This document shows, one piece after another, positions 1 through 64,000 of a stretch of DNA of 64,000 nucleotides. Position 1 is the first letter of the stretch. Every line of letters begins with the position of its first letter. The notes beneath the pieces are model-generated. The model was not told where the DNA came from and did no database searches. It saw only the letters and a list, made by a program, of their open reading frames with translations. Origin of the DNA: Turneriella sp. (GTDB lineage Bacteria; Spirochaetota; Leptospiria; Turneriellales; Turneriellaceae); assembly GCA_019186965.1 (NCBI GenBank), contig JABARV010000004.1:1-64000 (forward strand). Reading direction: 5' to 3'. The position numbers and the translations under genes were made by a program.

Positions 1-189
1 TATCAGACAGCATGATAGCACTTATGCCTATATATGTCAAAAAGCTTATAAAAGAAATAAGCAATGTTAAAAATTTTGGTCAAAAACAAGTATCTGTTGT
101 AAAGGCTGAGTTTTTCAACAGACTCTATCATCCTCCTCTTCCCAAGCCGCGCACAAATTCTGCTTGAACATTTGAAAATACAGGCTAAA
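1..189. other. Left edge, no clear gene; possible IS end
   Basis: No complete gene is visible. In the second plus frame an open run reaches a TAA at 68-70 and could be the last 22 codons of a gene that starts outside the window, but it has no recognisable motif. At about 97-127 there is an inverted pair TCTGTTG / CAACAGA around an AT-rich centre; the string GTTTTTCAACAG resembles ends often seen beside insertion sequences. This is suggestive only, though a transposase remnant does lie 3.3 kb away. Confidence 0.25.
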
Positions 190-1266
190 ATGCCGCAAAT
201 GCTACGGTGGTGTATCGCGCTTCTGGTTATTTGGAATACCGTCCTTGTCGCGGCTGAAGATAAATCGCTCGCGCGTGTTGCGATATTGACTTACGAAGAT
301 GAAACGCGCACAAATAATTTCCAGTATATGCCGGCCTCGCTGACCGAAGCTATCGATAAATCGTTGCAGACTAAATTTGAATACGTGCGCGAAGATCCCG
401 CAAAGTCGCAAGCCGCACGCCAGAAACTCAAACCACACGGCCTGCTCAATGCCAAAGAGGCGGTGCTCTATTGCACAAACAATGATGTACAAATTCTGGT
501 GTTTGGTCGTTTTCAGTACGATGCACGACGGCGGGAGATTATCGTCGATACGTATATTTCACTCGGTAGTGTTGAAAGTTTTCGGCATCTTAAAGTACGC
601 CGCAACCCCACCAACGCGACGATTTTTACATTGGCCGAACGCGTCGCCGACGACATCGTCGCAGAAATGACACTCATTGCAAAAGAACAAGCCGAACGTG
701 CAGGTAAACCCAAAACAACGAATGAAAAAATTACACTCGAAAAAGAAATTCCCGTCACATGGACGCCGAAACTTTATTTTGTAACGGTGGGGATGGGGGC
801 TGTGCAGCCTTTGGCCGCGCTCAGCGATGCGTATCCGGCAACGCCCATGGTTGCAGTTTCGTTTAACCGCCTTGTGTGGCGCAACTTTTATACGGGCATC
901 TTCTCTGAGTTTTCTCGTTTCAGTGGCCGCGAAACACAGAATGTAAATTTCCACAGCAACCTTACGGTGTTGGCAACGACGTTTAATGTTGGGTATGCGT
1001 GGTTTTTTGGCAAAGACCGCTGGCGCATGAACACAGAATTAGGAGCAGGGTACTATGGCAGCAAGTTTCTTGTGGAGTCTGAAGGCGCTAATATTTATTC
1101 ACGCATGTTTTCAAATCCCGTACTCAGGGCGTCGACGTCGCTCCATTTTTTAATTTTTAATACCTTGTCGATTGGCGTTGAAGCGGGGTATTTGCAACTC
1201 GTGGACGATGACGCGACCGATGCCCTAACAGCGTATGCATTGTTGAACGTGGGGTTTGTTTTTTAA
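190..1266 (+). CDS. CsgG-like N-domain / outer-membrane beta-barrel protein
   Basis: Predicted exported outer-membrane protein of about 358 residues. A signal peptide (MPQMLRWCIALL... cut after about VAA) is followed by a soluble alpha/beta part, about residues 25-165, with the pattern of CsgG/FlgO/TolB N-terminal domains: a strand VAILTYEDE, a helix, then VLVFGR-type strands. From about residue 195 the chain alternates aromatic and small residues in amphipathic strands and ends in GFVF; a terminal Phe is the usual beta-barrel signature. An upstream in-frame TTG at 172 would add six residues, but the ATGs at 190 or 199 give a better signal peptide. It heads a three-gene surface-protein cluster. 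The exact function is unknown. Confidence 0.65.
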   Translation: MPQMLRWCIALLVIWNTVLVAAEDKSLARVAILTYEDETRTNNFQYMPASLTEAIDKSLQTKFEYVREDPAKSQAARQKLKPHGLLNAKEAVLYCTNNDVQILVFGRFQYDARRREIIVDTYISLGSVESFRHLKVRRNPTNATIFTLAERVADDIVAEMTLIAKEQAERAGKPKTTNEKITLEKEIPVTWTPKLYFVTVGMGAVQPLAALSDAYPATPMVAVSFNRLVWRNFYTGIFSEFSRFSGRETQNVNFHSNLTVLATTFNVGYAWFFGKDRWRMNTELGAGYYGSKFLVESEGANIYSRMFSNPVLRASTSLHFLIFNTLSIGVEAGYLQLVDDDATDALTAYALLNVGFVF

Positions 1267-1277
1267 GGGGGATTCTT

Positions 1278-1943
1278 ATGTTAAAGAAAGTAACTTTTCG
1301 GAATTCAGTTTTTCTTATTTTCTTATTGATATTTTCCTCTGGCTGTAGTAACATTGGTTTTGTCGACGATGCTGTGCGTGTGGTGGAAGGTAAGTTCGGC
1401 ATTGAAGTTTTTGTGACCGGTGGATCTGCCACTGGTGGCTTCCTTGTTACTCTGGGTGCATTCACGGCTAACTGCAACGGTCAAACAGGGGTTGCTAAAG
1501 CAGACTGCATTTGCCAAGACGAAGCAAACAACCGGCAATTTACGGGCACTTACCGCGCCTGGCTCTCGACAAGTGGCGTCGACGCCATTTGCAACATCCA
1601 AGGGCGCAGAGAAGCTGCTTGCTCTGCCAAAGCGTCTATGGGGCCTTTTGTAATGCGAACCCAGAACGGTATGCGCATCTTGGCGAACGATTACAGTGAA
1701 CTGAGCAGTGTGGGTATGCGCATTCCACTCGACCCACTTGCGTCCATGGCCAAGATCTGGACGGGCAGCACTGCTGCCGGGCGTACGACGACGATCAATT
1801 GTAGCAATTGGACAAATGGTACAACAGGAAGCCAAGGGACGGTGGGTGATAAATGGAAGAATGGTGCTGCATTCACCGACACGGGCGCGGTGCTTGGATG
1901 CGATCAGCAAGGTAGTCTTTTATGCATGCGGCAGGTCGAGTGA
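1278..1943 (+). CDS. DUF1554-like surface lipoprotein
   Basis: Putative lipoprotein of 221 residues. The hydrophobic start ends in FSSGC, a spirochaetal lipobox, so Cys 23 is the probable lipidated residue. The body has the layout of DUF1554 proteins of Leptospira: IEVFVTGG, then an AD-x-IC Cys motif (KADCICQDEAN), GTYRAW, an SVGMRIPLDP segment, and late Cys/Trp residues (NCSNWTNG, a GCDQQG loop, LLCMRQ), which fits a disulphide-stabilised endostatin- or lectin-like fold. A strong Shine-Dalgarno (AAGGGGG) sits 6-7 bases before the ATG. It is 11 bases after the barrel gene and is probably co-transcribed. Its ligand is unknown; family members are surface-exposed. Confidence 0.7.
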   Translation: MLKKVTFRNSVFLIFLLIFSSGCSNIGFVDDAVRVVEGKFGIEVFVTGGSATGGFLVTLGAFTANCNGQTGVAKADCICQDEANNRQFTGTYRAWLSTSGVDAICNIQGRREAACSAKASMGPFVMRTQNGMRILANDYSELSSVGMRIPLDPLASMAKIWTGSTAAGRTTTINCSNWTNGTTGSQGTVGDKWKNGAAFTDTGAVLGCDQQGSLLCMRQVE

Positions 1944-1948
1944 TTGCT

Positions 1949-3265
1949 ATGCAAATTAAAATAAGGCTGCGCTGCTTTCTTATTTTAAGGCGCACGGTAC
2001 TTTTTTTTGCTTTGGCGTTTATCCGCATGCAAACCTACGCTTACGATGAAAACGGTGTACTCATGGGGGGATTTACTCTCATGGGAAACGACGGCGCAGC
2101 AGAAGCGGGAGAAAATCCTGCGTATTTAGTTTTTCCCAAAAACGACGCCGCTTCCTCGCTTGCCTTCCGCAGTTCGGGGGAGTCGGCGTTAAACACCAGT
2201 TTCGATAAACTGAACGTAGAGAGCTCGCTCCAGTGGCTTGCTGCGGGGGATCTATCGTATGCGTTGCATAAGCTCATGGATAACAAACTGGCCATCGGTG
2301 CAAGTTTAAATAGCGTACGTAATCCCACAATACACCGGTTTGATTTTCAGGCATCAACCTATTTACCTGTGTTGGCGACGAGTATCACCAGCAACAGTTC
2401 AATGGAACAACTGCAAGCTGCGGCGTCTGTGGGGGCTGCCTATCGATTGACTGCGAGTGAATCGATTGGTGTCCAACTTAAATATTCAGCACGCCTTGAT
2501 TCCAATATAAGTAAAGCGAACTTTGAAAAATTCGGCGCGATCAATTTACAGGAAGCGCATAACGACAAAACGATGCACACTGCGACCGCAGGGGTGAGTT
2601 ATCTATTACGCACCGGCCCTGCCGATTTTTCGGTTATGGTGGGCAACTTGGGGTATCAATACCAGGGTGTTGATTTTACACACACAGCGTCAGGCAGCTT
2701 TCTGGGAAGCGTGTCCGAGGCGGGTTCTTTTAACAATCAATTTTTAACTCAACCTGAATTTACTTTAGGCAGCCGCGTACAGTTATTCGATGCGGTGCAT
2801 CTTTTTACCGAGCTGGGGGCGCAGCTACCCATCGAGTATTCGGGGAGCGACAAGGCGTACCGCGACGAGCCGCCGAAGGGTGTCGTTGCGCGGTCGTTTA
2901 CAGCGCGGTTTGAGCCGGGTTTTTCGGCAGCACTGGGTTTTTCGTTTGTGGTCACACCAACGCTGACTTTATTTACCGGTGCACGTGGCGAAAAGAACCA
3001 AGGCTCAACAATTTTTACGTCTGTAAGTCCGGGCGAATACACGGATAAGAACCAAACGGTACTCCAAGGGATTGTAAGCTTGGGGGCGACGTGGCGGTGG
3101 AACAGAACTTTATTCCAAGTGGGGATGCAGTATTTTTATCAAGCGGTCGATCAGTCTCAAACTGCTCGGGTTGATAATGGGATAAATACCATCGTCAAAG
3201 ATTCGGGTATCCAAGTCGAAATCAATGGTCTGGGTGGTTACTTTGGCGTGGCGCTCGATTTTTGA
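1949..3265 (+). CDS. Outer-membrane beta-barrel protein (FadL/porin-like)
   Basis: Predicted 438-residue outer-membrane beta-barrel. A cleavable signal peptide ends near QTYA, followed by GGFTLMGNDGAAEAGENPAY, the kind of N-terminal plug or hatch seen in FadL/OMPP1-like and Leptospira barrel proteins. The rest is a run of amphipathic strands with Gly/aromatic ends, finishing in GVALDF (terminal Phe). An ATG at 1922 overlaps the previous gene by 22 bases; the ATG at 1949, five bases after that gene's stop, gives a more normal signal peptide. It is third in the cluster and may form a surface pair with the DUF1554-like lipoprotein. The transported substrate cannot be read from the sequence. Confidence 0.6.
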   Translation: MQIKIRLRCFLILRRTVLFFALAFIRMQTYAYDENGVLMGGFTLMGNDGAAEAGENPAYLVFPKNDAASSLAFRSSGESALNTSFDKLNVESSLQWLAAGDLSYALHKLMDNKLAIGASLNSVRNPTIHRFDFQASTYLPVLATSITSNSSMEQLQAAASVGAAYRLTASESIGVQLKYSARLDSNISKANFEKFGAINLQEAHNDKTMHTATAGVSYLLRTGPADFSVMVGNLGYQYQGVDFTHTASGSFLGSVSEAGSFNNQFLTQPEFTLGSRVQLFDAVHLFTELGAQLPIEYSGSDKAYRDEPPKGVVARSFTARFEPGFSAALGFSFVVTPTLTLFTGARGEKNQGSTIFTSVSPGEYTDKNQTVLQGIVSLGATWRWNRTLFQVGMQYFYQAVDQSQTARVDNGINTIVKDSGIQVEINGLGGYFGVALDF

Positions 3266-3384
3266 AAACCTACCTTGGCGGCCATGCCACCCCTCAATGA
3301 AAGAACAGGGTGTGCTTTTCGCGGAGCAATTTGTGAATTTCGTAAACGCAACGTCGAACACTTGGCTCTCTTTTTTCATCGGCT

Positions 3385-3590
3385 GTGCAAAAGGCTGAAA
3401 AATTGGGATTGCTGCAAGAGAGCGCAGCGATTGAAAGGACGTTGAAAGAGCATCCCAACTTGAAAGGCGATGAGCGTATCAACACCACCGACCCTGACAG
3501 ATGCTTGATGCAAAACGGAATCGGCAAATGAAACTCCAAGCGGTCACCGTATAGCCAACAAAGGCGAGAAACGTTCCGGCTGCCACTGGG
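3385..3590 (+). pseudogene. Decayed transposase fragment (IS1182/IS5-type DDE)
   Basis: Between two real genes a 48-codon open frame (3385-3531) carries NLKGDERINTTDPD followed by LMQNGIGK. The INTTDPD-x-x-LM block is typical of the DDE domain of IS1182/IS5-type transposases, where it is normally followed by GYN-x-QAVT. Here a stop intervenes, and KLQAVTV is found in another frame at about 3529-3555, then IANKGEK in a third frame. This order of expected motifs across frame breaks indicates a remnant. No terminal inverted repeats or target duplications were recognised. The rest of 3266-3626 shows nothing else. Confidence 0.5.
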
Positions 3591-3626
3591 GAGGAATACG
3601 CCGCCAAACCGGTTCCAGCCTGGCCA

Positions 3627-5834
3627 CTATATTATACCACTTGTACGCTTGCGCTTAGAGTTCTCCAGCTCTTCAATAAACCATTCGACTTCTTCTACAT
3701 TGTTTAGATAATATGGCGCTATGCTTTCAGCATGCCCCACTTTAATCGAATAAAACGGTTTTGGTAAAGCACGAAACATATCTTCGTCGGTTAAATCGTC
3801 GCCGATTGCGAATGCAAACGAAGGCGAAATTTCATTGAGGAGCCGCGCGACCGCAGTACCTTTGTGCATTCCAAAGCGGCGTACTTCAAGAATAAAACTT
3901 CCCCTGAGTATTTCTAAATTATTACTGCCGGTCATACGTAATAGGACATCGTATAATTCTAAAACTCTATCTTTAATTAGCTCTGCTTCACCGAACGCGT
4001 TGCGGTAGTGAAAGACGATTGAAAGTTCTTTTCTCTCCACAGAGCTACCATAAATTCTACGTCGAAATCGCTCCATAATTTGACAAACCCCTTCCATCCA
4101 TTGAACATCAGATGTGAATAAAGCTTCCCATGTTTGAGAACCGTGTCGGCGCATGAACGCACCGTGTTCTGCGACAAGACCGATGTTGGTGTTAGTAAAT
4201 TGTTTTTCTAAAAAATACCGATTGCGCCCGCTGACGATAAAAATGCTGTTTTTAGATTCGTGAGCCAGGCGTTCTATTCTCTTTTTTGTTTTCGCAGCGA
4301 TCACGGCGTCTTCTGGCTCTGTTGTAAATGGTACAAGGGTGCCGTCATAATCAAAAATACAAAGACGATTTTCCGCTTGATAAAATTCTTCCAGAAAATA
4401 TGCAATCGATTCATTTGCTAAATGAGTTCTTCTTATGTTTTTTTCTACCAAAAATTTTTCGTCTAAACTTTCCATAATGTCGCGAACCCATTCTCGGATG
4501 TCTTGATTTTTTATATACTCGCGCATTGGGCGGTTTCGTTCGATTTGCTCCTGCTGTGTAAGCTCTAAAGCGGTTTTGATTGCTTCACCAATTTCAGACG
4601 CGCTGTTGGGGTTTACAATAATCGCCCCTGGTAATTCACCGGCAGCCCCTGCCATTTCGCTTAAAATTAAAACTCCCGTATTATCTTGCCGTGAAGCAAG
4701 ATATTCTTTAGCGATTAAATTCATGCCGTCGCGTAAAGGTGTGACTAACGCAATGTCGCATTCTCTGTAAAGCTGGATCACTTCTTTTGTAGTCAAAGAC
4801 GTGTAGCGATAAAAAATTGGCAACCAATCGTTTTTTGAAAAGCGGCCATTGATCTCACCTACCAACGCATCGAGCAAACTCTTTAAGTCTTGGTATTTGT
4901 CGACGCCGATACGGCTCGGCACGGCAACCACGTTGAGCTGCACGCGCTCTCGCATTTCTGGGTATTTTTCTAAAAAATAAGCGTATCCGTTGAGGCGACT
5001 GAGAATACCTTTTGTATAGTCGAGCCGGTCGATAGATAAAATCTTTCTTATCGATGGATTTATTTTTTTTATATTTTTTTTGTACTCTTGATTTGAAAAA
5101 GAACCAAAATCAATCCCCATGGGGAAAACTCCCGCTTTTGAAACATGACCTTGCGTTGTAACGATGCCAAGATTATGCTCAAACCCCAAAACGCGACGTA
5201 CTGAATGTAAAAAATACTCTCTGTATTCGTTTGTGTGAAAGCCAACAACATCGGCAGATACCAGACTTTCTAAAATTTCACGCGACCAAGCTGTGGGTAA
5301 TAATCGAAAGATACTGAAATGTGGGAACGGCGTGTGTAAGAAAAATGCAATTTTAATATTCGGTAAAATTTCGCGTAACATGCGCGGTAGGAGCATTAAA
5401 TGGTAGTCGTTGATAAAAACAATATCTTCGGGTTCGGCGATTTCAGCGATTTTGTTGCAGTAGAGAATGTTCACATCGCAGTAATTTTGCCAAAATTGAT
5501 CGTTGTATTCTGTCAACATGGGAAACGAATGGAGGAGCGGCCAAAGGGTTTGGTTGCAAAAACCGTCATAAAAGTTTGCCATTTGCTCTTTTGAAGGTAA
5601 AACGGGGATATATTCGTCGCCGAACGACTCTTTTAGCGATGGAAAAAAATCTTCGCGAATGTTTCCAGGCCAACCCACCCAACGGTATGTGAAGAATTTA
5701 GATTCAGCGCGGCGTGATGCGATATACGATTGTATGCCGGTGGCTACACCGCCCGTCGTTTGGCGTATGGCGACACGGCCACGCTTTTCTATAAGCTCGA
5801 ATGGTAACCGGTTTGACACGACAATCCACTTCAT
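3627..5834 (-). CDS. otsAB: Fused trehalose-6-phosphate synthase / phosphatase
   Basis: Bifunctional enzyme, about 735 residues, making trehalose from UDP- (or GDP-) glucose and glucose-6-phosphate and then dephosphorylating it. The GT20 synthase part (about 1-465) shows VSNRLP, GGVATGI, VGWPG, NDYHLMLLP, FLHTPFP, GFHTNEY, DRLDYTKGI (about 270) and the PLRDGMNLIAKEY loop. The HAD-type phosphatase part (about 490-730) shows DYDGTL (about 495, nucleophile Asp), VSGR, AEHG, KGTAV and GDDLTDEDMF (about 675). An in-frame TTG at 5867 exists, but the ATG at 5834 gives the canonical MKWIVVSNRLP start. It is divergent from the GH15 gene with about 22 bases between starts, so they probably share a control region. 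The likely role is osmotic or desiccation protection. Confidence 0.92.
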   Translation of the reverse strand: MKWIVVSNRLPFELIEKRGRVAIRQTTGGVATGIQSYIASRRAESKFFTYRWVGWPGNIREDFFPSLKESFGDEYIPVLPSKEQMANFYDGFCNQTLWPLLHSFPMLTEYNDQFWQNYCDVNILYCNKIAEIAEPEDIVFINDYHLMLLPRMLREILPNIKIAFFLHTPFPHFSIFRLLPTAWSREILESLVSADVVGFHTNEYREYFLHSVRRVLGFEHNLGIVTTQGHVSKAGVFPMGIDFGSFSNQEYKKNIKKINPSIRKILSIDRLDYTKGILSRLNGYAYFLEKYPEMRERVQLNVVAVPSRIGVDKYQDLKSLLDALVGEINGRFSKNDWLPIFYRYTSLTTKEVIQLYRECDIALVTPLRDGMNLIAKEYLASRQDNTGVLILSEMAGAAGELPGAIIVNPNSASEIGEAIKTALELTQQEQIERNRPMREYIKNQDIREWVRDIMESLDEKFLVEKNIRRTHLANESIAYFLEEFYQAENRLCIFDYDGTLVPFTTEPEDAVIAAKTKKRIERLAHESKNSIFIVSGRNRYFLEKQFTNTNIGLVAEHGAFMRRHGSQTWEALFTSDVQWMEGVCQIMERFRRRIYGSSVERKELSIVFHYRNAFGEAELIKDRVLELYDVLLRMTGSNNLEILRGSFILEVRRFGMHKGTAVARLLNEISPSFAFAIGDDLTDEDMFRALPKPFYSIKVGHAESIAPYYLNNVEEVEWFIEELENSKRKRTSGII

Positions 5835-5856
5835 AGGCTCGTATGTAATAACAGGA

Positions 5857-7677
5857 ATGAACGACAAGGAATTTAGAATATCAAAAGCTTTAGAAAATTA
5901 TGGCCTTATTGGGGATACACGAACGGCAGTTCTTGTATCGTCGCAAGGTTCTATCGACTGGGCGTGTCTGCCCGACTTTGATTCGCCGTCTGTCTTTGCG
6001 CGGTTGTTGAGTGACGAGGGTGGGTATTTTCGCATTGCACCGATTATACCTTTCACCTCGAAACAAACGTATGAAAGCGGAACGAACATTCTTGTGACAG
6101 AATTTTCTTGTGCAACAGGCCGCATCCGCTTACGTGATTTTATGCCGTATATCCCACACCGGCATGTGCCCACCGCCGAAATACACCGAATTTTAGAGTG
6201 CGTTGAAGGAGCAGTTGCCGTGCGTATTCAATTTAACCCGCAGTTCGACTATGCGCGCGTCGTGCCAAAGTTTATGCTACACACGTATGGGGCTACCGCA
6301 AGCGCCGGTTCTCAATCGTTTACTCTTTCATCGCCGATCGCTCTTAATGCAGGTTCAAACGGTGTTGTAGCCGAGCTTGAAATCCACACCGGCGAAGAAT
6401 ATTATTTTGTTGCCGATTGGGGAGCAACTCAAGTTTACCCCATAAAGAGCTATAGAACGTATGGGCGTATCGCTGAAACGCGTAAGTTTTGGCGCGGCTG
6501 GCTTGGTCGACTTTCATACCAAGGGCGCTACCGGCAGCCAATAGAGCGTTCACTCTTGACATTAAAGTTATTGTCTTATGAACCTTCGGGTGCAATCATC
6601 GCAGCGCCGACGACGTCTATCCCCGAATGGATTGGCGGCACACGCAACTGGGATTACCGGTACACTTGGGTTCGTGATTCGTCGTTTATTCTCGGTGCTT
6701 TTTTTCGTACGGGGTTTATCGAAGAAGGCACCGCCTATTTTGATTTTATTTTGCAGCGTGTGTTCAAAGGCGACGAACTTAAGATTTTATACGACATACA
6801 CGGCAACACTGTTGAGCACGAAGAGGTTCTCTCCCACTTCAAAGGTTATGAAAAATCAAAACCGGTGCGCATCGGAAACGGGGCGTCGAATCAATACCAA
6901 TTGGATATTTATGGCAGCCTTATGGACGCCGCATGGCTTTACCACGTTTACGGCGGGGTGATTACTTCGACGGAATGGCAAACGTTACGGCGTATCTTGC
7001 AAATTGTTTTGGAAAACTGGAAAAAACCAGATGCAGGAATTTGGGAAGCGCGCTCGGCCACTCGGCATTATACGTATTCAAAAGTTTGGGCGTGGGTTGC
7101 ATTGGATCGCGGCATAAAAATTGCAATAAAATTAGGACTCACCAATGAACTAACAATATGGCAAACACAAGCCGATGCAATAAAAAGACAAATTCTTGCG
7201 CGTGCATGGAATAGCCGTCTACAATGTTTTACGCAGTATTACGAATCTGAAACCGTCGATGCTTCGCTTTTAGTCATGGCCGAAACGGGTTTTATTGACG
7301 TTCGTGATGCACGCTTCCTTGCAACCTTTGATAGAATCAAAAAAGAACTGGGGCATCCAGACTTTCCACTTTTTTACCGTTATGATATAAAGGTGTTTGA
7401 TGACGGTGTCGGTGGTGAAGAAGGCCGGTTTTTGCTGATGTCCTTTTGGTACATCGATTGCCTAATTGCGCTTGAGCGTATAACCGAAGCACGGGCGGCG
7501 CTTGAAAAAATGATTGAAATTGCAAACCCGCTGGGTCTTTATAGCGAGTGTTTCGATCCGGATGCGCAAAATGGTTTTAAATTTTTAGGAAATTTTCCCC
7601 AAGGGTTTAGCCATCTGGGGCTTGTGAATTCAATATATAAATTGGATCAACTGCGTCAGCAGCTTGAATTAGCGTAG
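5857..7677 (+). CDS. GH15 glucoamylase / trehalase-like hydrolase
   Basis: Cytosolic glycoside hydrolase family 15 enzyme, 606 residues from the ATG at 5857; the longer frame upstream is antisense to otsAB and unlikely to be coding. The N-terminal beta-sandwich carries GDTRTAVLVSSQGSIDWACL, and the (alpha/alpha)6 barrel has GGTRNWDYRYTWVRDSSF (about 257), WEARSATRHYTYSKVWAW (about 394, containing the proposed catalytic acid Glu) and GLYSE near residue 558 (second catalytic Glu). GH15 members with this layout include bacterial trehalases as well as glucoamylases. Divergence from a trehalose synthase/phosphatase makes trehalose hydrolysis an attractive but unproven activity. No signal peptide is seen. 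Confidence 0.85.
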   Translation: MNDKEFRISKALENYGLIGDTRTAVLVSSQGSIDWACLPDFDSPSVFARLLSDEGGYFRIAPIIPFTSKQTYESGTNILVTEFSCATGRIRLRDFMPYIPHRHVPTAEIHRILECVEGAVAVRIQFNPQFDYARVVPKFMLHTYGATASAGSQSFTLSSPIALNAGSNGVVAELEIHTGEEYYFVADWGATQVYPIKSYRTYGRIAETRKFWRGWLGRLSYQGRYRQPIERSLLTLKLLSYEPSGAIIAAPTTSIPEWIGGTRNWDYRYTWVRDSSFILGAFFRTGFIEEGTAYFDFILQRVFKGDELKILYDIHGNTVEHEEVLSHFKGYEKSKPVRIGNGASNQYQLDIYGSLMDAAWLYHVYGGVITSTEWQTLRRILQIVLENWKKPDAGIWEARSATRHYTYSKVWAWVALDRGIKIAIKLGLTNELTIWQTQADAIKRQILARAWNSRLQCFTQYYESETVDASLLVMAETGFIDVRDARFLATFDRIKKELGHPDFPLFYRYDIKVFDDGVGGEEGRFLLMSFWYIDCLIALERITEARAALEKMIEIANPLGLYSECFDPDAQNGFKFLGNFPQGFSHLGLVNSIYKLDQLRQQLELA

Positions 7678-7689
7678 AAGCGTTTGTCA

Positions 7690-7887
7690 ATGAGTTGCGA
7701 ATTTAATTCGTGCACCAAACCAAAATATAAAATTGCTTATCGGGAAATGAAGGGTCGGCGGATATATCTCAATATTAATTCGATGGGAAGAAACATGATT
7801 GAAAAGGCAGCGACGTATTTGATCGGTTGTATTAGCCACCAAAACCATTTACTACTGGACGAATCTGGCGTATCAAATAAATGGTGA
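7690..7887 (+). CDS. Possible small protein, unrecognised
   Basis: A 65-codon frame starting MSCEFNSCTKPKYKIAYREM and ending ESGVSNKW lies just after the GH15 gene. It has three Cys residues and a short hydrophobic patch (AATYLIGCI), with no family recognised and only a poor ribosome site (AGAAG). It may be spurious. The remaining bases to 7990 hold a short GCCC/GGGC inverted repeat at about 7897-7908 with a T-rich tail, possibly a weak terminator for GH15, and nothing else visible. Confidence 0.2.
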   Translation: MSCEFNSCTKPKYKIAYREMKGRRIYLNINSMGRNMIEKAATYLIGCISHQNHLLLDESGVSNKW

Positions 7888-7990
7888 ACGGCATGGACGC
7901 CCATGGGGGCAGATTCTTGTTTTTATTCACCTAACCTCATGGCTCAGTGTACGCTGGCATTCTGTGGCTACGCTCGGCTTCAACACCCTG

Positions 7991-9673
7991 TTAGCTACTC
8001 TTCTGGAGCGGCCGTTCGATTTCCAGCTCTACTGTGGTAAACGGTATTTGTGGGTTGGGCGACTTATTGAGAAGAAAGAATTTGTTTCCGCTTTTAATAA
8101 GCCTTGCTTTCTGGATAAAAACTTTTTCGCCTTTGTTGTTTTTTACCTGAGCACAGTCGCGGCCACAACCATTACAGTCGTGCCCCATTTCAACGTATTC
8201 TGATGAGCTGACTTCGACAACCCGCACAAAACCAAAAAGGTTTAGGTCAATTTCATTGGGTACAGATTTTTCTGCCTCAAAATTACCGACAGCGTAAAAA
8301 GAAGTGTTGGTTGTATCTTTCTTTGCAGCCTCGTAATCGAGTAGTGATTTTTCAGTAGTGCCTTGTATGTATAAACTGCCATCACTACGTAACCGTAATT
8401 TCCAAGTACTGCTTGAGGCTGCAGACTCATTGCGACTTTCAAGAAAAGCGTCGAAAGCCCAACCTGTTTTACCCGCAAAAGATACTTTTATCCAATGGCC
8501 GGTATCGTTTCCAATTTTGAGTTCTTCGCCCATTTCACCTGCGTATTCTACCTTACTTCCCTGCGGGACTAAAATCACAACAGGCGCAGTTGTTGATGCA
8601 CTCTCACGCATTCGCAATCCCCCTTTTGCAGTGACAATCCGTGTATCAATTGAATCGGTAGATGTATCTTCATTCGAAACAAGACCCTTGTTGAGAATAT
8701 CTTCAAAACCTGCTGTACGGAAAAGTTCGCGGTTTTCAGTAGAAACGTCTTTTGCAAGCGGCGCGGGGTTAAAGAGGATTGAGTGGCTGCCATTCAAGAA
8801 ACGCAACTCACTAATGACAACGCCTTCCAGTTCTCCACGGTACAGCTCAGCCATGCGTAAGCGCAAATTTTTTCCCTTAAAGGGTTTAGGTAGCTTTACT
8901 AATTGTGAATCCATTTCATCGGCGACAGAAATACGTTCGTTGTAGTTGCCATCCCCTGTAACTTCGATAGTTTTGACGCGGCCATTACGAATGCAGTGCA
9001 AAGGTGATCTTTGGTAGCCATTCCAAATTTTTAGCGCAGTTATTTTTGTTTCATTCGCAAAATTAAAATCGAGAAAAATATTTTTTTCACCCGCTGAAGA
9101 TGCCCACGCTGTCTCGTAGCGCGAATCAAAAAGATTGAGAGGGTGGTACGCTTTCGACTTACTAATTTTTGAAGGTTTTACTTCGCCTGCAACAATTTCT
9201 GGAGTGCTAAATTTTACTTTTTTACCCGATTTATCCCAAAACGACACGCTGCTGAGGCATGGGTTGCTGTTCCGGTTTAGGTTGAATGTCACCGAACGCG
9301 CATTGACGGGAGTGTCGAGAGTGACAGATAGTTTGCTGTCGCCTTTTTTCTTTTTCAGATTATAACTGAACTCATCGAAATTGATAAACATGTGAACGTT
9401 GTCATCGAACTTATCGCAAGCATTAATTTCTGCTTCTTTGAGCATTAGAGGCTCGTCAAAATAAAGGTGGACTTTTACGTATTCAGCGCCCTGTTCGGCT
9501 TGCCATTTTTTGCCATTGAGTAAATCGAACACCGGCGTACCCGTAAGCGAAGTGGATGTCGCCATCGAAATGGGGTAAGTTTTGGCACAATTTGATGCAG
9601 CGATAGCAGAAAATAATACAAGTATAAAAAGCTGTAATTTTTGTTCCAAAAGCTTTTGAAATCCTTTTTTCAT
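7991..9673 (-). CDS. Lipoprotein with discoidin/NADase-type glycan-binding and SH3b domains
   Basis: A 560-residue predicted lipoprotein; the signal segment ends in AIAASNC, a spirochaetal lipobox. Two glycan-binding-like beta-sandwich segments are suggested: one at about 55-155 and one at about 165-300, with LFDSRYETAWAS (about 177), LDFNF and TALKIWNGYQ, the pattern of F5/8-type C or NADase-type glycan-binding domains. A bacterial SH3 domain follows at about 344-415 (VTAKGGLRMRESAST, VLVPQGSKVEYAGE, GWAFDAFL), and a C-terminal domain has a Cys cluster (HDCNGCGRDC). SH3b domains often bind peptidoglycan, so this may link envelope glycans at the cell surface. A Shine-Dalgarno AAGGAAG precedes the ATG. 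Confidence 0.7.
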   Translation of the reverse strand: MKKGFQKLLEQKLQLFILVLFSAIAASNCAKTYPISMATSTSLTGTPVFDLLNGKKWQAEQGAEYVKVHLYFDEPLMLKEAEINACDKFDDNVHMFINFDEFSYNLKKKKGDSKLSVTLDTPVNARSVTFNLNRNSNPCLSSVSFWDKSGKKVKFSTPEIVAGEVKPSKISKSKAYHPLNLFDSRYETAWASSAGEKNIFLDFNFANETKITALKIWNGYQRSPLHCIRNGRVKTIEVTGDGNYNERISVADEMDSQLVKLPKPFKGKNLRLRMAELYRGELEGVVISELRFLNGSHSILFNPAPLAKDVSTENRELFRTAGFEDILNKGLVSNEDTSTDSIDTRIVTAKGGLRMRESASTTAPVVILVPQGSKVEYAGEMGEELKIGNDTGHWIKVSFAGKTGWAFDAFLESRNESAASSSTWKLRLRSDGSLYIQGTTEKSLLDYEAAKKDTTNTSFYAVGNFEAEKSVPNEIDLNLFGFVRVVEVSSSEYVEMGHDCNGCGRDCAQVKNNKGEKVFIQKARLIKSGNKFFLLNKSPNPQIPFTTVELEIERPLQKSS

Positions 9674-9741
9674 AAATACTTCCTTAAATGAATATTTTAA
9701 TCAACACGAGTTCGGTACTGAACGTTAGAAATTAGGCGTGC

Positions 9742-10305
9742 CTAACCTTTAGGCTCTGCGGCGTCAATTAAATATTCTTCACGCCCTTTTTTATCGATAC
9801 CCACAATATCGTGGCTAATGGTTATCGAAGCGATGTGGTTTTCGCGTGTGAGGCGCAGGCGCACAATGCGGTACCATGTTTCGTTTGGCTTTATAGCAAA
9901 TAGGTGGTTGACACAAAGGCATTTAAATTGAAAGCCTAACCCCGCTTCTGCCGGTAAAAGGTGGTGGGGTGCAGCAAAAAAATAAATCGGTTTTGCTGTT
10001 TTATTTTTTGCGGCCAGAACAAAATACTTTTCTTTGCCTTGTTGTACGGCAAAAACTCCCTGATCAATTTCATCGCCAATGGGGGTGTCTTTAGTATCCA
10101 ACGCAGAACCGGTTTGCCACAGCACAGCTTCTTTGCCGCGTTTGAGTTCGTGGATAGTTATCTCTGCCGGAAAATTTTTATAGACCCATTCAATTTTTAC
10201 CCGCGTGTCGCCATTTTCACTTTGTAGTGGGACAGGATTTTTTGGGTGGCACGCTAAGGAAAATAAGAAATTAGCAAATAGAAAAAGCCAGCGGAGAGGA
10301 CCCAC
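9742..10305 (-). CDS. Small lipoprotein with CLCVNHLF motif
   Basis: A 187-residue predicted lipoprotein starting at GTG; the hydrophobic leader ends FSLAC (lipobox). The mature part is mostly beta. The most distinctive element is FKCLCVNHLFAIKPNETWYRIVRL near residues 127-150. A CxC beside a His in a beta-sandwich resembles metal (copper) sites of periplasmic cupredoxin-like or CtaG-like proteins, but this is inference and no family was firmly recognised. It follows the SH3 lipoprotein on the same strand (68 bases apart) and precedes nothing obviously related. Confidence 0.5.
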   Translation of the reverse strand: MGPLRWLFLFANFLFSLACHPKNPVPLQSENGDTRVKIEWVYKNFPAEITIHELKRGKEAVLWQTGSALDTKDTPIGDEIDQGVFAVQQGKEKYFVLAAKNKTAKPIYFFAAPHHLLPAEAGLGFQFKCLCVNHLFAIKPNETWYRIVRLRLTRENHIASITISHDIVGIDKKGREEYLIDAAEPKG

Positions 10306-10356
10306 GCCGGCAATCTATGCGCAATCTTTTGCGCGTAAAGTGTGTTTTAGCTTTTA

Positions 10357-11340
10357 TTAACTAAACCAACGCTTCGTCGCTTCGGCGCCGATGTCGATGC
10401 CGGTTGCGCGGGCGCGTTGTACAATCGTCCAAAAGCCGCGGTAGGTGGCACGGTCGTGTAGTTCGCCTTCGTGTTGGATGGGGCCCCATGCCGCGTCTTG
10501 CGCAGCGAGGAGCACCGCGACGCCTTTTTGTACTTCAGAGAGATCGGGTTTCATCGCCGCGACAATCGCGTCGATTTGGGTGGGGTAAATCGACCACATG
10601 CGCAAAAAGCCAAACTCGTTACGGGCGCGCGATGCGTCTGAAAAAGTTTGGTCGTAATTTTTAAGGTCGAGCGTCACGTTGTGCGCGGGCACCACGCCGT
10701 TTGCGAGCGCAGCCGCCACCACGTTGCCTTTAGCACGCGCGAGGAGTTTGTGGTCGAACTGGCCTGGGCTTTTCATGTTGGAAAGTGCAATCGCGCCGTT
10801 GTGGCCAGAGATAAAATCCATGAGGCCGAAGTCGAGCACTTGGAGCCAAGGCAATGCCGCAATTTTTTCTACGTCGCGCAGTGCTCCGTGCGTTTCGACC
10901 AAAACGTGAATGGGGATTTCTCTCTTTATATTTGCTTTTTTTGCGGCGGCTTGAATATACTCGATCATTTCTTTGACTTGTTCGTAAGCGGTCGGTTTAG
11001 GTATGGTAATGTACGCAATACGTTCGCCGCAACCGGGAAGCAGAATATCCACGTCTTGTTTCCAGTACTTGCTGGTGTAATCGTGTATGCGCACGCCCGC
11101 CATATTGTGCTTGTTGTGCTCACTGTTGGTTAAGCGCACAATCATTTCGGCGTGTTCTTTTTCTTGGCCGGTGGGTGCGCCGTCTTCGCAGTCTTGGGTG
11201 ATGTCGAATACGGGACCCTTTTCTTGCTGGAAGCTATACGCTTTCATAATCATTTTTTCGTTGCCAGCGAAGTGTTCGCACGCGGCAATCACAGGAAATG
11301 GCTTTTCGCCAGAGAATAATGCTTCTTTTGGGTGTGTCAT
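10357..11340 (-). CDS. HpcH/HpaI aldolase / CitE-family CoA-ester lyase
   Basis: A 327-residue TIM-barrel enzyme of the HpcH/HpaI aldolase/citrate lyase beta superfamily, the family of malyl-CoA lyase, citramalyl-CoA lyase and malyl-CoA thioesterase. Motifs: FDITQDCEDGAP (about 44-55; acidic Mg-binding patch), VRIHD, ITIPKP, VLVETHGALRD (Glu metal ligand), DFGLMDFISGHNGA and MWSIYPTQIDAIV. The substrate cannot be assigned; no partner such as a mesaconyl/methylmalyl or glyoxylate gene is adjacent. The gene is clearly GC-richer than its downstream neighbours: one 60-base stretch (10381-10440) has 39 G/C, against 16 in 12121-12180. Transfer or expression-linked codon choice are both possible. 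Confidence 0.85.
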   Translation of the reverse strand: MTHPKEALFSGEKPFPVIAACEHFAGNEKMIMKAYSFQQEKGPVFDITQDCEDGAPTGQEKEHAEMIVRLTNSEHNKHNMAGVRIHDYTSKYWKQDVDILLPGCGERIAYITIPKPTAYEQVKEMIEYIQAAAKKANIKREIPIHVLVETHGALRDVEKIAALPWLQVLDFGLMDFISGHNGAIALSNMKSPGQFDHKLLARAKGNVVAAALANGVVPAHNVTLDLKNYDQTFSDASRARNEFGFLRMWSIYPTQIDAIVAAMKPDLSEVQKGVAVLLAAQDAAWGPIQHEGELHDRATYRGFWTIVQRARATGIDIGAEATKRWFS

Positions 11341-11440
11341 GGTGCGGAAAAATTGGTTTTACGAGACAGGCCGTCAATGAAGAGGAAGGGGGCACGGAAA
11401 ATGCGTATTATGCAATCAACAGGTTGAATTGTAACTGCTT

Positions 11441-11974
11441 ATGGCAACTTTAAATAGCCGGTTTTGGGGCTTTGTACCCTTGGTCTTCTTTGGCCTCAAG
11501 GCGTGGCAATACCGTTCTCCGGCGGATGTTCCGCAGCTACTTTGGTTCTGCAATGTTTCGAATATCATTCTGTCAGTGGCGATTTTCTGGCAGATACGCA
11601 ACTTGGTTTTCATTTGCGCCGTATTGCTCAGTATTGGTTTACCGATTTGGATTTTCGATTTTTCTGTGAACGGTGATTTTCATATCTTTTCGGTATTTAC
11701 GCATGTCCTAAGTCCTCTCTTAGCCTTTCTTGTAGCACGCAATCTAAGCTGGACACTGCACGTGCTCTGGCAGGTACCTGTGTACTATGTTTGCTTACAG
11801 GTTCTTGCCCGTATACTGACCCCAGCCGAGCTTAATATCAATGTCGCGTTTGCGGTATATGCTCCGGTAAAAATCTTGTTTCCCAATTTCTGGTTTTATT
11901 CTGCCGTCAATCTTGTGGGGCTTTTACTCTTCACCGCTTTTACGCATCGTGTATTGCACCGTAATCCCCGTTGA
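11441..11974 (+). CDS. Polytopic membrane protein, unknown function
   Basis: A 177-residue inner-membrane protein with about five or six hydrophobic helices (FWGFVPLVFFGL, LVFICAVLLSIGLPIWIF, FSVFTHVLSPLLAFLVA, LWQVPVYYVCLQVLA, FWFYSAVNLVGLLLFTAF) and a basic C-terminus (HRVLHRNPR). HVLSP and ARNLSW segments are noticeable, but no family is confidently recognised. It stands alone and converges on the 506-residue gene with a 28-base gap holding a short AAAAG/CTTTT inverted repeat. The 100 bases upstream show no clear promoter. Confidence 0.5.
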   Translation: MATLNSRFWGFVPLVFFGLKAWQYRSPADVPQLLWFCNVSNIILSVAIFWQIRNLVFICAVLLSIGLPIWIFDFSVNGDFHIFSVFTHVLSPLLAFLVARNLSWTLHVLWQVPVYYVCLQVLARILTPAELNINVAFAVYAPVKILFPNFWFYSAVNLVGLLLFTAFTHRVLHRNPR

Positions 11975-12002
11975 AAAACTTCTGGATTAAAATTGAAAAG
12001 GG

Positions 12003-13523
12003 TTAACTTTTGGGCGCCATTTTGCTCAAATGGATTGGCAAATAGAAGAAGTCTCGCCCCAAAAAACGCAATACTTTTATTCGGTACAAATACGAAATCT
12101 CAGTTTCAACAAGGTTGCTTAAAGTTTCTATATCGTGCAAATTTAATGCGCGTAATAAAATAGGGTCTTTTTTTATTTTGACCAAAAGGCGCAATTGGCG
12201 TTCTTGCCACTCGGAACGCACACCTTCTAAAATGCGCTCGTACGAAATAGGATTATTGCGTTCGGCACGTGGAATAATTGTATATACATTTTCATCCCAC
12301 CAGTCCTTGAGAACATATTTAACGTATTCAAAGGGAAGTTCTCGCGCCATTTGGTTTCGCTTTAAATGGCGGTGTACGTATCCTGTTCGCGCAACCTTCA
12401 TAAAGTGTGCACAAATACGAGCGAAGAAAAAAGGGCCAAAATGGTACAGAAAAATACTATGCTCTTCTTCCGGTACATTTGTCTGTTGCATCATAAGAGT
12501 ATCGCGGGCAAATTGAAAATAATTCATAAGAAACACCCGATACTCTCCAACGCGGTCTTTGTTACGCGCTGCAGAAATAAATTTTCGTATTAAATCTTGC
12601 CGCAACGCTTCTTCTTCTGCTCCTAAATGTGTTTCGATATACATGCTTTTTTTAATTTTAGCTTCTTCTAAGGAAAATCGAGCTTCGTTTACTTCTAAAA
12701 TATATGCATGCGTTTGGTTAAATTGTTCGCTTCCTCGCGTATCGAGCAAAAAAGGCGATTTTATTGCCGTCTCGCGGCTCTCTTTAGTTGGTTCTATACG
12801 CGAGTGTAGTTGTGGTTTATCTTCATTTCTTACGACAGTATTGTTTTCAATAATTTCTGCCAAATCTTCGCGAAAAATTACAGAATACGTATAGTGTATT
12901 TGGCTTGTGTATTCTGCGTGTACGGTAATCTTTCCAGAGGAAACAGTTTCAGAGGAAATCCGCAATAGGTAAGCTAAACGGCGCAGTAGTAAATTCGTTA
13001 AACCGCATAAATCGATACGCGGATACACGCGGTAAACAAGCACTTGCTCCATAAAAGGCATTTCACTCGAGGGAACATTGAGCGAATCAAAAAAATGCGC
13101 AACTTTCCACCAAAGATCGATTGCTTCGAGATTAAATTCTTTTATAACTTCGTAAGAGCGAACCAACTTACAAAAATCCATTTTGGCTTCTTCTATATCC
13201 GCATTGGCAAAATGGTTATAGTAAGCACGCTGTGCTACTGAATCTAAAGTGCGGCTCGCTAATTCGCTTTCGACGTGCCCATAAAGGCGTAAAAGGGCAA
13301 CAAGCGCAGAATCGATTTCCTTTTGGTTTTTGGCAATCCCCTTTCGTGTTTCGGGTGGCGCCGTCGAAAGGAATTTTTGGATATTGTCTGCATTGATAAG
13401 GTGCGGTTCAAGCCCTTTAAGAAGTCCCCCTTTAAAAGGTAGGAGGTGTTTTATACACTCCGCTGAGTTGGAGGCGGCTACCGAATCGTAATCAAATTCG
13501 GGTTGGTATAGAAAGGTAGCCAA
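12003..13523 (-). CDS. Unknown 506-residue protein in lolA-asmA operon
   Basis: No family was recognised. The protein is soluble, mostly helical and rich in aromatic/basic segments (YNHFANADIEEAK, FGPFFFARICAHFMK, WWDENVYTIIPRAERNN), without signal peptide or membrane helix. It begins with TTG directly after the TAA of the AsmA-like gene; a good GGGAG ribosome site 5 bases before supports that start. Position alone suggests a cytosolic helper of the envelope transport genes upstream. It could also be a lineage-restricted protein of unrelated role. Confidence 0.7.
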   Translation of the reverse strand: MATFLYQPEFDYDSVAASNSAECIKHLLPFKGGLLKGLEPHLINADNIQKFLSTAPPETRKGIAKNQKEIDSALVALLRLYGHVESELASRTLDSVAQRAYYNHFANADIEEAKMDFCKLVRSYEVIKEFNLEAIDLWWKVAHFFDSLNVPSSEMPFMEQVLVYRVYPRIDLCGLTNLLLRRLAYLLRISSETVSSGKITVHAEYTSQIHYTYSVIFREDLAEIIENNTVVRNEDKPQLHSRIEPTKESRETAIKSPFLLDTRGSEQFNQTHAYILEVNEARFSLEEAKIKKSMYIETHLGAEEEALRQDLIRKFISAARNKDRVGEYRVFLMNYFQFARDTLMMQQTNVPEEEHSIFLYHFGPFFFARICAHFMKVARTGYVHRHLKRNQMARELPFEYVKYVLKDWWDENVYTIIPRAERNNPISYERILEGVRSEWQERQLRLLVKIKKDPILLRALNLHDIETLSNLVETEISYLYRIKVLRFLGRDFFYLPIHLSKMAPKS

Positions 13524-16500
13524 TTAGTCTCCCGAAGTCTCCGAGCGGTACACGCTCGCTTCGTCGGATATGCGCTGAAAAAATTCTGGAATGTTGATGC
13601 GCCGGTTTTTAATCTCTTCGGGGGCTGGAACAAAGTAACCAAAGATTTTTTTTGTCATGGGGATGTCTGAATACACAAAGCCATCCCTAAATTCAATATC
13701 CATTTTTTTAGGTACGGTAGTATTTGCCGCAACCGTTGTCACAATACTGCTACTTTTGGGCATCACTGCTTTCATTACAGTATCGGCGAACTCAGGACCA
13801 ATCCTAAAAATAGAAATATAGCCGTTTAAGTTTTCAATGGGTTTATCTAAACGGTTGCCTGTAAAAAGCATATCTATCCGCAACTTGCCGTCGCTTACTG
13901 TATCTGCTTTTTCTTTGGGTAGAAGTTGCTTTAAGTCAATATCTTTAAATTGTATCGTCGACGAATATTCCATCTCGCTTGGACGTAAACGACCCAAGTT
14001 GAATAGAGTATCGGACACAGTAACGACTCCATTCAAAGTATAAATTTGCATCACCGGCATTACAAAGACATTATCTTTATATTCCATCGATGCGCCGACA
14101 GCAGGATAGCTTCCACGCGGATAGATTAACGTAAGCCATTCGCGTTTGTTGTTTGGGTTTGGGATATCGATTCCCGCTATTGAAAAATTGTACGGACGGT
14201 TGAAATTATAGTTTTTAATAATTCTCTCTTTATTGCCTGCGCGTAAGTTGAGGGTCTTTTTGAGTTTTAAATCGTGTTTAAAGGGGAAATTCATATTGAC
14301 TTTGCGCACGCGTACTTTTGGGGTACGTACGCTAAAATCATCGATACCAACTTTTCCATCGACGATGTTACCCCGAGCGTTACCGGTAATGGAAAAAGAA
14401 CCGGCAAGGTATGTGTTGTCCAAAATTTCGTTTTCTTGCTTTTGTGAGAGTTCGATCCCAAAGCGCAAATTGGGAACCGTTGTAGCGACGCGCACTGTAC
14501 GCCGTGTTTTTTCATCGGTAGTAAGCTCCGAGCCTTTGGTAAGCGAACCATCTGCATTAACGCGTAACGCGCCTCGAAGCCCTGTTATGGAGAACTCGTC
14601 TAAGTAGGTTACCTGTGGCAAAATTCGCGCTTTTGCTTTAAGGAGGATGTCGTTGACGTGGACATCCGGCAAGGCAAACTTCGTAAAGTGTACAATATTT
14701 GTTTGGCCAGCGGCGAGAATTTGCGTTTCTCCCGACGCAGTTAAAGTGCGTCCTGGATTAAATGTATTGAGTTGTGCGCCTAAATTTTCTCTAAGTGCAG
14801 CCGGCATGGTCGCAAGGAGTGGATGGAAGGTAATGGTAAAATTATCCAATGCGTATTTAATTTTTGTCGCCTGCGATTTTTCTACATCAACACGCGATTT
14901 TAAAGATACCGCCGTATTGTATTCCGCATCTTTGTCGGTTAATGTAAGTACAGGAAGAGCGACTTTTATTTCTTTAAAGTTTTCGCTACTTTTTACATCA
15001 CCTTTTACTATAAAATCAAACCGGTTAATTCCCGAACGGCTACGGTCGACGAAATAATAAAGCTGTGGAGAAAAAACACGTAGGCTGATTGCTAAGTTTT
15101 GTGGATTTTCTCCCGTTGCATTAAAAATTACACTCAAAAGTCCCTGCGCATTGGGGCTCGCAAACGGAGTAATATTGAATCCACGTAGCGAAAAATCTAC
15201 AAGAGTTTTTTTCTCTTCTAAAAGCGCGTTAAAAGAAAGCGGGGCGCCGTTTATAATCGCGGCAAGTTTAGCTTGTGCTTTTTTTACAGGCAAAGGTTTT
15301 TTTGTTAAATCTATTGAAGCAAAATGGTCAAAATCAAAACGGGGTATTGAAAAATAGAGGCGTCCAGAGCGCAAGGTAAAACGGTCTAGTTTTATTTCGC
15401 CTGCATCTTCGATTTGGCTTCCGTTAATTGTAACAAGGGTGGGTTTAACTTCAAAAAAACCAGAATATGCTGGATCTCTTTTGCCAAGTAACGCAGACAC
15501 AACACTATAGACAGCGCCTAAGTTAAGGCGCGACGCGCCAGTCTCCACGCGCACCTGCCTATTTGGTGAAAGTAATTTTTCGCCTGTTCCCGTTAGCGAG
15601 AGCAAAGTGTCGTTTAAAAATTTTACAAGAAAATTTTCAATATTAAGCTTGTCTTCTTTTGCATTGTATTCTATTTTGTGCCCCAAGAAAAAAGAAAGGT
15701 TTTGCGCAGGGCGTGGAGGAAGTTGGATGGGGAGTTTATCTTGGCCAATTTGCATCCGCGACACAAACTCTGGTTTTTTTGCCATTCCGTCGTAAAAAAG
15801 TATCCATGATAAATCGAACGGGGTTGTAACGCGCGCTGCTTTACCTTGGTACGAAACGTCGATGGTTTTCTGCGGATTAAGTTCAATGACAAGTGCGTTG
15901 AGTAGTTGGACTAACGCTGCAGGATCTTTTGTGTCGATTGAACTAAAGTCTTTGGTGAGTATTGCAAAATTAAAAGTAAATTTTTTAAGGTGTGCGTATT
16001 GGCGAACTTTGTTTGAAGCATCTTGCGCGTCAAAAGTAAAGTTAAAATTTTCAAGAATAAATCGTGCAAAGAGCTGAACATCAAAAAACCACGAAATTAC
16101 CGAAGTTTCGCTGGGTACTTTTTCGATTTCTTCTTTCTCTTTTTGTTTTGTAGCTTCCCCTGGTTTTAACAAAGCCTGTAGGTTAAGAACGTCATTTTTT
16201 TGTTCAAGGTGGATATTTAAATCTTTGAGCGCAATTTCGTGTACGCCAAATTTACCGCGAAAAAAACCAAAGACGTTATAAAGAAGGTTAATTTCACGTG
16301 CAGTTACAATAGGCGTTTGTGAAAAACCATTAGGCGGATGAACAACGATGTTACTAAATTTAAACCCACGAAAAAGAGACGCTTGCTTGATGTCAATTTC
16401 AAGGGTTCCGTTTGTTTGTTTTGCAAACTGCTCTACAATAAGTGGTTTCAAAAAAGTAGGGCGCATTACATAGTTATACCCAATAACAATTCCCAAAACA

Positions 16501-16610
16501 GCAGTAAGTGTTATATAGGAAAGTCCCTTTACAATAATTTTTAGAACGTACATAAATTTACCCGACGCTGCTTTTGTGGATACTGTTTCGCTGTCAGGAA
16601 ATTTTTGCAT
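13524..16610 (-). CDS. AsmA-like envelope lipid-transport protein
   Basis: A 1028-residue protein with one N-terminal membrane helix (about 21-47, VLKIIVKGLSYITLTAVLGI) and a very long periplasmic part made of repeated short beta-strands, as in AsmA/TamB/YhdP-type proteins. The start of the periplasmic part (LEIDIKQASLFRGFKFSNIVVHPP, broken here for emphasis at residues about 69-92) resembles the N-terminal chorein-like segment of the family, and the C-terminal part (LKQLLPKEKADTVSDGKLRI, GYISIFRIGPEFADTVMKAV) resembles the AsmA C-terminal domain. The family forms hydrophobic grooves that carry phospholipids across the periplasm. It is 6 bases after a LolA-like gene, which supports an outer-membrane biogenesis role. 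Confidence 0.75.
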   Translation of the reverse strand: MQKFPDSETVSTKAASGKFMYVLKIIVKGLSYITLTAVLGIVIGYNYVMRPTFLKPLIVEQFAKQTNGTLEIDIKQASLFRGFKFSNIVVHPPNGFSQTPIVTAREINLLYNVFGFFRGKFGVHEIALKDLNIHLEQKNDVLNLQALLKPGEATKQKEKEEIEKVPSETSVISWFFDVQLFARFILENFNFTFDAQDASNKVRQYAHLKKFTFNFAILTKDFSSIDTKDPAALVQLLNALVIELNPQKTIDVSYQGKAARVTTPFDLSWILFYDGMAKKPEFVSRMQIGQDKLPIQLPPRPAQNLSFFLGHKIEYNAKEDKLNIENFLVKFLNDTLLSLTGTGEKLLSPNRQVRVETGASRLNLGAVYSVVSALLGKRDPAYSGFFEVKPTLVTINGSQIEDAGEIKLDRFTLRSGRLYFSIPRFDFDHFASIDLTKKPLPVKKAQAKLAAIINGAPLSFNALLEEKKTLVDFSLRGFNITPFASPNAQGLLSVIFNATGENPQNLAISLRVFSPQLYYFVDRSRSGINRFDFIVKGDVKSSENFKEIKVALPVLTLTDKDAEYNTAVSLKSRVDVEKSQATKIKYALDNFTITFHPLLATMPAALRENLGAQLNTFNPGRTLTASGETQILAAGQTNIVHFTKFALPDVHVNDILLKAKARILPQVTYLDEFSITGLRGALRVNADGSLTKGSELTTDEKTRRTVRVATTVPNLRFGIELSQKQENEILDNTYLAGSFSITGNARGNIVDGKVGIDDFSVRTPKVRVRKVNMNFPFKHDLKLKKTLNLRAGNKERIIKNYNFNRPYNFSIAGIDIPNPNNKREWLTLIYPRGSYPAVGASMEYKDNVFVMPVMQIYTLNGVVTVSDTLFNLGRLRPSEMEYSSTIQFKDIDLKQLLPKEKADTVSDGKLRIDMLFTGNRLDKPIENLNGYISIFRIGPEFADTVMKAVMPKSSSIVTTVAANTTVPKKMDIEFRDGFVYSDIPMTKKIFGYFVPAPEEIKNRRINIPEFFQRISDEASVYRSETSGD

Positions 16611-16616
16611 AAATTT

Positions 16617-17258
16617 TTAGTTATTGAGCGGATTTTCTACGATGGTTGCTCCAGATGGCTTATAGTTAAACATCGCTCCAGAAATACCTGTATCTATCGA
16701 CATGCCTGAAAACGAATACGTAATCGTATCGTCACCGTGCTTCATGCGTACGGAACGCACCATTCCTCCCCCTGTTTGCACAACAATTTCTTCAAAGTGT
16801 GCACCTTTCTTTTTAAAGATGTAGGTGCTTCCTTGGATGGTCCCCTCGTACGAAGACAATATACCCAAAAGCCCTCCGCCAACGCCGCTTACATCTTGCC
16901 GTGCGCATAAAGGTGAACTTTTATTGTGTACCCAAAGGTGCTGTCCATTAGTTGCAATAACCCCTGTAGGGGTCTCGATACGTAATTTTCCGGGGTATTG
17001 GTACATGATTTTTCCCGTTTGCATGCCGCTGCCCGAGCTAATTGTAAAATTTGCACGGAACGAGGAGTAAAAACCTTTTACTTGTCCTTTGAGCGACTCG
17101 AGCGCTGCGTCTGCGTAGAGTGAAGCGGGAAGCGCGAAGACAAAAATGGTACAAAAAGCAAAAAAAGAAATTAACCTTGAAAAGCTATTTTTCTCTATAC
17201 ACGGTAGAGCACGATTTTCTTTCCATTTTCTCGTGCCAAGGGAAACACCTAAAGGCAT
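16617..17258 (-). CDS. lolA: LolA-like outer-membrane lipoprotein carrier
   Basis: A 213-residue exported protein with an unusually long N-region before the signal helix (about 28-49, cut near LYADA). The mature part matches LolA: VKGFYSSFRANFT, GKIMYQYPGKLRIETP, VIATNGQHLWVHN, then a half-barrel ending in PSGATIVENP. LolA shuttles lipoproteins from the inner membrane to the outer membrane, apt for a lipoprotein-rich spirochaete. It starts the lolA-asmA-unknown operon. No alternative start was found nearer the hydrophobic core. The start is only 18 bases from the divergent start of the next gene. Confidence 0.8.
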   Translation of the reverse strand: MPLGVSLGTRKWKENRALPCIEKNSFSRLISFFAFCTIFVFALPASLYADAALESLKGQVKGFYSSFRANFTISSGSGMQTGKIMYQYPGKLRIETPTGVIATNGQHLWVHNKSSPLCARQDVSGVGGGLLGILSSYEGTIQGSTYIFKKKGAHFEEIVVQTGGGMVRSVRMKHGDDTITYSFSGMSIDTGISGAMFNYKPSGATIVENPLNN

Positions 17259-17276
17259 ACGATTGACTATTTCACA

Positions 17277-17864
17277 ATGATTGCCTGTAAAGCAAGATTC
17301 CAGTTTGCAAAAACAGCTCTTTTCGTTGGGCTGTGGATTTCCATAGCTATGCCGTGTTCATCCGCATTTGCTTTTTCCGCGTACCTTTCGCCGCGCCTTT
17401 ACGGGTTCGATTCAAACCCCGCCGACTACAAACAAAAAGAATTAAGCGATACGCTGCAGTACCTACTTTCCCATCCTCAATTTTCTGTGCAGCAGGTTGG
17501 ATATCCAACGGTAACGGGAACATTTACGAACTTGCAAGTTATTACAGACTTTACGCGGTTTGCCGCAATTTTCCGTATGGAACTGGTCTCTGATAGCCTT
17601 AACCGTGAAATTTATAACGCGGAGCGTTTTATTGTTTTTTTCTATGAATCGCTTGCAAGAAGGTGGGAAAATTTAAATCCAATTCCGGGGCTTTATTACA
17701 CGGTAATTATCCGCAACCCCGCGTACCCATACCTTTTTATGGAAAGCTTCGATGCAGATGCACGGCTTTTGGGAACATTCCCCTTTATGGACGATTACAA
17801 AGTTCGCCTCACAAAAGTTTTTGAACAGCAATTTGCGTTTGGATTTCGTGTGCTTTTTGGTTAA
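17277..17864 (+). CDS. Exported protein of unknown function
   Basis: A 195-residue protein with a signal peptide (FAKTALFVGLWISIAM, cut near AFA). The mature part is alpha/beta with many aromatic residues (FSAYLSPRLYGFDSNP, FTRFAAIFRMELV, ERFIVFFYESLARRWENL, GLYYTVIIRNPAYPYLF). No family was recognised. It is divergent from lolA and ends by sharing its stop region with hisZ: the plus TAA (17862-17864) and the minus TAA (17861-17863) overlap. Confidence 0.5.
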   Translation: MIACKARFQFAKTALFVGLWISIAMPCSSAFAFSAYLSPRLYGFDSNPADYKQKELSDTLQYLLSHPQFSVQQVGYPTVTGTFTNLQVITDFTRFAAIFRMELVSDSLNREIYNAERFIVFFYESLARRWENLNPIPGLYYTVIIRNPAYPYLFMESFDADARLLGTFPFMDDYKVRLTKVFEQQFAFGFRVLFG

Positions 17865-18820
17865 AAGCTTAGTAAATCGAGGGCAAATCCACAGGCTTCC
17901 GCTTCTATATTTGCGTACCTTTTTACCAAATCGTTGTAAACGCCGCCGCGAGCCATCGGTTCGGTAAACCCAGGAACAAAACTTTCAAAGTAGAGTCCTG
18001 TGTAATAATTGCTGCGCGGCGCGGCAAGCGGCTGCCAATATGCATCGGTGCTTTTTTTCTTTAGCGCTTCAAGCGCTTCTTTTGTTTTTTTGTATGCGTT
18101 TTGTAAGGCGCCGTAAAGCGCTTGTGGAAGTTTTTGCGCTTCTTTAGAAACTTGGGTATTTGGCGCAGGGTAAAATAGGTTGCGTGCCAAAATTTCTGCA
18201 TCTTTTTTAGAGAGCAAAATTTTCTCTTCCAATAGTTGCGCAAAAAAAGGAGCGTCACGGCGAAGCTCTGCATCTAAAAACTCAACACCCAAGTGTGATG
18301 CAAAAGCGTTGTGCGGTTCGACATCGCTAATTGCGGTCGAAGGTTTTAAACCAAGTACTTCTTTTAAAATTTGCTGGCTTATTTCTACGATTCCCAAAAG
18401 TGCATCCGCAGCTTTGTGGCCTACAACTTCGCAACCAATTTGGTGGATTTCACGGGGTAGTGGGTAATTTTTGCGTACATCCTTATATACAGGCGCCATG
18501 TAAAAAAATTTACGAGTATCGTGGCCTGCTTTGCGTTCAATTTGCCTTACATACCCTTTTATAACCTGTGCGGTGATGTCGTTACGCAAAACTAAGCGTT
18601 CGCCGCTATTGTCTTTAACCGAAAACATTTCGCTGTGCGTACCTTCGGCGAATGTTTCGGGAAAATCAATCATCGCGGGCATAATACGCTCAAACCCATG
18701 GGATTTAAAAAGTGCCTGCGCAGCGTCTTTTGCTTTTTCTAAAGCCGCTGTCGACTCGACATCGAGCATGCTAAATCCATACGGCGAAGAAACTTTTCGG
18801 TATTGTGTTTCAATGCTCAT
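17861..18820 (-). CDS. hisZ: ATP phosphoribosyltransferase regulatory subunit (HisRS-like)
   Basis: A 319-residue class II synthetase-like protein. It has motif 2-like RLVLRNDITAQVIKGYVRQIE with FFYMAPVYKDVRKNYPLPREIHQIGCEVVG, the typical HisZ/HisRS core, and the ending GGVYNDLVKRYANIEAEACGFALDL. It is too short for histidyl-tRNA synthetase and lacks the anticodon-binding domain, which favours HisZ, the partner that activates short-form HisG in histidine synthesis. hisG is not in the window. The start codon overlaps the glyS stop in an ATGA arrangement (18817-18820), so the two are translationally coupled. Confidence 0.85.
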   Translation of the reverse strand: MSIETQYRKVSSPYGFSMLDVESTAALEKAKDAAQALFKSHGFERIMPAMIDFPETFAEGTHSEMFSVKDNSGERLVLRNDITAQVIKGYVRQIERKAGHDTRKFFYMAPVYKDVRKNYPLPREIHQIGCEVVGHKAADALLGIVEISQQILKEVLGLKPSTAISDVEPHNAFASHLGVEFLDAELRRDAPFFAQLLEEKILLSKKDAEILARNLFYPAPNTQVSKEAQKLPQALYGALQNAYKKTKEALEALKKKSTDAYWQPLAAPRSNYYTGLYFESFVPGFTEPMARGGVYNDLVKRYANIEAEACGFALDLLSF

Positions 18821-20931
18821 GATAACTCTTCCAAGCGGATTAAATTCTGTACTGCAGAAAGCGTATACGATAAAAGAGCAAGGCGGTTCTGCCGTATATG
18901 GGTGTCTTCGTGGTTTACCATAACGTGTGTAAAAAATTCATCGACAACATTTTTCCCTGAAGCAAACTCAGTAAATATTTTTTTATAATGTTCTGTTAAA
19001 TCGCCAGTATGTGATTTCACCATCGTGTGTAAGCGTACAGCAAACGCGTGAAGAGATTTTTCGTGTTCTTCTTTAAAAAGCGCCGTATCGAGAGGAGTTT
19101 TATGCGCTTGCCCACTTTCGTTTATAATGTGCGCCATCCTTTTGAAAGCTGCAAGAAGCGCAGCAAAACTTTCTCCGTCTTTTTCAGCAATAAGTTTAAC
19201 CGCTGTAGCGCGGGTAAAAAGATCGAATACATTATCGGAATTTGAAAAAATAACGGCACGCGTTAGTTTTTTATCAAACCCTTCGCTTTCAAAAATTGTC
19301 ACTAAACGCGCTTTGAAAAATTGCAAAATTTTATCTTCCAGAGCTTTGCTGTTTTCTTTAGCCTTTTGGACAGGGTAATCATTGAGCGATTTTGAGAGCA
19401 CTTCTGAAAGCGAAATTTGGATTTTTTGCTGAACCAAAATTTGGATAATATACAGCGATTGCCGCCGAATCGCAAAAGGGTCTGCACTTGATGTAGGTTC
19501 TTTTCCTAAAACAAACGCTGCAAGCATATTGTCCCATTTATCAGCAAGAGACAAAAGAGCGCCCAAGCGGGTTTGTGGTAAAGTATCGCCTTGGAAGCGT
19601 GGTAGGTAGTGTTCAAAAATCGCAGTACAAATTTCTTTTTCGACGCCGTTTTTCGCCGCGTACTCAGCGCCAATTTCTCCTTGGAGGTGATCAAACTCAA
19701 ATACAAGCTGTGTCGTGAGATCTGCTTTGGCAAGGTGCGCCGCTTTTGTAAGTTTTTCGATGGGATAACTATCTGCACCAAAAAGGTGCGCAAAAAACGC
19801 CATACGCTCTACCTTCTCGCGGTATGTTCCTAAAGTTTCGTGGAAAACAATTTGCGTTAAATCATCAACACGGCTTTCAAGAGTTCTTTTTAAATCTTCA
19901 TCGTAGAAAAATGCTCCATCTGAAAGGCGTGCTCGCAATACGCGTTCGTTACCGCTACGTATATTTTGGACGGCATTCGCGTTTGTTGTGTCTGCATTCG
20001 AAACGATAAGAAAATGGTTCGACAACTTACCATTTTTTTCACGCATTCCAAAATAGCGTTGGTGTTGGTTCATTTCTGAAAGTATTACGCCATCGGGAAG
20101 GCGTAGAAAGTCGGGATTAAAATTACCAAGTACGACTCTAGGACGCTCGACTAAAAAGTTTACTTCATTAAGTAGCGCTTCGTTTTCGACAAGCTGTAAT
20201 TTGTTTTCTGCAGCAGTTTCTTTTAGCTGCCGTTCAATGAGCTCCCGCCTTGTAGCTACATCAACAATGATGCTGTGTTTTTCCAAAGATGCGCTATACG
20301 ATTCTGCACTATTTACCACAATCGGGTCTTTGTCTAAAATAAAATGCCCACGCACAGGCCTTTGGGGGATTAACTCTAACACCGTTCCCTTAAGCTGGTT
20401 TACGGAGAAATCCCACTCGGTTTTACCGTACATGACAAAGTAACCCGCAATTGGGCGGGCGTACACAGTGTGGCCATCGCCCCACCGCATCGACCGTGGA
20501 AACCTAAAAGTAGTAATGAGTTCATTGAGTAATTTGGGGAGTGCGTCGCGAAGGTGTGTGCCTTTGCGTACAAAACTTGCACACGCATAAATACCTTTTG
20601 CTGTTTCTTCAAAAAGAACTTCTTCTGGAGGAATTCCAACTTTTTTGGCAAACCCTAAAAGTGCGCCCGAAGGCTTTCCGTCGGCGTTAAACGCAACATT
20701 TTTAGCGGGACCATATGCTTTTTCAATAGTATCTTTTCCCGTTTCTTCGATGCCTTCAACAACAAACGCAATACGACGCGCAGTCGCATAGGTATGGACT
20801 TTTTTATAGTTAAGCCCTGTCGCATTTAAAAGTATCGGGAGCCTTTTTTGCCAATCATTAAATAAATTCCTTTGATATGCCGCAGGAATTTCTTCAGTTG
20901 CAAGTTCAAAAAGGAGAGCTTCGGCCACCAA
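18817..20931 (-). CDS. glyS: Glycyl-tRNA synthetase beta subunit
   Basis: A 704-residue beta subunit of the heterotetrameric bacterial glycyl-tRNA synthetase. The N-terminus LLFELATEEIPAAYQRN is diagnostic; further family blocks are FRFPRSMRWGDG, RPIAGYFVMYG, LPDGVILSEMNQHQRYFGM, an HD-like LGTYREKVERM / AHLAKADLTTQLVFEF region and a C-terminal DALR-type anticodon-binding domain. The beginning can be TTG (20931) or GTG (20928); a GGAGG site lies 5 and 8 bases before them respectively. The alpha subunit gene glyQ is not adjacent, as the neighbour is a divergent methyltransferase gene, so it must lie elsewhere. No terminator separates it from hisZ. Confidence 0.92.
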   Translation of the reverse strand: MVAEALLFELATEEIPAAYQRNLFNDWQKRLPILLNATGLNYKKVHTYATARRIAFVVEGIEETGKDTIEKAYGPAKNVAFNADGKPSGALLGFAKKVGIPPEEVLFEETAKGIYACASFVRKGTHLRDALPKLLNELITTFRFPRSMRWGDGHTVYARPIAGYFVMYGKTEWDFSVNQLKGTVLELIPQRPVRGHFILDKDPIVVNSAESYSASLEKHSIIVDVATRRELIERQLKETAAENKLQLVENEALLNEVNFLVERPRVVLGNFNPDFLRLPDGVILSEMNQHQRYFGMREKNGKLSNHFLIVSNADTTNANAVQNIRSGNERVLRARLSDGAFFYDEDLKRTLESRVDDLTQIVFHETLGTYREKVERMAFFAHLFGADSYPIEKLTKAAHLAKADLTTQLVFEFDHLQGEIGAEYAAKNGVEKEICTAIFEHYLPRFQGDTLPQTRLGALLSLADKWDNMLAAFVLGKEPTSSADPFAIRRQSLYIIQILVQQKIQISLSEVLSKSLNDYPVQKAKENSKALEDKILQFFKARLVTIFESEGFDKKLTRAVIFSNSDNVFDLFTRATAVKLIAEKDGESFAALLAAFKRMAHIINESGQAHKTPLDTALFKEEHEKSLHAFAVRLHTMVKSHTGDLTEHYKKIFTEFASGKNVVDEFFTHVMVNHEDTHIRQNRLALLSYTLSAVQNLIRLEELS

Positions 20932-21042
20932 GCAAACCTCCTTGTATAAACAGCGCGTAAAGCCGAAACGGCCATAAATATTAGGGTTGCCGTATTAGCT
21001 TCTATTAGGTTTGCTGTACGACTTTTAGGTAAACCACAGCTT

Positions 21043-21846
21043 ATGCAAATCCCAAAACGCATCGATACTTTTGAACTGCACGAAGAACCTTGGATGAACG
21101 ACACGCTCAAAGCGCTTTTTAGAGAAATACTTTCTTGGGAAGAAGACTTTATCGGAGCTTATAGCGCAGCAACACCTATTTTACAACAATTTTTACGCAC
21201 AACAAAAGCAAGTGGAATTCTTGATTTGTGTTCGGGTGCCGGTGGACCGGCGGTAAACCTCCTTAACGTGCTACCCGAAAACGAGGCGCAAAATGTGCGC
21301 ATAAAATTAAGCGATCTTTATCCACCAGTACATATTTACGAAAAGCTTTCGCAAAAATATACCGGGCGTCTTTTTTATGAAAAAGAAAGTTTTGATGCAA
21401 CGCATAGCGTACGCGATACAGCGTTTCCCGTAAGAACCCTCTTGTCCGCGTTCCACCATTTTTCGCCAAAGCTTGCGCGTAAAATCCTTATCGATGCTGT
21501 ACGGTATAGTGATGGAATTTGTATCATGGATCCATTCCACAGGGATTTGTGGCACCTTGCCGCCGTTCCTATGGGAACGGTTGCTGGATGCATTGCGTAT
21601 CCATTCATAAAAAATCCAACCCCCCTAGCTTTTGCAGCGTGCAATTTAACCCCACTTATGGGTAGCATGTTTTTTTGGGATGGTTTCGCGAGCGTTTTGC
21701 GAGGCTATACCGAAAGAGAACTCCTCGATTTGGTGGATATTCCTGAGTGTGCTGCGTTTCGTTGGGAAACAGGCACGTGGAGTTATCCAACAAGCTTGCC
21801 CTTGGGACAACTGAAAGGCATATATCTTGTCGGATACCGTACGTAG
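21043..21846 (+). CDS. SAM-dependent methyltransferase
   Basis: A 267-residue class I methyltransferase. Motif I is GILDLCSGAGGPAV (about 58-71), followed by the acidic strand KLSDLYPP, then the post-motif LLSAFHHFSPKLARKIL and GICIMDPFHRD, typical of small-molecule or lipid methyltransferases. After residue 170 there are two moderately hydrophobic stretches (VPMGTVAGCIAYPFI, PLAFAACNLTPLMGSMFFW) that may anchor it to the membrane. The substrate is unknown. It is divergent from glyS across 110 bases with no clear promoter. Confidence 0.7.
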   Translation: MQIPKRIDTFELHEEPWMNDTLKALFREILSWEEDFIGAYSAATPILQQFLRTTKASGILDLCSGAGGPAVNLLNVLPENEAQNVRIKLSDLYPPVHIYEKLSQKYTGRLFYEKESFDATHSVRDTAFPVRTLLSAFHHFSPKLARKILIDAVRYSDGICIMDPFHRDLWHLAAVPMGTVAGCIAYPFIKNPTPLAFAACNLTPLMGSMFFWDGFASVLRGYTERELLDLVDIPECAAFRWETGTWSYPTSLPLGQLKGIYLVGYRT

Positions 21847-21917
21847 CTATCTTCAGTAACCATCCAACCACGTGTGTAGCACCGCATAACTGTTTTTAAT
21901 GTACCGCACACGCTGCT

Positions 21918-21940
21918 GGGGGTAACTATTCCCCAAAAGT
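21918..21940. repeat. 23-bp direct repeat, copy 1, with GGGG/CCCC inverted arms
   Basis: This 23-base segment begins with five G, has TAACTATT in the middle, four C, and ends AAAAGT. It is identical base for base to 22432-22454. The G and C runs form an inverted repeat around TAACTATT. It is the first of three related palindromes upstream of the DUF1564-like gene. Confidence 0.85.
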
Positions 21941-21951
21941 CACAAATTTGG

Positions 21952-22013
21952 ATTATGTCACATTAGGGGGTAACTACCCCTTATTATGTCACATGGAGGG
22001 ATAACTATCCCTA
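21952..22013. promoter_or_regulatory. Two 31-bp tandem units, each with a GGGNTA-AC-TANCCC palindrome
   Basis: Two adjacent 31-base units (21952-21982 and 21983-22013) both start ATTATGTCACAT and then carry a palindrome: GGGGTA-AC-TACCCC in the first, GGGATA-AC-TATCCC in the second. The change G to A in the left arm of unit two is matched by C to T in the right arm, so symmetry is kept. Centres are 31 bases apart, close to three helical turns. The two-base centre suits a dimeric protein site better than an RNA hairpin. An operator array for the gene at 22120 is the simplest reading. Confidence 0.7.
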
Positions 22014-22027
22014 CGAGCGATTTAAGT

Positions 22028-22047
22028 AAAAAAATCATGATTTTTTT
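22028..22047. promoter_or_regulatory. Perfect 20-bp palindrome
   Basis: AAAAAAATCA is followed directly by its reverse complement TGATTTTTTT with no spacer. A transcript would be too AT-rich for a stable hairpin, so a protein site or bent-DNA element is more likely. It lies 72 bases before the ATG of the DUF1564-like gene. Confidence 0.6.
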
Positions 22048-22062
22048 GAAAAAATTACATTT

Positions 22063-22082
22063 TTTTCTCAAGAGTGAGAAAA
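22063..22082. promoter_or_regulatory. Inverted repeat 8-4-8 next to promoter-like sequence
   Basis: TTTTCTCA - AGAG - TGAGAAAA is a perfect inverted repeat with a four-base loop. It abuts TTTACA (22083-22088), a possible -35 element; a -10 at about 22104-22111 is poor. If the promoter is real this repeat would be an operator just upstream of it. Confidence 0.5.
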
Positions 22083-22119
22083 TTTACACGTTTTCTGGTA
22101 TTTAATCTATAGAGGCACC

Positions 22120-22554
22120 ATGTTAAAAACATCAATCAGTCTACCATTAAATATTATTTCCACTTGGTCGAAAAACCGTTGGGAAATTATGCAGATGCAC
22201 ACGCGTTTTTTGCGGTTTGCCGTGCGCAAGGCCGAATTTCGGCGCGGGGTGAAGCGGCTTTATAATCGCAGTAACGGAAAGTGCGCGATTGTGAAGGTGA
22301 GGTTTACGCCGCATGAGTACGATTCGCTGCACACCGTCGCGGCGGGGATGCGTGTGAGCGTGTCGTTCCTCATTTTTTACCTCATCAAATTTTGGGAAAA
22401 AAAGGCACAAAAAAACGCCGGTTTCGTTGTGGGGGGTAACTATTCCCCAAAAGTGCTGGAGTGGTCAAAAATGAGGGTAAAATTTGAGGAAGTGCTGGCT
22501 TTTAGGCGTGTCAGCTGCCGAACGCATCACAGGTACAATAACCGAAAAAAATAA
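22120..22554 (+). CDS. DUF1564-like small protein
   Basis: A 144-residue basic protein with no signal peptide. The middle part, VKVRFTPHEYDSLHTVAAG then MRVSVSFLIFYLIKFWEKK, resembles the conserved region of DUF1564 proteins, a multi-copy Leptospira family of unknown function; the similarity was judged by eye. The short hydrophobic helix in that motif may be a dimer or fold element rather than a membrane helix. GAGG lies 4 bases before the ATG. The upstream 200 bases carry an unusual set of palindromes, and a 23-bp copy of one of them lies inside this gene (encoding GGNYSPKV). The segment after that copy may be non-native. Confidence 0.55.
   Translation: MLKTSISLPLNIISTWSKNRWEIMQMHTRFLRFAVRKAEFRRGVKRLYNRSNGKCAIVKVRFTPHEYDSLHTVAAGMRVSVSFLIFYLIKFWEKKAQKNAGFVVGGNYSPKVLEWSKMRVKFEEVLAFRRVSCRTHHRYNNRKK
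22432..22454. repeat. 23-bp direct repeat, copy 2, inside a coding region
   Basis: Exact second copy of 21918-21940, 514 bases downstream, inside the 3' part of the DUF1564-like gene. With copy 1 it brackets the promoter and most of that gene, which is what recombination, cassette insertion or gene duplication would leave. It could also be a downstream operator. Confidence 0.85.
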
Positions 22555-22678
22555 AACAGGGCTTACCATCCAAGATGAAGCCGGTATAGCACGCCAAATT
22601 GAGCGCAGTCATATTTTGCAGATTATCGACGACGAGGGCAAAGTTGTCTATACCGCACCTCCCTTGAAGCGTAATTAG
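22484..22678 (+). pseudogene. 3' fragment of an unidentified gene
   Basis: A 64-codon open frame overlapping the end of the DUF1564-like gene. Its later part (ITGTITEKNKTGLTIQDEAG, then IERSHILQIIDDEGK) has a clear protein-like beta pattern of the kind used to describe cell-surface or translation-related barrels, but there is no good start: the frame opens after TAA at 22478-22480 and the only initiators are TTG 22484 or GTG 22508. It looks like the C-terminal end of a longer gene cut when the upstream sequence was put in. It ends directly against the convergent SEC-C gene. Confidence 0.4.
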
Positions 22679-24510
22679 TCACCGCTTCTTACTTGGATTT
22701 TTTTTAGTAATTGCATTATTGAAATTAATCCAAATTGTAAACGCCATAAAAAAACTCGCCGTAGGATCTATATTCAACGCCTCTAAAAAGCCAAATGGAG
22801 CATCACCTTCGTATTTTTTATAGAGCCATTGTGCCATATTTGTAATCACTGGTGAGTATTCACTCGGAATTGCATACGATAGAGGAGATTCTAAAACATA
22901 GAATTCAGATTCATAAGCAATGGCTCAGCCACCAATCAAAAACCCAGGACCTGCAGCCCTCGATAATTTTTGATCGACGAAGATGAGTTTCTTTTGGGTC
23001 GTTATATCTTTTACTTCAATGACACCTTCTTCTGGGTTTCTTTTGCATATTTCAAAAAAGCTAAACGGAGTTTCCGCAATTTTTTGTGAAAATTTATACT
23101 CTTCATCGTCCAATTCCCCCACGGCAAAATCGGCGGGTAAATAGACCTTGTACTCCCTACCTATCGTTTCTAAAAATTCTTCGCGGTTGAAGTAATAGAA
23201 ATGTTTATATAACGTAATAAGATACTCTAAGTATGATTCGTCATCGAAAGTAGCGATAATTTTCTTCATTTCAGCCTTTGGCAAAAATGGATTTTGAAGG
23301 GCGGCTGCGTGCTTTTTTGAAAGAAGATTGGGTAGCAAAAGGATTGCTTTGTCTAAATGATTCTGCACACTGCGTGACATTTGTCGGTGTAAAAAATAGC
23401 GTTTCATGAACTCCGCGTTGGGTTTTGGGTTATCTTTGCAGCAATGTTTATATTTTTTGCCGCTACCACAATAGCATGGATCGTTTGGCGTAATGCGGAA
23501 TTTTTTTTGGGGTGCGGGTATTGATTGTGTGCGTGTATAAACTGCTTGTTGGGGAACTAAAGGAAAAGTAAAATGTATATCCGCATCGCCGATTTGTATT
23601 GTCTCTTTAATCGCATCGAATGGCTTACGGCTAAAAATAGTTTTATTTTTTTCCCAGAAAATCAAGAATGCTTCGAGAATATCTGAAATCATTTCGACTG
23701 TTTCTTGAGGGGCAAGTCCCTTCTGCATTTCCTTTGCATAAATTTCAGGCATTGGAAACAAATTGGCTTTCACAACCGGCCACTGGTGTTTCATTTGAGC
23801 TTTGCGCCAGTTGGTAGGCACAAAATCCATTTCTGTAAAGTTGAGTGCAACGATGGGGGAAGGCAAATCAATTTTTTTGACGGTGTTTTGGATAAGATTT
23901 AATTGGAGAAAATAATTAAGAGTTTCTTTGTCCTTAAAAAATAAGATAGCATAATCCTTACCCTGACTTCCTAAAATGGAACCCAGCCATCCGTCGAGAT
24001 TGTACTTCTTTGAGCTTATTTGGATTAACTCATCGCTACTATACTTTTTCCATAGAGCAAGTTTAATCCACTGCGCCGTCAAAGTAAAAAAACGCTGCAT
24101 TAAAGGTTCAGGGTATTCCTCGTAATCAAAACCTTCGTTTTTCTTGGTACTTTCATACTCTTCCATTCCTTGGATAAATTCATCCACCTCTTTTGTACGA
24201 GCAACTTCCACAGGTAATCCCAGCGGGGTTAAATTGATGAAGAGTCCTTTGATGCGGTTGTCGAGGATGAGTGATTGAGGACGGCGGGGCTTACCCACCA
24301 TAGGCTTTTTACAGAGTTCTTCAAAAACTTCCTTGATGTTGATGTCATCCGTATCGATGCGCACCGGCATAGCGCCGATGGCTAAACCGTTTTCGAGGAG
24401 AACAAAGAGCACAAACTCTCCTTCGAGAGGATTTACCTTTATAGCAGGCTCAAAAACCCCGAGCGTCCAAACTCCGCTTGGTGGTGGTGTGTCTTTTTTT
24501 GTTTTTTCAT
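22679..24510 (-). pseudogene. SEC-C zinc-motif protein gene with 5' frameshift and in-frame TGA
   Basis: The central open frame (22925-24412, 495 codons) carries a SEC-C metal-binding motif, NDPCYCGSGKKYKHCC (about residues 311-326), between large unrecognised domains. Its only in-frame start is GTG at 24412. However, coding sequence continues upstream in that frame to 24511 (TPPPSGVWTLGVFEP, then NPLEGEFV), and a good start exists one frame off: ATG at 24508-24510 with AGGA 5 bases before, followed by A6-C-A7. One extra A in the A7 run (24494-24500) joins them. At the other end a TGA (22925-22927) is followed in frame by 81 protein-like codons (YESEFYVLESPLSYAIP... FTIWINFNNAI) to TGA at 22679-22681. 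Either the gene is decaying, or there are sequence errors, or it is recoded. Confidence 0.6.
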
Positions 24511-24714
24511 TTTATCCTGATAGTTTCCGGTTTAGTATTTTGTTAGATTAAAGCTAAAATTCTCAACTGCAAATGGTTGTATTTGCACAGTGTCCAGCCG
24601 TTTTAAGCGCTAAACTTAATTTCGATAGATTATGCTACGTGCTTGTGCAACAACACCCACCACGGTTGTGCATATTGAAATTGACGCTTTGTTCACCAAT
24701 TTCTCTCGTACACT
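24511..24714. other. Intergenic region between divergent genes
   Basis: About 200 AT-rich bases between the SEC-C gene and the M24 peptidase gene. No RNA gene, repeat or strong promoter was recognised; TTGACG at about 24680 has no good -10 at normal spacing. Confidence 0.4.
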
Positions 24715-25632
24715 ATGTCGCGTGAATTTTACACCGATGCCGATGTAGCGAATTTTAAAGAATGCCAGTCGCTCGCATACGATGCCGTCGTAGCCGTCCA
24801 AAAACGCCTCAAAGTTGGCACCACCGAAAAAGAAGCGGCGGCGATGATCGACGAAGAAATCAAAGCGCGTGGCATGACGCGCTATTTCCATGCGCCGTTC
24901 GCGTGGTTCGGTGAGCGCACCGCATTCAAAGGTTTCGAGCGTCCGCTTAACTTAGGAAATTTTCCCAAAAGTTTTTTACCGCCGCATTTTGGGTTAAAAT
25001 TTTTACCCACGAATACGCGTTTAGAAGAAGGCATGTGCGTCATCTTGGACGTGGCTCCCATTTACAACGACGCTTCGGCGGACATTGGCTATGCATTCGC
25101 GTTTGGTAAAAATGACGCGATTGAAAAAGCGTTGGACGACCTTGCGGTATTCCGTCCTCTTATTTTGGCGGGCGTTTGCAAAGAAAAAACGATGGCTGAA
25201 ATTTACGACGATGTGAGCGAAGCGATTAATGACATGGGCTATACCAACTGCCATGCGAAATACCCGCAAGGCGTGTTGGGGCACAAAGTGGGCAAGATCC
25301 CTACAGGGTTAATCCCCCGCATTCCATTTATGCGTTTTGAGTTATCGACGTTTCTTTATTTAGGCGTTGAAGAGTTGAGCCGTCTTTTGAATCCATGGGA
25401 TAACCACACTGCGCTATGGTCGGACTACACACGGGTGTCGGCAGACCCGGGATTGTGGGCGGTCGAACCACACATAGGCATGGCATATGGAGGTGCCGAG
25501 GCCGGCGGCGCCAAAGAGACTTTCGGCGTCAAATGGGAAGAAATTTTACACGTCACCGAAAATAACGCATACTATTTAGACGACAATTTACCGCACGTCA
25601 ACCGCTGGATAAAGCGTGAAATTGCCGTATAA
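24715..25632 (+). CDS. M24-family metallopeptidase (creatinase/aminopeptidase fold)
   Basis: A 305-residue pita-bread protein related to Xaa-Pro/methionine aminopeptidases. The expected metal ligands are all present: Asp in VILDVAPIY (about 113), Asp in ASADIGYAF (about 124), His in GVLGHKVGK (about 188), Glu in WAVEPHIGM (about 251) and Glu in KWEEILHVTEN (about 277). It lacks the N-terminal creatinase domain, as in single-domain forms, and could act on a non-peptide substrate. It forms a pair with the downstream di-iron-like hydrolase (15 bases apart), and both are GC-richer than the genes around them. Confidence 0.8.
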   Translation: MSREFYTDADVANFKECQSLAYDAVVAVQKRLKVGTTEKEAAAMIDEEIKARGMTRYFHAPFAWFGERTAFKGFERPLNLGNFPKSFLPPHFGLKFLPTNTRLEEGMCVILDVAPIYNDASADIGYAFAFGKNDAIEKALDDLAVFRPLILAGVCKEKTMAEIYDDVSEAINDMGYTNCHAKYPQGVLGHKVGKIPTGLIPRIPFMRFELSTFLYLGVEELSRLLNPWDNHTALWSDYTRVSADPGLWAVEPHIGMAYGGAEAGGAKETFGVKWEEILHVTENNAYYLDDNLPHVNRWIKREIAV

Positions 25633-25647
25633 AAAACACGAGGAACC

Positions 25648-26478
25648 ATGGCTATAGAAAAAAAATCTCCCGAGGCGATTAAACCGCACAAAATTCAAGT
25701 GAGCTTCGACGACACACTCCCCAAGCATTGGTTTGGCGGGAACGCGTTTTTAACACACCTTTTGAATACATTCACCGCGATTTTTCCCGACGCCGAACGT
25801 TACTTTGTGCGTTGGTCGAAAAAAGCGCTCGCTAATGTCACCGACCCTAAAATTAAAAAAGACATCCAGGGGTTTATCGGCCAAGAAACGATGCACGCCA
25901 ACCAACACGAAAAGCTGTGGGAGACTCTACGCGCGCAAGGCTACGATCTTGAACCCGTGCTTTGGATTGTGCAAAAGCTGGGCTTTAACTGGGTTGAAAG
26001 TATTCTACCCGACAAGGTCAACTATGCAGCAGTGGCGGGCTTTGAACATTTCACCGCGATGTTCGGCGAAATGTATTTTGAAAACCCAGAGCTCATGAAC
26101 ACAATGCACACCGAGATGCGCCGCCTTTTCGAGTGGCACGCTGCCGAAGAAATCGAGCACAAAGCGGTTGCATTCGATCAACTGCAAAGTATCGACGACA
26201 GCTATTTTTTACGCACCGGCGTGATGAATGTTGCAGTGGTGCTCCTCTACCTCGTTGCGTTCGGTAACACGTTTTATTTCATGGCGCAAGACGGTTCGCT
26301 TTTTAATCCCAAAGAATGGATAAACATCTACGAAGGTTTTTTTGGTAAGCACGATTTTGCCCGCAAGAGCTTTTTCAAGTTTATCGAATACTACAAACCT
26401 AATTTCCATCCGTGGGATAACCAAAACTACCATTTGGCCGAGTCCACGCTCAAAGCGTACGAAAAGGAAGCTTCGTAA
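25648..26478 (+). CDS. Predicted metal-dependent hydrolase (PF10118, ferritin-like)
   Basis: A 276-residue helical protein of the predicted metal-dependent hydrolase family (PF10118). Carboxylate/His motifs typical of a di-iron four-helix bundle are visible: QETMHANQHEK (about 80-90), AGFEHFTAMFGEMYF (about 131-145) and EWHAAEEIEHKAVAFD (about 161-176). A hydrophobic helix (VMNVAVVLLYLVAFGNTFYF) near 192-211 could associate with membrane. True activity is not established for the family. Its ribosome site is GAGGAAC before ATG. It is coupled to the M24 gene. Confidence 0.75.
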   Translation: MAIEKKSPEAIKPHKIQVSFDDTLPKHWFGGNAFLTHLLNTFTAIFPDAERYFVRWSKKALANVTDPKIKKDIQGFIGQETMHANQHEKLWETLRAQGYDLEPVLWIVQKLGFNWVESILPDKVNYAAVAGFEHFTAMFGEMYFENPELMNTMHTEMRRLFEWHAAEEIEHKAVAFDQLQSIDDSYFLRTGVMNVAVVLLYLVAFGNTFYFMAQDGSLFNPKEWINIYEGFFGKHDFARKSFFKFIEYYKPNFHPWDNQNYHLAESTLKAYEKEAS

Positions 26479-26565
26479 AATTATCTAAATATTGCTTACT
26501 TGTTTTTTAGCGCGTTGCCACAAAGCAAAACGCACTGTTTTTATATTTTTAAAAAATGTATTTTT

Positions 26566-26595
26566 TTGTCTCGACGAAACAAAACTAAATACAAT
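26566..26595 (+). promoter_or_regulatory. Sigma70-like promoter, possible leaderless transcript
   Basis: TTGTCT (26566-26571), an 18-base spacer and TACAAT (26590-26595). The ATG of the FecR lipoprotein follows only 8 bases later at 26604 and there is no Shine-Dalgarno, so the mRNA may begin at or next to the start codon. Confidence 0.45.
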
Positions 26596-26603
26596 TTTTG
26601 CCT

Positions 26604-27302
26604 ATGAAAACCTACTGGATTGCCATTGCGTCTTTAACAATAATAGCCTGCCAAAAAAAAGAAAATCCTATAAGCGGAAAAATTTTAGCACTTCGTGGAA
26701 GTATAACAGTAGAGCAAATACATACAAATGGAAAAAAGGAAGGGCATCCGGCACAAATTGGGCAAAAATTAAATGTTGGTGACACCATTATTACCGGAAA
26801 AGACGGAAATGCCATCATCGAATTGGCCTCTGCAAAGCTCGAAGTACAAAAAAATACCCGCCTCACTTATGAACGTGGTGACGCCGAACAAAAAGTTTTT
26901 TTGGAACATGGAACCGTATGGACAAATGTTAACCCTGTAGCAAAATCACATTTTTCTGCACGAACTCCCACTGTGGTTGCTGCAGTAAGGGGAACAAAAT
27001 TTCTTTTAACGGCAGATAATCCGCGTTCTTTTATTTGCCACTGCGAAGGCAAAGTTGCTTCAACAAACACGCTTACTTCAGTAACAGAAGTCAATAATAG
27101 CGACTACCAAGAATATTTTCGCGACAAGAAAAATATAAAAGTAACAACGCCCGAACTTGCAACCCTTGGCGTTATAGCAGACCATGCACATTCAGAAATT
27201 GACGATAGTCCTTTAGGTAAAAAAAGTACACTTACCCCCGAAAAAGCGCGCAAAGTCCAAGACTACGTAGAAAAGAAATTTGCAGCGCTCTTAAATAAAT
27301 AA
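26604..27302 (+). CDS. FecR-domain lipoprotein
   Basis: A 232-residue lipoprotein; the leader ends LTIIAC (lipobox). A FecR domain spans about 25-150: ILALRGSITVEQ, GQKLNVGDTIITGKDGNAIIEL, LTYERGDAEQKVFLEHGTVWTNV, HFSARTPTVVAAVRGTKF. FecR domains are common in Leptospira lipoproteins without any sigma/anti-sigma partner, as here. A CHC (SFICHCEGKV) follows the domain. The ATG at 26604 is chosen over a TTG at 26598. It is a stand-alone gene with its own promoter. Confidence 0.75.
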   Translation: MKTYWIAIASLTIIACQKKENPISGKILALRGSITVEQIHTNGKKEGHPAQIGQKLNVGDTIITGKDGNAIIELASAKLEVQKNTRLTYERGDAEQKVFLEHGTVWTNVNPVAKSHFSARTPTVVAAVRGTKFLLTADNPRSFICHCEGKVASTNTLTSVTEVNNSDYQEYFRDKKNIKVTTPELATLGVIADHAHSEIDDSPLGKKSTLTPEKARKVQDYVEKKFAALLNK

Positions 27303-27354
27303 AAAGTCGAAAGCTGCTTTTTGCCGCATCGACCATCCCACCTTTGGCCATTCT

Positions 27355-28107
27355 ATGGCAGGCCACAGTAAATGGAAAAATATACAACACCGTAAAGGTG
27401 CAGCAGACGCAAAGCGTGGAGCAATCTTCACCAAACTTGCAAAAGAGATTATGGTTGCATCTAAATTGGGAGGTAGCGACGAGAATGCAAACCCTCGGTT
27501 ACGCACCGCCGTTCTTAAGGCACGGCAAAGCTCGATGCCCAAAGACAATATAGAGCGTGCAATAAAAAAAGGTGCTGGCGAACTCGAGGGAGTAAACTAC
27601 GAAGAGGGGATCTACGAGGGGTATGGGCCTGGCGGTATTGCAATTATGGTCGAGGTTATGACCGATAAAAAGTCCAGAACCGTTCCTGAGCTTAAAAGCC
27701 TATTTAAATCAAACGGTGGTACAATGGCAGATGCAAACGCCGTTGCGTACCTTTTTGACAAAAAGGGCTTGATTCTTGTTGAAGGCGATAATATCACAGA
27801 AGAAGCAATAATGGATATTGCGCTGGAATCGGGCGCAGAAGATATTGAACAAGACGACGAAAAAATTTTTGCGGTAAAAACACAGGTAAATGATTTCCAT
27901 ACAGTACTTGGCGCAATGGAACCTAAGGTTTCTGCGTACGGTTTTAAAATTATCGAATCGGGGCTTAAATATATTCCACAAACAACAGTTGCTGTCGATG
28001 GCGAAAAAGCAAAAGAAGCGCTTGAACTCATCGACGCTTTGGAAAGCCACGACGATGTGCAAAACGTGTACACAAACCTTGAGTGGAACGATAGTTTAAT
28101 GGCGTAA
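27355..28107 (+). CDS. yebC: YebC/TACO1-family translation/regulatory factor
   Basis: A 250-residue YebC-family protein with the invariant start MAGHSKWKNIQHRKGAADAK, the RQSSMPKDNIERAIKKGAGE block, EGYGPGGIAIMVEVMTDKK and FKSNGGTMADANAVAYLF. Full length. Members act in translation of proline-rich stretches (TACO1/YebC2-like) or as DNA-binding regulators. In many bacteria it precedes ruvC, but here it converges on the namZ-like gene with only 4 bases between stops. Confidence 0.93.
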   Translation: MAGHSKWKNIQHRKGAADAKRGAIFTKLAKEIMVASKLGGSDENANPRLRTAVLKARQSSMPKDNIERAIKKGAGELEGVNYEEGIYEGYGPGGIAIMVEVMTDKKSRTVPELKSLFKSNGGTMADANAVAYLFDKKGLILVEGDNITEEAIMDIALESGAEDIEQDDEKIFAVKTQVNDFHTVLGAMEPKVSAYGFKIIESGLKYIPQTTVAVDGEKAKEALELIDALESHDDVQNVYTNLEWNDSLMA

Positions 28108-28111
28108 TTTT

Positions 28112-29287
28112 TTATTTATAAAGCCATTGCGAAGACGATTTTTCTTTAAAGAGGCGTTCTTCTTTTTGGTATTCTTCGCGGTATTTTTCTAAAACTCCAC
28201 CTTTCTCGATGGCAAGGCGAAATTTATCCGAACCCGTAAGTAAATCTATCGCCAAGATGTCCGTTACATATTCGTAAGGTTCTTGCCGCCATAAAAATTC
28301 TTTGGGCCATAAGCTTTGCACAACACGCACCATTTCAAGCCCAGTGTAAAAGCTCTCAAAGCGGAGTACATCCGTCACGTGCACAAAAACGCCGCCACAT
28401 ACTTCGTCTTTGAATTTATGGAACGTCGGTTTAAAAAAGAGAGGCCTAAAATAAACTCCTGGAAGCTTTAACGCGTTAAGCACCTGCGCATACGCTTGCG
28501 GATCTATAAAGGGTGCACCTATAATTTCAAAGGGACGCGTTGTACCTCTTCCTTCAGAAACATTAGTACCTTCAAAAAGGCAGGTTCCCGCGTAAACGGT
28601 GTTGGTTTCAAACGTGGGCATGTTAGGTGAAGGCTGCACCCATAACCCGTGTGTGTCGTTATAAAGCATTTTGCGCTGCCAGTTTTTAAGTGTAATGACT
28701 TCAAGGTTTGCATTCCACTTTTCACACACATTTAAATAACGAAGAAGTTCTCCCAAAGTAAGCGCGTGCCGCACCGGAAGAGGGTATGCCCCCACAAATG
28801 AAAAACAAGACGGAGTAACTACTCCGCCCTCAACAACTATACCGCCTAAAGGATTTGGGCGATCGCACACCAGTACGCGAATTCTAAACTTTGAAGTAGC
28901 CCTTACCAAAAATGCGGCGGTATATGCATACGTATAGTAGCGAACACCAATATCTTGGATATCGATAACAAGCGTGTCAATATCTACCAAATCTTCGTCT
29001 TTAGGATAAAGCTCGGCAAGGGTTTGTCCATAAAGGCTTTTGGTTTTTATTTTTGTAAAGGTATCAACTGCATCTTCAATAGTTATCTGATCTTGCTCCG
29101 TACCAAAAAGTCCATGCTCAGGCACAAAAATTTTTTTAGGGATTAATCCCTTTTGTAAAAGAACCTCAAAAAGATATTTGCCTTCTCGCGATACAGAACT
29201 CTGGTTTACAAAAAGAGCAAAATTTTTTCCCTTTAAATATCTTTCTGCGTTTTCTAAAAAAATATCTATACCAAATGCAACTTGCAT
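28112..29287 (-). CDS. namZ: NamZ-like exo-beta-N-acetylmuramidase (DUF1343)
   Basis: A 391-residue protein of the DUF1343 / GH171 family, whose characterised member NamZ removes terminal MurNAc from peptidoglycan fragments. Family blocks visible: NFALFVNQSSVSREGKYLFE, FVPEHGLFGTEQD, LVIDIQDIGVRYYTYAYTAA, VCDRPNPLGGIVVEGGV, PLPVRHALTLGELLRYLN, WVQPSPNMPTFET and FEGTNVSEGRGTTRPFEIIGAP. Usual NamZ proteins are exported; here no signal peptide is seen at the ATG, so it may act in the cytosol on imported muropeptides or use an unrecognised export path. It is last in an operon after AmgK- and MurU-like genes. AAGG precedes the ATG. Confidence 0.85.
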   Translation of the reverse strand: MQVAFGIDIFLENAERYLKGKNFALFVNQSSVSREGKYLFEVLLQKGLIPKKIFVPEHGLFGTEQDQITIEDAVDTFTKIKTKSLYGQTLAELYPKDEDLVDIDTLVIDIQDIGVRYYTYAYTAAFLVRATSKFRIRVLVCDRPNPLGGIVVEGGVVTPSCFSFVGAYPLPVRHALTLGELLRYLNVCEKWNANLEVITLKNWQRKMLYNDTHGLWVQPSPNMPTFETNTVYAGTCLFEGTNVSEGRGTTRPFEIIGAPFIDPQAYAQVLNALKLPGVYFRPLFFKPTFHKFKDEVCGGVFVHVTDVLRFESFYTGLEMVRVVQSLWPKEFLWRQEPYEYVTDILAIDLLTGSDKFRLAIEKGGVLEKYREEYQKEERLFKEKSSSQWLYK

Positions 29288-29302
29288 ATTACCTTATGCT
29301 AT

Positions 29303-30052
29303 TTAACCAAACGCCGTTCTAATATGTGGGTGTAAAATTTTTTGCCAATACCATGCATCGCTTGCTACAGCATTACTGGCAGCGTGGTAGTTTTCTGGTG
29401 TGCCGCAGTCGAACCAAGTTCCTTCATGCGTATATGCACACACCCGCGCCCCCGATGCGATTAGCGAGACATACGCGGTGTAAACAATACTCGAAGGCTC
29501 CTTATGTAAATACTTCCACAAAAGCGGCTCAAAAACGGCAACACCAGCATAAAGATGTTTTCCCGTACTTTTTTTATCCAGTGTCCGGTTGATATCTACA
29601 ATCGCGTCTTTTTCACCCAAAGTAATGGGGGCAATTTTATCGGCGTCTTTGTGCGGCACAACAACAAGGGTTAAGTCGGCTAAGCGAGCCTCGTGGAAAC
29701 GCAAAAGGCGCTCTATATCGATGCCAGCGACAATATCTGCATTCGCCAGAAGTACGCGCTCTTCTTTCAAGAATGCTTCGCAAGCTTTAAGACCGCCGCC
29801 TGTATCGAGTAACTTTTTTTCGTGCGAAATATAAAGCTCCCAAGGCTGTTCAATTTTTTCTAAAACAGCGCGTATAGTTTCTGGTGCATGGTGTGTATTT
29901 ACTGCAAGTTTTTTTACTTTAGCTTCAAAGAAGAAATTGAGTGGATATACAAGCATGGGTAGTCCTGCAATAGGCAATGCAGGTTTCGCAATCTTGTCGG
30001 TAAGGGGTTTTAGCCGTGTGCCCAGCCCGGCTGCAAGTAAAAAGCCATTCAT
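29303..30052 (-). CDS. murU: MurU-like nucleotidyltransferase (MurNAc-1-P uridylyltransferase)
   Basis: A 249-residue Rossmann-type sugar-1-phosphate nucleotidyltransferase. The signature LAAGLGTRLKPLTDKIAKP (about 6-24) is followed by ANADIVAGID (Mg site Asp) and HLYAGVAVFEP and ends in GTWFDCGTPENYHAA. The short length, with no left-handed helix domain, and its position beside an aminoglycoside-kinase-like gene favour MurU, which makes UDP-MurNAc from MurNAc-1-phosphate, over GlmU or RfbA. The start overlaps the amgK stop in an ATGA arrangement (30049-30052), indicating coupling. Confidence 0.75.
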   Translation of the reverse strand: MNGFLLAAGLGTRLKPLTDKIAKPALPIAGLPMLVYPLNFFFEAKVKKLAVNTHHAPETIRAVLEKIEQPWELYISHEKKLLDTGGGLKACEAFLKEERVLLANADIVAGIDIERLLRFHEARLADLTLVVVPHKDADKIAPITLGEKDAIVDINRTLDKKSTGKHLYAGVAVFEPLLWKYLHKEPSSIVYTAYVSLIASGARVCAYTHEGTWFDCGTPENYHAASNAVASDAWYWQKILHPHIRTAFG

Positions 30053-31065
30053 GCTTTTTGGACCTCTACAAAATACTTCGTGAGGTTTGGTAAATTTGGA
30101 TCTATAGCAATAACTTTTTCTAACATTGCTATCGCCGGGGCAATATAACCAGCAAAGTCTTTTCGCCCCAAAGACGCTTGGTAACCAAATGTGCCTATCG
30201 CTTTAACAATACGCTGGTATGCGCTACGATAAAAATAAAGATAAAATTCGTCACGCACTTGGTTGTGTATTTTTTTTCCTAAGACAAATGCTTCCTCTAA
30301 AAGTTTCGCGTGGGTATCGGAATCTATCGGGGTATACGCGTCAAAAAGGAGGGAGGCTAAATCGTATTGGACTAACCCAAGACGTGCGTCTTGAAAATCG
30401 ATAATAGAAAAATTACCCTCCGTACATTTTTTTTCTACAGTGTTTTTGATAAATATATTGCGCGAATGGTAGTCACGGTGTGTAAAAAACTTTTTTAATG
30501 GCGCGGCGAGAAATTCTGCTATACACAAAAAATCTTTACGTAAGCGTTCTTTATCTGTATTTGAAAGGTTTATAGCAAAATATTTTTCGAGGGCGTGCTC
30601 AATAAAAAAATCTAACTCGAACATAAATTTAGGCACGTCGAATTCACGCGTAAAAGCTACGCAATTTTTGTCTTCTTTTAGCGATTGGTATGAATACATG
30701 TTTTCAATCGCTTTTAAATAAAGCGGAGCTATAGCATTTGGGTTTTGGGAAACGCAAGTATTAAGGCTTATATCTCCTAAATCTTCTTGCAGCATTATTC
30801 CATTTGCTATGCCAGTAAAATAAATTTCTGGTACAGCAATTTTTCTCTTTTTTAAAAAATCTTGTACGTTTAAAACCATTGGCATTGTGTTTTTTGCGCT
30901 TTCGGGTAATTCGTAGACGCCAATTATCGAAGTTTTGTCTTTGAGGTAGAGGCGAAAATAACGCCGGCTTGAAGCTTCAGGAACAAGCGGGATAAAATTT
31001 TCAAGCGTAGGAAATTTTATTTTTTCAAGAGCGTCTAAAAAATTTTCTTTAAGCGCCGTATCCAT
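30049..31065 (-). CDS. amgK: AmgK-like cell-wall amino-sugar kinase (APH fold)
   Basis: A 338-residue aminoglycoside-phosphotransferase-fold kinase: SSRRYFRLYLKDKTSIIG (N-lobe), catalytic loop THRDYHSRNIFI (about 197-208) and IIDFQDARLGLVQYDLASLL (DFQD Mg site). This matches AmgK, which phosphorylates the anomeric position of MurNAc/GlcNAc. It overlaps the uridylyltransferase gene by 4 bases, and its own start overlaps the upstream gene's stop by one base. amgK-murU adjacency is the classical arrangement in Pseudomonas. Confidence 0.75.
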   Translation of the reverse strand: MDTALKENFLDALEKIKFPTLENFIPLVPEASSRRYFRLYLKDKTSIIGVYELPESAKNTMPMVLNVQDFLKKRKIAVPEIYFTGIANGIMLQEDLGDISLNTCVSQNPNAIAPLYLKAIENMYSYQSLKEDKNCVAFTREFDVPKFMFELDFFIEHALEKYFAINLSNTDKERLRKDFLCIAEFLAAPLKKFFTHRDYHSRNIFIKNTVEKKCTEGNFSIIDFQDARLGLVQYDLASLLFDAYTPIDSDTHAKLLEEAFVLGKKIHNQVRDEFYLYFYRSAYQRIVKAIGTFGYQASLGRKDFAGYIAPAIAMLEKVIAIDPNLPNLTKYFVEVQKA

Positions 31066-31808
31066 TAAAAAATTCCTTGCTCGTTATTTTGCTCGGCAAC
31101 GCCCGATAGCGCAGTTATTATTTTATTCCCCCACCGGTTTAGTTTTTTTTCCATTGGGACATAAGGAAGCCAGCGGTTAAGCGGGCGTAAAAAAACTTCG
31201 GTGGATTTTTTATCGGCAAAAAGCTTGTAATCAAACTTGCTGTCGCCTTTTGCCAAATATCCCATGTAATAATAGTCAAAATTATGTTCTAACGCGTATT
31301 TTATTTCTAATAGAAACAAAAATTTTCCTAGACTAAAACTCGCATACGAAGGTTCGTAGAAATGTAAAATACCTGTGTTTGTTTTTGCGCCAACGTCGAA
31401 ATATCCCACCGCAACTAATTTTTTTTTATCGCGCACCTCTAGCATATACGTATCGTATGCGTTTGAAAGTTCGTTATCGAGCAAGTATTCTGTAACCGTT
31501 TGCGACATAGAGAAGTTTATTGATGCGCGATACCGTAGGAAAAGATTTTCTATTTCGGGATTGATTTCCCATGGTTTTATAGCTACAGCAAGTTCTTTAT
31601 TTTTCGCTTCAATACGCCGTGCAGAACGTGAGGGGTTATACCGTTTAAGGTCGATGCGAAGCCAAAACACAGGAACAAATTCGTCGGTGCGCATAATTAA
31701 ATCTGTAGTTATGAAACTTTGCCCAATGCGGTACCAGCCTTTCGAAAGCCCCGCGTCGAGAGAGGTGCCTTTAAGGCTTTTGGGATAAACGCTTTCGTAG
31801 TAAATCAT
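31065..31808 (-). CDS. Aminoacyl-tRNA-protein transferase homologue (ATE/Bpt-like)
   Basis: A 247-residue member of the arginyl/leucyl-tRNA-protein transferase superfamily. Family-like features are the N-terminal YPKSLKGTSLDAGLSKGWYRIGQ, then LAVAIKPWEIN, LVAVGYFDVGAKTNTGILHFYEP and SFSLGKFLFLLEIKYALEHNFDYYYMGYL, typical of the C-terminal GNAT-like ATE domain. The usual Cys-rich (CPYLP-type) N-terminal motif is missing, so the enzyme may not use the same degron or tRNA. Known members add Leu or Arg to protein N-termini for proteolysis. It sits between smc and amgK on one strand. Confidence 0.7.
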   Translation of the reverse strand: MIYYESVYPKSLKGTSLDAGLSKGWYRIGQSFITTDLIMRTDEFVPVFWLRIDLKRYNPSRSARRIEAKNKELAVAIKPWEINPEIENLFLRYRASINFSMSQTVTEYLLDNELSNAYDTYMLEVRDKKKLVAVGYFDVGAKTNTGILHFYEPSYASFSLGKFLFLLEIKYALEHNFDYYYMGYLAKGDSKFDYKLFADKKSTEVFLRPLNRWLPYVPMEKKLNRWGNKIITALSGVAEQNNEQGIF

Positions 31809-31837
31809 ACAAAAAAAGAAACGATTTTTGAACAGGC

Positions 31838-34594
31838 TTAAAGGACAGTTTTTTTCGTTAGTTCAACGCTGAGTAATGTACTTACCCCCGGTTCGTTCAT
31901 CGTCACGCCGTAAAGCACCTGTGCTTTTGCCATTGTTTTTTTGTTGTGTGTAATGAGGATAAATTGTGTGTTTTTTGCGAAGTCATCTAAAAGCGTTAAA
32001 AAGCGCCCGACATTTTGTTCGTCGAGTGGCGCATCAATTTCGTCGAGAACACAAAAAGGCGCGGAGCGAACCATATAAATCGCAAACATGAGAGCAATTG
32101 CCGTCATTGCTTTTTCTCCCCCAGACATAAGCCGCATCGACTTCGTATTTTTTCCTGGAGGGGTCGCTTCAATTTCAATTCCACTGGTAAGCGGATTATC
32201 AATATCCAGAAGTTCAAGGCGAGCATGGCCGCCGTTAAAGAGCTTACCAAAAATTGAAGCAAAATTATTGTTTATTTGCTCAAACGATTCGCGAAAAAGC
32301 GCTTCGGATTTTTGCTGTATCTCTTGCATCACTTTTTCAATATCTGCACGTGCTTTAAGGATATCGTCTACTTGCGATTTTTGGTGGTTATACATTTCTT
32401 GGATATGCCGGTGTTGCTCAATAGCTAACTGGTTAATTTGTCCCAAAGAAGAGATTAAACGCTGCAATTCTGAAAATTTTTCTTTTTCGTCGGATAAATT
32501 GAAACGGCCCGAAGAAAAATTTTGCGAAAGTTCTTGCCAACTTAACGCATAGTCGTTGTAAATATTCTGGAGGATTTGGTCGCGTGTTCCGTTGAGTGTG
32601 CCAAGTTTTCCTTCAAGCTCGTTCACCGCGACAAAAACCTCGTCCGTTTTGTTAGACTCGCGCTTCATGGTATCTACAAGTTCTTGCCTTTTGTCGTCGA
32701 CCTTTTGGATTTCTTTTTCAATACCTTGGATACGCAAACTTTCTTTTTCAATTCCACTTTTGAGTTTTTCGATTTCGCGCGTTAGATTTTTTTGTTCTTG
32801 TAATATTTGTATAAGTGAACGATCGCCTTCGGTAAATTGCGTGCGCACAAAATGCATGTTCGTTTCTTCGCTAGTTACCTGTTCAGCGAGATTTTTTTCT
32901 TTCTCTTTAACGCTTGAAATTTGGACGTTGATTGATTTTATTTCACCTAAGAGCTTTTCGCGCTCTTGCCTCTTGGTTGCAATTTCCTCTGCGAGAGATT
33001 GTTTTTTTTGTAATAAATTTTGTTCTGTTTTTAATGCATCAGCAATTGTTTTTTCAATCTTTTGGATTTGTTCGTCGAGTTCTTCTTTGCGCGAATGAAC
33101 CCCGCCTTTCTCGAATAAAATTTCGTGCAAGCCTCTACTTACTTCAGAAAGCAGGTGTGCATGTTTTGTGATACTTGCAATGTCGCCGCTTGTAAGTAAT
33201 TTTTGTACTTCGTTTTTAATTTTTTTTGTATCGTCTTCCGGGAGTTCAACAATTTTTTTAAGGGCTTCATTTACCTTACCAGATAATTTTTCAATTTCGG
33301 CAAATGCACTGTCGCGGTTTTTCGCTGTTTTTTCCCATTTCGCTTTTTCATTTTTAAGAGAAATTAAAAGTTCGTGGATTGTTTCTTCTTGCTTTTGGCT
33401 TACCTCTGCTAATTTTTTCTCTGCTGCCGTTTTTTCTAAATATAAATTTTTTAAGGCGGCATCTGCAGCTTTTGTTTCTTCGACACACGCAGTAATTCTT
33501 TCTTGTAAACGCGCAATTTCTTTTTCTATATCAGAAACTTTAAGGTCGAGTTTTAACGTAAACTGGTTTTGTTCAGCAGCTTCGTTTTTAAGCTCTTTAA
33601 TTCTTTTTTCAAGCCGCTTTATTTGGGTAGAAAGCCCGTCGAGTTGGCTTTGGATTGTACTTTTTCTATTTTCGTGCGTTTCAAGGGTGCGTGATAGCTG
33701 CGCAATTTTTTCTGTTGCCACTTGGCTTGAGACATCTTTTTTATGGAGTTCTTCTTTTAGGGTGCGTTCGTCTTCGTCGAGCGATGACAGGCGTTCTTGC
33801 ATTTGGATAAGTTTTTGCTGTATTTTTTCTTTCTCCGCATGCCGACGGTTTAGCTTTTCTTTCACCTCGTCAATTTTCGTATTGGTGTCTTTCACCATGA
33901 GGTAACGAATTTTCAAATCATGGTCTTTTGCCTTTGCCATGAGCGAATTATATTCGGCTGTCTTTTTTGCCTGTTCAGCAATCTTTTTAAGTTCGTTCCC
34001 TAACGAGTGTTGAATGTCTTCGACACGCGTTAAGTTAAGTTCGGTATTCTGTAAGTTTTTTTCTGCTTCTTCGCGTTGTGCCTTGAAGCGCGAAATCCCC
34101 GCAGCCTCTTCAAAAATAAGCCTTCTGTCTTCTGGTTTACTCGACAGGATTTGGTCCATCCTCCCTTGTTCCATAAAAGAATACGATGACTTACCAATTC
34201 CTGTGTCGCGGAACAAGTCTTCAATTTCTTTAAGCGCAACGCGGCTATCGTTGATAAAATACTGGCTTTGCCCGTCGCGGTAAAGGCGCCTACCGACCTT
34301 CACATCGTCTGTGTCGATTTTTAAAAGCCGTATACGGTTATCAAAAGTGAGAGAAACTTGCGCAAAATTTGCTCCCTTTCTGCTTGCAGTTCCCGAAAAA
34401 ATGACATCTTCCATTTTTTCGCCGCGCATCGTTTTGACGGATTTCTCGCCCAAAACCCATTTCATCGAGTCGAGTACGTTTGATTTGCCACAACCGTTTG
34501 GCCCCACGACTCCAGATATAGACGTGGAGAACGTAATTTTGGTTTTGTCTGCAAAGGATTTAAATCCTAAAATTTCGAGTTCTTTAAGAAGCAT
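31838..34594 (-). CDS. smc: Chromosome segregation ATPase SMC, short form without usual hinge
   Basis: A 918-residue SMC. The N-terminal head has FKSFADKTKITF, Walker A GPNGCGKSN (about 32-40), the RLIFEEAAGI block and MEQGRMDQIL. The C-terminal head has the signature LMSGGEKAMTAIAL and Walker B FCVLDEIDAPLDE. Long coiled coils fill the middle. Typical bacterial SMCs are about 1150-1190 residues with a globular hinge of about 150 residues containing glycine-rich motifs; here the centre (about 440-500) is only a short interruption (LPEDDTKKIKNEVQ, then SRGLHEILFEKGGVHS). Short SMCs are also found in other spirochaetes. It leads the operon; 29 bases separate it from the next gene. Confidence 0.9.
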   Translation of the reverse strand: MLLKELEILGFKSFADKTKITFSTSISGVVGPNGCGKSNVLDSMKWVLGEKSVKTMRGEKMEDVIFSGTASRKGANFAQVSLTFDNRIRLLKIDTDDVKVGRRLYRDGQSQYFINDSRVALKEIEDLFRDTGIGKSSYSFMEQGRMDQILSSKPEDRRLIFEEAAGISRFKAQREEAEKNLQNTELNLTRVEDIQHSLGNELKKIAEQAKKTAEYNSLMAKAKDHDLKIRYLMVKDTNTKIDEVKEKLNRRHAEKEKIQQKLIQMQERLSSLDEDERTLKEELHKKDVSSQVATEKIAQLSRTLETHENRKSTIQSQLDGLSTQIKRLEKRIKELKNEAAEQNQFTLKLDLKVSDIEKEIARLQERITACVEETKAADAALKNLYLEKTAAEKKLAEVSQKQEETIHELLISLKNEKAKWEKTAKNRDSAFAEIEKLSGKVNEALKKIVELPEDDTKKIKNEVQKLLTSGDIASITKHAHLLSEVSRGLHEILFEKGGVHSRKEELDEQIQKIEKTIADALKTEQNLLQKKQSLAEEIATKRQEREKLLGEIKSINVQISSVKEKEKNLAEQVTSEETNMHFVRTQFTEGDRSLIQILQEQKNLTREIEKLKSGIEKESLRIQGIEKEIQKVDDKRQELVDTMKRESNKTDEVFVAVNELEGKLGTLNGTRDQILQNIYNDYALSWQELSQNFSSGRFNLSDEKEKFSELQRLISSLGQINQLAIEQHRHIQEMYNHQKSQVDDILKARADIEKVMQEIQQKSEALFRESFEQINNNFASIFGKLFNGGHARLELLDIDNPLTSGIEIEATPPGKNTKSMRLMSGGEKAMTAIALMFAIYMVRSAPFCVLDEIDAPLDEQNVGRFLTLLDDFAKNTQFILITHNKKTMAKAQVLYGVTMNEPGVSTLLSVELTKKTVL

Positions 34595-34632
34595 TTTGCT
34601 TGAAAGTATGTTTTACAAATTCTCATCACCTT

Positions 34633-36336
34633 ATGGTTTCGGGCGCAGTCACGGGTAAACACGCCCACTACCGTTTTGGCTACGATGAAGGCCGGTTTTC
34701 TATTTTTGCCGGCACCGAAAAGGAAAAAGGGGTTGCGCTCGTCTCGAGCCGCGATAGCGTCCGCGAAGCCGAACGCCACTTGGGGGCATTCCGGTTAAAA
34801 CAGGGGATGCTTGCAATCGTTTGCGGTGTAAGCCATCTGCCGCTTCTGGAGCTGCTTTACGAACAACAACAGTATGGTAAATCTAAAGGCGGATGGATAC
34901 TGGCCTTCGAGGCAGACACCGCGCTTTTTAAGGCACTCAAGGCGCTCCGTCCAGAGATTTTTGCTGAAGTTGCTGTTATTGTTCCCGAGAACGTGAATGT
35001 GTTATCCGAGCTTGTCGAAAAACTTGACGTCGAAAACTTTATAGGCTACCGAGTTTTTGAAAATGCCGCCGCGATACAGTTAAATCCTTCTTTTTATGCA
35101 AACTACGTTGGCGATTTTAAGCGCAAACTTGCTTCGCGCTTTTCCGATCTTTTTACACGGCTTGAATTTGAGGAACGCTGGGTATTTAATGCGCTAAGCA
35201 AGCTGCCCGAAATGGAACGTGCGCGGCCAGTTTCTTCTTTGTTTGGGTTGGGCAAAGGAGCAGAAGCTCTTCTTGTCTCGACGGGGCCTTCTTTACGTAA
35301 ATCACTCCACGCTATAAAAGAAAATCCAAACCGCTACTTTATCGTATGCGCCGACTCTGCATACCGCGTACTCAACCGTTGCGGAATTACTCCGCATCTT
35401 ATTTTTTCATTAGATAGCCAGGCCCACACTACAAAGCACTTCGCATTACTTCCACAGGGTAAAATGCAAAGTTATCCTATCCTTGTTACCGACGCGGTAG
35501 CAAACCCCAACGTTGCGTTTAAATGGCAGGGAGAACTTGCAATTTCTTTTACTGCGCAGTACACTGCCTCGGAACGGCACGTAAGTCCCGGATGCGACTT
35601 TATTGAAGAAGAAAATTTTCTCGAAGGTAAAAAAGGAATTTTTCCGGGCGATTTACAATCGGGGGGGTCGGTTGCGACATCAATTTTTGATTTGCTCCGC
35701 CTTATGGATTTCGATAAAATTGTTTTCGTGGGCCAGGATTTGGCGTACACTTTCCGTGAAATACATACTCCAGGCACACACCACACCGACGAGTGGCTTT
35801 CTAAAACGGTAAACCGGTTACAACCCCTCGAAAATATCAATGAACGTGTTTTACGTAGGCGGCACACTAAACGCGAAGTTTCCCTTGCAGGAAAAACAAT
35901 TGTTACTGACTACATCCTCTCTTTGTATAGGGACTGGTTTTCTGAGGCGGTTAAACAAATGCCTTATAAGGTATTTAACGCTACGGTGGATGGCCTTGCT
36001 ATCGAAGGAGCGGTTGACTACCGTAAAAAGTTTCATGCGCAAAGAAACGACAATTCAGGGCATAGTTTAAACGCAAAAATTCTCGAAAATTATTTGCGGC
36101 AAAATAAACTTTCTGTAAATGCCGTAAAACTCGACAACCTATCGGGACGTATTAAATCTGCTTTAGAAAAAGGATTAAAAGCGGAGCCACTTTCTTTTTT
36201 ACGCTATGTAGGGAGGCGTTTCCAAATTAAAGCACGGCGTACTCCCGAAATGCAAAAAGCGCTTTTAAAAAAACAAGAAATCAAGCAGCATAATTTTTTA
36301 AAGAAATTATTAACGAAGCTATACCACCATGTTTAA
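34633..36336 (+). CDS. DUF115 / Maf-type motility-accessory protein
   Basis: A 567-residue protein of the MptE-like DUF115 family, which includes motility accessory factors (Maf/PseE) that attach nonulosonic acids to flagellin. The central Rossmann domain has LLVSTGPSLRKSL (about 213-225), FIVCADSAYRVLNRCGI and PHLIFSLDSQ, then PILVTDAVANPN, SGGSVATSIFDLLRLM and FVGQDLAYTF. A TTG at 34600 would add 11 residues; the ATG at 34633 is chosen, with no strong ribosome site for either. It overlaps the next gene by 8 bases and opens a long operon. Spirochaete flagella are periplasmic, so the actual acceptor is uncertain. Confidence 0.75.
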   Translation: MVSGAVTGKHAHYRFGYDEGRFSIFAGTEKEKGVALVSSRDSVREAERHLGAFRLKQGMLAIVCGVSHLPLLELLYEQQQYGKSKGGWILAFEADTALFKALKALRPEIFAEVAVIVPENVNVLSELVEKLDVENFIGYRVFENAAAIQLNPSFYANYVGDFKRKLASRFSDLFTRLEFEERWVFNALSKLPEMERARPVSSLFGLGKGAEALLVSTGPSLRKSLHAIKENPNRYFIVCADSAYRVLNRCGITPHLIFSLDSQAHTTKHFALLPQGKMQSYPILVTDAVANPNVAFKWQGELAISFTAQYTASERHVSPGCDFIEEENFLEGKKGIFPGDLQSGGSVATSIFDLLRLMDFDKIVFVGQDLAYTFREIHTPGTHHTDEWLSKTVNRLQPLENINERVLRRRHTKREVSLAGKTIVTDYILSLYRDWFSEAVKQMPYKVFNATVDGLAIEGAVDYRKKFHAQRNDNSGHSLNAKILENYLRQNKLSVNAVKLDNLSGRIKSALEKGLKAEPLSFLRYVGRRFQIKARRTPEMQKALLKKQEIKQHNFLKKLLTKLYHHV

Positions 36337-38770
36337 CCCTGTTTTTTCAAAAATAAGCGCACGGTTTTGGCCTTTTTGGCTTTTCTATATTCGTAAATTG
36401 CAGTGGCTTGTTATCGCATTTCTTGTTGTGACAAGCGTTATTGGGTTTCGTTATGGGCGCAAAATTCGTATCGACACAAATTTACTGCACCTTTTACCCA
36501 AAGATACACCCTCGCTCCAAAAATTAACTGCGTTACGCGACGCCTCGGATGTTAAAGGCCTTATGGTTATATCGCTGGATGCACAAAATGTACAAAAAGA
36601 AAGTACATTTATTGCAGCAGCAGAAGAAGTCGAAAAAATAATCCGTAGCGAGCCGTCTTTAAATAGCGCAACACAAAAAATTATTTTTCGTATCCCAAAC
36701 GAATTTATTTCGAAATACCTACTTTACTACGCAGATATAAAAGATTTGCGTACAATTGAAACTCGTCTTAAAGAATCCATTGAAAAAAAAACAAGAACAG
36801 AAAATCCATTTTTAGAAGATTTAGAGTCTTCATCGAATGCACATTTTTATATTGGCGACATTTTAAATAAATACCGCTCCCGGCAAAGCCGAACAAATGC
36901 TTTTATCTCGGAAGATTTTAAGCAAATTGCTATTTTGGTCTCTCTTAACGAAGCTCCAGAAAATATTTCATTCGCCTCCGCGTATATTAATAAACTTAAA
37001 AAGCTAACGAAAGAAAATAGGACTCTCCAAAATTTCCAAATAACGTTTTCGGGAAAATACCAAGCGAACATTGAAAAGCAAGAGCACCTACAAAGCGACA
37101 TTAACCAATCTACAACCATTACTCTTCTCATTTTGCTTTCATCGCTAATTATTTTTTTTCGCTCGATGCGCGTAGTTCTGGTTATCGGTTTGCCAATTGC
37201 CGCTGCGTTGGGTTATACATACCATGCCGCATGGTACTTTATTGGCGAAATTAGTATCATTAGCTCGTTTTTAACAGCAATCCTTTTGGGGCTTGGTATC
37301 GATTACGGCATACATCTTTTTGCACGCTATAAAAACGAGCGCCTTTCTGGATGCGGAATGACGGATGCCCTCGAAAAAACAATGCGCAATCTTTTTCGAG
37401 GGCTTAGTTTCGGGATGATTACTACCGCATCGGTTTTTTTGACTTTAAGTTTTTCTCGATTTATTGCGTTTGCCGAATTTGGTAAAATAGCGTTTGCAGG
37501 TATTTTTTTCTTTTTTATTTCTTTTATTATATTTTTTCCAGCGCTCGTTTATATAACCGAACGTTTCTCCTTTGGTACCACAGAGCCTTCGCATATTCTC
37601 CAACGCACGCGCAAATTACGCGGTATACATATTGTAGTTATCTTATGTTTCTTGGGATATGGTATTTTTACCCTCATGCGCCCACCTTTTGAATACGATT
37701 TTTTTGAACTCGATTCGCCTTCTACTACCCATTTTATAAAAAACAGTAGTAGAAAATTGCGTGTTTTAGAGAACCGTGACTATATGGTAATTTACGAACT
37801 TCAAAACTGGGAAGAGCTTAAAATTACTAATGAAAATTTACGTACACAAAATACGAAAATTCCTATTGAAACACATAGTATGCTTAGTTTAATTCCAAGT
37901 GATGTACAAGAAAAATCGGCGATTCTTTCGCGCATACACGCTCTCTTAAAGCAGGTGGAAATTTATTCGCAAGTTACGGCAGATATAAATATGCTACACA
38001 AAGTACAAACCGGCTTACGGATGTCGTCTACGCCTCCCGTAACGATAAATGCCATACCAGAAGAATTTCGCCAACACCTTTACCGTGATGGAAAATACTA
38101 TCTTTATATTTTTCCCCAAAATACAAAAGCATTGAAGCGTGGGGCGATCGATTTTGCAAGTGCGTATGAAACAGTATGTGTTACGCGTGTAAAAAATTTA
38201 GCGGCGTGCCCAAGCCAAGATAGGCGTTTTGGCATCTCTGATCTTTACGTACTAGACGATATTTTGCATACCGTTGTGCGTGATTTAACGCGTGAACTTA
38301 TTCTGATTGCACTTGTTATTGCAACGATTGTACTTTCTTTAACAAGGCGTGTGGCGGGCATTTTTCTTATTTTAGCGCCGCTTGTCGCGGGTGTTTTTGG
38401 CCTTTTTGCGCTTATCGGGCTTGGGTACGCGATTTTCCCATCATGGTTTTTCCAGTTAAATTATATTAACTTGCTTGCAGTTCCTATACTTTTGGGGGTT
38501 GGTATCGATAATGGAATTTATCTCTACTCGCACACAAAGGAGCTTGGGCTATCACAAGCCAATTTAATTATGACAAATACAGGATCGTCGATTTTTATAT
38601 CTAATTTTACAACAGCGATGGGGTTTCTTTCCTTGATGATTTCGACGCACAAAGGGCTTGCATCTTTTGGATTCCTTACTTTTTTGGGAATGGTTTGCAT
38701 TTTTGTTGCATACCGGCTTTTATATCCTGCTTTGGCGCGCTTCTTTGAAAAACTCCAGACACGGATATGA
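36329..38770 (+). CDS. RND-superfamily (MMPL-type) exporter
   Basis: An 813-residue inner-membrane transporter with the two-repeat RND layout: helix 1 (about 25-42), a large periplasmic loop with DTNLLHLLPKDTPSL, six helices containing LGLGIDYGIHLFARYKNER (about 318-336), a second periplasmic loop, and a second set of helices with LLGVGIDNGIYLYSH. This is the HpnN/MMPL subfamily, which moves lipids or hydrophobic compounds; the exact substrate is unknown. The start overlaps the DUF115 gene and the end overlaps the TPR gene by 4 bases. Confidence 0.85.
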   Translation: MFNPVFSKISARFWPFWLFYIRKLQWLVIAFLVVTSVIGFRYGRKIRIDTNLLHLLPKDTPSLQKLTALRDASDVKGLMVISLDAQNVQKESTFIAAAEEVEKIIRSEPSLNSATQKIIFRIPNEFISKYLLYYADIKDLRTIETRLKESIEKKTRTENPFLEDLESSSNAHFYIGDILNKYRSRQSRTNAFISEDFKQIAILVSLNEAPENISFASAYINKLKKLTKENRTLQNFQITFSGKYQANIEKQEHLQSDINQSTTITLLILLSSLIIFFRSMRVVLVIGLPIAAALGYTYHAAWYFIGEISIISSFLTAILLGLGIDYGIHLFARYKNERLSGCGMTDALEKTMRNLFRGLSFGMITTASVFLTLSFSRFIAFAEFGKIAFAGIFFFFISFIIFFPALVYITERFSFGTTEPSHILQRTRKLRGIHIVVILCFLGYGIFTLMRPPFEYDFFELDSPSTTHFIKNSSRKLRVLENRDYMVIYELQNWEELKITNENLRTQNTKIPIETHSMLSLIPSDVQEKSAILSRIHALLKQVEIYSQVTADINMLHKVQTGLRMSSTPPVTINAIPEEFRQHLYRDGKYYLYIFPQNTKALKRGAIDFASAYETVCVTRVKNLAACPSQDRRFGISDLYVLDDILHTVVRDLTRELILIALVIATIVLSLTRRVAGIFLILAPLVAGVFGLFALIGLGYAIFPSWFFQLNYINLLAVPILLGVGIDNGIYLYSHTKELGLSQANLIMTNTGSSIFISNFTTAMGFLSLMISTHKGLASFGFLTFLGMVCIFVAYRLLYPALARFFEKLQTRI

Positions 38771-39333
38771 TGCGTAAAAAATTTATTATACTTTTTTTTC
38801 TACTTTTTGCTACATGGGAAGGTGCATCTATTTTTTCACAAAGCTTTGATTTAAAAACGGAGAAGGAAAATATAGGGGCTATCGAAAATGCAATCGAAAC
38901 AGGAGATAATCCAGCTTTGGTAAAAATTTGCGATACTTTTTTAGATCCACATAAAATAAATGCATACGCATATTTTATCTGTGGAAAATTTTTACTTTTT
39001 GTACCCGAACAAGATGCACAAAAAGCGCGTGCGAATGCCAAAAAGGCGTACAATCGATTAAAAATTGCATCTGACGATTTTGCGAAAACAAGCAAGCAAG
39101 TGTTTTATACATTAGATGCCTGGCAATATTTAGGCCTTGCTGCAATGCTCATGGGGGATTTCGACCGCGCCGAAACACATTTTAAGCAAGTGTTGTCTCG
39201 CGACAACCGTACTGCCGCCGCATGGTATAATTTGGGAATTATTTATGAATATAAAGGACTTGAGGTAGAGGCGATGCGTGCGTTTGACCGCTATTTACGA
39301 CTAAAGGGAAGTAGCGAAGATTTAGATTATTGA
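38767..39333 (+). CDS. Exported TPR protein
   Basis: A 188-residue protein with an N-terminal signal peptide (IILFFLLFATWEGASIFSQ) and a C-terminal TPR pair: WQYLGLAAMLMGDFDRAETH then AWYNLGIIYEYKGLEVEAMR. A Cys in FICGKF is a possible second site of interest but there is no clear lipobox. It is translationally coupled to the RND gene (ATGA overlap at 38767), so it may be a periplasmic partner of that exporter. Confidence 0.65.
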   Translation: MMRKKFIILFFLLFATWEGASIFSQSFDLKTEKENIGAIENAIETGDNPALVKICDTFLDPHKINAYAYFICGKFLLFVPEQDAQKARANAKKAYNRLKIASDDFAKTSKQVFYTLDAWQYLGLAAMLMGDFDRAETHFKQVLSRDNRTAAAWYNLGIIYEYKGLEVEAMRAFDRYLRLKGSSEDLDY

Positions 39334-39387
39334 CAAGACACAAAACACCGCCGGTATGCACAGAAGCAAAAAATCAAGAAGGTAAAA

Positions 39388-39747
39388 ATGAAGTTGATGA
39401 TTGTAGACGATTCGCTCATTATGCGTAAAGCTATTGAAAAGTATTTGGCGGAGCTAGGGTTAGAACTTGTCGCAACTGCCGGCGATGGAAAATCAGCTAT
39501 TGAGCTTTTTGAAAAGCACAAACCGGATATCGTAACGCTCGACATTACTATGCCAGAAATAGACGGTCTTGCTGTTTTAAAAAAGGTTATCGCTATTAAG
39601 CCCGATACAAAAGTCCTTATCGTTACGGCAATCACCGAAAAATCAACTGCTATCTATGCGTTAAAAAACGGCGCAAAAGGTTTTTTAAATAAACCTTTTA
39701 CCGAAGAATCGCTAAAAGATGCAATGCGTGAAATTATAGGAAGCTAA
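39388..39747 (+). CDS. CheY-like response regulator
   Basis: A 119-residue single-domain receiver. Acidic pocket VDDS at 6-9, phospho-acceptor Asp in VTLDITMPEIDGLAV (about 52), switch Thr/Ser in LIVTAIT and the Lys in FLNKPFTEESL. No output domain, so it signals by protein contact. It begins a signalling module: its stop is directly followed by the CheX-like start, and a CheA-like kinase comes next. Most likely the kinase phosphorylates this protein and CheX removes the phosphate. Confidence 0.85.
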   Translation: MKLMIVDDSLIMRKAIEKYLAELGLELVATAGDGKSAIELFEKHKPDIVTLDITMPEIDGLAVLKKVIAIKPDTKVLIVTAITEKSTAIYALKNGAKGFLNKPFTEESLKDAMREIIGS

Positions 39748-39748
39748 T

Positions 39749-40207
39749 GTGAAAGAAGCCGAACTAAAACATTTTGTTGAAAGCACTCTCATGTATTTCG
39801 CACAAACAACTGGCGAAAAGGCCGAACTAGGTTTACCGTATGTAAAGAAGGAAAACGAAGAAGTGCTTCTAGAGTATACCGGTATTATCGGGATTACGGG
39901 AGATCGCAAAGGTGGCATCTACATAACATGCGATCGTGTTTTGCTTAGAGAGTTGGTGCAAATTGTGATGGGAGATTTAAACATCGACGATAACGCAATC
40001 AAAGACATGGTAGGAGAAATCGCAAATACAATTTCAGGTAACGCAACGCGTGCATTTGGTCGTAATTTCAATATTTCTGTACCAATGCTTTTGGAAGGCC
40101 CAGCAAAAGGGCTTAACCTTCCTATTTACGCTCCAAGCTTTGTAATTCCTGCGACTTGGCGAAAACATAAATTCTACATTGTCGTGGGTGTTAGCGATAA
40201 AATATGA
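39749..40207 (+). CDS. cheX: CheX-like phosphatase
   Basis: A 152-residue CheX/CheC-type protein that accelerates CheY-P hydrolysis. The family signature is the ExxN helix, here in VGEIANTISGNATRAFG (about 87-103), preceded by a strand GGIYITCDRV. Length is normal. It uses a GTG start two bases after the response regulator stop and overlaps the kinase start by 4 bases, so the three proteins are made together. Confidence 0.8.
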   Translation: MKEAELKHFVESTLMYFAQTTGEKAELGLPYVKKENEEVLLEYTGIIGITGDRKGGIYITCDRVLLRELVQIVMGDLNIDDNAIKDMVGEIANTISGNATRAFGRNFNISVPMLLEGPAKGLNLPIYAPSFVIPATWRKHKFYIVVGVSDKI

Positions 40208-42357
40208 CGGACCAACGGACGCATGTTAAACAGCGTTCACGAATTACCACCAATTTAGATTTTCATGCGCAATGCCTCGCGGCTATTTCGGCGCATGGAG
40301 AATGGAAAGTTTACTTGCGCCGTGCTGTACAAAATAATGGCAAAGGTTTAGATGTACAACAAGTCGCTTTAGATAACCAATGTGTATTTGGAAAATGGTT
40401 GTATTCCGAGACTGGCATCCTCTACAGCAACGATAGAAATTACTCTATCGTTAAAGCCTTGCACGCAGATTTTCACCGTGAAGCGGGAAGGGTTGTAGAA
40501 CTTTGCAAAAACCACGAACCACACAAGGCATTAGACGCAATTAGCGAGAATTCTTACTATTCTCAAATTTCAAAAAATTTATCTGCAGCTGTCCAAGAGT
40601 GGTTACGTGAAAAAAATTTTTTAGAGAGCACAGAAGGTCCTGACAGCGCAGAACTTCAAGAAAAACGGCCATGGGGGATGCTTTTACGTTACTCTTTCGT
40701 TGGATTTCTTTCGGGCTTTGGTTTATTGTTGGCTGCTTTCGCTATTATTAAATTTCATTCAGGATGGAATCTTAGCTTTAGCAATATCCACCACGCATTT
40801 GCCGTATATCCGTTATTATACATTATTGTGCTTTCACCCATGATTTTAGCGGTTTCGGGTTATGTTATTGGAAAATATGTTGCAAAGACTCGTTTTTTTA
40901 CCAAATCACTCCATATACTTGTCGAAAATAGAACAAGGCAACTTTTCAAAGAAAAAGAGGGATTATCACGGCTTTTTGAAAATTTGAGCGATGGCGTTTT
41001 CTTCATAAGAGCCAACCACACGATTGGAGCCCAATACTCACATGCTTTAGAAGAAATTTTTGAAAACACAGAACTTCAAGATAGGCCGTTATCAGTAATC
41101 TTTGCAGGCCGTATAGAAATAGGTTTAGCTAAAGATATCGACAGCTATTTAGATTTGCTTTTCGATAAAACTTTTTCCGAAGCGATGCTCTCGGAGTTAA
41201 ATCCACTAAATCCATTGAGGATACATGGGACAGAAGGGCATAGTGAAAAAATTATCCAAATTCGGTTTAAAAGAATTCTTGATGCAGAGGGGGAAATTGA
41301 AGGATTGCTGTGTATCGCAACTGACATTACTCGTGAGCATGAGCTGAGCGTAAAGTTGGAGGCGGAGCAGGAAGCAAAGCGACACCAAATGGAAATGCTA
41401 CAAGAAATTTTTGACATAGGTCCGCAGATGCTCATGGTATTTAAAGAACAAACCGAGACAGAACTCGACATGCTTACAGATGTATTGCGTAGAGATATTC
41501 ATGGCGATTTAAAGGAAAAAGTGGAATTGTTTTTTCGTGCGATACATTCAGTAAAAGGAGCCGCTGCACTTTTGGGATTAAAGCACATCGCCACCCTTGC
41601 GCACCGCTACGAAGACCGTTTAGCGCAACTTCAAGCAAAGTCTACTATGGAAAAGATTGATTTTCTTTCGCTTTCTGTTTTCCATGGAAATTTAATCGAG
41701 GCGCTTAAAGAAATGGAAAGCCTGCTGGATAAAATTAAAGGTTTTCAGTTGAGCGCAAAAGAAAAAATTGAAGATGAAATTTCTCTTACAGAAGAGCTTA
41801 CAGCACGCCTTGTACAAAGTGCAGCAGAAAAAGAAAATAAACAGGTTCACATACAATTTAAAAATTTTAATCGCGAAAATTTACCGAAAGAAATTGCAGC
41901 TGACTTACGGAAAATTCTTGTGCAACTTGTCCGTAACTCCGTTGTCCATGGTATTGAGACAAGCAAAGAAAGGCAAAGCTTAGCTAAAAATGAAAAAGGG
42001 TTGATTTCTATCGAAGCGAAGAAAAGAAAAACTGGCTTTCGTATAAGCTACCGTGACGATGGTTCGGGTTTTAAGCCGCAGCGGATACGTGAAAAAATTA
42101 TTGAAAAAAATTTACTTACACGCGAAGAGGTAAATATGCTTTCTGATAAAGAAGTGGTTAAGTACATTTTTCACAGCAATTTTTCTACTGCATCAAAAAC
42201 AAGTTTGCTGGCGGGGCGTGGAATGGGAATGGGAATCGTAGCGCAAAAAGTACATGAATGGGGAGGAAAAATATATTTACGCTGGAAAGAAGGGAAATAT
42301 GTGCATTTTTTGTTTAAAATTCCAAAAACAATTTCTTCGCGTCGTATATTAGACTAA
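40204..42357 (+). CDS. CheA-like hybrid kinase with CZB zinc sensor, PAS, HPt and ATPase domains
   Basis: A 717-residue membrane sensor kinase. N-terminal CZB (chemoreceptor zinc-binding) domain: His near 21, QCVFGKWLYSE with Cys about 60, and ALHADFHREAG with His about 86 and 90. Two membrane helices follow (about 160-184 and 200-222), then a PAS-like domain (LFENLSDGVFFIRANH), a linker and an HPt-like helix with FFRAIHSVKGAAALLGL (phospho-acceptor His about 447). The C-terminal ATPase domain shows LVRNSVVHGIETSKERQ (N box), RDDGSGFKP and GRGMGMGIVAQKV. Unlike CheA it has no visible CheW-like (P5) domain or response-regulator docking domain, and it is not linked to chemoreceptors. CZB domains bind zinc and can respond to zinc or oxidants. 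Confidence 0.75.
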   Translation: MTDQRTHVKQRSRITTNLDFHAQCLAAISAHGEWKVYLRRAVQNNGKGLDVQQVALDNQCVFGKWLYSETGILYSNDRNYSIVKALHADFHREAGRVVELCKNHEPHKALDAISENSYYSQISKNLSAAVQEWLREKNFLESTEGPDSAELQEKRPWGMLLRYSFVGFLSGFGLLLAAFAIIKFHSGWNLSFSNIHHAFAVYPLLYIIVLSPMILAVSGYVIGKYVAKTRFFTKSLHILVENRTRQLFKEKEGLSRLFENLSDGVFFIRANHTIGAQYSHALEEIFENTELQDRPLSVIFAGRIEIGLAKDIDSYLDLLFDKTFSEAMLSELNPLNPLRIHGTEGHSEKIIQIRFKRILDAEGEIEGLLCIATDITREHELSVKLEAEQEAKRHQMEMLQEIFDIGPQMLMVFKEQTETELDMLTDVLRRDIHGDLKEKVELFFRAIHSVKGAAALLGLKHIATLAHRYEDRLAQLQAKSTMEKIDFLSLSVFHGNLIEALKEMESLLDKIKGFQLSAKEKIEDEISLTEELTARLVQSAAEKENKQVHIQFKNFNRENLPKEIAADLRKILVQLVRNSVVHGIETSKERQSLAKNEKGLISIEAKKRKTGFRISYRDDGSGFKPQRIREKIIEKNLLTREEVNMLSDKEVVKYIFHSNFSTASKTSLLAGRGMGMGIVAQKVHEWGGKIYLRWKEGKYVHFLFKIPKTISSRRILD

Positions 42358-42367
42358 CAAATTTTCC

Positions 42368-44812
42368 GTGTCAAGTTTACCAATTGCAGATATTTTAGCC
42401 GAACTAAAAGAAAAACTCCAAAGCGCACCGGCAGTACTTTTAACCGCGGATACGGGTTCTGGAAAAACAACATGGCTGCCTTTGCAACTTTTGCAAGAGG
42501 CGTGGCTTAAAAACAAAAAAATAATTATGCTCGAACCACGACGCGTCGCCGCAAGGCAAGCAGCGTATCGCTTGGCGCACCATTTAAACGAGAGCGTGGG
42601 ACAAAAAGTGGGATACTCGGTGCGCTTCGACAGCAAAGTAAGCGCAGACACGCGTCTTGAAGTAGTGACAGAAGGAGTTCTTGCACGCAGAATCGCACAG
42701 GATGCTGAACTTAAAGATGTAGGGTTACTTATTTTTGACGAATTCCATGAGAGGCATAGCGAGACCGATATTGCCCTTGCGCTTGCTTTAGAAAGTATTC
42801 GCGTTTTTCGCGCAGACTTAAAACTTTTAGTAATGTCGGCGACAATTGACACTGAAAGAACATCTGCGTTTCTTAAGCAAACATTAGGTAAAGATATCCC
42901 TGTAGTCCGTTCAAAAGGTACAAATTATCCTGTTGGAATTTTTTACGTTGATATACCAACACAGCAGATGGGTGTAAAAAAACAAGGCGCTCCTTCGTTA
43001 AAAGACATCGCCCTTTTTGCTGCGCGGCAAGCGCTCGCGGCGCATAAAAAACATACAGGTGACATTCTCGTGTTTCTTCCGGGAAAAGCGGAAATCTATA
43101 CTGCAATAGAATACCTAGAAAAATACAATCTTGAGCGTACGCAAATTCTACCGCTGCACGGCGAACTTTCGGCGAAAGAACAAGATTTGGCGTTACGGCC
43201 AAACACTAAAGTATGCCGCATAATTTTTTCAACGCCTATCGCAGAATCAAGTATCACCGTCGATGGGCTCTCTGTCGTAATCGATTCAGGACTTTACCGC
43301 CAAAGTGTTTTTAACCCTGCAACAGGAATTTCTTCTCTCGAGACTTTTCCCATTACGCAAGATTCTGCGGTACAACGCACAGGACGTGCAGGACGTACCC
43401 GTGAAGGTGTTTGTTATCGGCTTTATAGCGAGGCGGATTTTAAAAGGCGACCACGAACACGGGTGCCTGAAATTTTACGTAGCGATCTTGCCGAACAAAT
43501 GCTACGCTCGCTTAGTTTTGGAGCACACCTTAGAGATTTGCCATTACTTGACAAGCCTTCGTTGGCGCACCTTAACGAGGCTGAGCGCCTCCTAAATAAT
43601 TTAGGACTTTGTGTATCAGAAAAATTAACTACAGCTGGAAGCGTTGCAGCAAAATTGCCTATTAATCCACGCCTTGCAGCAATGCTTGCGCACATTTGCA
43701 CCGATGAGATTTTGCGTATTGCAGCAGAGCTTTCGGAAAAAGAAAAAAACGCTCAACAACTTTTATATACCCAACTAAAAAATTTTTTTACAAAAAACAC
43801 CAAAAAAGAAAACACACAGGGCAATGGTTTTTTTGCTAAAATTCCTCCAGCTTTAGCGCTCCTTTATGCATACCCCGATCGCGTAGCCATGCGACGCAAG
43901 AACGAAGGCTTTGTGCTCGTATCGGGGCGCGGGCTTCTTGTTGCACCTTCGGATGCGTTAAACGAAGCAGAATTTATTCTCGCGTTAGATGTTGTTGAAG
44001 ATGCCAAAACAAATAGCGCTAAACTACGGGACGGCATTCCCATTACACGCGAAGATATTTATACCCGTTTCAAAGACTCTATAGCAACAAAAAAAATAAT
44101 TCGTGGAGAAGGAACTTCCGTACGCGAATTTGGAGTAGAGGCTTTGGGAGAATTAATTCTTTCTGAAAAGGAAATTACCCTTTCGGAAGAAAAGAAAAAA
44201 GAAATTGCTTTAAAAAACTTTTACGCTGAAAAAATTATAAAGTGGTTTGATGAAGAAGCATTAAATTTTTGTGCACGTATAGAAATTTTACGCACACTTG
44301 GAGAAAATTTTCCAATTTCTACAGTTTCTTATTTAGAAAAAACTGTAGATACATGGCTTAGTCCATTTTTGGAAACAATCCAAGACTCTAATGGAATAAC
44401 TACTTCTCTTATTAAAGAAGCGCTTTTTGCACGGCTTAGTTACAACCTAAAATCACGGTTGGATAATCTATTGCCGAAGTATACCACGCTTCCCAGTGGG
44501 GCCACACATCCTATATCCTACACCGACGGAAGAGCAAAAGTAAGCGTACGCATCCAAGAAGTTTTTGGGCTTAAAACGCACCCATCTTTAGCGGAAGGAA
44601 AAGTTAGCCTTACATTTGAACTGCTTTCGCCAGCGCACAAACCTATTGCAACAACGCAAAATTTATCTGCATTTTGGAAAACAACGTATAGCGAAGTTCG
44701 TAAAGAATTACGCGGGCGTTATCCAAAACATTTTTGGCCAGAAGACCCACTTTCAATGCAGGGAACAACGCGCACAAAAAAAGCAGTCGATCGCGAAAAA
44801 AATAGAAATTAA
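42368..44812 (+). CDS. hrpB: ATP-dependent helicase HrpB (DEAH-type)
   Basis: An 814-residue superfamily 2 helicase. Motif I is TADTGSGKTTWLP (about 30-42), motif Ia EPRRVAARQAA, motif II DEFHERH, motif III SATIDTE, motif VI QRTGRAGRTREGVCYRLY, plus the HrpB-type C-terminal domain (LPKYTTLPSGATHPISYTDG, FWPEDPL). GTG start at 42368 after a weak site; the preceding gene ends 10 bases earlier. It ends in a 4-base overlap with the convergent PerR-like gene. The physiological role of HrpB in bacteria is poorly known. Confidence 0.9.
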   Translation: MSSLPIADILAELKEKLQSAPAVLLTADTGSGKTTWLPLQLLQEAWLKNKKIIMLEPRRVAARQAAYRLAHHLNESVGQKVGYSVRFDSKVSADTRLEVVTEGVLARRIAQDAELKDVGLLIFDEFHERHSETDIALALALESIRVFRADLKLLVMSATIDTERTSAFLKQTLGKDIPVVRSKGTNYPVGIFYVDIPTQQMGVKKQGAPSLKDIALFAARQALAAHKKHTGDILVFLPGKAEIYTAIEYLEKYNLERTQILPLHGELSAKEQDLALRPNTKVCRIIFSTPIAESSITVDGLSVVIDSGLYRQSVFNPATGISSLETFPITQDSAVQRTGRAGRTREGVCYRLYSEADFKRRPRTRVPEILRSDLAEQMLRSLSFGAHLRDLPLLDKPSLAHLNEAERLLNNLGLCVSEKLTTAGSVAAKLPINPRLAAMLAHICTDEILRIAAELSEKEKNAQQLLYTQLKNFFTKNTKKENTQGNGFFAKIPPALALLYAYPDRVAMRRKNEGFVLVSGRGLLVAPSDALNEAEFILALDVVEDAKTNSAKLRDGIPITREDIYTRFKDSIATKKIIRGEGTSVREFGVEALGELILSEKEITLSEEKKKEIALKNFYAEKIIKWFDEEALNFCARIEILRTLGENFPISTVSYLEKTVDTWLSPFLETIQDSNGITTSLIKEALFARLSYNLKSRLDNLLPKYTTLPSGATHPISYTDGRAKVSVRIQEVFGLKTHPSLAEGKVSLTFELLSPAHKPIATTQNLSAFWKTTYSEVRKELRGRYPKHFWPEDPLSMQGTTRTKKAVDREKNRN

Positions 44813-45219
44813 ACGTGTATAACGACAGACGCTGTTTTTCTTTTAGGCACGTGTGGGTTTTTAAGCCACATTGCCTGCAGAAAAGAATCACGCTCCTCTG
44901 GTGTAAACTTAACATCGTACACTTCGCCTGTTTTACTGTTAACAACATGGTCGTGTTCAGCCATGTTGGAATCGTAAAGGAGTACGTCGCTACGCGCACG
45001 CAATGTTTTTAGGAGGCCATGCTCTGCAAAAAGGTTAAGTACGTTAAAAACTGTCGCACGGGAGACACGCGGAAAATCGGTATTTATTTCGCGAAAAATT
45101 TCTTCTGCAGTAAAATGGCGGCAAGTGCCCAGTATATGTTTTGCAATCTCCAGTTTTTGGAGCGAAATGCGTAATCCACGTTCTTTAAGTAACTTCGCAA
45201 TTTCAGCAGAGCCCTTCAT
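44809..45219 (-). CDS. Fur-family regulator, PerR-like
   Basis: A 136-residue ferric-uptake-regulator family protein with the winged-helix part (LKERGLRISLQKLEIAKHIL, HFTAEEIFREINTDFPRVSRATVFNVLNLF split in two helices) and a dimer domain with LYDSNMAEHDHVVNSKTGEVYDV (His-rich metal site). The two CxxC motifs for structural zinc are absent, as in some PerR-like spirochaete proteins. A PerR-like box overlaps its own promoter region (see 45224-45250), so auto-regulation is likely. The end overlaps hrpB by 4 bases. Confidence 0.75.
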   Translation of the reverse strand: MKGSAEIAKLLKERGLRISLQKLEIAKHILGTCRHFTAEEIFREINTDFPRVSRATVFNVLNLFAEHGLLKTLRARSDVLLYDSNMAEHDHVVNSKTGEVYDVKFTPEERDSFLQAMWLKNPHVPKRKTASVVIHV

Positions 45220-45223
45220 AGTG

Positions 45224-45250
45224 CTTCTAATATAATTATTAAATTAGAAG
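45224..45250. promoter_or_regulatory. PerR/Fur-like operator over the regulator's promoter
   Basis: An inverted repeat CTTCTAAT ... ATTAGAAG (45224-45231 and 45243-45250) encloses ATATAATTATTAAAT (45230-45244), which matches the PerR box consensus TTATAATNATTATAA at most positions. It lies 5 to 31 bases before the ATG, and on the minus strand TAGACG and TATATT at 17-base spacing fit a promoter overlapping it. Confidence 0.6.
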
Positions 45251-45350
45251 GCGTCTATTTTTAGACATAACTTTTAAGCTGTTTTTATGCACCGCTCCTT
45301 TTTGCAATGAGGCGTGAGATACCTGGAGTGATTAAATAAAACGCACGCTT

Positions 45351-46016
45351 CTATCTACTTGCACGAATTGCTCTGCCTACAAATGGCGAAAGGCCAATTA
45401 CGCGGATCATCAGCCGGTTTATAAGTGCTAACGGCCATGGAAGAGGGCGCAGAAAATCAATAAACAAAACAACACGCCGCTCGGTGGTGTTATTCCACGC
45501 TTCGTGGTCTATGGTGTCGTCAAAAATTAAAGGAGTACCAATTTTCCAAAGATGTGTTGTTTCGCCAACGCGGATTCCTAAATCTCCTTTCGGCACAATG
45601 AGGGGGATTTGGCAGCGCAGTACCCCTGCATAAGGGCCCCTGTGTGGCGTAATGTGAGTTTTGGGTTCGAGGATGGAAAACATTGCTGTTGTAATTTCGG
45701 GTATACTTTCGATAAGTCTTGTTGTCTTTGGGCATAGGTCGTAATTTTCGGATATTTTACGTCTATACGCTTTTAGTATAAAAACTTTCCATGAGTTTCC
45801 TGTGGTAATGCGGTTTTGTTCCGCAGAAATACTCCCAAACTCTCGTAAATTTTTATTGTAGAGGTTGTTGAACTCAGACAGAATTACACCGGTGTGCTGG
45901 CATAAACCAGTTGCCCAAGTGGGTGTAGGCATTTGGATAACTGGGGTTCGCCGAAAAAGGCTCTCGATAGCAAAAATTAATTTTTGGCCGAGCCATGAAA
46001 TAATTTTGTATCGCAT
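45351..46016 (-). CDS. Aspartyl/asparaginyl beta-hydroxylase family (LpxO-like)
   Basis: A 221-residue Fe(II)/2-oxoglutarate-dependent oxygenase. Visible blocks: SILEPKTHITPHRGPYAGVLRCQIPLIVP contains the first metal His in ITPHRG and the 2OG-binding Arg region, and FDDTIDHEAWNNTTERRVVLFID contains the second metal His (DHEAWN). LpxO 2-hydroxylates a lipid A acyl chain; other members hydroxylate Asp/Asn in proteins. A neighbouring glycan-modification gene group supports an envelope substrate. Ribosome site is weak. The promoter region is shared with the divergent acetyltransferase gene. Confidence 0.75.
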   Translation of the reverse strand: MRYKIISWLGQKLIFAIESLFRRTPVIQMPTPTWATGLCQHTGVILSEFNNLYNKNLREFGSISAEQNRITTGNSWKVFILKAYRRKISENYDLCPKTTRLIESIPEITTAMFSILEPKTHITPHRGPYAGVLRCQIPLIVPKGDLGIRVGETTHLWKIGTPLIFDDTIDHEAWNNTTERRVVLFIDFLRPLPWPLALINRLMIRVIGLSPFVGRAIRASR

Positions 46017-46033
46017 ATTATTTCCTCAAGATG

Positions 46034-46062
46034 TTGACAAGGCATCTGTTGTCTTTTACTGA
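46034..46062 (+). promoter_or_regulatory. Sigma70-like promoter
   Basis: TTGACA (46034-46039), a 17-base spacer and TACTGA (46057-46062, poor -10). It lies 27 bases before the ATG of the acetyltransferase gene, which has GAGCAAGG upstream. Confidence 0.35.
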
Positions 46063-46089
46063 AATCTACTGCCACGAGCAAGGTTTTTT

Positions 46090-46713
46090 ATGCTTCCGTT
46101 TATCGCCATTGATTATCTTGGAATAAGGCTTCACCAGATTCGAGATGAAGACTTAGAAATCGTTTTTCAAGGTAGAAATAAGGACTTTGTGCGGAGAAAT
46201 CATTTTCATCAAGAGAAAATTACTGAGGTGGAGCACAATGCTTGGTATAAGCAAATTTGTGCAGCAAGGGATTACTATTTTGTAGTTTCAAAAGATAATG
46301 AACGAGTTGGTCTCGTGTACTTAAAGGATATAAAACCAAATTTTAAAAGTGGGCACACAGGAATTTTTTTTTGGAATGAAAAAATTTTACATACAAAAGT
46401 GCCCCTTAAAACAGCGTTAGCTTTCACAGATTTGTTTTTTAGCGCTGCAAGCTTAGAACGAATGGAAGCGATTGTACGCAAAGATAACATGGCGATGTTA
46501 AATATTTTTGATTTTTTTAGGTTTGAAAAAACTTTCTCTGCCACGGAAGAAAAAGTATACCTTTTTTGTAAGCATGCGTCATATATGGAAGAAAGAGCGC
46601 GGCTATTGCATTTTTCTCAGCGTATTAATCGGGACGAAGCGTCATGGGTGCTTCGCATTGAAGGCGAAAAAGATGAAAGGCACCATCCGGAGATTTTGCG
46701 ATTGATTCCGTAA
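46090..46713 (+). CDS. GNAT acetyltransferase, PseH/FlmH-like
   Basis: A 207-residue protein with an acetyltransferase-like pattern: GIRLHQIRDEDLEIVFQGRN, then VRRNHFHQEKITEVEHNAWYKQI, the N-terminal style of PseH (UDP-4-amino-sugar N-acetyltransferase), followed by YYFVVSKDNERVGLVYLKDI and GIFFWNEKI...ALAFTDLFFSAASLERMEAIVRKDNMAMLNIFDFFRF, with the GNAT core containing the MEAIVRKDNMAMLNIF acetyl-CoA segment. It may acetylate an amino sugar used by the glycosyltransferases downstream. It begins a three-gene run with those genes. Confidence 0.65.
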   Translation: MLPFIAIDYLGIRLHQIRDEDLEIVFQGRNKDFVRRNHFHQEKITEVEHNAWYKQICAARDYYFVVSKDNERVGLVYLKDIKPNFKSGHTGIFFWNEKILHTKVPLKTALAFTDLFFSAASLERMEAIVRKDNMAMLNIFDFFRFEKTFSATEEKVYLFCKHASYMEERARLLHFSQRINRDEASWVLRIEGEKDERHHPEILRLIP

Positions 46714-46725
46714 AATAAATACTGG

Positions 46726-47439
46726 ATGAAGATTCACAAAAGTACAGCAAAAAATAATTTTTCGATTTCCGTTGTTGTACCCGTGTATAATAATGCTAAA
46801 ATTTTATCAACTACTGTCCAGCGGTTAGCATCTTTTTGTGAATCCCAATTTGCCGATTATGAAATTTTGTTCGTTGACGATGCAAGCCAAGATAATTCGT
46901 TAGAATTTTTAAGAAAGCTTGTAGATAGCTATTCTTCATTTCGCGTGTTGTCGTTTCCTGTTAACAAAGGACAGCAAACGGCGATTTTTGAAGGAATCAT
47001 CCACGCAAAAGGGGATATTATACTAAATACCGATGCAGATTTACCGTTTGTTGAATCCGACATTTTGCAAATGCTACAATTGACAAAAAATAAGTATGAG
47101 GTTGTTTTTGGGCGTCGCCGCACAGTATGGAAAAAAAATTGGTGGCGGCGTATAGGGTCATTTTTCGGGAACGCTATTTTTAATCTTTTGTTTAGGTATA
47201 AAATTTATGATTTCGGATGCTCTGTCGCCGCTGTAAGGCGCGAAGTTGTCGATCGCTTGCGTGAAAGAAAGTATCCTCCGAAACTTATCAAGCTCGAGGT
47301 TTTAAGGATTGCAAAGTCGTATATCGAATTTGAATTACAACCAAACGAAAACTCCTCTAAGGGAAAGTCAAGCTATACCGCTGTGAAACTTTTTAAGCTT
47401 CTTCTACAAATTTTTCTTTGCAGGGTTTGGCGTAATTAA
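46726..47439 (+). CDS. GT2-family glycosyltransferase
   Basis: A 237-residue GT-A enzyme: SISVVVPVYNNAKILSTTV, EILFVDDASQDNSLEFL (metal/nucleotide Asp motif), NKGQQTAIFEGIIHAKGDIILNTDADLPF (DxD equivalent DAD) and YKIYDFGCSVAAVRREVV. Its C-terminus lacks the long membrane anchor of dolichol-phosphate-type GT2 enzymes but has a short hydrophobic end (LFKLLLQIFLCRVW). It probably transfers a sugar to a lipid or carrier. The gene for a membrane glycosyltransferase follows at once. Confidence 0.8.
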   Translation: MKIHKSTAKNNFSISVVVPVYNNAKILSTTVQRLASFCESQFADYEILFVDDASQDNSLEFLRKLVDSYSSFRVLSFPVNKGQQTAIFEGIIHAKGDIILNTDADLPFVESDILQMLQLTKNKYEVVFGRRRTVWKKNWWRRIGSFFGNAIFNLLFRYKIYDFGCSVAAVRREVVDRLRERKYPPKLIKLEVLRIAKSYIEFELQPNENSSKGKSSYTAVKLFKLLLQIFLCRVWRN

Positions 47440-47447
47440 TACAGGAA

Positions 47448-49043
47448 ATGGGTATGTTGCGTTTTGGGAGTGGATGCATAACCAAATTCCGAAAGCATTG
47501 GGTAATATTGTTTGTACTGTTGGGCGCGAGCGTAATCTATTTCAAACTTCCGTTACGCCTTCAAGCAATGGAGCCTTATGCGTACGCAGCGGCAATCGAA
47601 GGTTACTACGATTTATCACAGAGTTTTTCAGTTGCTCAGGGTTATCCTCTACCCAATTTTAGTCGATACCATCCAAACCATCCCCTGGGACACGCACTTT
47701 TGGGAGCTGTTTATGATCTTTTTTCAGTACCTGCGTTAGAGGGCATGTTCTTTTTGAACATGGTAAGTATTTTAATAAGTGCTGTATTTCTTTATTTGCT
47801 ATGCTTGTACTTTAATTTTAAGCCTTTAGCCGCCGCACTTACAAGCGCTTTGTTTTTGTCTTCGTATGTTTCGCTTTTTGCGGTTTTCTCGGGAGAATTC
47901 CATGCACCTGCGTTAGCTTTAGCTATGGGAGGGGTGTGGCAGGCGTGTGTATTTATTGATACGTGGAAGAAAAAAGCATTGTGGTACGCCACACTTTTTT
48001 TTACCTGTGCTTCGGTGTACCATTTGGATGCTCTTTTCTTAACGATACTCATGGGCTTTTTTGTCCTATATTACGTTGTTAAAGAAAAGCAATTTCACGC
48101 AGTTATATTTCCTTTTTTATTTTTTATCATAAGCTTGATTATTTTCTATATTCTTATTCCAGTCTACAAATTCCACCTGCATTCGGTCGATGATTTTTTT
48201 AAGTATTTCTTTATTTATGTCCACAAAGATGCTCTCCAATTTAGTGTATTTGCGTGGCTATGGGCGATGCACCGCACGATGCTTGACGCAGCTGTGTTTG
48301 TAATACCCATAACGGAAATAGTTCTTAAGGCTAGCGTTGCGTTTTGGGTAATTTTCTTGTGGAAAGCCATCTGTTTTTGGAAAAACACTGTTCGCGAAAA
48401 AAGTACAAAAATGGCCCCTTTTATTTTTGCTTCAGGTGTTTTGGTGTACGCTATTTTGGGTGTGCGACCAGATGGACTTTTGGGCTGGCTATATTTGATT
48501 CCGTTCCTCTTTATTTTTGTTTTTAATTCCGCACGAAACACTAACGCGTGGTTTTTGAGTTTGCATCTTGTTGTTGTGCTTGCAATTCTTTCGTGGAATA
48601 TTCTTTTTGCAATTTGGCCTAATTCTATCCAAAGGGATAGTGATCGCTTTTTCTTTGATCTTCCCCGCGAAATTTCAAAAGATTCGCCAATTGCGTTTGT
48701 AATCGGTGGAGATCCTGTTCTCATGCACTCGGAGGCTTGGTACGCGGGCAGCAAACGCGGATATCGTAACCAAACATTCTTTTTACCAGCATACGGAGAA
48801 TATAATTTTCCACAAAATTTAGACCGCTGGTTAAAGCAACATCCCAAAGGCATTGTGGTAACAGATAAGTACCAAGCAAACTTGGAGCAACTATTACTCC
48901 GACAAAAGCAAGTGCGTACAAGGTGGTTAGACCGTGCCGCACAATGGCCTGAACAAGCAGTGCCCATTACGTTAAATGTAGAAAGGGGGCGTAATTTTTA
49001 TTATAACAAGCGACTGACAGTATGGATTCCTAAGGAAGAGTGA
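47448..49043 (+). CDS. Membrane glycosyltransferase, GT39/ArnT-like
   Basis: A 531-residue polytopic protein with about ten or more membrane helices and an acidic early loop (LQAMEPYAYAAAIEGYYDL), like the catalytic loop of GT-C enzymes (PMT/ArnT). Further loop residues include ANDHPLGH (HPNHPLGH) and the helices VILFVLLGASVIYF to LVVVLAILSWNILF. A C-terminal periplasmic tail begins near residue 400. GT-C enzymes use a polyprenyl-phosphate sugar donor, which the GT2 upstream could make. Acceptor unknown. Confidence 0.65.
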   Translation: MGMLRFGSGCITKFRKHWVILFVLLGASVIYFKLPLRLQAMEPYAYAAAIEGYYDLSQSFSVAQGYPLPNFSRYHPNHPLGHALLGAVYDLFSVPALEGMFFLNMVSILISAVFLYLLCLYFNFKPLAAALTSALFLSSYVSLFAVFSGEFHAPALALAMGGVWQACVFIDTWKKKALWYATLFFTCASVYHLDALFLTILMGFFVLYYVVKEKQFHAVIFPFLFFIISLIIFYILIPVYKFHLHSVDDFFKYFFIYVHKDALQFSVFAWLWAMHRTMLDAAVFVIPITEIVLKASVAFWVIFLWKAICFWKNTVREKSTKMAPFIFASGVLVYAILGVRPDGLLGWLYLIPFLFIFVFNSARNTNAWFLSLHLVVVLAILSWNILFAIWPNSIQRDSDRFFFDLPREISKDSPIAFVIGGDPVLMHSEAWYAGSKRGYRNQTFFLPAYGEYNFPQNLDRWLKQHPKGIVVTDKYQANLEQLLLRQKQVRTRWLDRAAQWPEQAVPITLNVERGRNFYYNKRLTVWIPKEE

Positions 49044-49054
49044 TCAAGATTTAT

Positions 49055-49537
49055 TTACATTTGTCGCGATTCAATATTTGTCAGTTGTACCTTTTTTTTA
49101 ATGGAGCGAAAAAGTTCATCCATGTCTTTGTTGGATTTTAGTTGTAAATGCCATTTTTCCACTAATGGAATTGTCCCTGTAACATTTTTTTGAAAACGCT
49201 GGAATTCTTTTTTTAAGAGTTTTTCAATTTCATTTTTTTCTGAACGGATATTCGGATATTCCTTCCCAATGCGGCGGACTTCGGCATTAAGAAAATCAAT
49301 CGTTTTTTCTAACTTTTTTGCGCCTTTGTAAACAGAGGGAATGGGCGCATCGTCGGCGAGAAGAGATTGTACCTCTTCGAGTTCTGTGTTGAGGCGGTTA
49401 AAAAGGTTGCGAAAATCATTCTCCCACGGTTTTGCTTTGCAATTTACCAAAAAAAGGATGCTCAAGACTAAAAGAAGGAAAGCAAAATACTTTTTTGAAG
49501 CAAATTCTTGCAATATTTTATATTTTATAAGCTTCAT
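49055..49537 (-). CDS. Small coiled-coil lipoprotein
   Basis: A 160-residue predicted lipoprotein; the leader AFLLLVLSILFLVNC ends in a spirochaetal lipobox. The rest is one long charged helix (VQSLLADDAPIPSVYKGAKK, IEKLLKKEFQRFQKNV), suggesting a coiled-coil or helical hairpin. No family was recognised. Its start overlaps the end of the upstream UbiA-like gene by 20 bases, so it is probably part of the same operon. Confidence 0.6.
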   Translation of the reverse strand: MKLIKYKILQEFASKKYFAFLLLVLSILFLVNCKAKPWENDFRNLFNRLNTELEEVQSLLADDAPIPSVYKGAKKLEKTIDFLNAEVRRIGKEYPNIRSEKNEIEKLLKKEFQRFQKNVTGTIPLVEKWHLQLKSNKDMDELFRSIKKKVQLTNIESRQM

Positions 49538-50990
49538 AAATAATCAAGTTTGCGATAGTACAGCAGACGACAAATAAAAAAAACTGGAATGCCCGTGCAC
49601 GGTGTATTCTAAGTATTGCGCCTGCCATAAGAAACGATAGAATGCAGTGTATTGCACTTCCCGCGCTTAACCAGTTGTAGTAGAATATTCCCGGTAGAAG
49701 CGTTGCAAGACTAAAGAAAAAAGCCAGCCATTGGTTAAAGTGTTTTACCGAAATTTTTTTCTTCTGAAGTAAAGTGTAAACCGTGCGACGGCCTTCAAGG
49801 TTATCGTTATGGATGTCCTTTGCGTCTTTTAAAATTGAAAAAAGGGAAAATCCACCAAAAATTATTCCACTTAATAAAATAATTTTCTCTTGGGGATGCC
49901 TAACGAAACCGGAAAAAATTCCCGTTAAAAATGCCATAAGTCCCCACAACCCTTCGACTTTCATGGAGCCAAAAAGAGTCGCACGCATATTAAAAAACGG
50001 ATAATGGTAAAGTACAGAAAGCGAAAAGCATACAAGACCCAAAAGTGCAAACTTAAATCCTGCGAGAAAAAGTAAAAGGTACACGTAAACTGCGGTAGCG
50101 TTCGCAATATCAACTAACCGTGTTTCTTTCTCAGTGGCGGTCACATTAAAATCATTTTGTGCAGTAACTGCAATAGCTGTTGCCAGAGTAACAATGCACG
50201 CCAAGATCATGTCGCGACTACTTGCATGAGCAATAACTGCACCCAAAATAGTCAAAAGTATAAAGGGTAAAAAATGCAATATACGCGCAAAATATACAGA
50301 GAGTGTGCGTGTTTTGTACACGTCGATAATCCACGCAACAAGGATTTGAAAAATGGAAAGTACAAAAAGTACAGGTCTTGACTGTGCAACTGGAAGGCCT
50401 TTAAGATAATCAGGGTGCGCAATATAACCGTACAACAAATAACTTACCAAGCCGGGTAGTACGAGAGAATAAATTAGGTATGCAATGTACGCAAGTAAAA
50501 CAGCAAAGCAAGCGCTCAAAATTTTTTGCGTGCGTGTATAAACAAAAAATGCCGCGAAAAATATAGTAAGGTAAACGGTGATTGCTTCACCTATGGGATA
50601 ATTGCGATCTGGCGCATACGCAAACCAAGGGAACGAGGCGTAGTCGTGGCTTAAAAAATATCCGTAGAAAACACGGTGCGTTTGCGCCGAACCTAAAATA
50701 AAATCGAGAATGGGCGGTAGTATTCCAAGTAATGTCGCAAAGGCCACCGGTTGCAGAGTCTTGCCGTAGTGAATTTTGGGTATCATTGAAAGCAGGGCAG
50801 AATAAATAAACGGCAAAGAAAAATAGAACGGAACGTACGCTAAAATATCGCTCCCTTGTACTTCGATACCAAAAAAGAGCGTTTCAAGAATCGCACGGGT
50901 TATACCTACGAAGAGTGAGAAAAAAATTAGGGTACGTACAGAGAATGTTGTGCGTGTATTACGCGTTACCCAAAAGCGGAAAAAATGCAT
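49518..50990 (-). CDS. Membrane protein with UbiA-like C-terminal half
   Basis: A 490-residue polytopic protein. The first half (about 1-235) has several helices with no assigned family. The second half has a UbiA-type pattern: a late Asp motif SILKDAKDIHNDNLEGRRTVYT (about 385-406) typical of the second prenyl-diphosphate site, and an earlier TAQNDFNVTATEKETRLVD (about 276-294) in place of the usual NDxxDxxxD, degenerate in its last Asp. UbiA enzymes move prenyl groups to aromatic acceptors. A degenerate first site and the extra N-terminal half make the activity uncertain. It overlaps the next lipoprotein gene by one base. Confidence 0.6.
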   Translation of the reverse strand: MHFFRFWVTRNTRTTFSVRTLIFFSLFVGITRAILETLFFGIEVQGSDILAYVPFYFSLPFIYSALLSMIPKIHYGKTLQPVAFATLLGILPPILDFILGSAQTHRVFYGYFLSHDYASFPWFAYAPDRNYPIGEAITVYLTIFFAAFFVYTRTQKILSACFAVLLAYIAYLIYSLVLPGLVSYLLYGYIAHPDYLKGLPVAQSRPVLFVLSIFQILVAWIIDVYKTRTLSVYFARILHFLPFILLTILGAVIAHASSRDMILACIVTLATAIAVTAQNDFNVTATEKETRLVDIANATAVYVYLLLFLAGFKFALLGLVCFSLSVLYHYPFFNMRATLFGSMKVEGLWGLMAFLTGIFSGFVRHPQEKIILLSGIIFGGFSLFSILKDAKDIHNDNLEGRRTVYTLLQKKKISVKHFNQWLAFFFSLATLLPGIFYYNWLSAGSAIHCILSFLMAGAILRIHRARAFQFFLFVVCCTIANLIIYEAYKI

Positions 50991-51604
50991 CAGTACTGGG
51001 CAAGACCTGTCGAGAGCTCAGGGTGTGCATACTTTTTAGCAAGTTCGTCGGGAGAGGTTTTTTCGGGAGTGAATATAAATTTACGGTTTGTAAACTCCAA
51101 CCTTATTTCGCCCTTTTTTGTATCCCCTGTCAAAACTGCGCCTTCGGGTATTGGTTTTCCTGTTTTGTCCTTTGAGATAAAAATAGCTTCATACGCGTGC
51201 ATAGTACCCGCACTTTCTAATTTTTTTAGACGGCCTGGCCGTACGGTAAAACTGCCGCCTTCAATAAAAAAAAGTTCGTCGCATACATCTTTTTCTATAC
51301 GCAAAAAATAGCGTGCGTCTTTTATATTCGAGCGAATTTTATCTGCCGACAATTCGTTGGGTTTAGGTTCATAATTTTTTAAGTGGGTTTTTTCAATATA
51401 CTCGCTAAACTGCGCGGCATCGACAGACCAAAAACCAGCTAATGGAGCGTTATCTTTCTTGAGCGGTGTTTTAAAATATGCGGAGATAATTGTTGATCGG
51501 ATGTCTTTATCTTTATTCGCCAGCTTAGGAACGTCCGCTTTGCGGCAGTTTATTGTAGATAAAAATAACGCAACAAAGAAAAAAATAAAGAGACGTGCGT
51601 ACAT
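50990..51604 (-). CDS. Lipoprotein of unknown function
   Basis: A 204-residue predicted lipoprotein; the leader FIFFFVALFLSTINC ends with a lipobox. Body is mostly beta (AGFWSVDAAQFSEYI, ELFFIEGGSFTVRPGR, GEIRLEFTNRKFIF), unrecognised. An in-frame GTG at 51643 would add 13 residues; the ATG at 51604 gives a shorter and more usual N-region, although AGAAGG lies immediately before it, which is closer than ideal. It lies between the giant lipoprotein and the UbiA-like gene on one strand. Confidence 0.55.
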   Translation of the reverse strand: MYARLFIFFFVALFLSTINCRKADVPKLANKDKDIRSTIISAYFKTPLKKDNAPLAGFWSVDAAQFSEYIEKTHLKNYEPKPNELSADKIRSNIKDARYFLRIEKDVCDELFFIEGGSFTVRPGRLKKLESAGTMHAYEAIFISKDKTGKPIPEGAVLTGDTKKGEIRLEFTNRKFIFTPEKTSPDELAKKYAHPELSTGLAQY

Positions 51605-51649
51605 CCTTCTCGTTGCTTTGGTTGTACGCACTTTGAAAATCACTATGTG

Positions 51650-54600
51650 TTAAGGCCCAACTTTTGTGGGAGTGCCTGAAAAATCGACGGTACAACTTGA
51701 ACTCTGGTAATTTTTTTGCGTCTTCCATGTACCGCCGTTTGTAATGCAGCTACGCGCCATTGCTTGTCCAGAACTCGAAGTTCCTGCACCCGAGCAAAAA
51801 GTACCCCAATATGCTCCATAAGAGCCGACTGCGCCCAAATCTCCCGCTTGCAAGCCCTCACGGATACACTGCCAGTTGTCATTATTGTCGGCACTTTCGT
51901 CTGTGCAATAGGTGCTGGAGCCACCTAAAGGAGCGGTGTTGTTAAACCCTTTGGGATCAGGGAAGCCTACATAACTATCGTCTGTACCCATTGCCCAACC
52001 CAAAATCCCCGAACCTGTTCCTTTAAGCATACTCCACATATCCGAACAGCTGCCGGTGCAGCCGTTACTACCCAAGCCGTCATCCAAATTTCCGCCGATG
52101 GAAGTCAGCCCCCCCCAAATGATTTCGTCGGTCACTTTGTTGATACCAAAGGAACCACCGGAAAGTTTAGGCATAATGCTTTGGCAATTCGGCTGGCGGA
52201 CTCCTTGAGTTCCCGAACTCCAAGTGTAATAACCATATCGGTATGTGGTTGCACCATCTGTCAATGTTTCCTTGGGTCGAATACATTGTGTCGCTGTTGG
52301 TGCAGGTAAGCCGCTGTAACTTGAACCGACACTTTTACGCAAACCACCATCTGAGCCATCACTCCAAGAAACCGCAGGGCATGAACCGTTGTTCTCATCG
52401 TCATCACGCGCCCAACCGCAGTTCATCGCTGCAATTGACATTTGCCACCCCAGCGCGGACAGTAAACCTTCAAGGTATGGGCCTGCTTCGAGGTTAAGGA
52501 GTGCTGCCAAGCGGCGTGGACCAATCGCTGTGAACTCGAGGCAGCTGGGAGCTCCGGAATCTGCGCCTTGGGGAACGATACGCGTTCCAAAATGGATCAT
52601 CGACGCAAACGCTTTTGCAGTTTCATCTTCATCGTCGTCGAGGTTATTTGTCATGTATACTAAAGAACGGTTTACCGCCGCAGGGTGGGTTTCGTTAATA
52701 AGCGCTGCTGTAACAGCACCCGGTTGCCAGTTCACGAGTTGTGTTATGGCACGTAAGCGGCGCGTTGCATTCATCATGTCGATAGTTTTTTGAGTGTCTT
52801 GTACATCGCCGACGATATACGAAAATGCAGTGCCGTCGTTCACTTCAAGCATTGATTGTAAAAGGCGGTATCTGCCGTCTTTGGGATCGTTATTGTTGTA
52901 ATAACCACCGCCTGAAGGACCTTGTGTTGGTTTTTGGTAGCTTTGGTCGTCGCAGTCGTAGTAGATTGTATTTACCGTTTGCCAAGCAGCGCTCTTAGAT
53001 TGTTTTGCACGCCACAGGTATCCTGCAGCCGTGCAGGCTTCGGGGTATTGGTATGCAAGGTTTTGTACTACATTTGAAGAATTGATGCACGTTGGTCCAT
53101 ACTGGATGTATTTATCGTACGCGGGTCTAAGGCCGCACTTTTCAACCGCGTTCATAAGGCGCACCACACGCACTTGTTGACCAGTCGAGCGGGCACTTGC
53201 GCCGTTATATCCCAACTTGTTTACCACATCGCTGAGCGTTGCCATATCACCCACATTCTTTACGTTATCGACGCCGCCTTTCATGCGGGACGTGCCCAAA
53301 CCATTGAGGAGTGCGAGCATCTTTACGCGGTCTGCCCCTTCCCATATACCCGTGCCTCCGCCTGCCGCAAGACACGCGGCACGGGTGGTTTGTGTTGGGA
53401 AATTAGTACACCTACCCACGCCGAACCAGGTACCACCTGCTGATGCACAGGTAGTCGAATCATCGGTGGTGGTATTTATCCCCTGCACATACACCGAACA
53501 TGCATCGGCGCCGTTCATCACTTTAACCATGAGGTCGACGTTGGTGAGGTTGTTCACGATGTCGGTCATGTAGCGGATGCGAGTTAAGTTATCGATGAGG
53601 TACGATGCGTAGCCGATGTCTTGCACATAGACCATGAAATAAACTGTGTTGGGGATTTGCTCAATATTATTAATCATCTGGATGAGGCGGCCCAATTTAT
53701 CGGTCGTGTTCGTGTCGCAATCGGTTGTAGTGCAACCCGCGCCGCTGGGGTTCTCACCATACCAACCGTTTGTATCACCGTCATACGAACCTAAAGCACC
53801 CGTGCCGTACGTCGCATCGCCGTGCGTGTTTACAAGTGTGTTCACACGCGAAGGTTGGAGTACTGGGTGGTCTAAAAAGCGGATCATTAGGTCGGCGCTC
53901 GTCATTTCGCTCATGGTGCGCGAAAAATAACGAATGCGGTTGGTATTTTTGACGAGCCAAGTGCCGCTCGACGTTAGTTTGCCAAATGAAAGTTCGTTCA
54001 CCATCCGTGCCATGTTGAGGGGGCCGTTTGCACCCATGTCGGTCATGAGCGTCGTCATGCGGCCAAATTGGTCGGCGGTGGCGTTGGAGAGCGCATTGTT
54101 GTAAACAGGGGTCGCCATTGTCTTCATATCGTAGAGTGCGTCGGTCATGCGCTCTATACCGTTGTAACCGCCTACACCGTTGTCGGGGCGTAAGTTTCCG
54201 ACGATTTGCGCAATGGTGGTAGGGCCATAACCAGAACCCGCAAGGTCGTTCACAATACGTACGAAGTGGAATTTTATGCAAAAATTGGAGTTGATATCTC
54301 CCGGAGTACCTGTACAGTTCTGTGACATAGCGGCAGCTTTGGCATTGACCGCGCTAAAAAATTGTGCAAATTTTTTACCACCCGAAGCGCCCAATGTGGG
54401 ACCGTCATAAAAAAGCTCACCTTTTGAATAAGCAGTGTGTGTACCTGACCCTGTAGTGGTTATGTCAATCGCTGCGCCGCCTGGGGTCAAGCTCACTTGA
54501 AAGTCGTTTGCGGTGGCGTTCAGCATATAGTATTTTTTGCCGGGTTTGAGAGGAAGGGGCAAGGTACCCGTCGTGTCAAAATCAACGGGAGATTGTTCAC

Positions 54601-57256
54601 GGTAGTTATGTCCACTCCAAGTGATACGATCGGTTGCGGCATCAGCAGTCACCGCACTATACTTCCCCATATAAATGTTTCCCGACAGCGTCAGCTTCGA
54701 GAGCGCCACGGCGACGTGGCTGGTAGTGGTGGCACCGTTGATGAGGTCTGCAACATCAGAAATGTTGGCTCCGTCGTTCGCCGGTTCTGCGAGGGTGCGT
54801 AGCATGTTTGAGGTACCCGCTGCGGTGAGGCCAGTCAAGATACTGGCCGTCTTTGCACCGCCGCCAGTACCTAAACCGTTGATGAGAAGGGGTACATTGC
54901 GTGGAATTTCAACGTAGTCCATGAGCGCCACAAGCTGTTGGTACGAGCTATACGTGGTGAGGTTATTTAGCACCGCGTACATTTCACTCAGGTTTGAAAT
55001 CTCATTCACCGTCACCGCTAAACGGGGTTGTGAAATCGCCATGTGTATTCCGCTTCCCGCAGTCGATGTAGTGATTGAAGGGGAAGATGGAGTAAGCGCA
55101 AGCTCAAAATTATTTGCAGCAGCATTTTTTACATAGTAGACTGTGTTTGTTACTAATGGATTGGGAAGAGTGCCGCTCGAGGTGAGTTTAATCGCGGTAC
55201 CGTTAGCAAGGCTGTGGCCAAACCACGTTACTTTTGCAGGGCTGGCGTATGAAATCGTAACATAATCTTTAATACCCGCGCCACCTGCACCGCCTGGGTA
55301 TTCAGAGCGGTTGGCGGCGTAGATGAGCGCGTCCAAACCGTTGTCGTTGGTGGGAATACAGTTAATGGGGGTGTTGTTCCAGCAACCGGCAGGGGTTGCG
55401 GTTGCAGTGGTGTTGTTGAGTAAATCAGCGACGTTGGTCACCGAAGACTGGATATAAAGGTTATTCATTAGGATTGCTGTTTTTTCAGCGGCTGTTCGTG
55501 GAGCGCCTTTGTCTCCGGGTAAAACAACTGTGTCGATAAATACTTGGCCTGAGCTATTAGGTATCCGCTGTACATCGAAGCGGATACGTTTGATGCCCGT
55601 ACCAATTGCAATGGAACGTGGTTGGAAACCAGAACCTCCCGAAGCTTTAGTCCACGACCCCACCATCGTGTCGTCGATGAAAACGCGCAATATGTCGTAA
55701 GGTTCTAATGTATCAGTTTTTGTATAAAACGTAAGGTTACCTGCTGCTGTAAGGTTTGCAATAAGTTCAGCAGATTGTGTCGCTGTGCTAATGGTTGCGG
55801 GAGAGTTATCGTTACGCAAAGAACATGGTCCCGCTTGGGCAGGAGCTCCGCCTGTTACCCATGATTTATTGTTCCATGGGACAGCGGCAGGGCCGTTATC
55901 GGTAAACGCCCAGTTTAAGTAGTTATTGAAATTGCCTGTGGTGCAATTGAAGCCACCCGTCGTGTCGTCGAAATTGGTGTCGTTGCTAAAAACCGGCGTT
56001 TGGTCGAGCTGGTTCACCATGTAAGCCAAACGTTTCACTCCGTTAAGGCCATACTGGGCGTACGTGCCGGTGTCGCCCATGCTAGCGTTGTACACATTAT
56101 TGAGCGTTGCCACCATAATATCCACGCCATCGGGTGAGCCTGCAACATAAGGCTGGCCATCGTTGGTGAGGTTGTTTACGATGGTGTACATATTTGGTAC
56201 AACTGCGATATTGTTTACAATAACGGGAACTTTAGAAGCGATGGTGTGCCATGTTTCTCCATTGTTGCGGCAATCTTTGGCGTTTGTATATGCAAGGCTT
56301 GTACAGGTTGTAGCAAGCTGGTTTAAAACTTGCGTCATGTTTTCAATGCCGTCGGATGTCCAACTGCCACCAGCGGCAATGCAAGCGCTTTGTGTCGTGT
56401 AGGGGGAGCTTGGAGTTCCTGTGCTACAGTTGGTGTTTGTCCAAGTGCCGCCTGCCGCTGTGCAAGCCGTCTGGCTTGTGTGCTCGGGTTTTGAGCAGTA
56501 GATGTTACCGTTTAACCCAAGCATTACATCGGTGATGTTGCTAATGCTGGTCGTTTTATCGATAATTTCGTAGAGGTTCCATAAGTCGTGCGTGTCGTTA
56601 ACCATGCGGATAAGCTTTGCAGTACCAGTTGCAGAAAAACTACCTCCCGGTGCAGCGACATTATTGATAAGGACTGCCATGATACTGGGGCTTGCATTTT
56701 CGTTGAGAAGCGCAACAAGCATTCCCAAACGGTTCATGGCAGTGGTAACCCCAAATTTATCTGCGGGTTGATCGCGTACGCCATGGACAATATTTTTAAT
56801 CCCTTCCATGCCTGCTACAGTGACGCCGTTAATCATCCTTGCCATTTTTTTAATGGTATCGTTACCGTTTGGCATAAGCGTTGCGTTTTGGCATGCTGCA
56901 TCGAGCTTATTTAAAATGCCGACAACTTCTTCGGGTTTCAATTGCTTCGAGTTGGGGCCGTCGGAAAGTAACGCGACGAGTTTTCCAGGACCGTCGATTA
57001 AATTAAGCAAGGCAGTAATATTGGATATGCCAATACCGTAACTAATTAAATTAAGGTTATCTGCGCCAATTCCTGTAACAAGCGTATCGTAAGTGTGGGA
57101 ACCTAAAGCCGTGCGTAATTGGTCAGGGGTATAGTTTTGCCCTGCTTCGTTCATTTTGTTTTTTGCGAACTGCGTTTGTACCCTTTTGGGAGCACATGCG
57201 CTAAAGAATACTATAATAAAAAAACCGGTCAGTATTTTGGATGTCAAGCTTCCCAT
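51650..57256 (-). CDS. Giant repeat-rich lipoprotein
   Basis: About 1868 residues from the ATG at 57256, with an AGAGGG ribosome site 6 bases before; the frame is open further upstream but lacks such a site. The leader ends FFIIVFFSAC (lipobox). Much of the chain is built of helical repeats with Leu/Met/Asn spacing (as in RLGMLVALLNEN, IMAVLINNV, KLIRMVNDTH, YMTDIVNNLTN). Breaks hold: a beta-sandwich domain (about 460-620), two related 65-residue units starting TW-x-GH (see repeats), and at least seven C-x-x-x-G-G/E-x-W-type units such as TACTAAGGTW, SACIAAGGSW, TTCASAGGTW, SCITNGGTW. The Cys units may form disulphides on the surface. Function unknown; likely surface exposed and adhesive or scaffold-like. 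Confidence 0.75.
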   Translation of the reverse strand: MGSLTSKILTGFFIIVFFSACAPKRVQTQFAKNKMNEAGQNYTPDQLRTALGSHTYDTLVTGIGADNLNLISYGIGISNITALLNLIDGPGKLVALLSDGPNSKQLKPEEVVGILNKLDAACQNATLMPNGNDTIKKMARMINGVTVAGMEGIKNIVHGVRDQPADKFGVTTAMNRLGMLVALLNENASPSIMAVLINNVAAPGGSFSATGTAKLIRMVNDTHDLWNLYEIIDKTTSISNITDVMLGLNGNIYCSKPEHTSQTACTAAGGTWTNTNCSTGTPSSPYTTQSACIAAGGSWTSDGIENMTQVLNQLATTCTSLAYTNAKDCRNNGETWHTIASKVPVIVNNIAVVPNMYTIVNNLTNDGQPYVAGSPDGVDIMVATLNNVYNASMGDTGTYAQYGLNGVKRLAYMVNQLDQTPVFSNDTNFDDTTGGFNCTTGNFNNYLNWAFTDNGPAAVPWNNKSWVTGGAPAQAGPCSLRNDNSPATISTATQSAELIANLTAAGNLTFYTKTDTLEPYDILRVFIDDTMVGSWTKASGGSGFQPRSIAIGTGIKRIRFDVQRIPNSSGQVFIDTVVLPGDKGAPRTAAEKTAILMNNLYIQSSVTNVADLLNNTTATATPAGCWNNTPINCIPTNDNGLDALIYAANRSEYPGGAGGAGIKDYVTISYASPAKVTWFGHSLANGTAIKLTSSGTLPNPLVTNTVYYVKNAAANNFELALTPSSPSITTSTAGSGIHMAISQPRLAVTVNEISNLSEMYAVLNNLTTYSSYQQLVALMDYVEIPRNVPLLINGLGTGGGAKTASILTGLTAAGTSNMLRTLAEPANDGANISDVADLINGATTTSHVAVALSKLTLSGNIYMGKYSAVTADAATDRITWSGHNYREQSPVDFDTTGTLPLPLKPGKKYYMLNATANDFQVSLTPGGAAIDITTTGSGTHTAYSKGELFYDGPTLGASGGKKFAQFFSAVNAKAAAMSQNCTGTPGDINSNFCIKFHFVRIVNDLAGSGYGPTTIAQIVGNLRPDNGVGGYNGIERMTDALYDMKTMATPVYNNALSNATADQFGRMTTLMTDMGANGPLNMARMVNELSFGKLTSSGTWLVKNTNRIRYFSRTMSEMTSADLMIRFLDHPVLQPSRVNTLVNTHGDATYGTGALGSYDGDTNGWYGENPSGAGCTTTDCDTNTTDKLGRLIQMINNIEQIPNTVYFMVYVQDIGYASYLIDNLTRIRYMTDIVNNLTNVDLMVKVMNGADACSVYVQGINTTTDDSTTCASAGGTWFGVGRCTNFPTQTTRAACLAAGGGTGIWEGADRVKMLALLNGLGTSRMKGGVDNVKNVGDMATLSDVVNKLGYNGASARSTGQQVRVVRLMNAVEKCGLRPAYDKYIQYGPTCINSSNVVQNLAYQYPEACTAAGYLWRAKQSKSAAWQTVNTIYYDCDDQSYQKPTQGPSGGGYYNNNDPKDGRYRLLQSMLEVNDGTAFSYIVGDVQDTQKTIDMMNATRRLRAITQLVNWQPGAVTAALINETHPAAVNRSLVYMTNNLDDDEDETAKAFASMIHFGTRIVPQGADSGAPSCLEFTAIGPRRLAALLNLEAGPYLEGLLSALGWQMSIAAMNCGWARDDDENNGSCPAVSWSDGSDGGLRKSVGSSYSGLPAPTATQCIRPKETLTDGATTYRYGYYTWSSGTQGVRQPNCQSIMPKLSGGSFGINKVTDEIIWGGLTSIGGNLDDGLGSNGCTGSCSDMWSMLKGTGSGILGWAMGTDDSYVGFPDPKGFNNTAPLGGSSTYCTDESADNNDNWQCIREGLQAGDLGAVGSYGAYWGTFCSGAGTSSSGQAMARSCITNGGTWKTQKNYQSSSCTVDFSGTPTKVGP
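54430..55232 (-). repeat. Two copies of a 65-residue TW-GH domain inside the giant lipoprotein
   Basis: Within the coding sequence, units at about 55232-55030 (VTWFGHSLANGTAIKL, then TLPNPLVTNTVYYVKNA, ending GSGIHMAI) and 54627-54430 (ITWSGHNYREQSPVDF, then TLPLPLKPGKKYYMLNA, ending GSGTHTAY) are clearly homologous. This module is also common in phage and surface proteins. Confidence 0.7.
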
Positions 57257-57298
57257 TTTTAACCCTCTTTGCGTTTGCGCAAAAAATACGTATTTGTT

Positions 57299-57304
57299 AT
57301 TATA
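57299..57304 (-). promoter_or_regulatory. Candidate -10 for the giant lipoprotein gene
   Basis: On the minus strand TATAAT lies 43 bases before the ATG at 57256. No good -35 is seen at 17 bases. The rest of 57305-57468 (AT-rich) shows no gene. Confidence 0.3.
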
Positions 57305-57468
57305 AACATACGCGTACCAATCTACAGTGTATATGTGTTTACAAAACAAGTTTGTGCCAAAATAGTGAACAGGTGTTTAGTGCGGTGCAGTATATAAGTT
57401 CTGTAGAGGTGCAGAAATTCGCTATAGCTATGGAAAACCGTAGCTATTTTATACGGGCATTGTTTGCT

Positions 57469-58428
57469 TTATTGGAATTTATCGCCGTTGGTAATACGGT
57501 AGCCATTTAAAAAATCTATGGCACCCATGCTTTTTTTCCCTTCGGGGGTAATGCTTTCAATCCGGAGCGCGTTTCCATCACCGCAGGTAATCCATAGCTC
57601 TGTTTTTCCATAGCTAGTAAGGGTACCGGGAGCACCTGCAATTGCTTTAAACGGACTATTGAGGTCAAACGTAAGCTTTATCTTTTTGCCTCGAAAGTGC
57701 GCAAAGACGCCAGGGCGTGGGGTAAAAGCACGAAACCGGTTTACGAGTACCGCTGCGCTTTGTGTAAAATCCAGTTTGCCTTCGTGGGCAAAAATTTTTC
57801 CACAATGTGTCGCAACTCTTGTATCCTGTGCTGTAGCGATTGTACGGCCTTCGATATAATCTAAAAGCATCGTGCGGCCGTGTAGCAAAAGACTTTCTGT
57901 CATTTTGGCGTAAAGGGTTTCGGCGGTATCGGTAGGTAAAACTGCAACTTTGCTTTGCGCTAAAATGTCGCCTGCGTCGAGTTCAGGAACAATCTTCTGC
58001 AGCGTCCATCCGGTTTCATTAAACCCGTAAAGGAGCGCGTGCTCTATGGGAGATGCTCCGCGTAACAAAGGTAAAAGACTTCCATGGAAGTTGACTGCTT
58101 TAAGGCGTGGAGCATCTATAACAGATTGCGGCAAAATTTTTCCATACGCGAGTACAACAAAAATATCGTAGCCAATACGCGCTAAGCTTTCTAAAAGTGG
58201 TTCGGCCTCTTTTTTTAGTACGCGTGGAGTAAAAACGGGGATCGACAATTTTTCTGCGGTTTCGTGTACAAAAGAGCGAACCGTGCTTTTCCCTTGCCTT
58301 TGCAAAATTTTCTCTCCTTGTGTAACGCATGCGACGACCTCGAACGCAGGTTCTTTAGAAAGGACACTTAAAAAATCGGCAGCGATTTTAGGGGAACCCC
58401 AAAAAACAATACGTGTTCTTTTATCCAT
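57469..58428 (-). CDS. fmt: Methionyl-tRNA formyltransferase
   Basis: A 319-residue enzyme that formylates initiator Met-tRNA using 10-formyl-tetrahydrofolate. The Rossmann core starts RIVFWGSPKIAADFLSVL, and the active site has NFHGSLLPLLRGASPIEHALL and TLQKIVPELDAGDIL. The C-terminal OB-like domain starts near residue 210. Its start overlaps the end of hemH by 8 bases. Essential housekeeping gene. Confidence 0.92.
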   Translation of the reverse strand: MDKRTRIVFWGSPKIAADFLSVLSKEPAFEVVACVTQGEKILQRQGKSTVRSFVHETAEKLSIPVFTPRVLKKEAEPLLESLARIGYDIFVVLAYGKILPQSVIDAPRLKAVNFHGSLLPLLRGASPIEHALLYGFNETGWTLQKIVPELDAGDILAQSKVAVLPTDTAETLYAKMTESLLLHGRTMLLDYIEGRTIATAQDTRVATHCGKIFAHEGKLDFTQSAAVLVNRFRAFTPRPGVFAHFRGKKIKLTFDLNSPFKAIAGAPGTLTSYGKTELWITCGDGNALRIESITPEGKKSMGAIDFLNGYRITNGDKFQ

Positions 58429-59488
58429 GGCCTAATGTATTTACGTTTTGCAGTAAGGAAGAAAAATCTTTTACCCAAGTGGTTTCATCGTTAAGGCATG
58501 CTATATACTCAAACCTTTCACCACCTGTTTGATGAAAAATTTTCTTGAGTTCAATTTTTATTTCGTAGAGGGTCTCAAGATTATCTGCGACAAACGCAGG
58601 TGCGACAATAGCTAAACGGCGCACTCCATTTTCAGCTAAGTATTTTACAACCTCGTTCGTTTGCGGCAAAAGCCATTTTTCGCGTCCGACACGCGACTGG
58701 AAAGCCAATGAGTATTTTTCGCGTTTAAGCTTTAAGCTCTGCGCTACTTTTTCTGTTGTTGTGACACAGTGTCGTTGGTAGCATGTTTGGTGTGCACGCA
58801 TCGCTTGCGGAGAACTCTCTTTTGGGATAGTGCAGCAATCAGGACGGCCAAAACAAAATGCGTCGGGTGCATTTGCTTTTATAATGTGCCGCACCGGCAA
58901 AGAATGGTAGCTAAAAAGTAGGTGGTCGCATTTTTTAAGTACAGGTTTTATTTTTTTTACTAAATTTTTTATATAGGCATCTTCTTCAAAGAAAGGTTTT
59001 ACAAAAAAACTTTCTATACCTAAAGGTTCAGAAAGTTCCTTCACGCGTTCTATAGCCGACTGGGTTGTTGACACCGCGTATTGTGGATAAAGTGGAACGA
59101 CCAAAAGTTTTCTATGCCCGTCTTCTTGGATTTTTTGCAAAACACTTTGGAGGGATGGATTGCCGTACCGCATGGCTGTATATACACGATGCGACAAAAT
59201 TTTTTCCAATTTTTGCGCAAAGCTTTCCGTAAAAAAAATTAAAGGAGAGCCTTCATTTAACCAAATTTTTTTATACGCTTCGACGCCTCGTTTTATGCGG
59301 AATGGAAGAATAAAGAGGTGTACGATAACCCAGCGTAAAATATAAGGAGTGCTGATAACCCGTGCGTCCATTAAAAACTCTTTGAGAAACGCGTTGACGG
59401 CTTGCGCTGTTGGCGCAGTAGGCGAACCCAAATTCACAAGGAGTATTGGTGGTTTGGAATTTGTGCGAGTTATTTTTTTACGCGCCAA
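58421..59488 (-). CDS. hemH: Ferrochelatase
   Basis: A 355-residue ferrochelatase inserting Fe(II) (or, in the coproporphyrin route, the same chemistry) into porphyrin. Family blocks: LLVNLGSPTAPTAQAVNAFL, VPLYPQYAVSTTQSAI, LLFSYHSLPVRHI with the catalytic His, FQSRVGREKWLLPQTNEVVKYL and APAFVADNLETLYEI with the Glu. An unusual Cys-rich segment (DAFCFGRPDCCTIPKES, then HQTCYQRHCVTTTE) between them could hold an iron-sulphur cluster, as in some other bacterial ferrochelatases. It overlaps fmt and is 18 bases after serC. The window contains ctaB as well, so haem A or O synthesis is expected. Confidence 0.9.
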   Translation of the reverse strand: MARKKITRTNSKPPILLVNLGSPTAPTAQAVNAFLKEFLMDARVISTPYILRWVIVHLFILPFRIKRGVEAYKKIWLNEGSPLIFFTESFAQKLEKILSHRVYTAMRYGNPSLQSVLQKIQEDGHRKLLVVPLYPQYAVSTTQSAIERVKELSEPLGIESFFVKPFFEEDAYIKNLVKKIKPVLKKCDHLLFSYHSLPVRHIIKANAPDAFCFGRPDCCTIPKESSPQAMRAHQTCYQRHCVTTTEKVAQSLKLKREKYSLAFQSRVGREKWLLPQTNEVVKYLAENGVRRLAIVAPAFVADNLETLYEIKIELKKIFHQTGGERFEYIACLNDETTWVKDFSSLLQNVNTLGHG

Positions 59489-59506
59489 AACTTACCTAAG
59501 AGTAAA

Positions 59507-60613
59507 TCAGCCGTTTTTACGCGCAAAGTCTTGCATAAATTTTACAAGTTCGGTAATCGAGTTTTGTTCGACGGCATTGTAAATAGATGCGCGTAAACCG
59601 CCTACCGAACGGTGTCCTTTTAACCCTGCAAAGCCTGCCGCCTCTGCTTCTTTAATAAATTGTTTTTCTAAATCTTCGCTTGGAGAATCACCCTTGAAAA
59701 TGCGGTAATTGACATTCATGCGAGAGCGATCGGCTTTATTTACAGGCGAGCGGTAAAAACCGTTTGAATTATCGATTGCATCGTAGAGGGTTTTGGCCTT
59801 TGCAATATTACGTACTTCTATAGCTTTTAATCCACCAAGCTCTTTAATGTGTTCCATGGTAAGCGCAAGCATATAGATACCAAACGTGGGTGGGGTATTG
59901 TAAAGAGAATTGTTTTCAATGTACGTGCGGTACTGTAGCATGGTAGGCAAATTTTTGTCAGCGCGTTCAGCCATGTCTTTACGGATGATAACGAGGGTTA
60001 CTCCCGAAGGGCCTAAGTTTTTTTGTGCTCCTGCAAAAATAAGCGCATGTTTAGAGACATCGATTTCTCGCGACGCAATGTTAGATGACATGTCGCTTAC
60101 GAGGGGAACGCCTTTTGTATCGGGAAGGGTTGAATATTCTGTCCCAAAAATGGTGTTGTTTGCACACATGTGCACGTATGCTGCGTCGGGGGTAAGGTTT
60201 AGTTCTTCTTGTTTGGGTAGGCGCATAAAGTTTTCACTTTCGGTTGTCGCTGCAATATTAACATCACCAACTTTTTTTGCTTCTTTAATAGACTTGGCTG
60301 TCCATGCGCCGGTGTTGATAATGTCTATTTTTTTTCCTGGAATATTAAGGTTCATGGGCACCATGCTAAATTGCATGCTTGCTCCGCCTTGGATAAAAAG
60401 GATTGCGTAATCGTCGGGAACACCTAGGGTCGTTTTAACGCCATCAATCGCGCGTGCAAGGATTGCTTCAAATGGCTTCGAACGGTGCGACATTTCCATA
60501 ACGGACATACCCGTACCGTCGTAGTTAAGAAATTCGTCTTGCGCCTTTTTAAGGACGGGAAGGGGGATGGCGGCGGGCCCTGCATTGAAATTGTGGATAC
60601 GTTCTTTGAACAT
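59507..60613 (-). CDS. serC: Phosphoserine aminotransferase
   Basis: A 368-residue PLP-dependent enzyme converting 3-phosphohydroxypyruvate to phosphoserine (serine synthesis; in some bacteria also in pyridoxal phosphate synthesis). Motifs: NFNAGPAAIPLPVLKKAQDEF, GGASMQFSMVPMN, DMSSNIASREIDVS, the PLP Lys in IFAGAQKNLGPSGV (about 199) and the ending SVGGLRASIYNAVEQ. It leads the serC-hemH-fmt operon. Confidence 0.93.
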   Translation of the reverse strand: MFKERIHNFNAGPAAIPLPVLKKAQDEFLNYDGTGMSVMEMSHRSKPFEAILARAIDGVKTTLGVPDDYAILFIQGGASMQFSMVPMNLNIPGKKIDIINTGAWTAKSIKEAKKVGDVNIAATTESENFMRLPKQEELNLTPDAAYVHMCANNTIFGTEYSTLPDTKGVPLVSDMSSNIASREIDVSKHALIFAGAQKNLGPSGVTLVIIRKDMAERADKNLPTMLQYRTYIENNSLYNTPPTFGIYMLALTMEHIKELGGLKAIEVRNIAKAKTLYDAIDNSNGFYRSPVNKADRSRMNVNYRIFKGDSPSEDLEKQFIKEAEAAGFAGLKGHRSVGGLRASIYNAVEQNSITELVKFMQDFARKNG

Positions 60614-60707
60614 GCGCCGCTTTATGTGGTAGAGACACCCCGTCGAGCGTACGAGTAATCTACGTAAAAGATTTTCGCCATATCTCCAAGTTTAAGTTAA
60701 TCGCACA

Positions 60708-61604
60708 ATGCGAGACCTTATCCGCCTAGCCAAGGGCGGCATCATTTTTACCGTTGTCGTTACCGGGTTTACGGGGATGCTTATGGAAAAGCGTACCCTC
60801 CCTTCGCTTTGGGAAATATTTTGGATTTTAGGTTCGCTCACATTGTCATCGGGCTCCTCTGCGCTGATGAATAATCTCTTTGATTACCATTTAGACCAAA
60901 AAATGCAACGCACCCTTTGGCGCTCTGCGCTCATTGATAAGTTTGGTAAGAAAAATTTGTGGATAATTGCCTCGTGCGCAGCGATTTTTTCTCTTGTACC
61001 GCTTATAATTTTTGAAAGGTGGTGGGCGGCCTTCTTTACTATTGCGGCAATTTTTTCGTATGCAGTTTGGTATACACTGTTTTTAAAACGCAATGGGCCT
61101 TTTGGCGCGATTGTCGGGGGATTACCAGGCGCCCTTCCTGTGCTTATTGGCGCGTATGCGGTTGCGGATAAATTTATGCCCGACGTGTGGCTTCTTTTTG
61201 CGTTTATGATGCTCTGGCAGCCTGCGCATTTTTGGGCGCTTGCGCTTAAAATCCAAGACGAGTATGCAAAAGGAGGTATTCCCGTTTTGCCTCTTGTCTA
61301 CGGGAACAACTATACACGGCTTTATATTTTACTTTATGGATTTTCTCTACCGCCTCTCGCGTTGGGCGTTGGTATTTCGGGTGGCTATTCTTTTGTGTAT
61401 CTTATCGCTGTTGGAGTAGCGTCTATACATTTTCTTTTACGTACAATCCAAGGAATCTTTCCCCAAAAAAAGAAAAACCCAGATGGCGATGTCGAGGTAG
61501 TTCCTCCACGCTATGGTAGAGCGTTTTTTGCGTCGATTATATATATGCTGGTAGTAATGTTACTTGTGGTTGCGGATGTTTTTCTTTATCCTTTTTTTTC
61601 GTGA
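60708..61604 (+). CDS. ctaB: Protohaem IX farnesyltransferase
   Basis: A 298-residue UbiA-family enzyme with about eight to nine helices that adds a farnesyl group to haem b to give haem o. The first Asp site is MNNLFDYHLDQKMQRTLWR (NxxxDxxxDxxMxRT) and the second is QDEYAKGGIPVLPLVYG. Downstream genes for haem A or oxidase are not present. The 3' end overlaps, by about 45 bases on the opposite strand, a small membrane-protein gene. A divergent serC gene lies 94 bases upstream with no clear promoter. Confidence 0.9.
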   Translation: MRDLIRLAKGGIIFTVVVTGFTGMLMEKRTLPSLWEIFWILGSLTLSSGSSALMNNLFDYHLDQKMQRTLWRSALIDKFGKKNLWIIASCAAIFSLVPLIIFERWWAAFFTIAAIFSYAVWYTLFLKRNGPFGAIVGGLPGALPVLIGAYAVADKFMPDVWLLFAFMMLWQPAHFWALALKIQDEYAKGGIPVLPLVYGNNYTRLYILLYGFSLPPLALGVGISGGYSFVYLIAVGVASIHFLLRTIQGIFPQKKKNPDGDVEVVPPRYGRAFFASIIYMLVVMLLVVADVFLYPFFS

Positions 61605-61892
61605 AGGCGCTTTTTTAACCTTTGCTTTTGGAAGTTGAGTTTCACTAATCTCTAAATTATTTTTTTCTATTGTTTGTTTTTCGCAAGAAACTGATTTCTC
61701 TTTTTGGAAAACTTTAAAAAAGAATTCTTTAATTCGCCGTCCAAATACTTTAACGCCCACCCATGCGGAAAGTGCACTTGCCAAAATAACTTGAAGAGCA
61801 AGGCTTCCCGTGCCGGGATCGGTGTATGCGTAAAGTGGCGCAACTGTGAAAAATAAAATTGGGGTAAAAAAGTAACTCGGTTTACGGCGCAT
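61560..61892 (-). CDS. Small membrane protein with YTDPGTGSL motif
   Basis: A 110-residue protein with a signal-like or first helix and a second helix. The motif YTDPGTGSLALQVILASALSAWVGV (about 22-46) is the recognised pattern of small proteins often found beside sulfatase-superfamily or lipid-modifying genes, but their function is not known. It then has FGRRIKEFFFK and a Lys/Arg-rich tail. The start codon overlaps the divergent sulfatase gene start, and the end overlaps ctaB. An ATG at 61922 would overlap more and is less likely. Confidence 0.55.
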   Translation of the reverse strand: MRRKPSYFFTPILFFTVAPLYAYTDPGTGSLALQVILASALSAWVGVKVFGRRIKEFFFKVFQKEKSVSCEKQTIEKNNLEISETQLPKAKVKKAPSRKKRIKKNIRNHK

Positions 61893-63807
61893 GCGAAAAA
61901 TGAAAGAATACTTTACATTCATGTTTGCTGCGTCAATTCCTTCTCTTGTTCTATTTTTATTATCTGTCGTAGGGTATATTTTTTTTGAAGCTTTGTTCTT
62001 TTTTACACGTCCTTCGTTTATCTCTTTGACTCAACCTTCGACCGTTTTGGCTGCAGTTTTGGTCTCTAGTTTTCTTCTTATTCTTTGCGTTTTTTTATTA
62101 TGGCTTATTTTTTTTGCTATTGAATTTATATCTGCGCATTATTTTTCACGAGAAATAAATGTTAAACAGCTGCCAACCGCATTTGTAGTTGCCCTTTTGT
62201 GCCTTCTTCTTGTCGATAATTTTACTTACACAGTTTTTCACTTTGGAATTATATCTACAAAATTTTTTGGACACCTCTTTTACATAGCCCTTTTGGCGTA
62301 CATGGTGTCTTTTTTTCACCGGAAGCTAAATTTTTTTGTAAAAACACGAAAAAATGTGTTACTGGATAAGCGTGTTTGGGGATTTTTGGCAATCGGCCTT
62401 ACGTTTTGTTTTTTAATATTCGTAGTCAAATTATTTACTCCTTTGCAGGAAAAATTATCTAAAAACGAAAGCGCTCATAAAATTTTACGGCCCAATATTG
62501 TTTTTTTCTCCTCGGATGGTATTGACGCGCATCGGCTTTCGCTTTATGGATACGCAAGAAATACAACGCCTGCATTAAACACTTTTGCAAAAGAGCGTAA
62601 ACCACTCTTGTGCAAAAATGCATTTTCCAATGGCGCACGTACAACAGGCTCTTTAACTTCGATGCTTACCGGAAGATTGCCAGCGACGAACAAAGTTTTT
62701 TTCCCTCCACACATTTTAGCAGCTTCGCATGCGCACCAACATCTTCCAGGAATTTTTAAGCAACTTGGTTACGCCAATTTTCAGGAAAGTATTCGTTATT
62801 ATGCTGATGCGGGCGACCTTAACTTACAAGATGCGTTTGATATTGCAAATAACCGCAGCTTACGAGCACAAAACTTTTTAGGAAGGCGATTTGTCACAGA
62901 AAGTTATTTTATTTCCGCACTACTTGAACGCGTATCGAGTAGGCTTCTTCATATTACAGGATTTCGCTCTATGGAAAATTTTGTAGAGCAAATGGAAGGC
63001 ATACCAAAACCTGACGCCGTTTATGGGACATCCGATGAAACGCGGATAGAGCGCTTTAAAGAATTTATTCGTGGTGTAAGCGAACCTTTTTTCGCGCACA
63101 TACATTTGCTCGATTCACATTGTTGTACTTTTAAATTTAGAAAGGCGCACTTCTCTCGCGTTGCAAAAGATTCAGAAGAAAAACCAAAAGAGACTGATCT
63201 TATAGACGATGGCATTTTAGCGAGCGATACATATTTTGAAGAAATGATAAAAATATTAGAAAATCATAAAATGCTCGAGAGGACACTCATCGTCTATAGC
63301 TCGGACCACAATAGGGGGTGGTCAATAAAAAAGAAGATTCCCTTGATGTTCTTTTTTCCCCAAGGAGCGCATGCGTATAACGAAGAGAAGAATTGCCAAC
63401 TTTTAGATGTAGCTCCGACTGTTTTGGAATATCTTGGTGTAGCTAAACCCAAATGGATGGAAGGGCGTTCGCTTTTAGATAAAGACGAGTATAAAAGTAG
63501 TGATCGTATATTTGCGTTTCTTAATATTCGGCGTAAAAGAGTTCGCATTGGAAAATCGGAAGTCTCCGAGCTTTCCGATGCAGGAGCACCGCACTATGGA
63601 CTTTCTTCTTACGCGATGGTTAGTTGTAACACTTGGTACGAGCTAGATTTGTTAAACGAGAAAATAAAATCAGGAAAGATTTTGGGTTATAAAGGGAAGT
63701 GTGATGAAAGCCTTTTGCCTTCGAAAAAAGCGGCGAAAGAGGAAATCATCCAGCACCTGCGTGATAAAAAGTTAGACATCCGATTTATCTCGAAAAGCGC
63801 CGGATAG
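61891..63807 (+). CDS. Membrane sulfatase-superfamily enzyme (phosphoethanolamine/LTA-synthase-like)
   Basis: A 638-residue protein with an N-terminal block of about five membrane helices (to residue 185) and a large extracytoplasmic sulfatase-fold domain. Blocks: NIVFFSSDGIDAHRLSLYGYARNTTPALN (metal Asp), NAFSNGARTTGSLTSMLTGR, where the probable nucleophile is a Thr in RTTGSL, HIHLLDSHCCTF, and VYSSDHNRGWSIKKKIPLMFF, then DVAPTVLEYLGV. Sulfatases use a formylglycine Cys in CxPxR; its absence points to a phospho-transferase such as an LTA-synthase or phosphoethanolamine transferase. Substrate unknown. An alternative start is ATG at 61900. Confidence 0.75.
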   Translation: MRKMKEYFTFMFAASIPSLVLFLLSVVGYIFFEALFFFTRPSFISLTQPSTVLAAVLVSSFLLILCVFLLWLIFFAIEFISAHYFSREINVKQLPTAFVVALLCLLLVDNFTYTVFHFGIISTKFFGHLFYIALLAYMVSFFHRKLNFFVKTRKNVLLDKRVWGFLAIGLTFCFLIFVVKLFTPLQEKLSKNESAHKILRPNIVFFSSDGIDAHRLSLYGYARNTTPALNTFAKERKPLLCKNAFSNGARTTGSLTSMLTGRLPATNKVFFPPHILAASHAHQHLPGIFKQLGYANFQESIRYYADAGDLNLQDAFDIANNRSLRAQNFLGRRFVTESYFISALLERVSSRLLHITGFRSMENFVEQMEGIPKPDAVYGTSDETRIERFKEFIRGVSEPFFAHIHLLDSHCCTFKFRKAHFSRVAKDSEEKPKETDLIDDGILASDTYFEEMIKILENHKMLERTLIVYSSDHNRGWSIKKKIPLMFFFPQGAHAYNEEKNCQLLDVAPTVLEYLGVAKPKWMEGRSLLDKDEYKSSDRIFAFLNIRRKRVRIGKSEVSELSDAGAPHYGLSSYAMVSCNTWYELDLLNEKIKSGKILGYKGKCDESLLPSKKAAKEEIIQHLRDKKLDIRFISKSAG

Positions 63808-63818
63808 TTTTTAAAAAA

Positions 63819-64000
63819 TTATTTTGTTTCTACAACGGAGAAAGTAACGCGGCGGTTATTCTCTTTAGAGAGACCAGGGTCTTGTTGTGAATCTCCTGCG
63901 CCGACAGAGACAAGTTTATTTTTGTCGAGTCCCTTTTTTATCAGATAACTTTCGACAAACTTTGCGCGATCTGTGGAGATTTTTTTTACAAATGCATCCG
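63819..64000 (-). CDS. OmpA-family protein, 3' end only
   Basis: The window ends inside this gene; only the last 59 codons are visible before TAA at 63819-63821. The visible part reads DAFVKKISTDRAKFVESYLIKKG, then VSVGAGDSQQDPGLSKENNRRVTFSVVETK, the C-terminal peptidoglycan-binding OmpA domain, including the ENNRRV motif with the peptidoglycan-binding Arg. It converges with the sulfatase-type gene with 11 bases between stops. Confidence 0.8.
   Translation of the reverse strand, partial: DAFVKKISTDRAKFVESYLIKKGLDKNKLVSVGAGDSQQDPGLSKENNRRVTFSVVETK

Follow-up and report, generated by a model that had tools for sequence, protein, structure and literature searches.

A CheY–CheX–kinase trio of Turneriella sp. 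with a predicted CZB sensor as one variant of a Spirochaetota signalling module

Introduction

CheA is described as having no sensor of its own, being driven instead by receptor arrays through its P5 domain. In a survey of CheA proteins from 2023, P5 is given as a core domain of all CheAs (PMC10782961). In Turneriella sp., which is related to Leptospira and free-living, genes for a CheY, a CheX and a sensor kinase follow one another in that order at positions 39388–42357 (+) of a 64,000-nucleotide stretch of contig JABARV010000004.1 (the window, by which we mean the whole stretch). The original prediction was that this kinase combines a CZB sensor with two membrane helices, PAS, Hpt and ATPase domains but lacks P5/CheW, and that the trio may form a self-contained zinc- or oxidant-sensing system built from chemotaxis parts.

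Results

Gene layout and genomic surroundings

The three genes are tightly coupled, as predicted and at exactly the coordinates predicted, with 1 nt between the CheY stop and the GTG start of CheX and a 4-nt overlap (ATGA) between CheX and the kinase (Table 1). Promoter-like sites were no commoner than in shuffled sequences, so the promoter/terminator scan does not delimit an operon. Upstream lie genes for an MptE-like protein, an MMPL transporter and a TPR protein, and downstream one for an HrpB helicase; these flanking genes are not kept at other CZB loci. Among the ~28 window genes scanned (a subset of the window ORFs) there was no chemoreceptor or CheW gene, in keeping with the prediction that the kinase does not sit with chemoreceptors, and no output gene was found at the window locus. 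Convergent with the HrpB gene is a gene for a Fur-family regulator (PF01475; window 44809–45219, −), a metal or peroxide regulator type. A 1899-residue ORF without a Pfam match at E ≤ 1e-4 occupies window positions 51650–57349 (−).

Ordinary CheA/CheW sets are present on contigs C1, C5 and C20 of the same genome (3.08 Mb, 99% complete) and absent from the contig of the trio. The genome has three CheX genes. A second kinase, of HAMP-Hpt-HATPase type and strongly diverged, lies on its contig C23 (L065:5971–9121) together with a CheY and a CheX-family gene.

Table 1 Features of the CheY–CheX–kinase locus in the window.
Feature	Position	Strand	Evidence
CheY stand-alone receiver, 119 aa	39388..39747	+	Pfam Response_reg 101 bits
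CheX phosphatase (predicted), 152 aa, GTG start	39749..40207	+	Pfam CheX 67.5 bits, cut-off 27
Sensor kinase, 717 aa: CZB - two membrane helices - PAS - Hpt - P4 ATPase	40204..42357	+	
CZB zinc-binding domain (predicted), residues 31-98	40294..40497	+	Pfam CZB 38.0 bits, cut-off 29.4
Two membrane helices, ~20-residue extracytoplasmic loop (predicted)	40672..40884	+	Sequence and AlphaFold helices
PAS domain, residues 264-374	40993..41325	+	AlphaFold model; Pfam PAS_4 sub-threshold
Hpt domain, residues 408-496, putative phospho-acceptor H448 in IHSVKG	41425..41691	+	Pfam 37.9 (cut-off 24.6)
CheA-type P4 ATPase domain, residues 525-709	41776..42330	+	HATPase_c 49.8 bits (cut-off 26.4), residues 567-708

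Architecture of the kinase

Pfam and AlphaFold together bear out the predicted succession of CZB domain, two membrane helices, PAS, Hpt and ATPase. PAS_4 scored 19.1 bits, under its cut-off of 23.1, and the model shows a mixed alpha/beta domain at residues 264–374. In the model, CZB helices (20–139) are followed by the membrane helices, a signalling helix, PAS, the Hpt bundle and P4 to about residue 709, and one continuous helix (484–543) joins Hpt and P4. The relative placement of the domains in this full-length model (mean pLDDT 75) is unreliable, since it was built from four sequences and reached a pTM of 0.34. The hydrophobic helices lie at about 157–186 and within 204–227, and the positive charges flanking them predict that the CZB and the catalytic parts are both cytoplasmic.

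The P4 domain matched CheA chains at the sequence level (E 1e-22) and its model matched the CheA P4 structure 1i5c (Z 22.7, rmsd 2.0, 177 residues), whilst the Hpt model matched CheA P1 (Z 12.8). The putative catalytic residues H448, N578, D618, D619 and G671–G675 are intact; H448 is invariant among the CZB kinases. No HisKA-type domain was matched in the kinase, the putative phospho-histidine lying in the Hpt domain instead. The N-box of P4 reads QLVRNSVVHGIE, where the CheA counterpart is H..RN..DHG. Two conserved residues are therefore changed, H to Q and D to V, and the kinase rate may differ from that of CheA.

The kinase ends about 8 residues past P4. It gave no CheW match at E ≤ 1 in Pfam, had no further domain after P4 in the model and was not among the seven CheW hits of its genome. 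The absence of P5/CheW, as originally predicted, rests on protein length and Pfam, a CheW-less structural search of the model being no proof alone. The linker was likewise searched for a CheW-like domain, with none found, and a CheW remnant there or downstream of the kinase was rejected on the Pfam search, the CheW hits of the genome and the model. Beyond what had been claimed, the kinase also lacks the P3 dimerisation domain (PF02895, no match at E ≤ 1 in Pfam). CheA P2 was not detected in it. With neither P5 nor P3, there is no known route by which it could dock in an array.

Recurrence of the trio and the related Spirochaetota loci

The same trio, whose occurrence elsewhere had been raised alongside the original prediction, is found at full length and in unchanged order in further Leptospiraceae, namely three other genera represented by MAGs SKYG32 and SKYG28 and an uncultured bin, with 31–38% kinase identity. 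The trio is therefore not a chance arrangement. No further CZB kinases were found in the genomes of 84,980 species with two CZB peptide patterns, which may miss more divergent cases. In a genome-contig search, 3/22 matches were CZB kinases and most of the others were short CZB-only ORFs.

We further analysed kinases that match residues 230–717 but carry other N-termini (n = 36 related loci). CheY was found near 31 of these kinases and CheX near 26 (27 with the Pfam match at L065), and the H-x-x-KG motif of Hpt was present in 35/36 family kinases. The distances of kinase, CheY and CheX correlate (0.72, 0.65 and 0.86; 0/5000 permutations as high). Some of this co-variation may reflect species history. 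However, modules inside one genome are dissimilar whilst their counterparts across genomes are close, so species history alone does not account for it. As an independent check, 149 Spirochaetota genomes were searched with a kinase profile, and 27 carried the kinase at E ≤ 1e-75. When 17 further loci were selected solely on the kinase, CheX was adjacent in 15 and contiguous CheY-CheX-kinase, in that order, was present in 13.

The N-termini varied widely across the family. In addition to the CZB with two membrane helices, this included dCache/HAMP (L048), HAMP (L045, L141), GAF (L053), MASE6 (L075, L130), 7TMR-DISM (L046, its clade mates being assigned by tree) and an ammonium transporter, Amt (L054, L129, L131, L132, L134, L143). 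Among the ten kinases of the second locus set that were scanned, Amt occurred most often as the sensor. In these other Spirochaetota it is fused to PAS-Hpt-P4 without P5, with CheX adjoining and mostly also CheY, and the Amt kinases are possibly an ammonium-sensing version of the module.

Putative output genes differed likewise. A class III nucleotide cyclase, with its receiver recognised or not, lay within about two genes at 15/36 loci (~0.02 expected per locus), and a sigma factor adjoined the kinase at 6/36. The latter loci (L046, L047, L049, L050, L051 and L077, in the window's genus) are triads of CheY, kinase and a sigma-70-like factor. CheX is absent from all six and so is not essential to the design. 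A kinase-to-sigma-factor link of this type would be unusual. At L045, L048 and L076, also in the window's genus, a tandem pair of CheX genes adjoins a single CheY, with a few genes between them and the kinase.

Outside the phylum, a plasmid search returned Burkholderiales PAS-Hpt-P4 kinases without P5 on Burkholderia, Caballeronia and Ideonella replicons (L102, L103, L105), with no clear adjacent CheX; a CheX search of plasmids gave no match. The Ideonella kinase adjoins a methyl-accepting protein gene, and diversity-generating retroelement genes lie a few genes off. A Cupriavidus kinase from the same search (L104) proved to be an ordinary CheA that has both P5 and a receiver.

The window trio is thus one variant of a widespread Spirochaetota module in which sensors and output genes are swapped. 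The notion of a self-contained system made of chemotaxis parts held up in so far as the unit is conserved, its proteins co-vary and the kinase lacks CheA-defining features, but it was too narrow, as the module is phylum-wide.

Relation of the family to CheA

In an unrooted P4 tree, a branch (98/89) separated all 36 P5-less kinases from ten CheAs encoded in the same or related genomes. The four CZB kinases did not group together on P4 alone. In a PAS-Hpt-P4 tree they form a clade (95/92), which is sister (99/95) to the kinases beside a sigma-70-like factor. Most family members, the window kinase included, share an N-box of the form Q..RN..[not D]HG, and 9/9 readable spirochaete CheAs carry the N-box H and D. 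Both residues are kept in the distant members L138–L141 and in the Burkholderiales relatives.

CheY, CheX and the candidate outputs

The window CheY has a receiver fold with the active-site residues D7, D8, D52, T80 and K102 and no output domain; D7, D8, D52 and K102 were invariant across 13 aligned receivers. Among solved CheYs, those of thermophiles come closest to it (E 4e-28 and below 1e-23). The ExxN motif of the window CheX (E90/N93) is intact and both residues were invariant in 12 sequences. Its profile matched the CheX structures 3hm4, 3h4y, 3iic and 6vpw and, more weakly, 3hzh and 1xko.

These two proteins are compatible with a route to the flagellar motor, in which CheY would provide an extra, array-independent swimming input parallel to the ordinary chemotaxis systems. 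We consider this possible, if somewhat doubtful. The lack of an output domain and the resemblance to chemotaxis CheYs point to it, as do the CheA/CheW systems present in the genome and the kind of phosphatase, CheX being the type that acts on CheY in spirochaetes (3hzh, Borrelia CheX with CheY3). However, the window CheY is only 34% identical to the che-operon CheY of its own genome, compared to 45–69% for the CheYs of related modules, and the cyclase or sigma factor outputs at sister loci point to other targets.

The cyclases at these sister loci bear on a further alternative, namely that CheY and CheX act as a phosphate drain. The real target of the kinase would then be an orphan receiver-cyclase on contig C8 or C1, with CheY and CheX setting its phosphorylation time. 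Besides the frequency of linked cyclases given above, the genome itself lends this some weight, as its 14 class III nucleotide cyclases include two orphan receiver-cyclases of the module type. The C8 protein shares 57% identity with the cyclase adjoining module L075 in a congener, and the CheX of L075 is the nearest relative of the window CheX. In Leptospira kobayashii cAMP quickly alters swimming (PMC9043183), so a cAMP output would make sense. Nevertheless, the two cyclases are unlinked to the window trio, the L075 kinase is not the nearest relative of the window kinase, and at L045, L048 and L076 the adjacent cyclase has no recognised receiver, such that we judge the drain rather unlikely. 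The orphan genes themselves (L116:6838–7902, +; L117:5882–6958, −) have no family kinase nearby.

The CZB domain

The window CZB is the only one in its genome. Its predicted zinc ligands H31, C60, H87 and H91 were invariant in the four kinases and 11 other CZBs; the C60 region belonged to the CZB search pattern and H87/H91 lay outside it. Since a search of PDB sequences gave no real match, a structural comparison was made. The CZB-only model (pLDDT 88, pTM 0.81) matched the DgcZ CZB 3t9o with Z 11.5 (rank 4) and a Foldseek probability of 0.99, although other helical bundles score alike. The stronger evidence for the predicted domain is hence its Pfam score together with the four invariant ligands, and by homology zinc- or oxidant-sensing by the window kinase, as originally suggested, is plausible.

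CZB is a sensor in TlpD and DgcZ, where a response to zinc or to Cys oxidation has been reported (PMC8262984). Such a role is not a given, as the domain could instead be a structural zinc domain, the signal entering through the membrane helices or PAS. Most family kinases have a PAS without a CZB, and the zinc affinity of the DgcZ CZB is very high (PMC8262984), both of which suit a structural part. On the other hand, the CZB sits where sister kinases have plain sensors (Amt, 7TMR-DISM, Cache, GAF), which together with its sensing role in TlpD and DgcZ makes a purely structural function improbable in our view.

Discussion

We favour, with reasonable though limited confidence, an array-free phosphorelay in which the kinase passes phosphate to CheY, CheX resets the system and the CZB provides a cytoplasmic zinc/redox input. 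The kinase would be a membrane protein, presumably a dimer, with its N-terminal CZB facing the cytoplasm, where three His and one Cys of the domain would coordinate zinc. A change in zinc loading, or in the oxidation state of C60, would alter a signal that runs through the membrane helices and the signalling helix to PAS and on to Hpt-P4. P4 would phosphorylate H448 of Hpt, and the phosphoryl group would pass from there to D52 of the neighbouring CheY. CheX would then strip it from CheY-P. If CheX resets the system in this way, then CheW, a chemoreceptor and adaptation enzymes are not needed. The output may be the motor, a receiver-cyclase or another protein whose gene lies away from the window locus.

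That the kinase is merely a decayed or mis-assembled CheA, having lost P5 and gained a CZB by accident, might be read from its CheA-like P4 and the two altered N-box residues, but is highly improbable and was rejected, because four genera share this architecture and it occurs with different sensors throughout the phylum, the catalytic residues being kept.

With CheA the kinase shares an Hpt (P1) domain with a putative phospho-acceptor His and a CheA-type P4. P3, a P5/CheW-like domain and linked CheW or chemoreceptors are absent, and the branch in the P4 tree sets it apart. The trio has all the parts of the module, namely a P5-less PAS-Hpt-P4 kinase with adjacent CheY and CheX. The CheA and CheX-type systems of Thermotoga and Borrelia are similar in having Hpt, P4 ATPase, CheY and CheX; in contrast to these, the window trio has no P3, P5, CheW, receptor or adaptation enzymes, and its sensor is fused to the kinase. 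Chemosensory control of cAMP by Pil-Chp of Pseudomonas offers a likeness to the sister loci only, as a chemotaxis-type kinase with a cyclic-nucleotide output. Unlike the module, Pil-Chp works with a receptor and CheW-type adaptors, and its CheA-type kinase is complete.

Other spirochaetes also pair a CheA-type kinase with the CheX phosphatase family, as in the F1 systems of Leptospira, where CheC/CheX is fused to CheA (PMC10782961); those are, however, true CheAs with P5, and the phosphatase is in the same protein. The Amt sensor kinase of Kuenenia, Amt-SHK, likewise has a membrane sensor fused to a kinase, of the same sensor kind as in the Amt version of the module (PMC5764959). It differs in that the kinase part of the module is Hpt-P4 with CheY and CheX, and the paper on it mentions neither CheA nor CheY. 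TlpD-like chemoreceptors and DgcZ-like diguanylate cyclases share the 3His/1Cys CZB, and the cyclase subgroup shares a Trp that follows the first zinc His by three residues (W34 after H31 in the window kinase). Unlike in these proteins, the window CZB is fused to a histidine kinase, and none of the seven subgroups in a CZB survey is a histidine kinase (PMC8262984). In the literature searched, mostly outside subscription journals, no description of a CheY-CheX-Hpt-P4 module was found, which does not prove novelty. The window kinase joins two known kinds, CZB proteins and CheA-related phosphorelays, within a spirochaete module family worth its own description.

More tentatively, the family may represent a Spirochaetota design that stands beside two-component systems and receptor arrays. 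In this design, CheA-related kinases outside the array, lacking P3 and P5, would carry one of several interchangeable sensors (CZB, ammonium transporter, 7TMR-DISM, Cache, GAF), have a CheY and a CheX of their own for reset and be wired to nucleotide cyclases or sigma factors. The version here would then feed a zinc/redox signal into cyclic nucleotides and motility without an array. Turneriella parva, the free-living type species of the genus, has three such kinases (L048, L049, L072). The CZB version, if a sensor kinase, would extend the outputs known for this zinc/oxidant sensor by a histidine kinase. The sister loci suggest that chemotaxis-type phosphorelays of spirochaetes can have cyclic nucleotides as an output. 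Finally, the catalytic parts of CheA are conserved here without P3, P5 or an array, together with a fused sensor and a dedicated CheY-P phosphatase. This makes the module a natural test of the roles of P3 and P5, and of why a fast phosphatase is kept.
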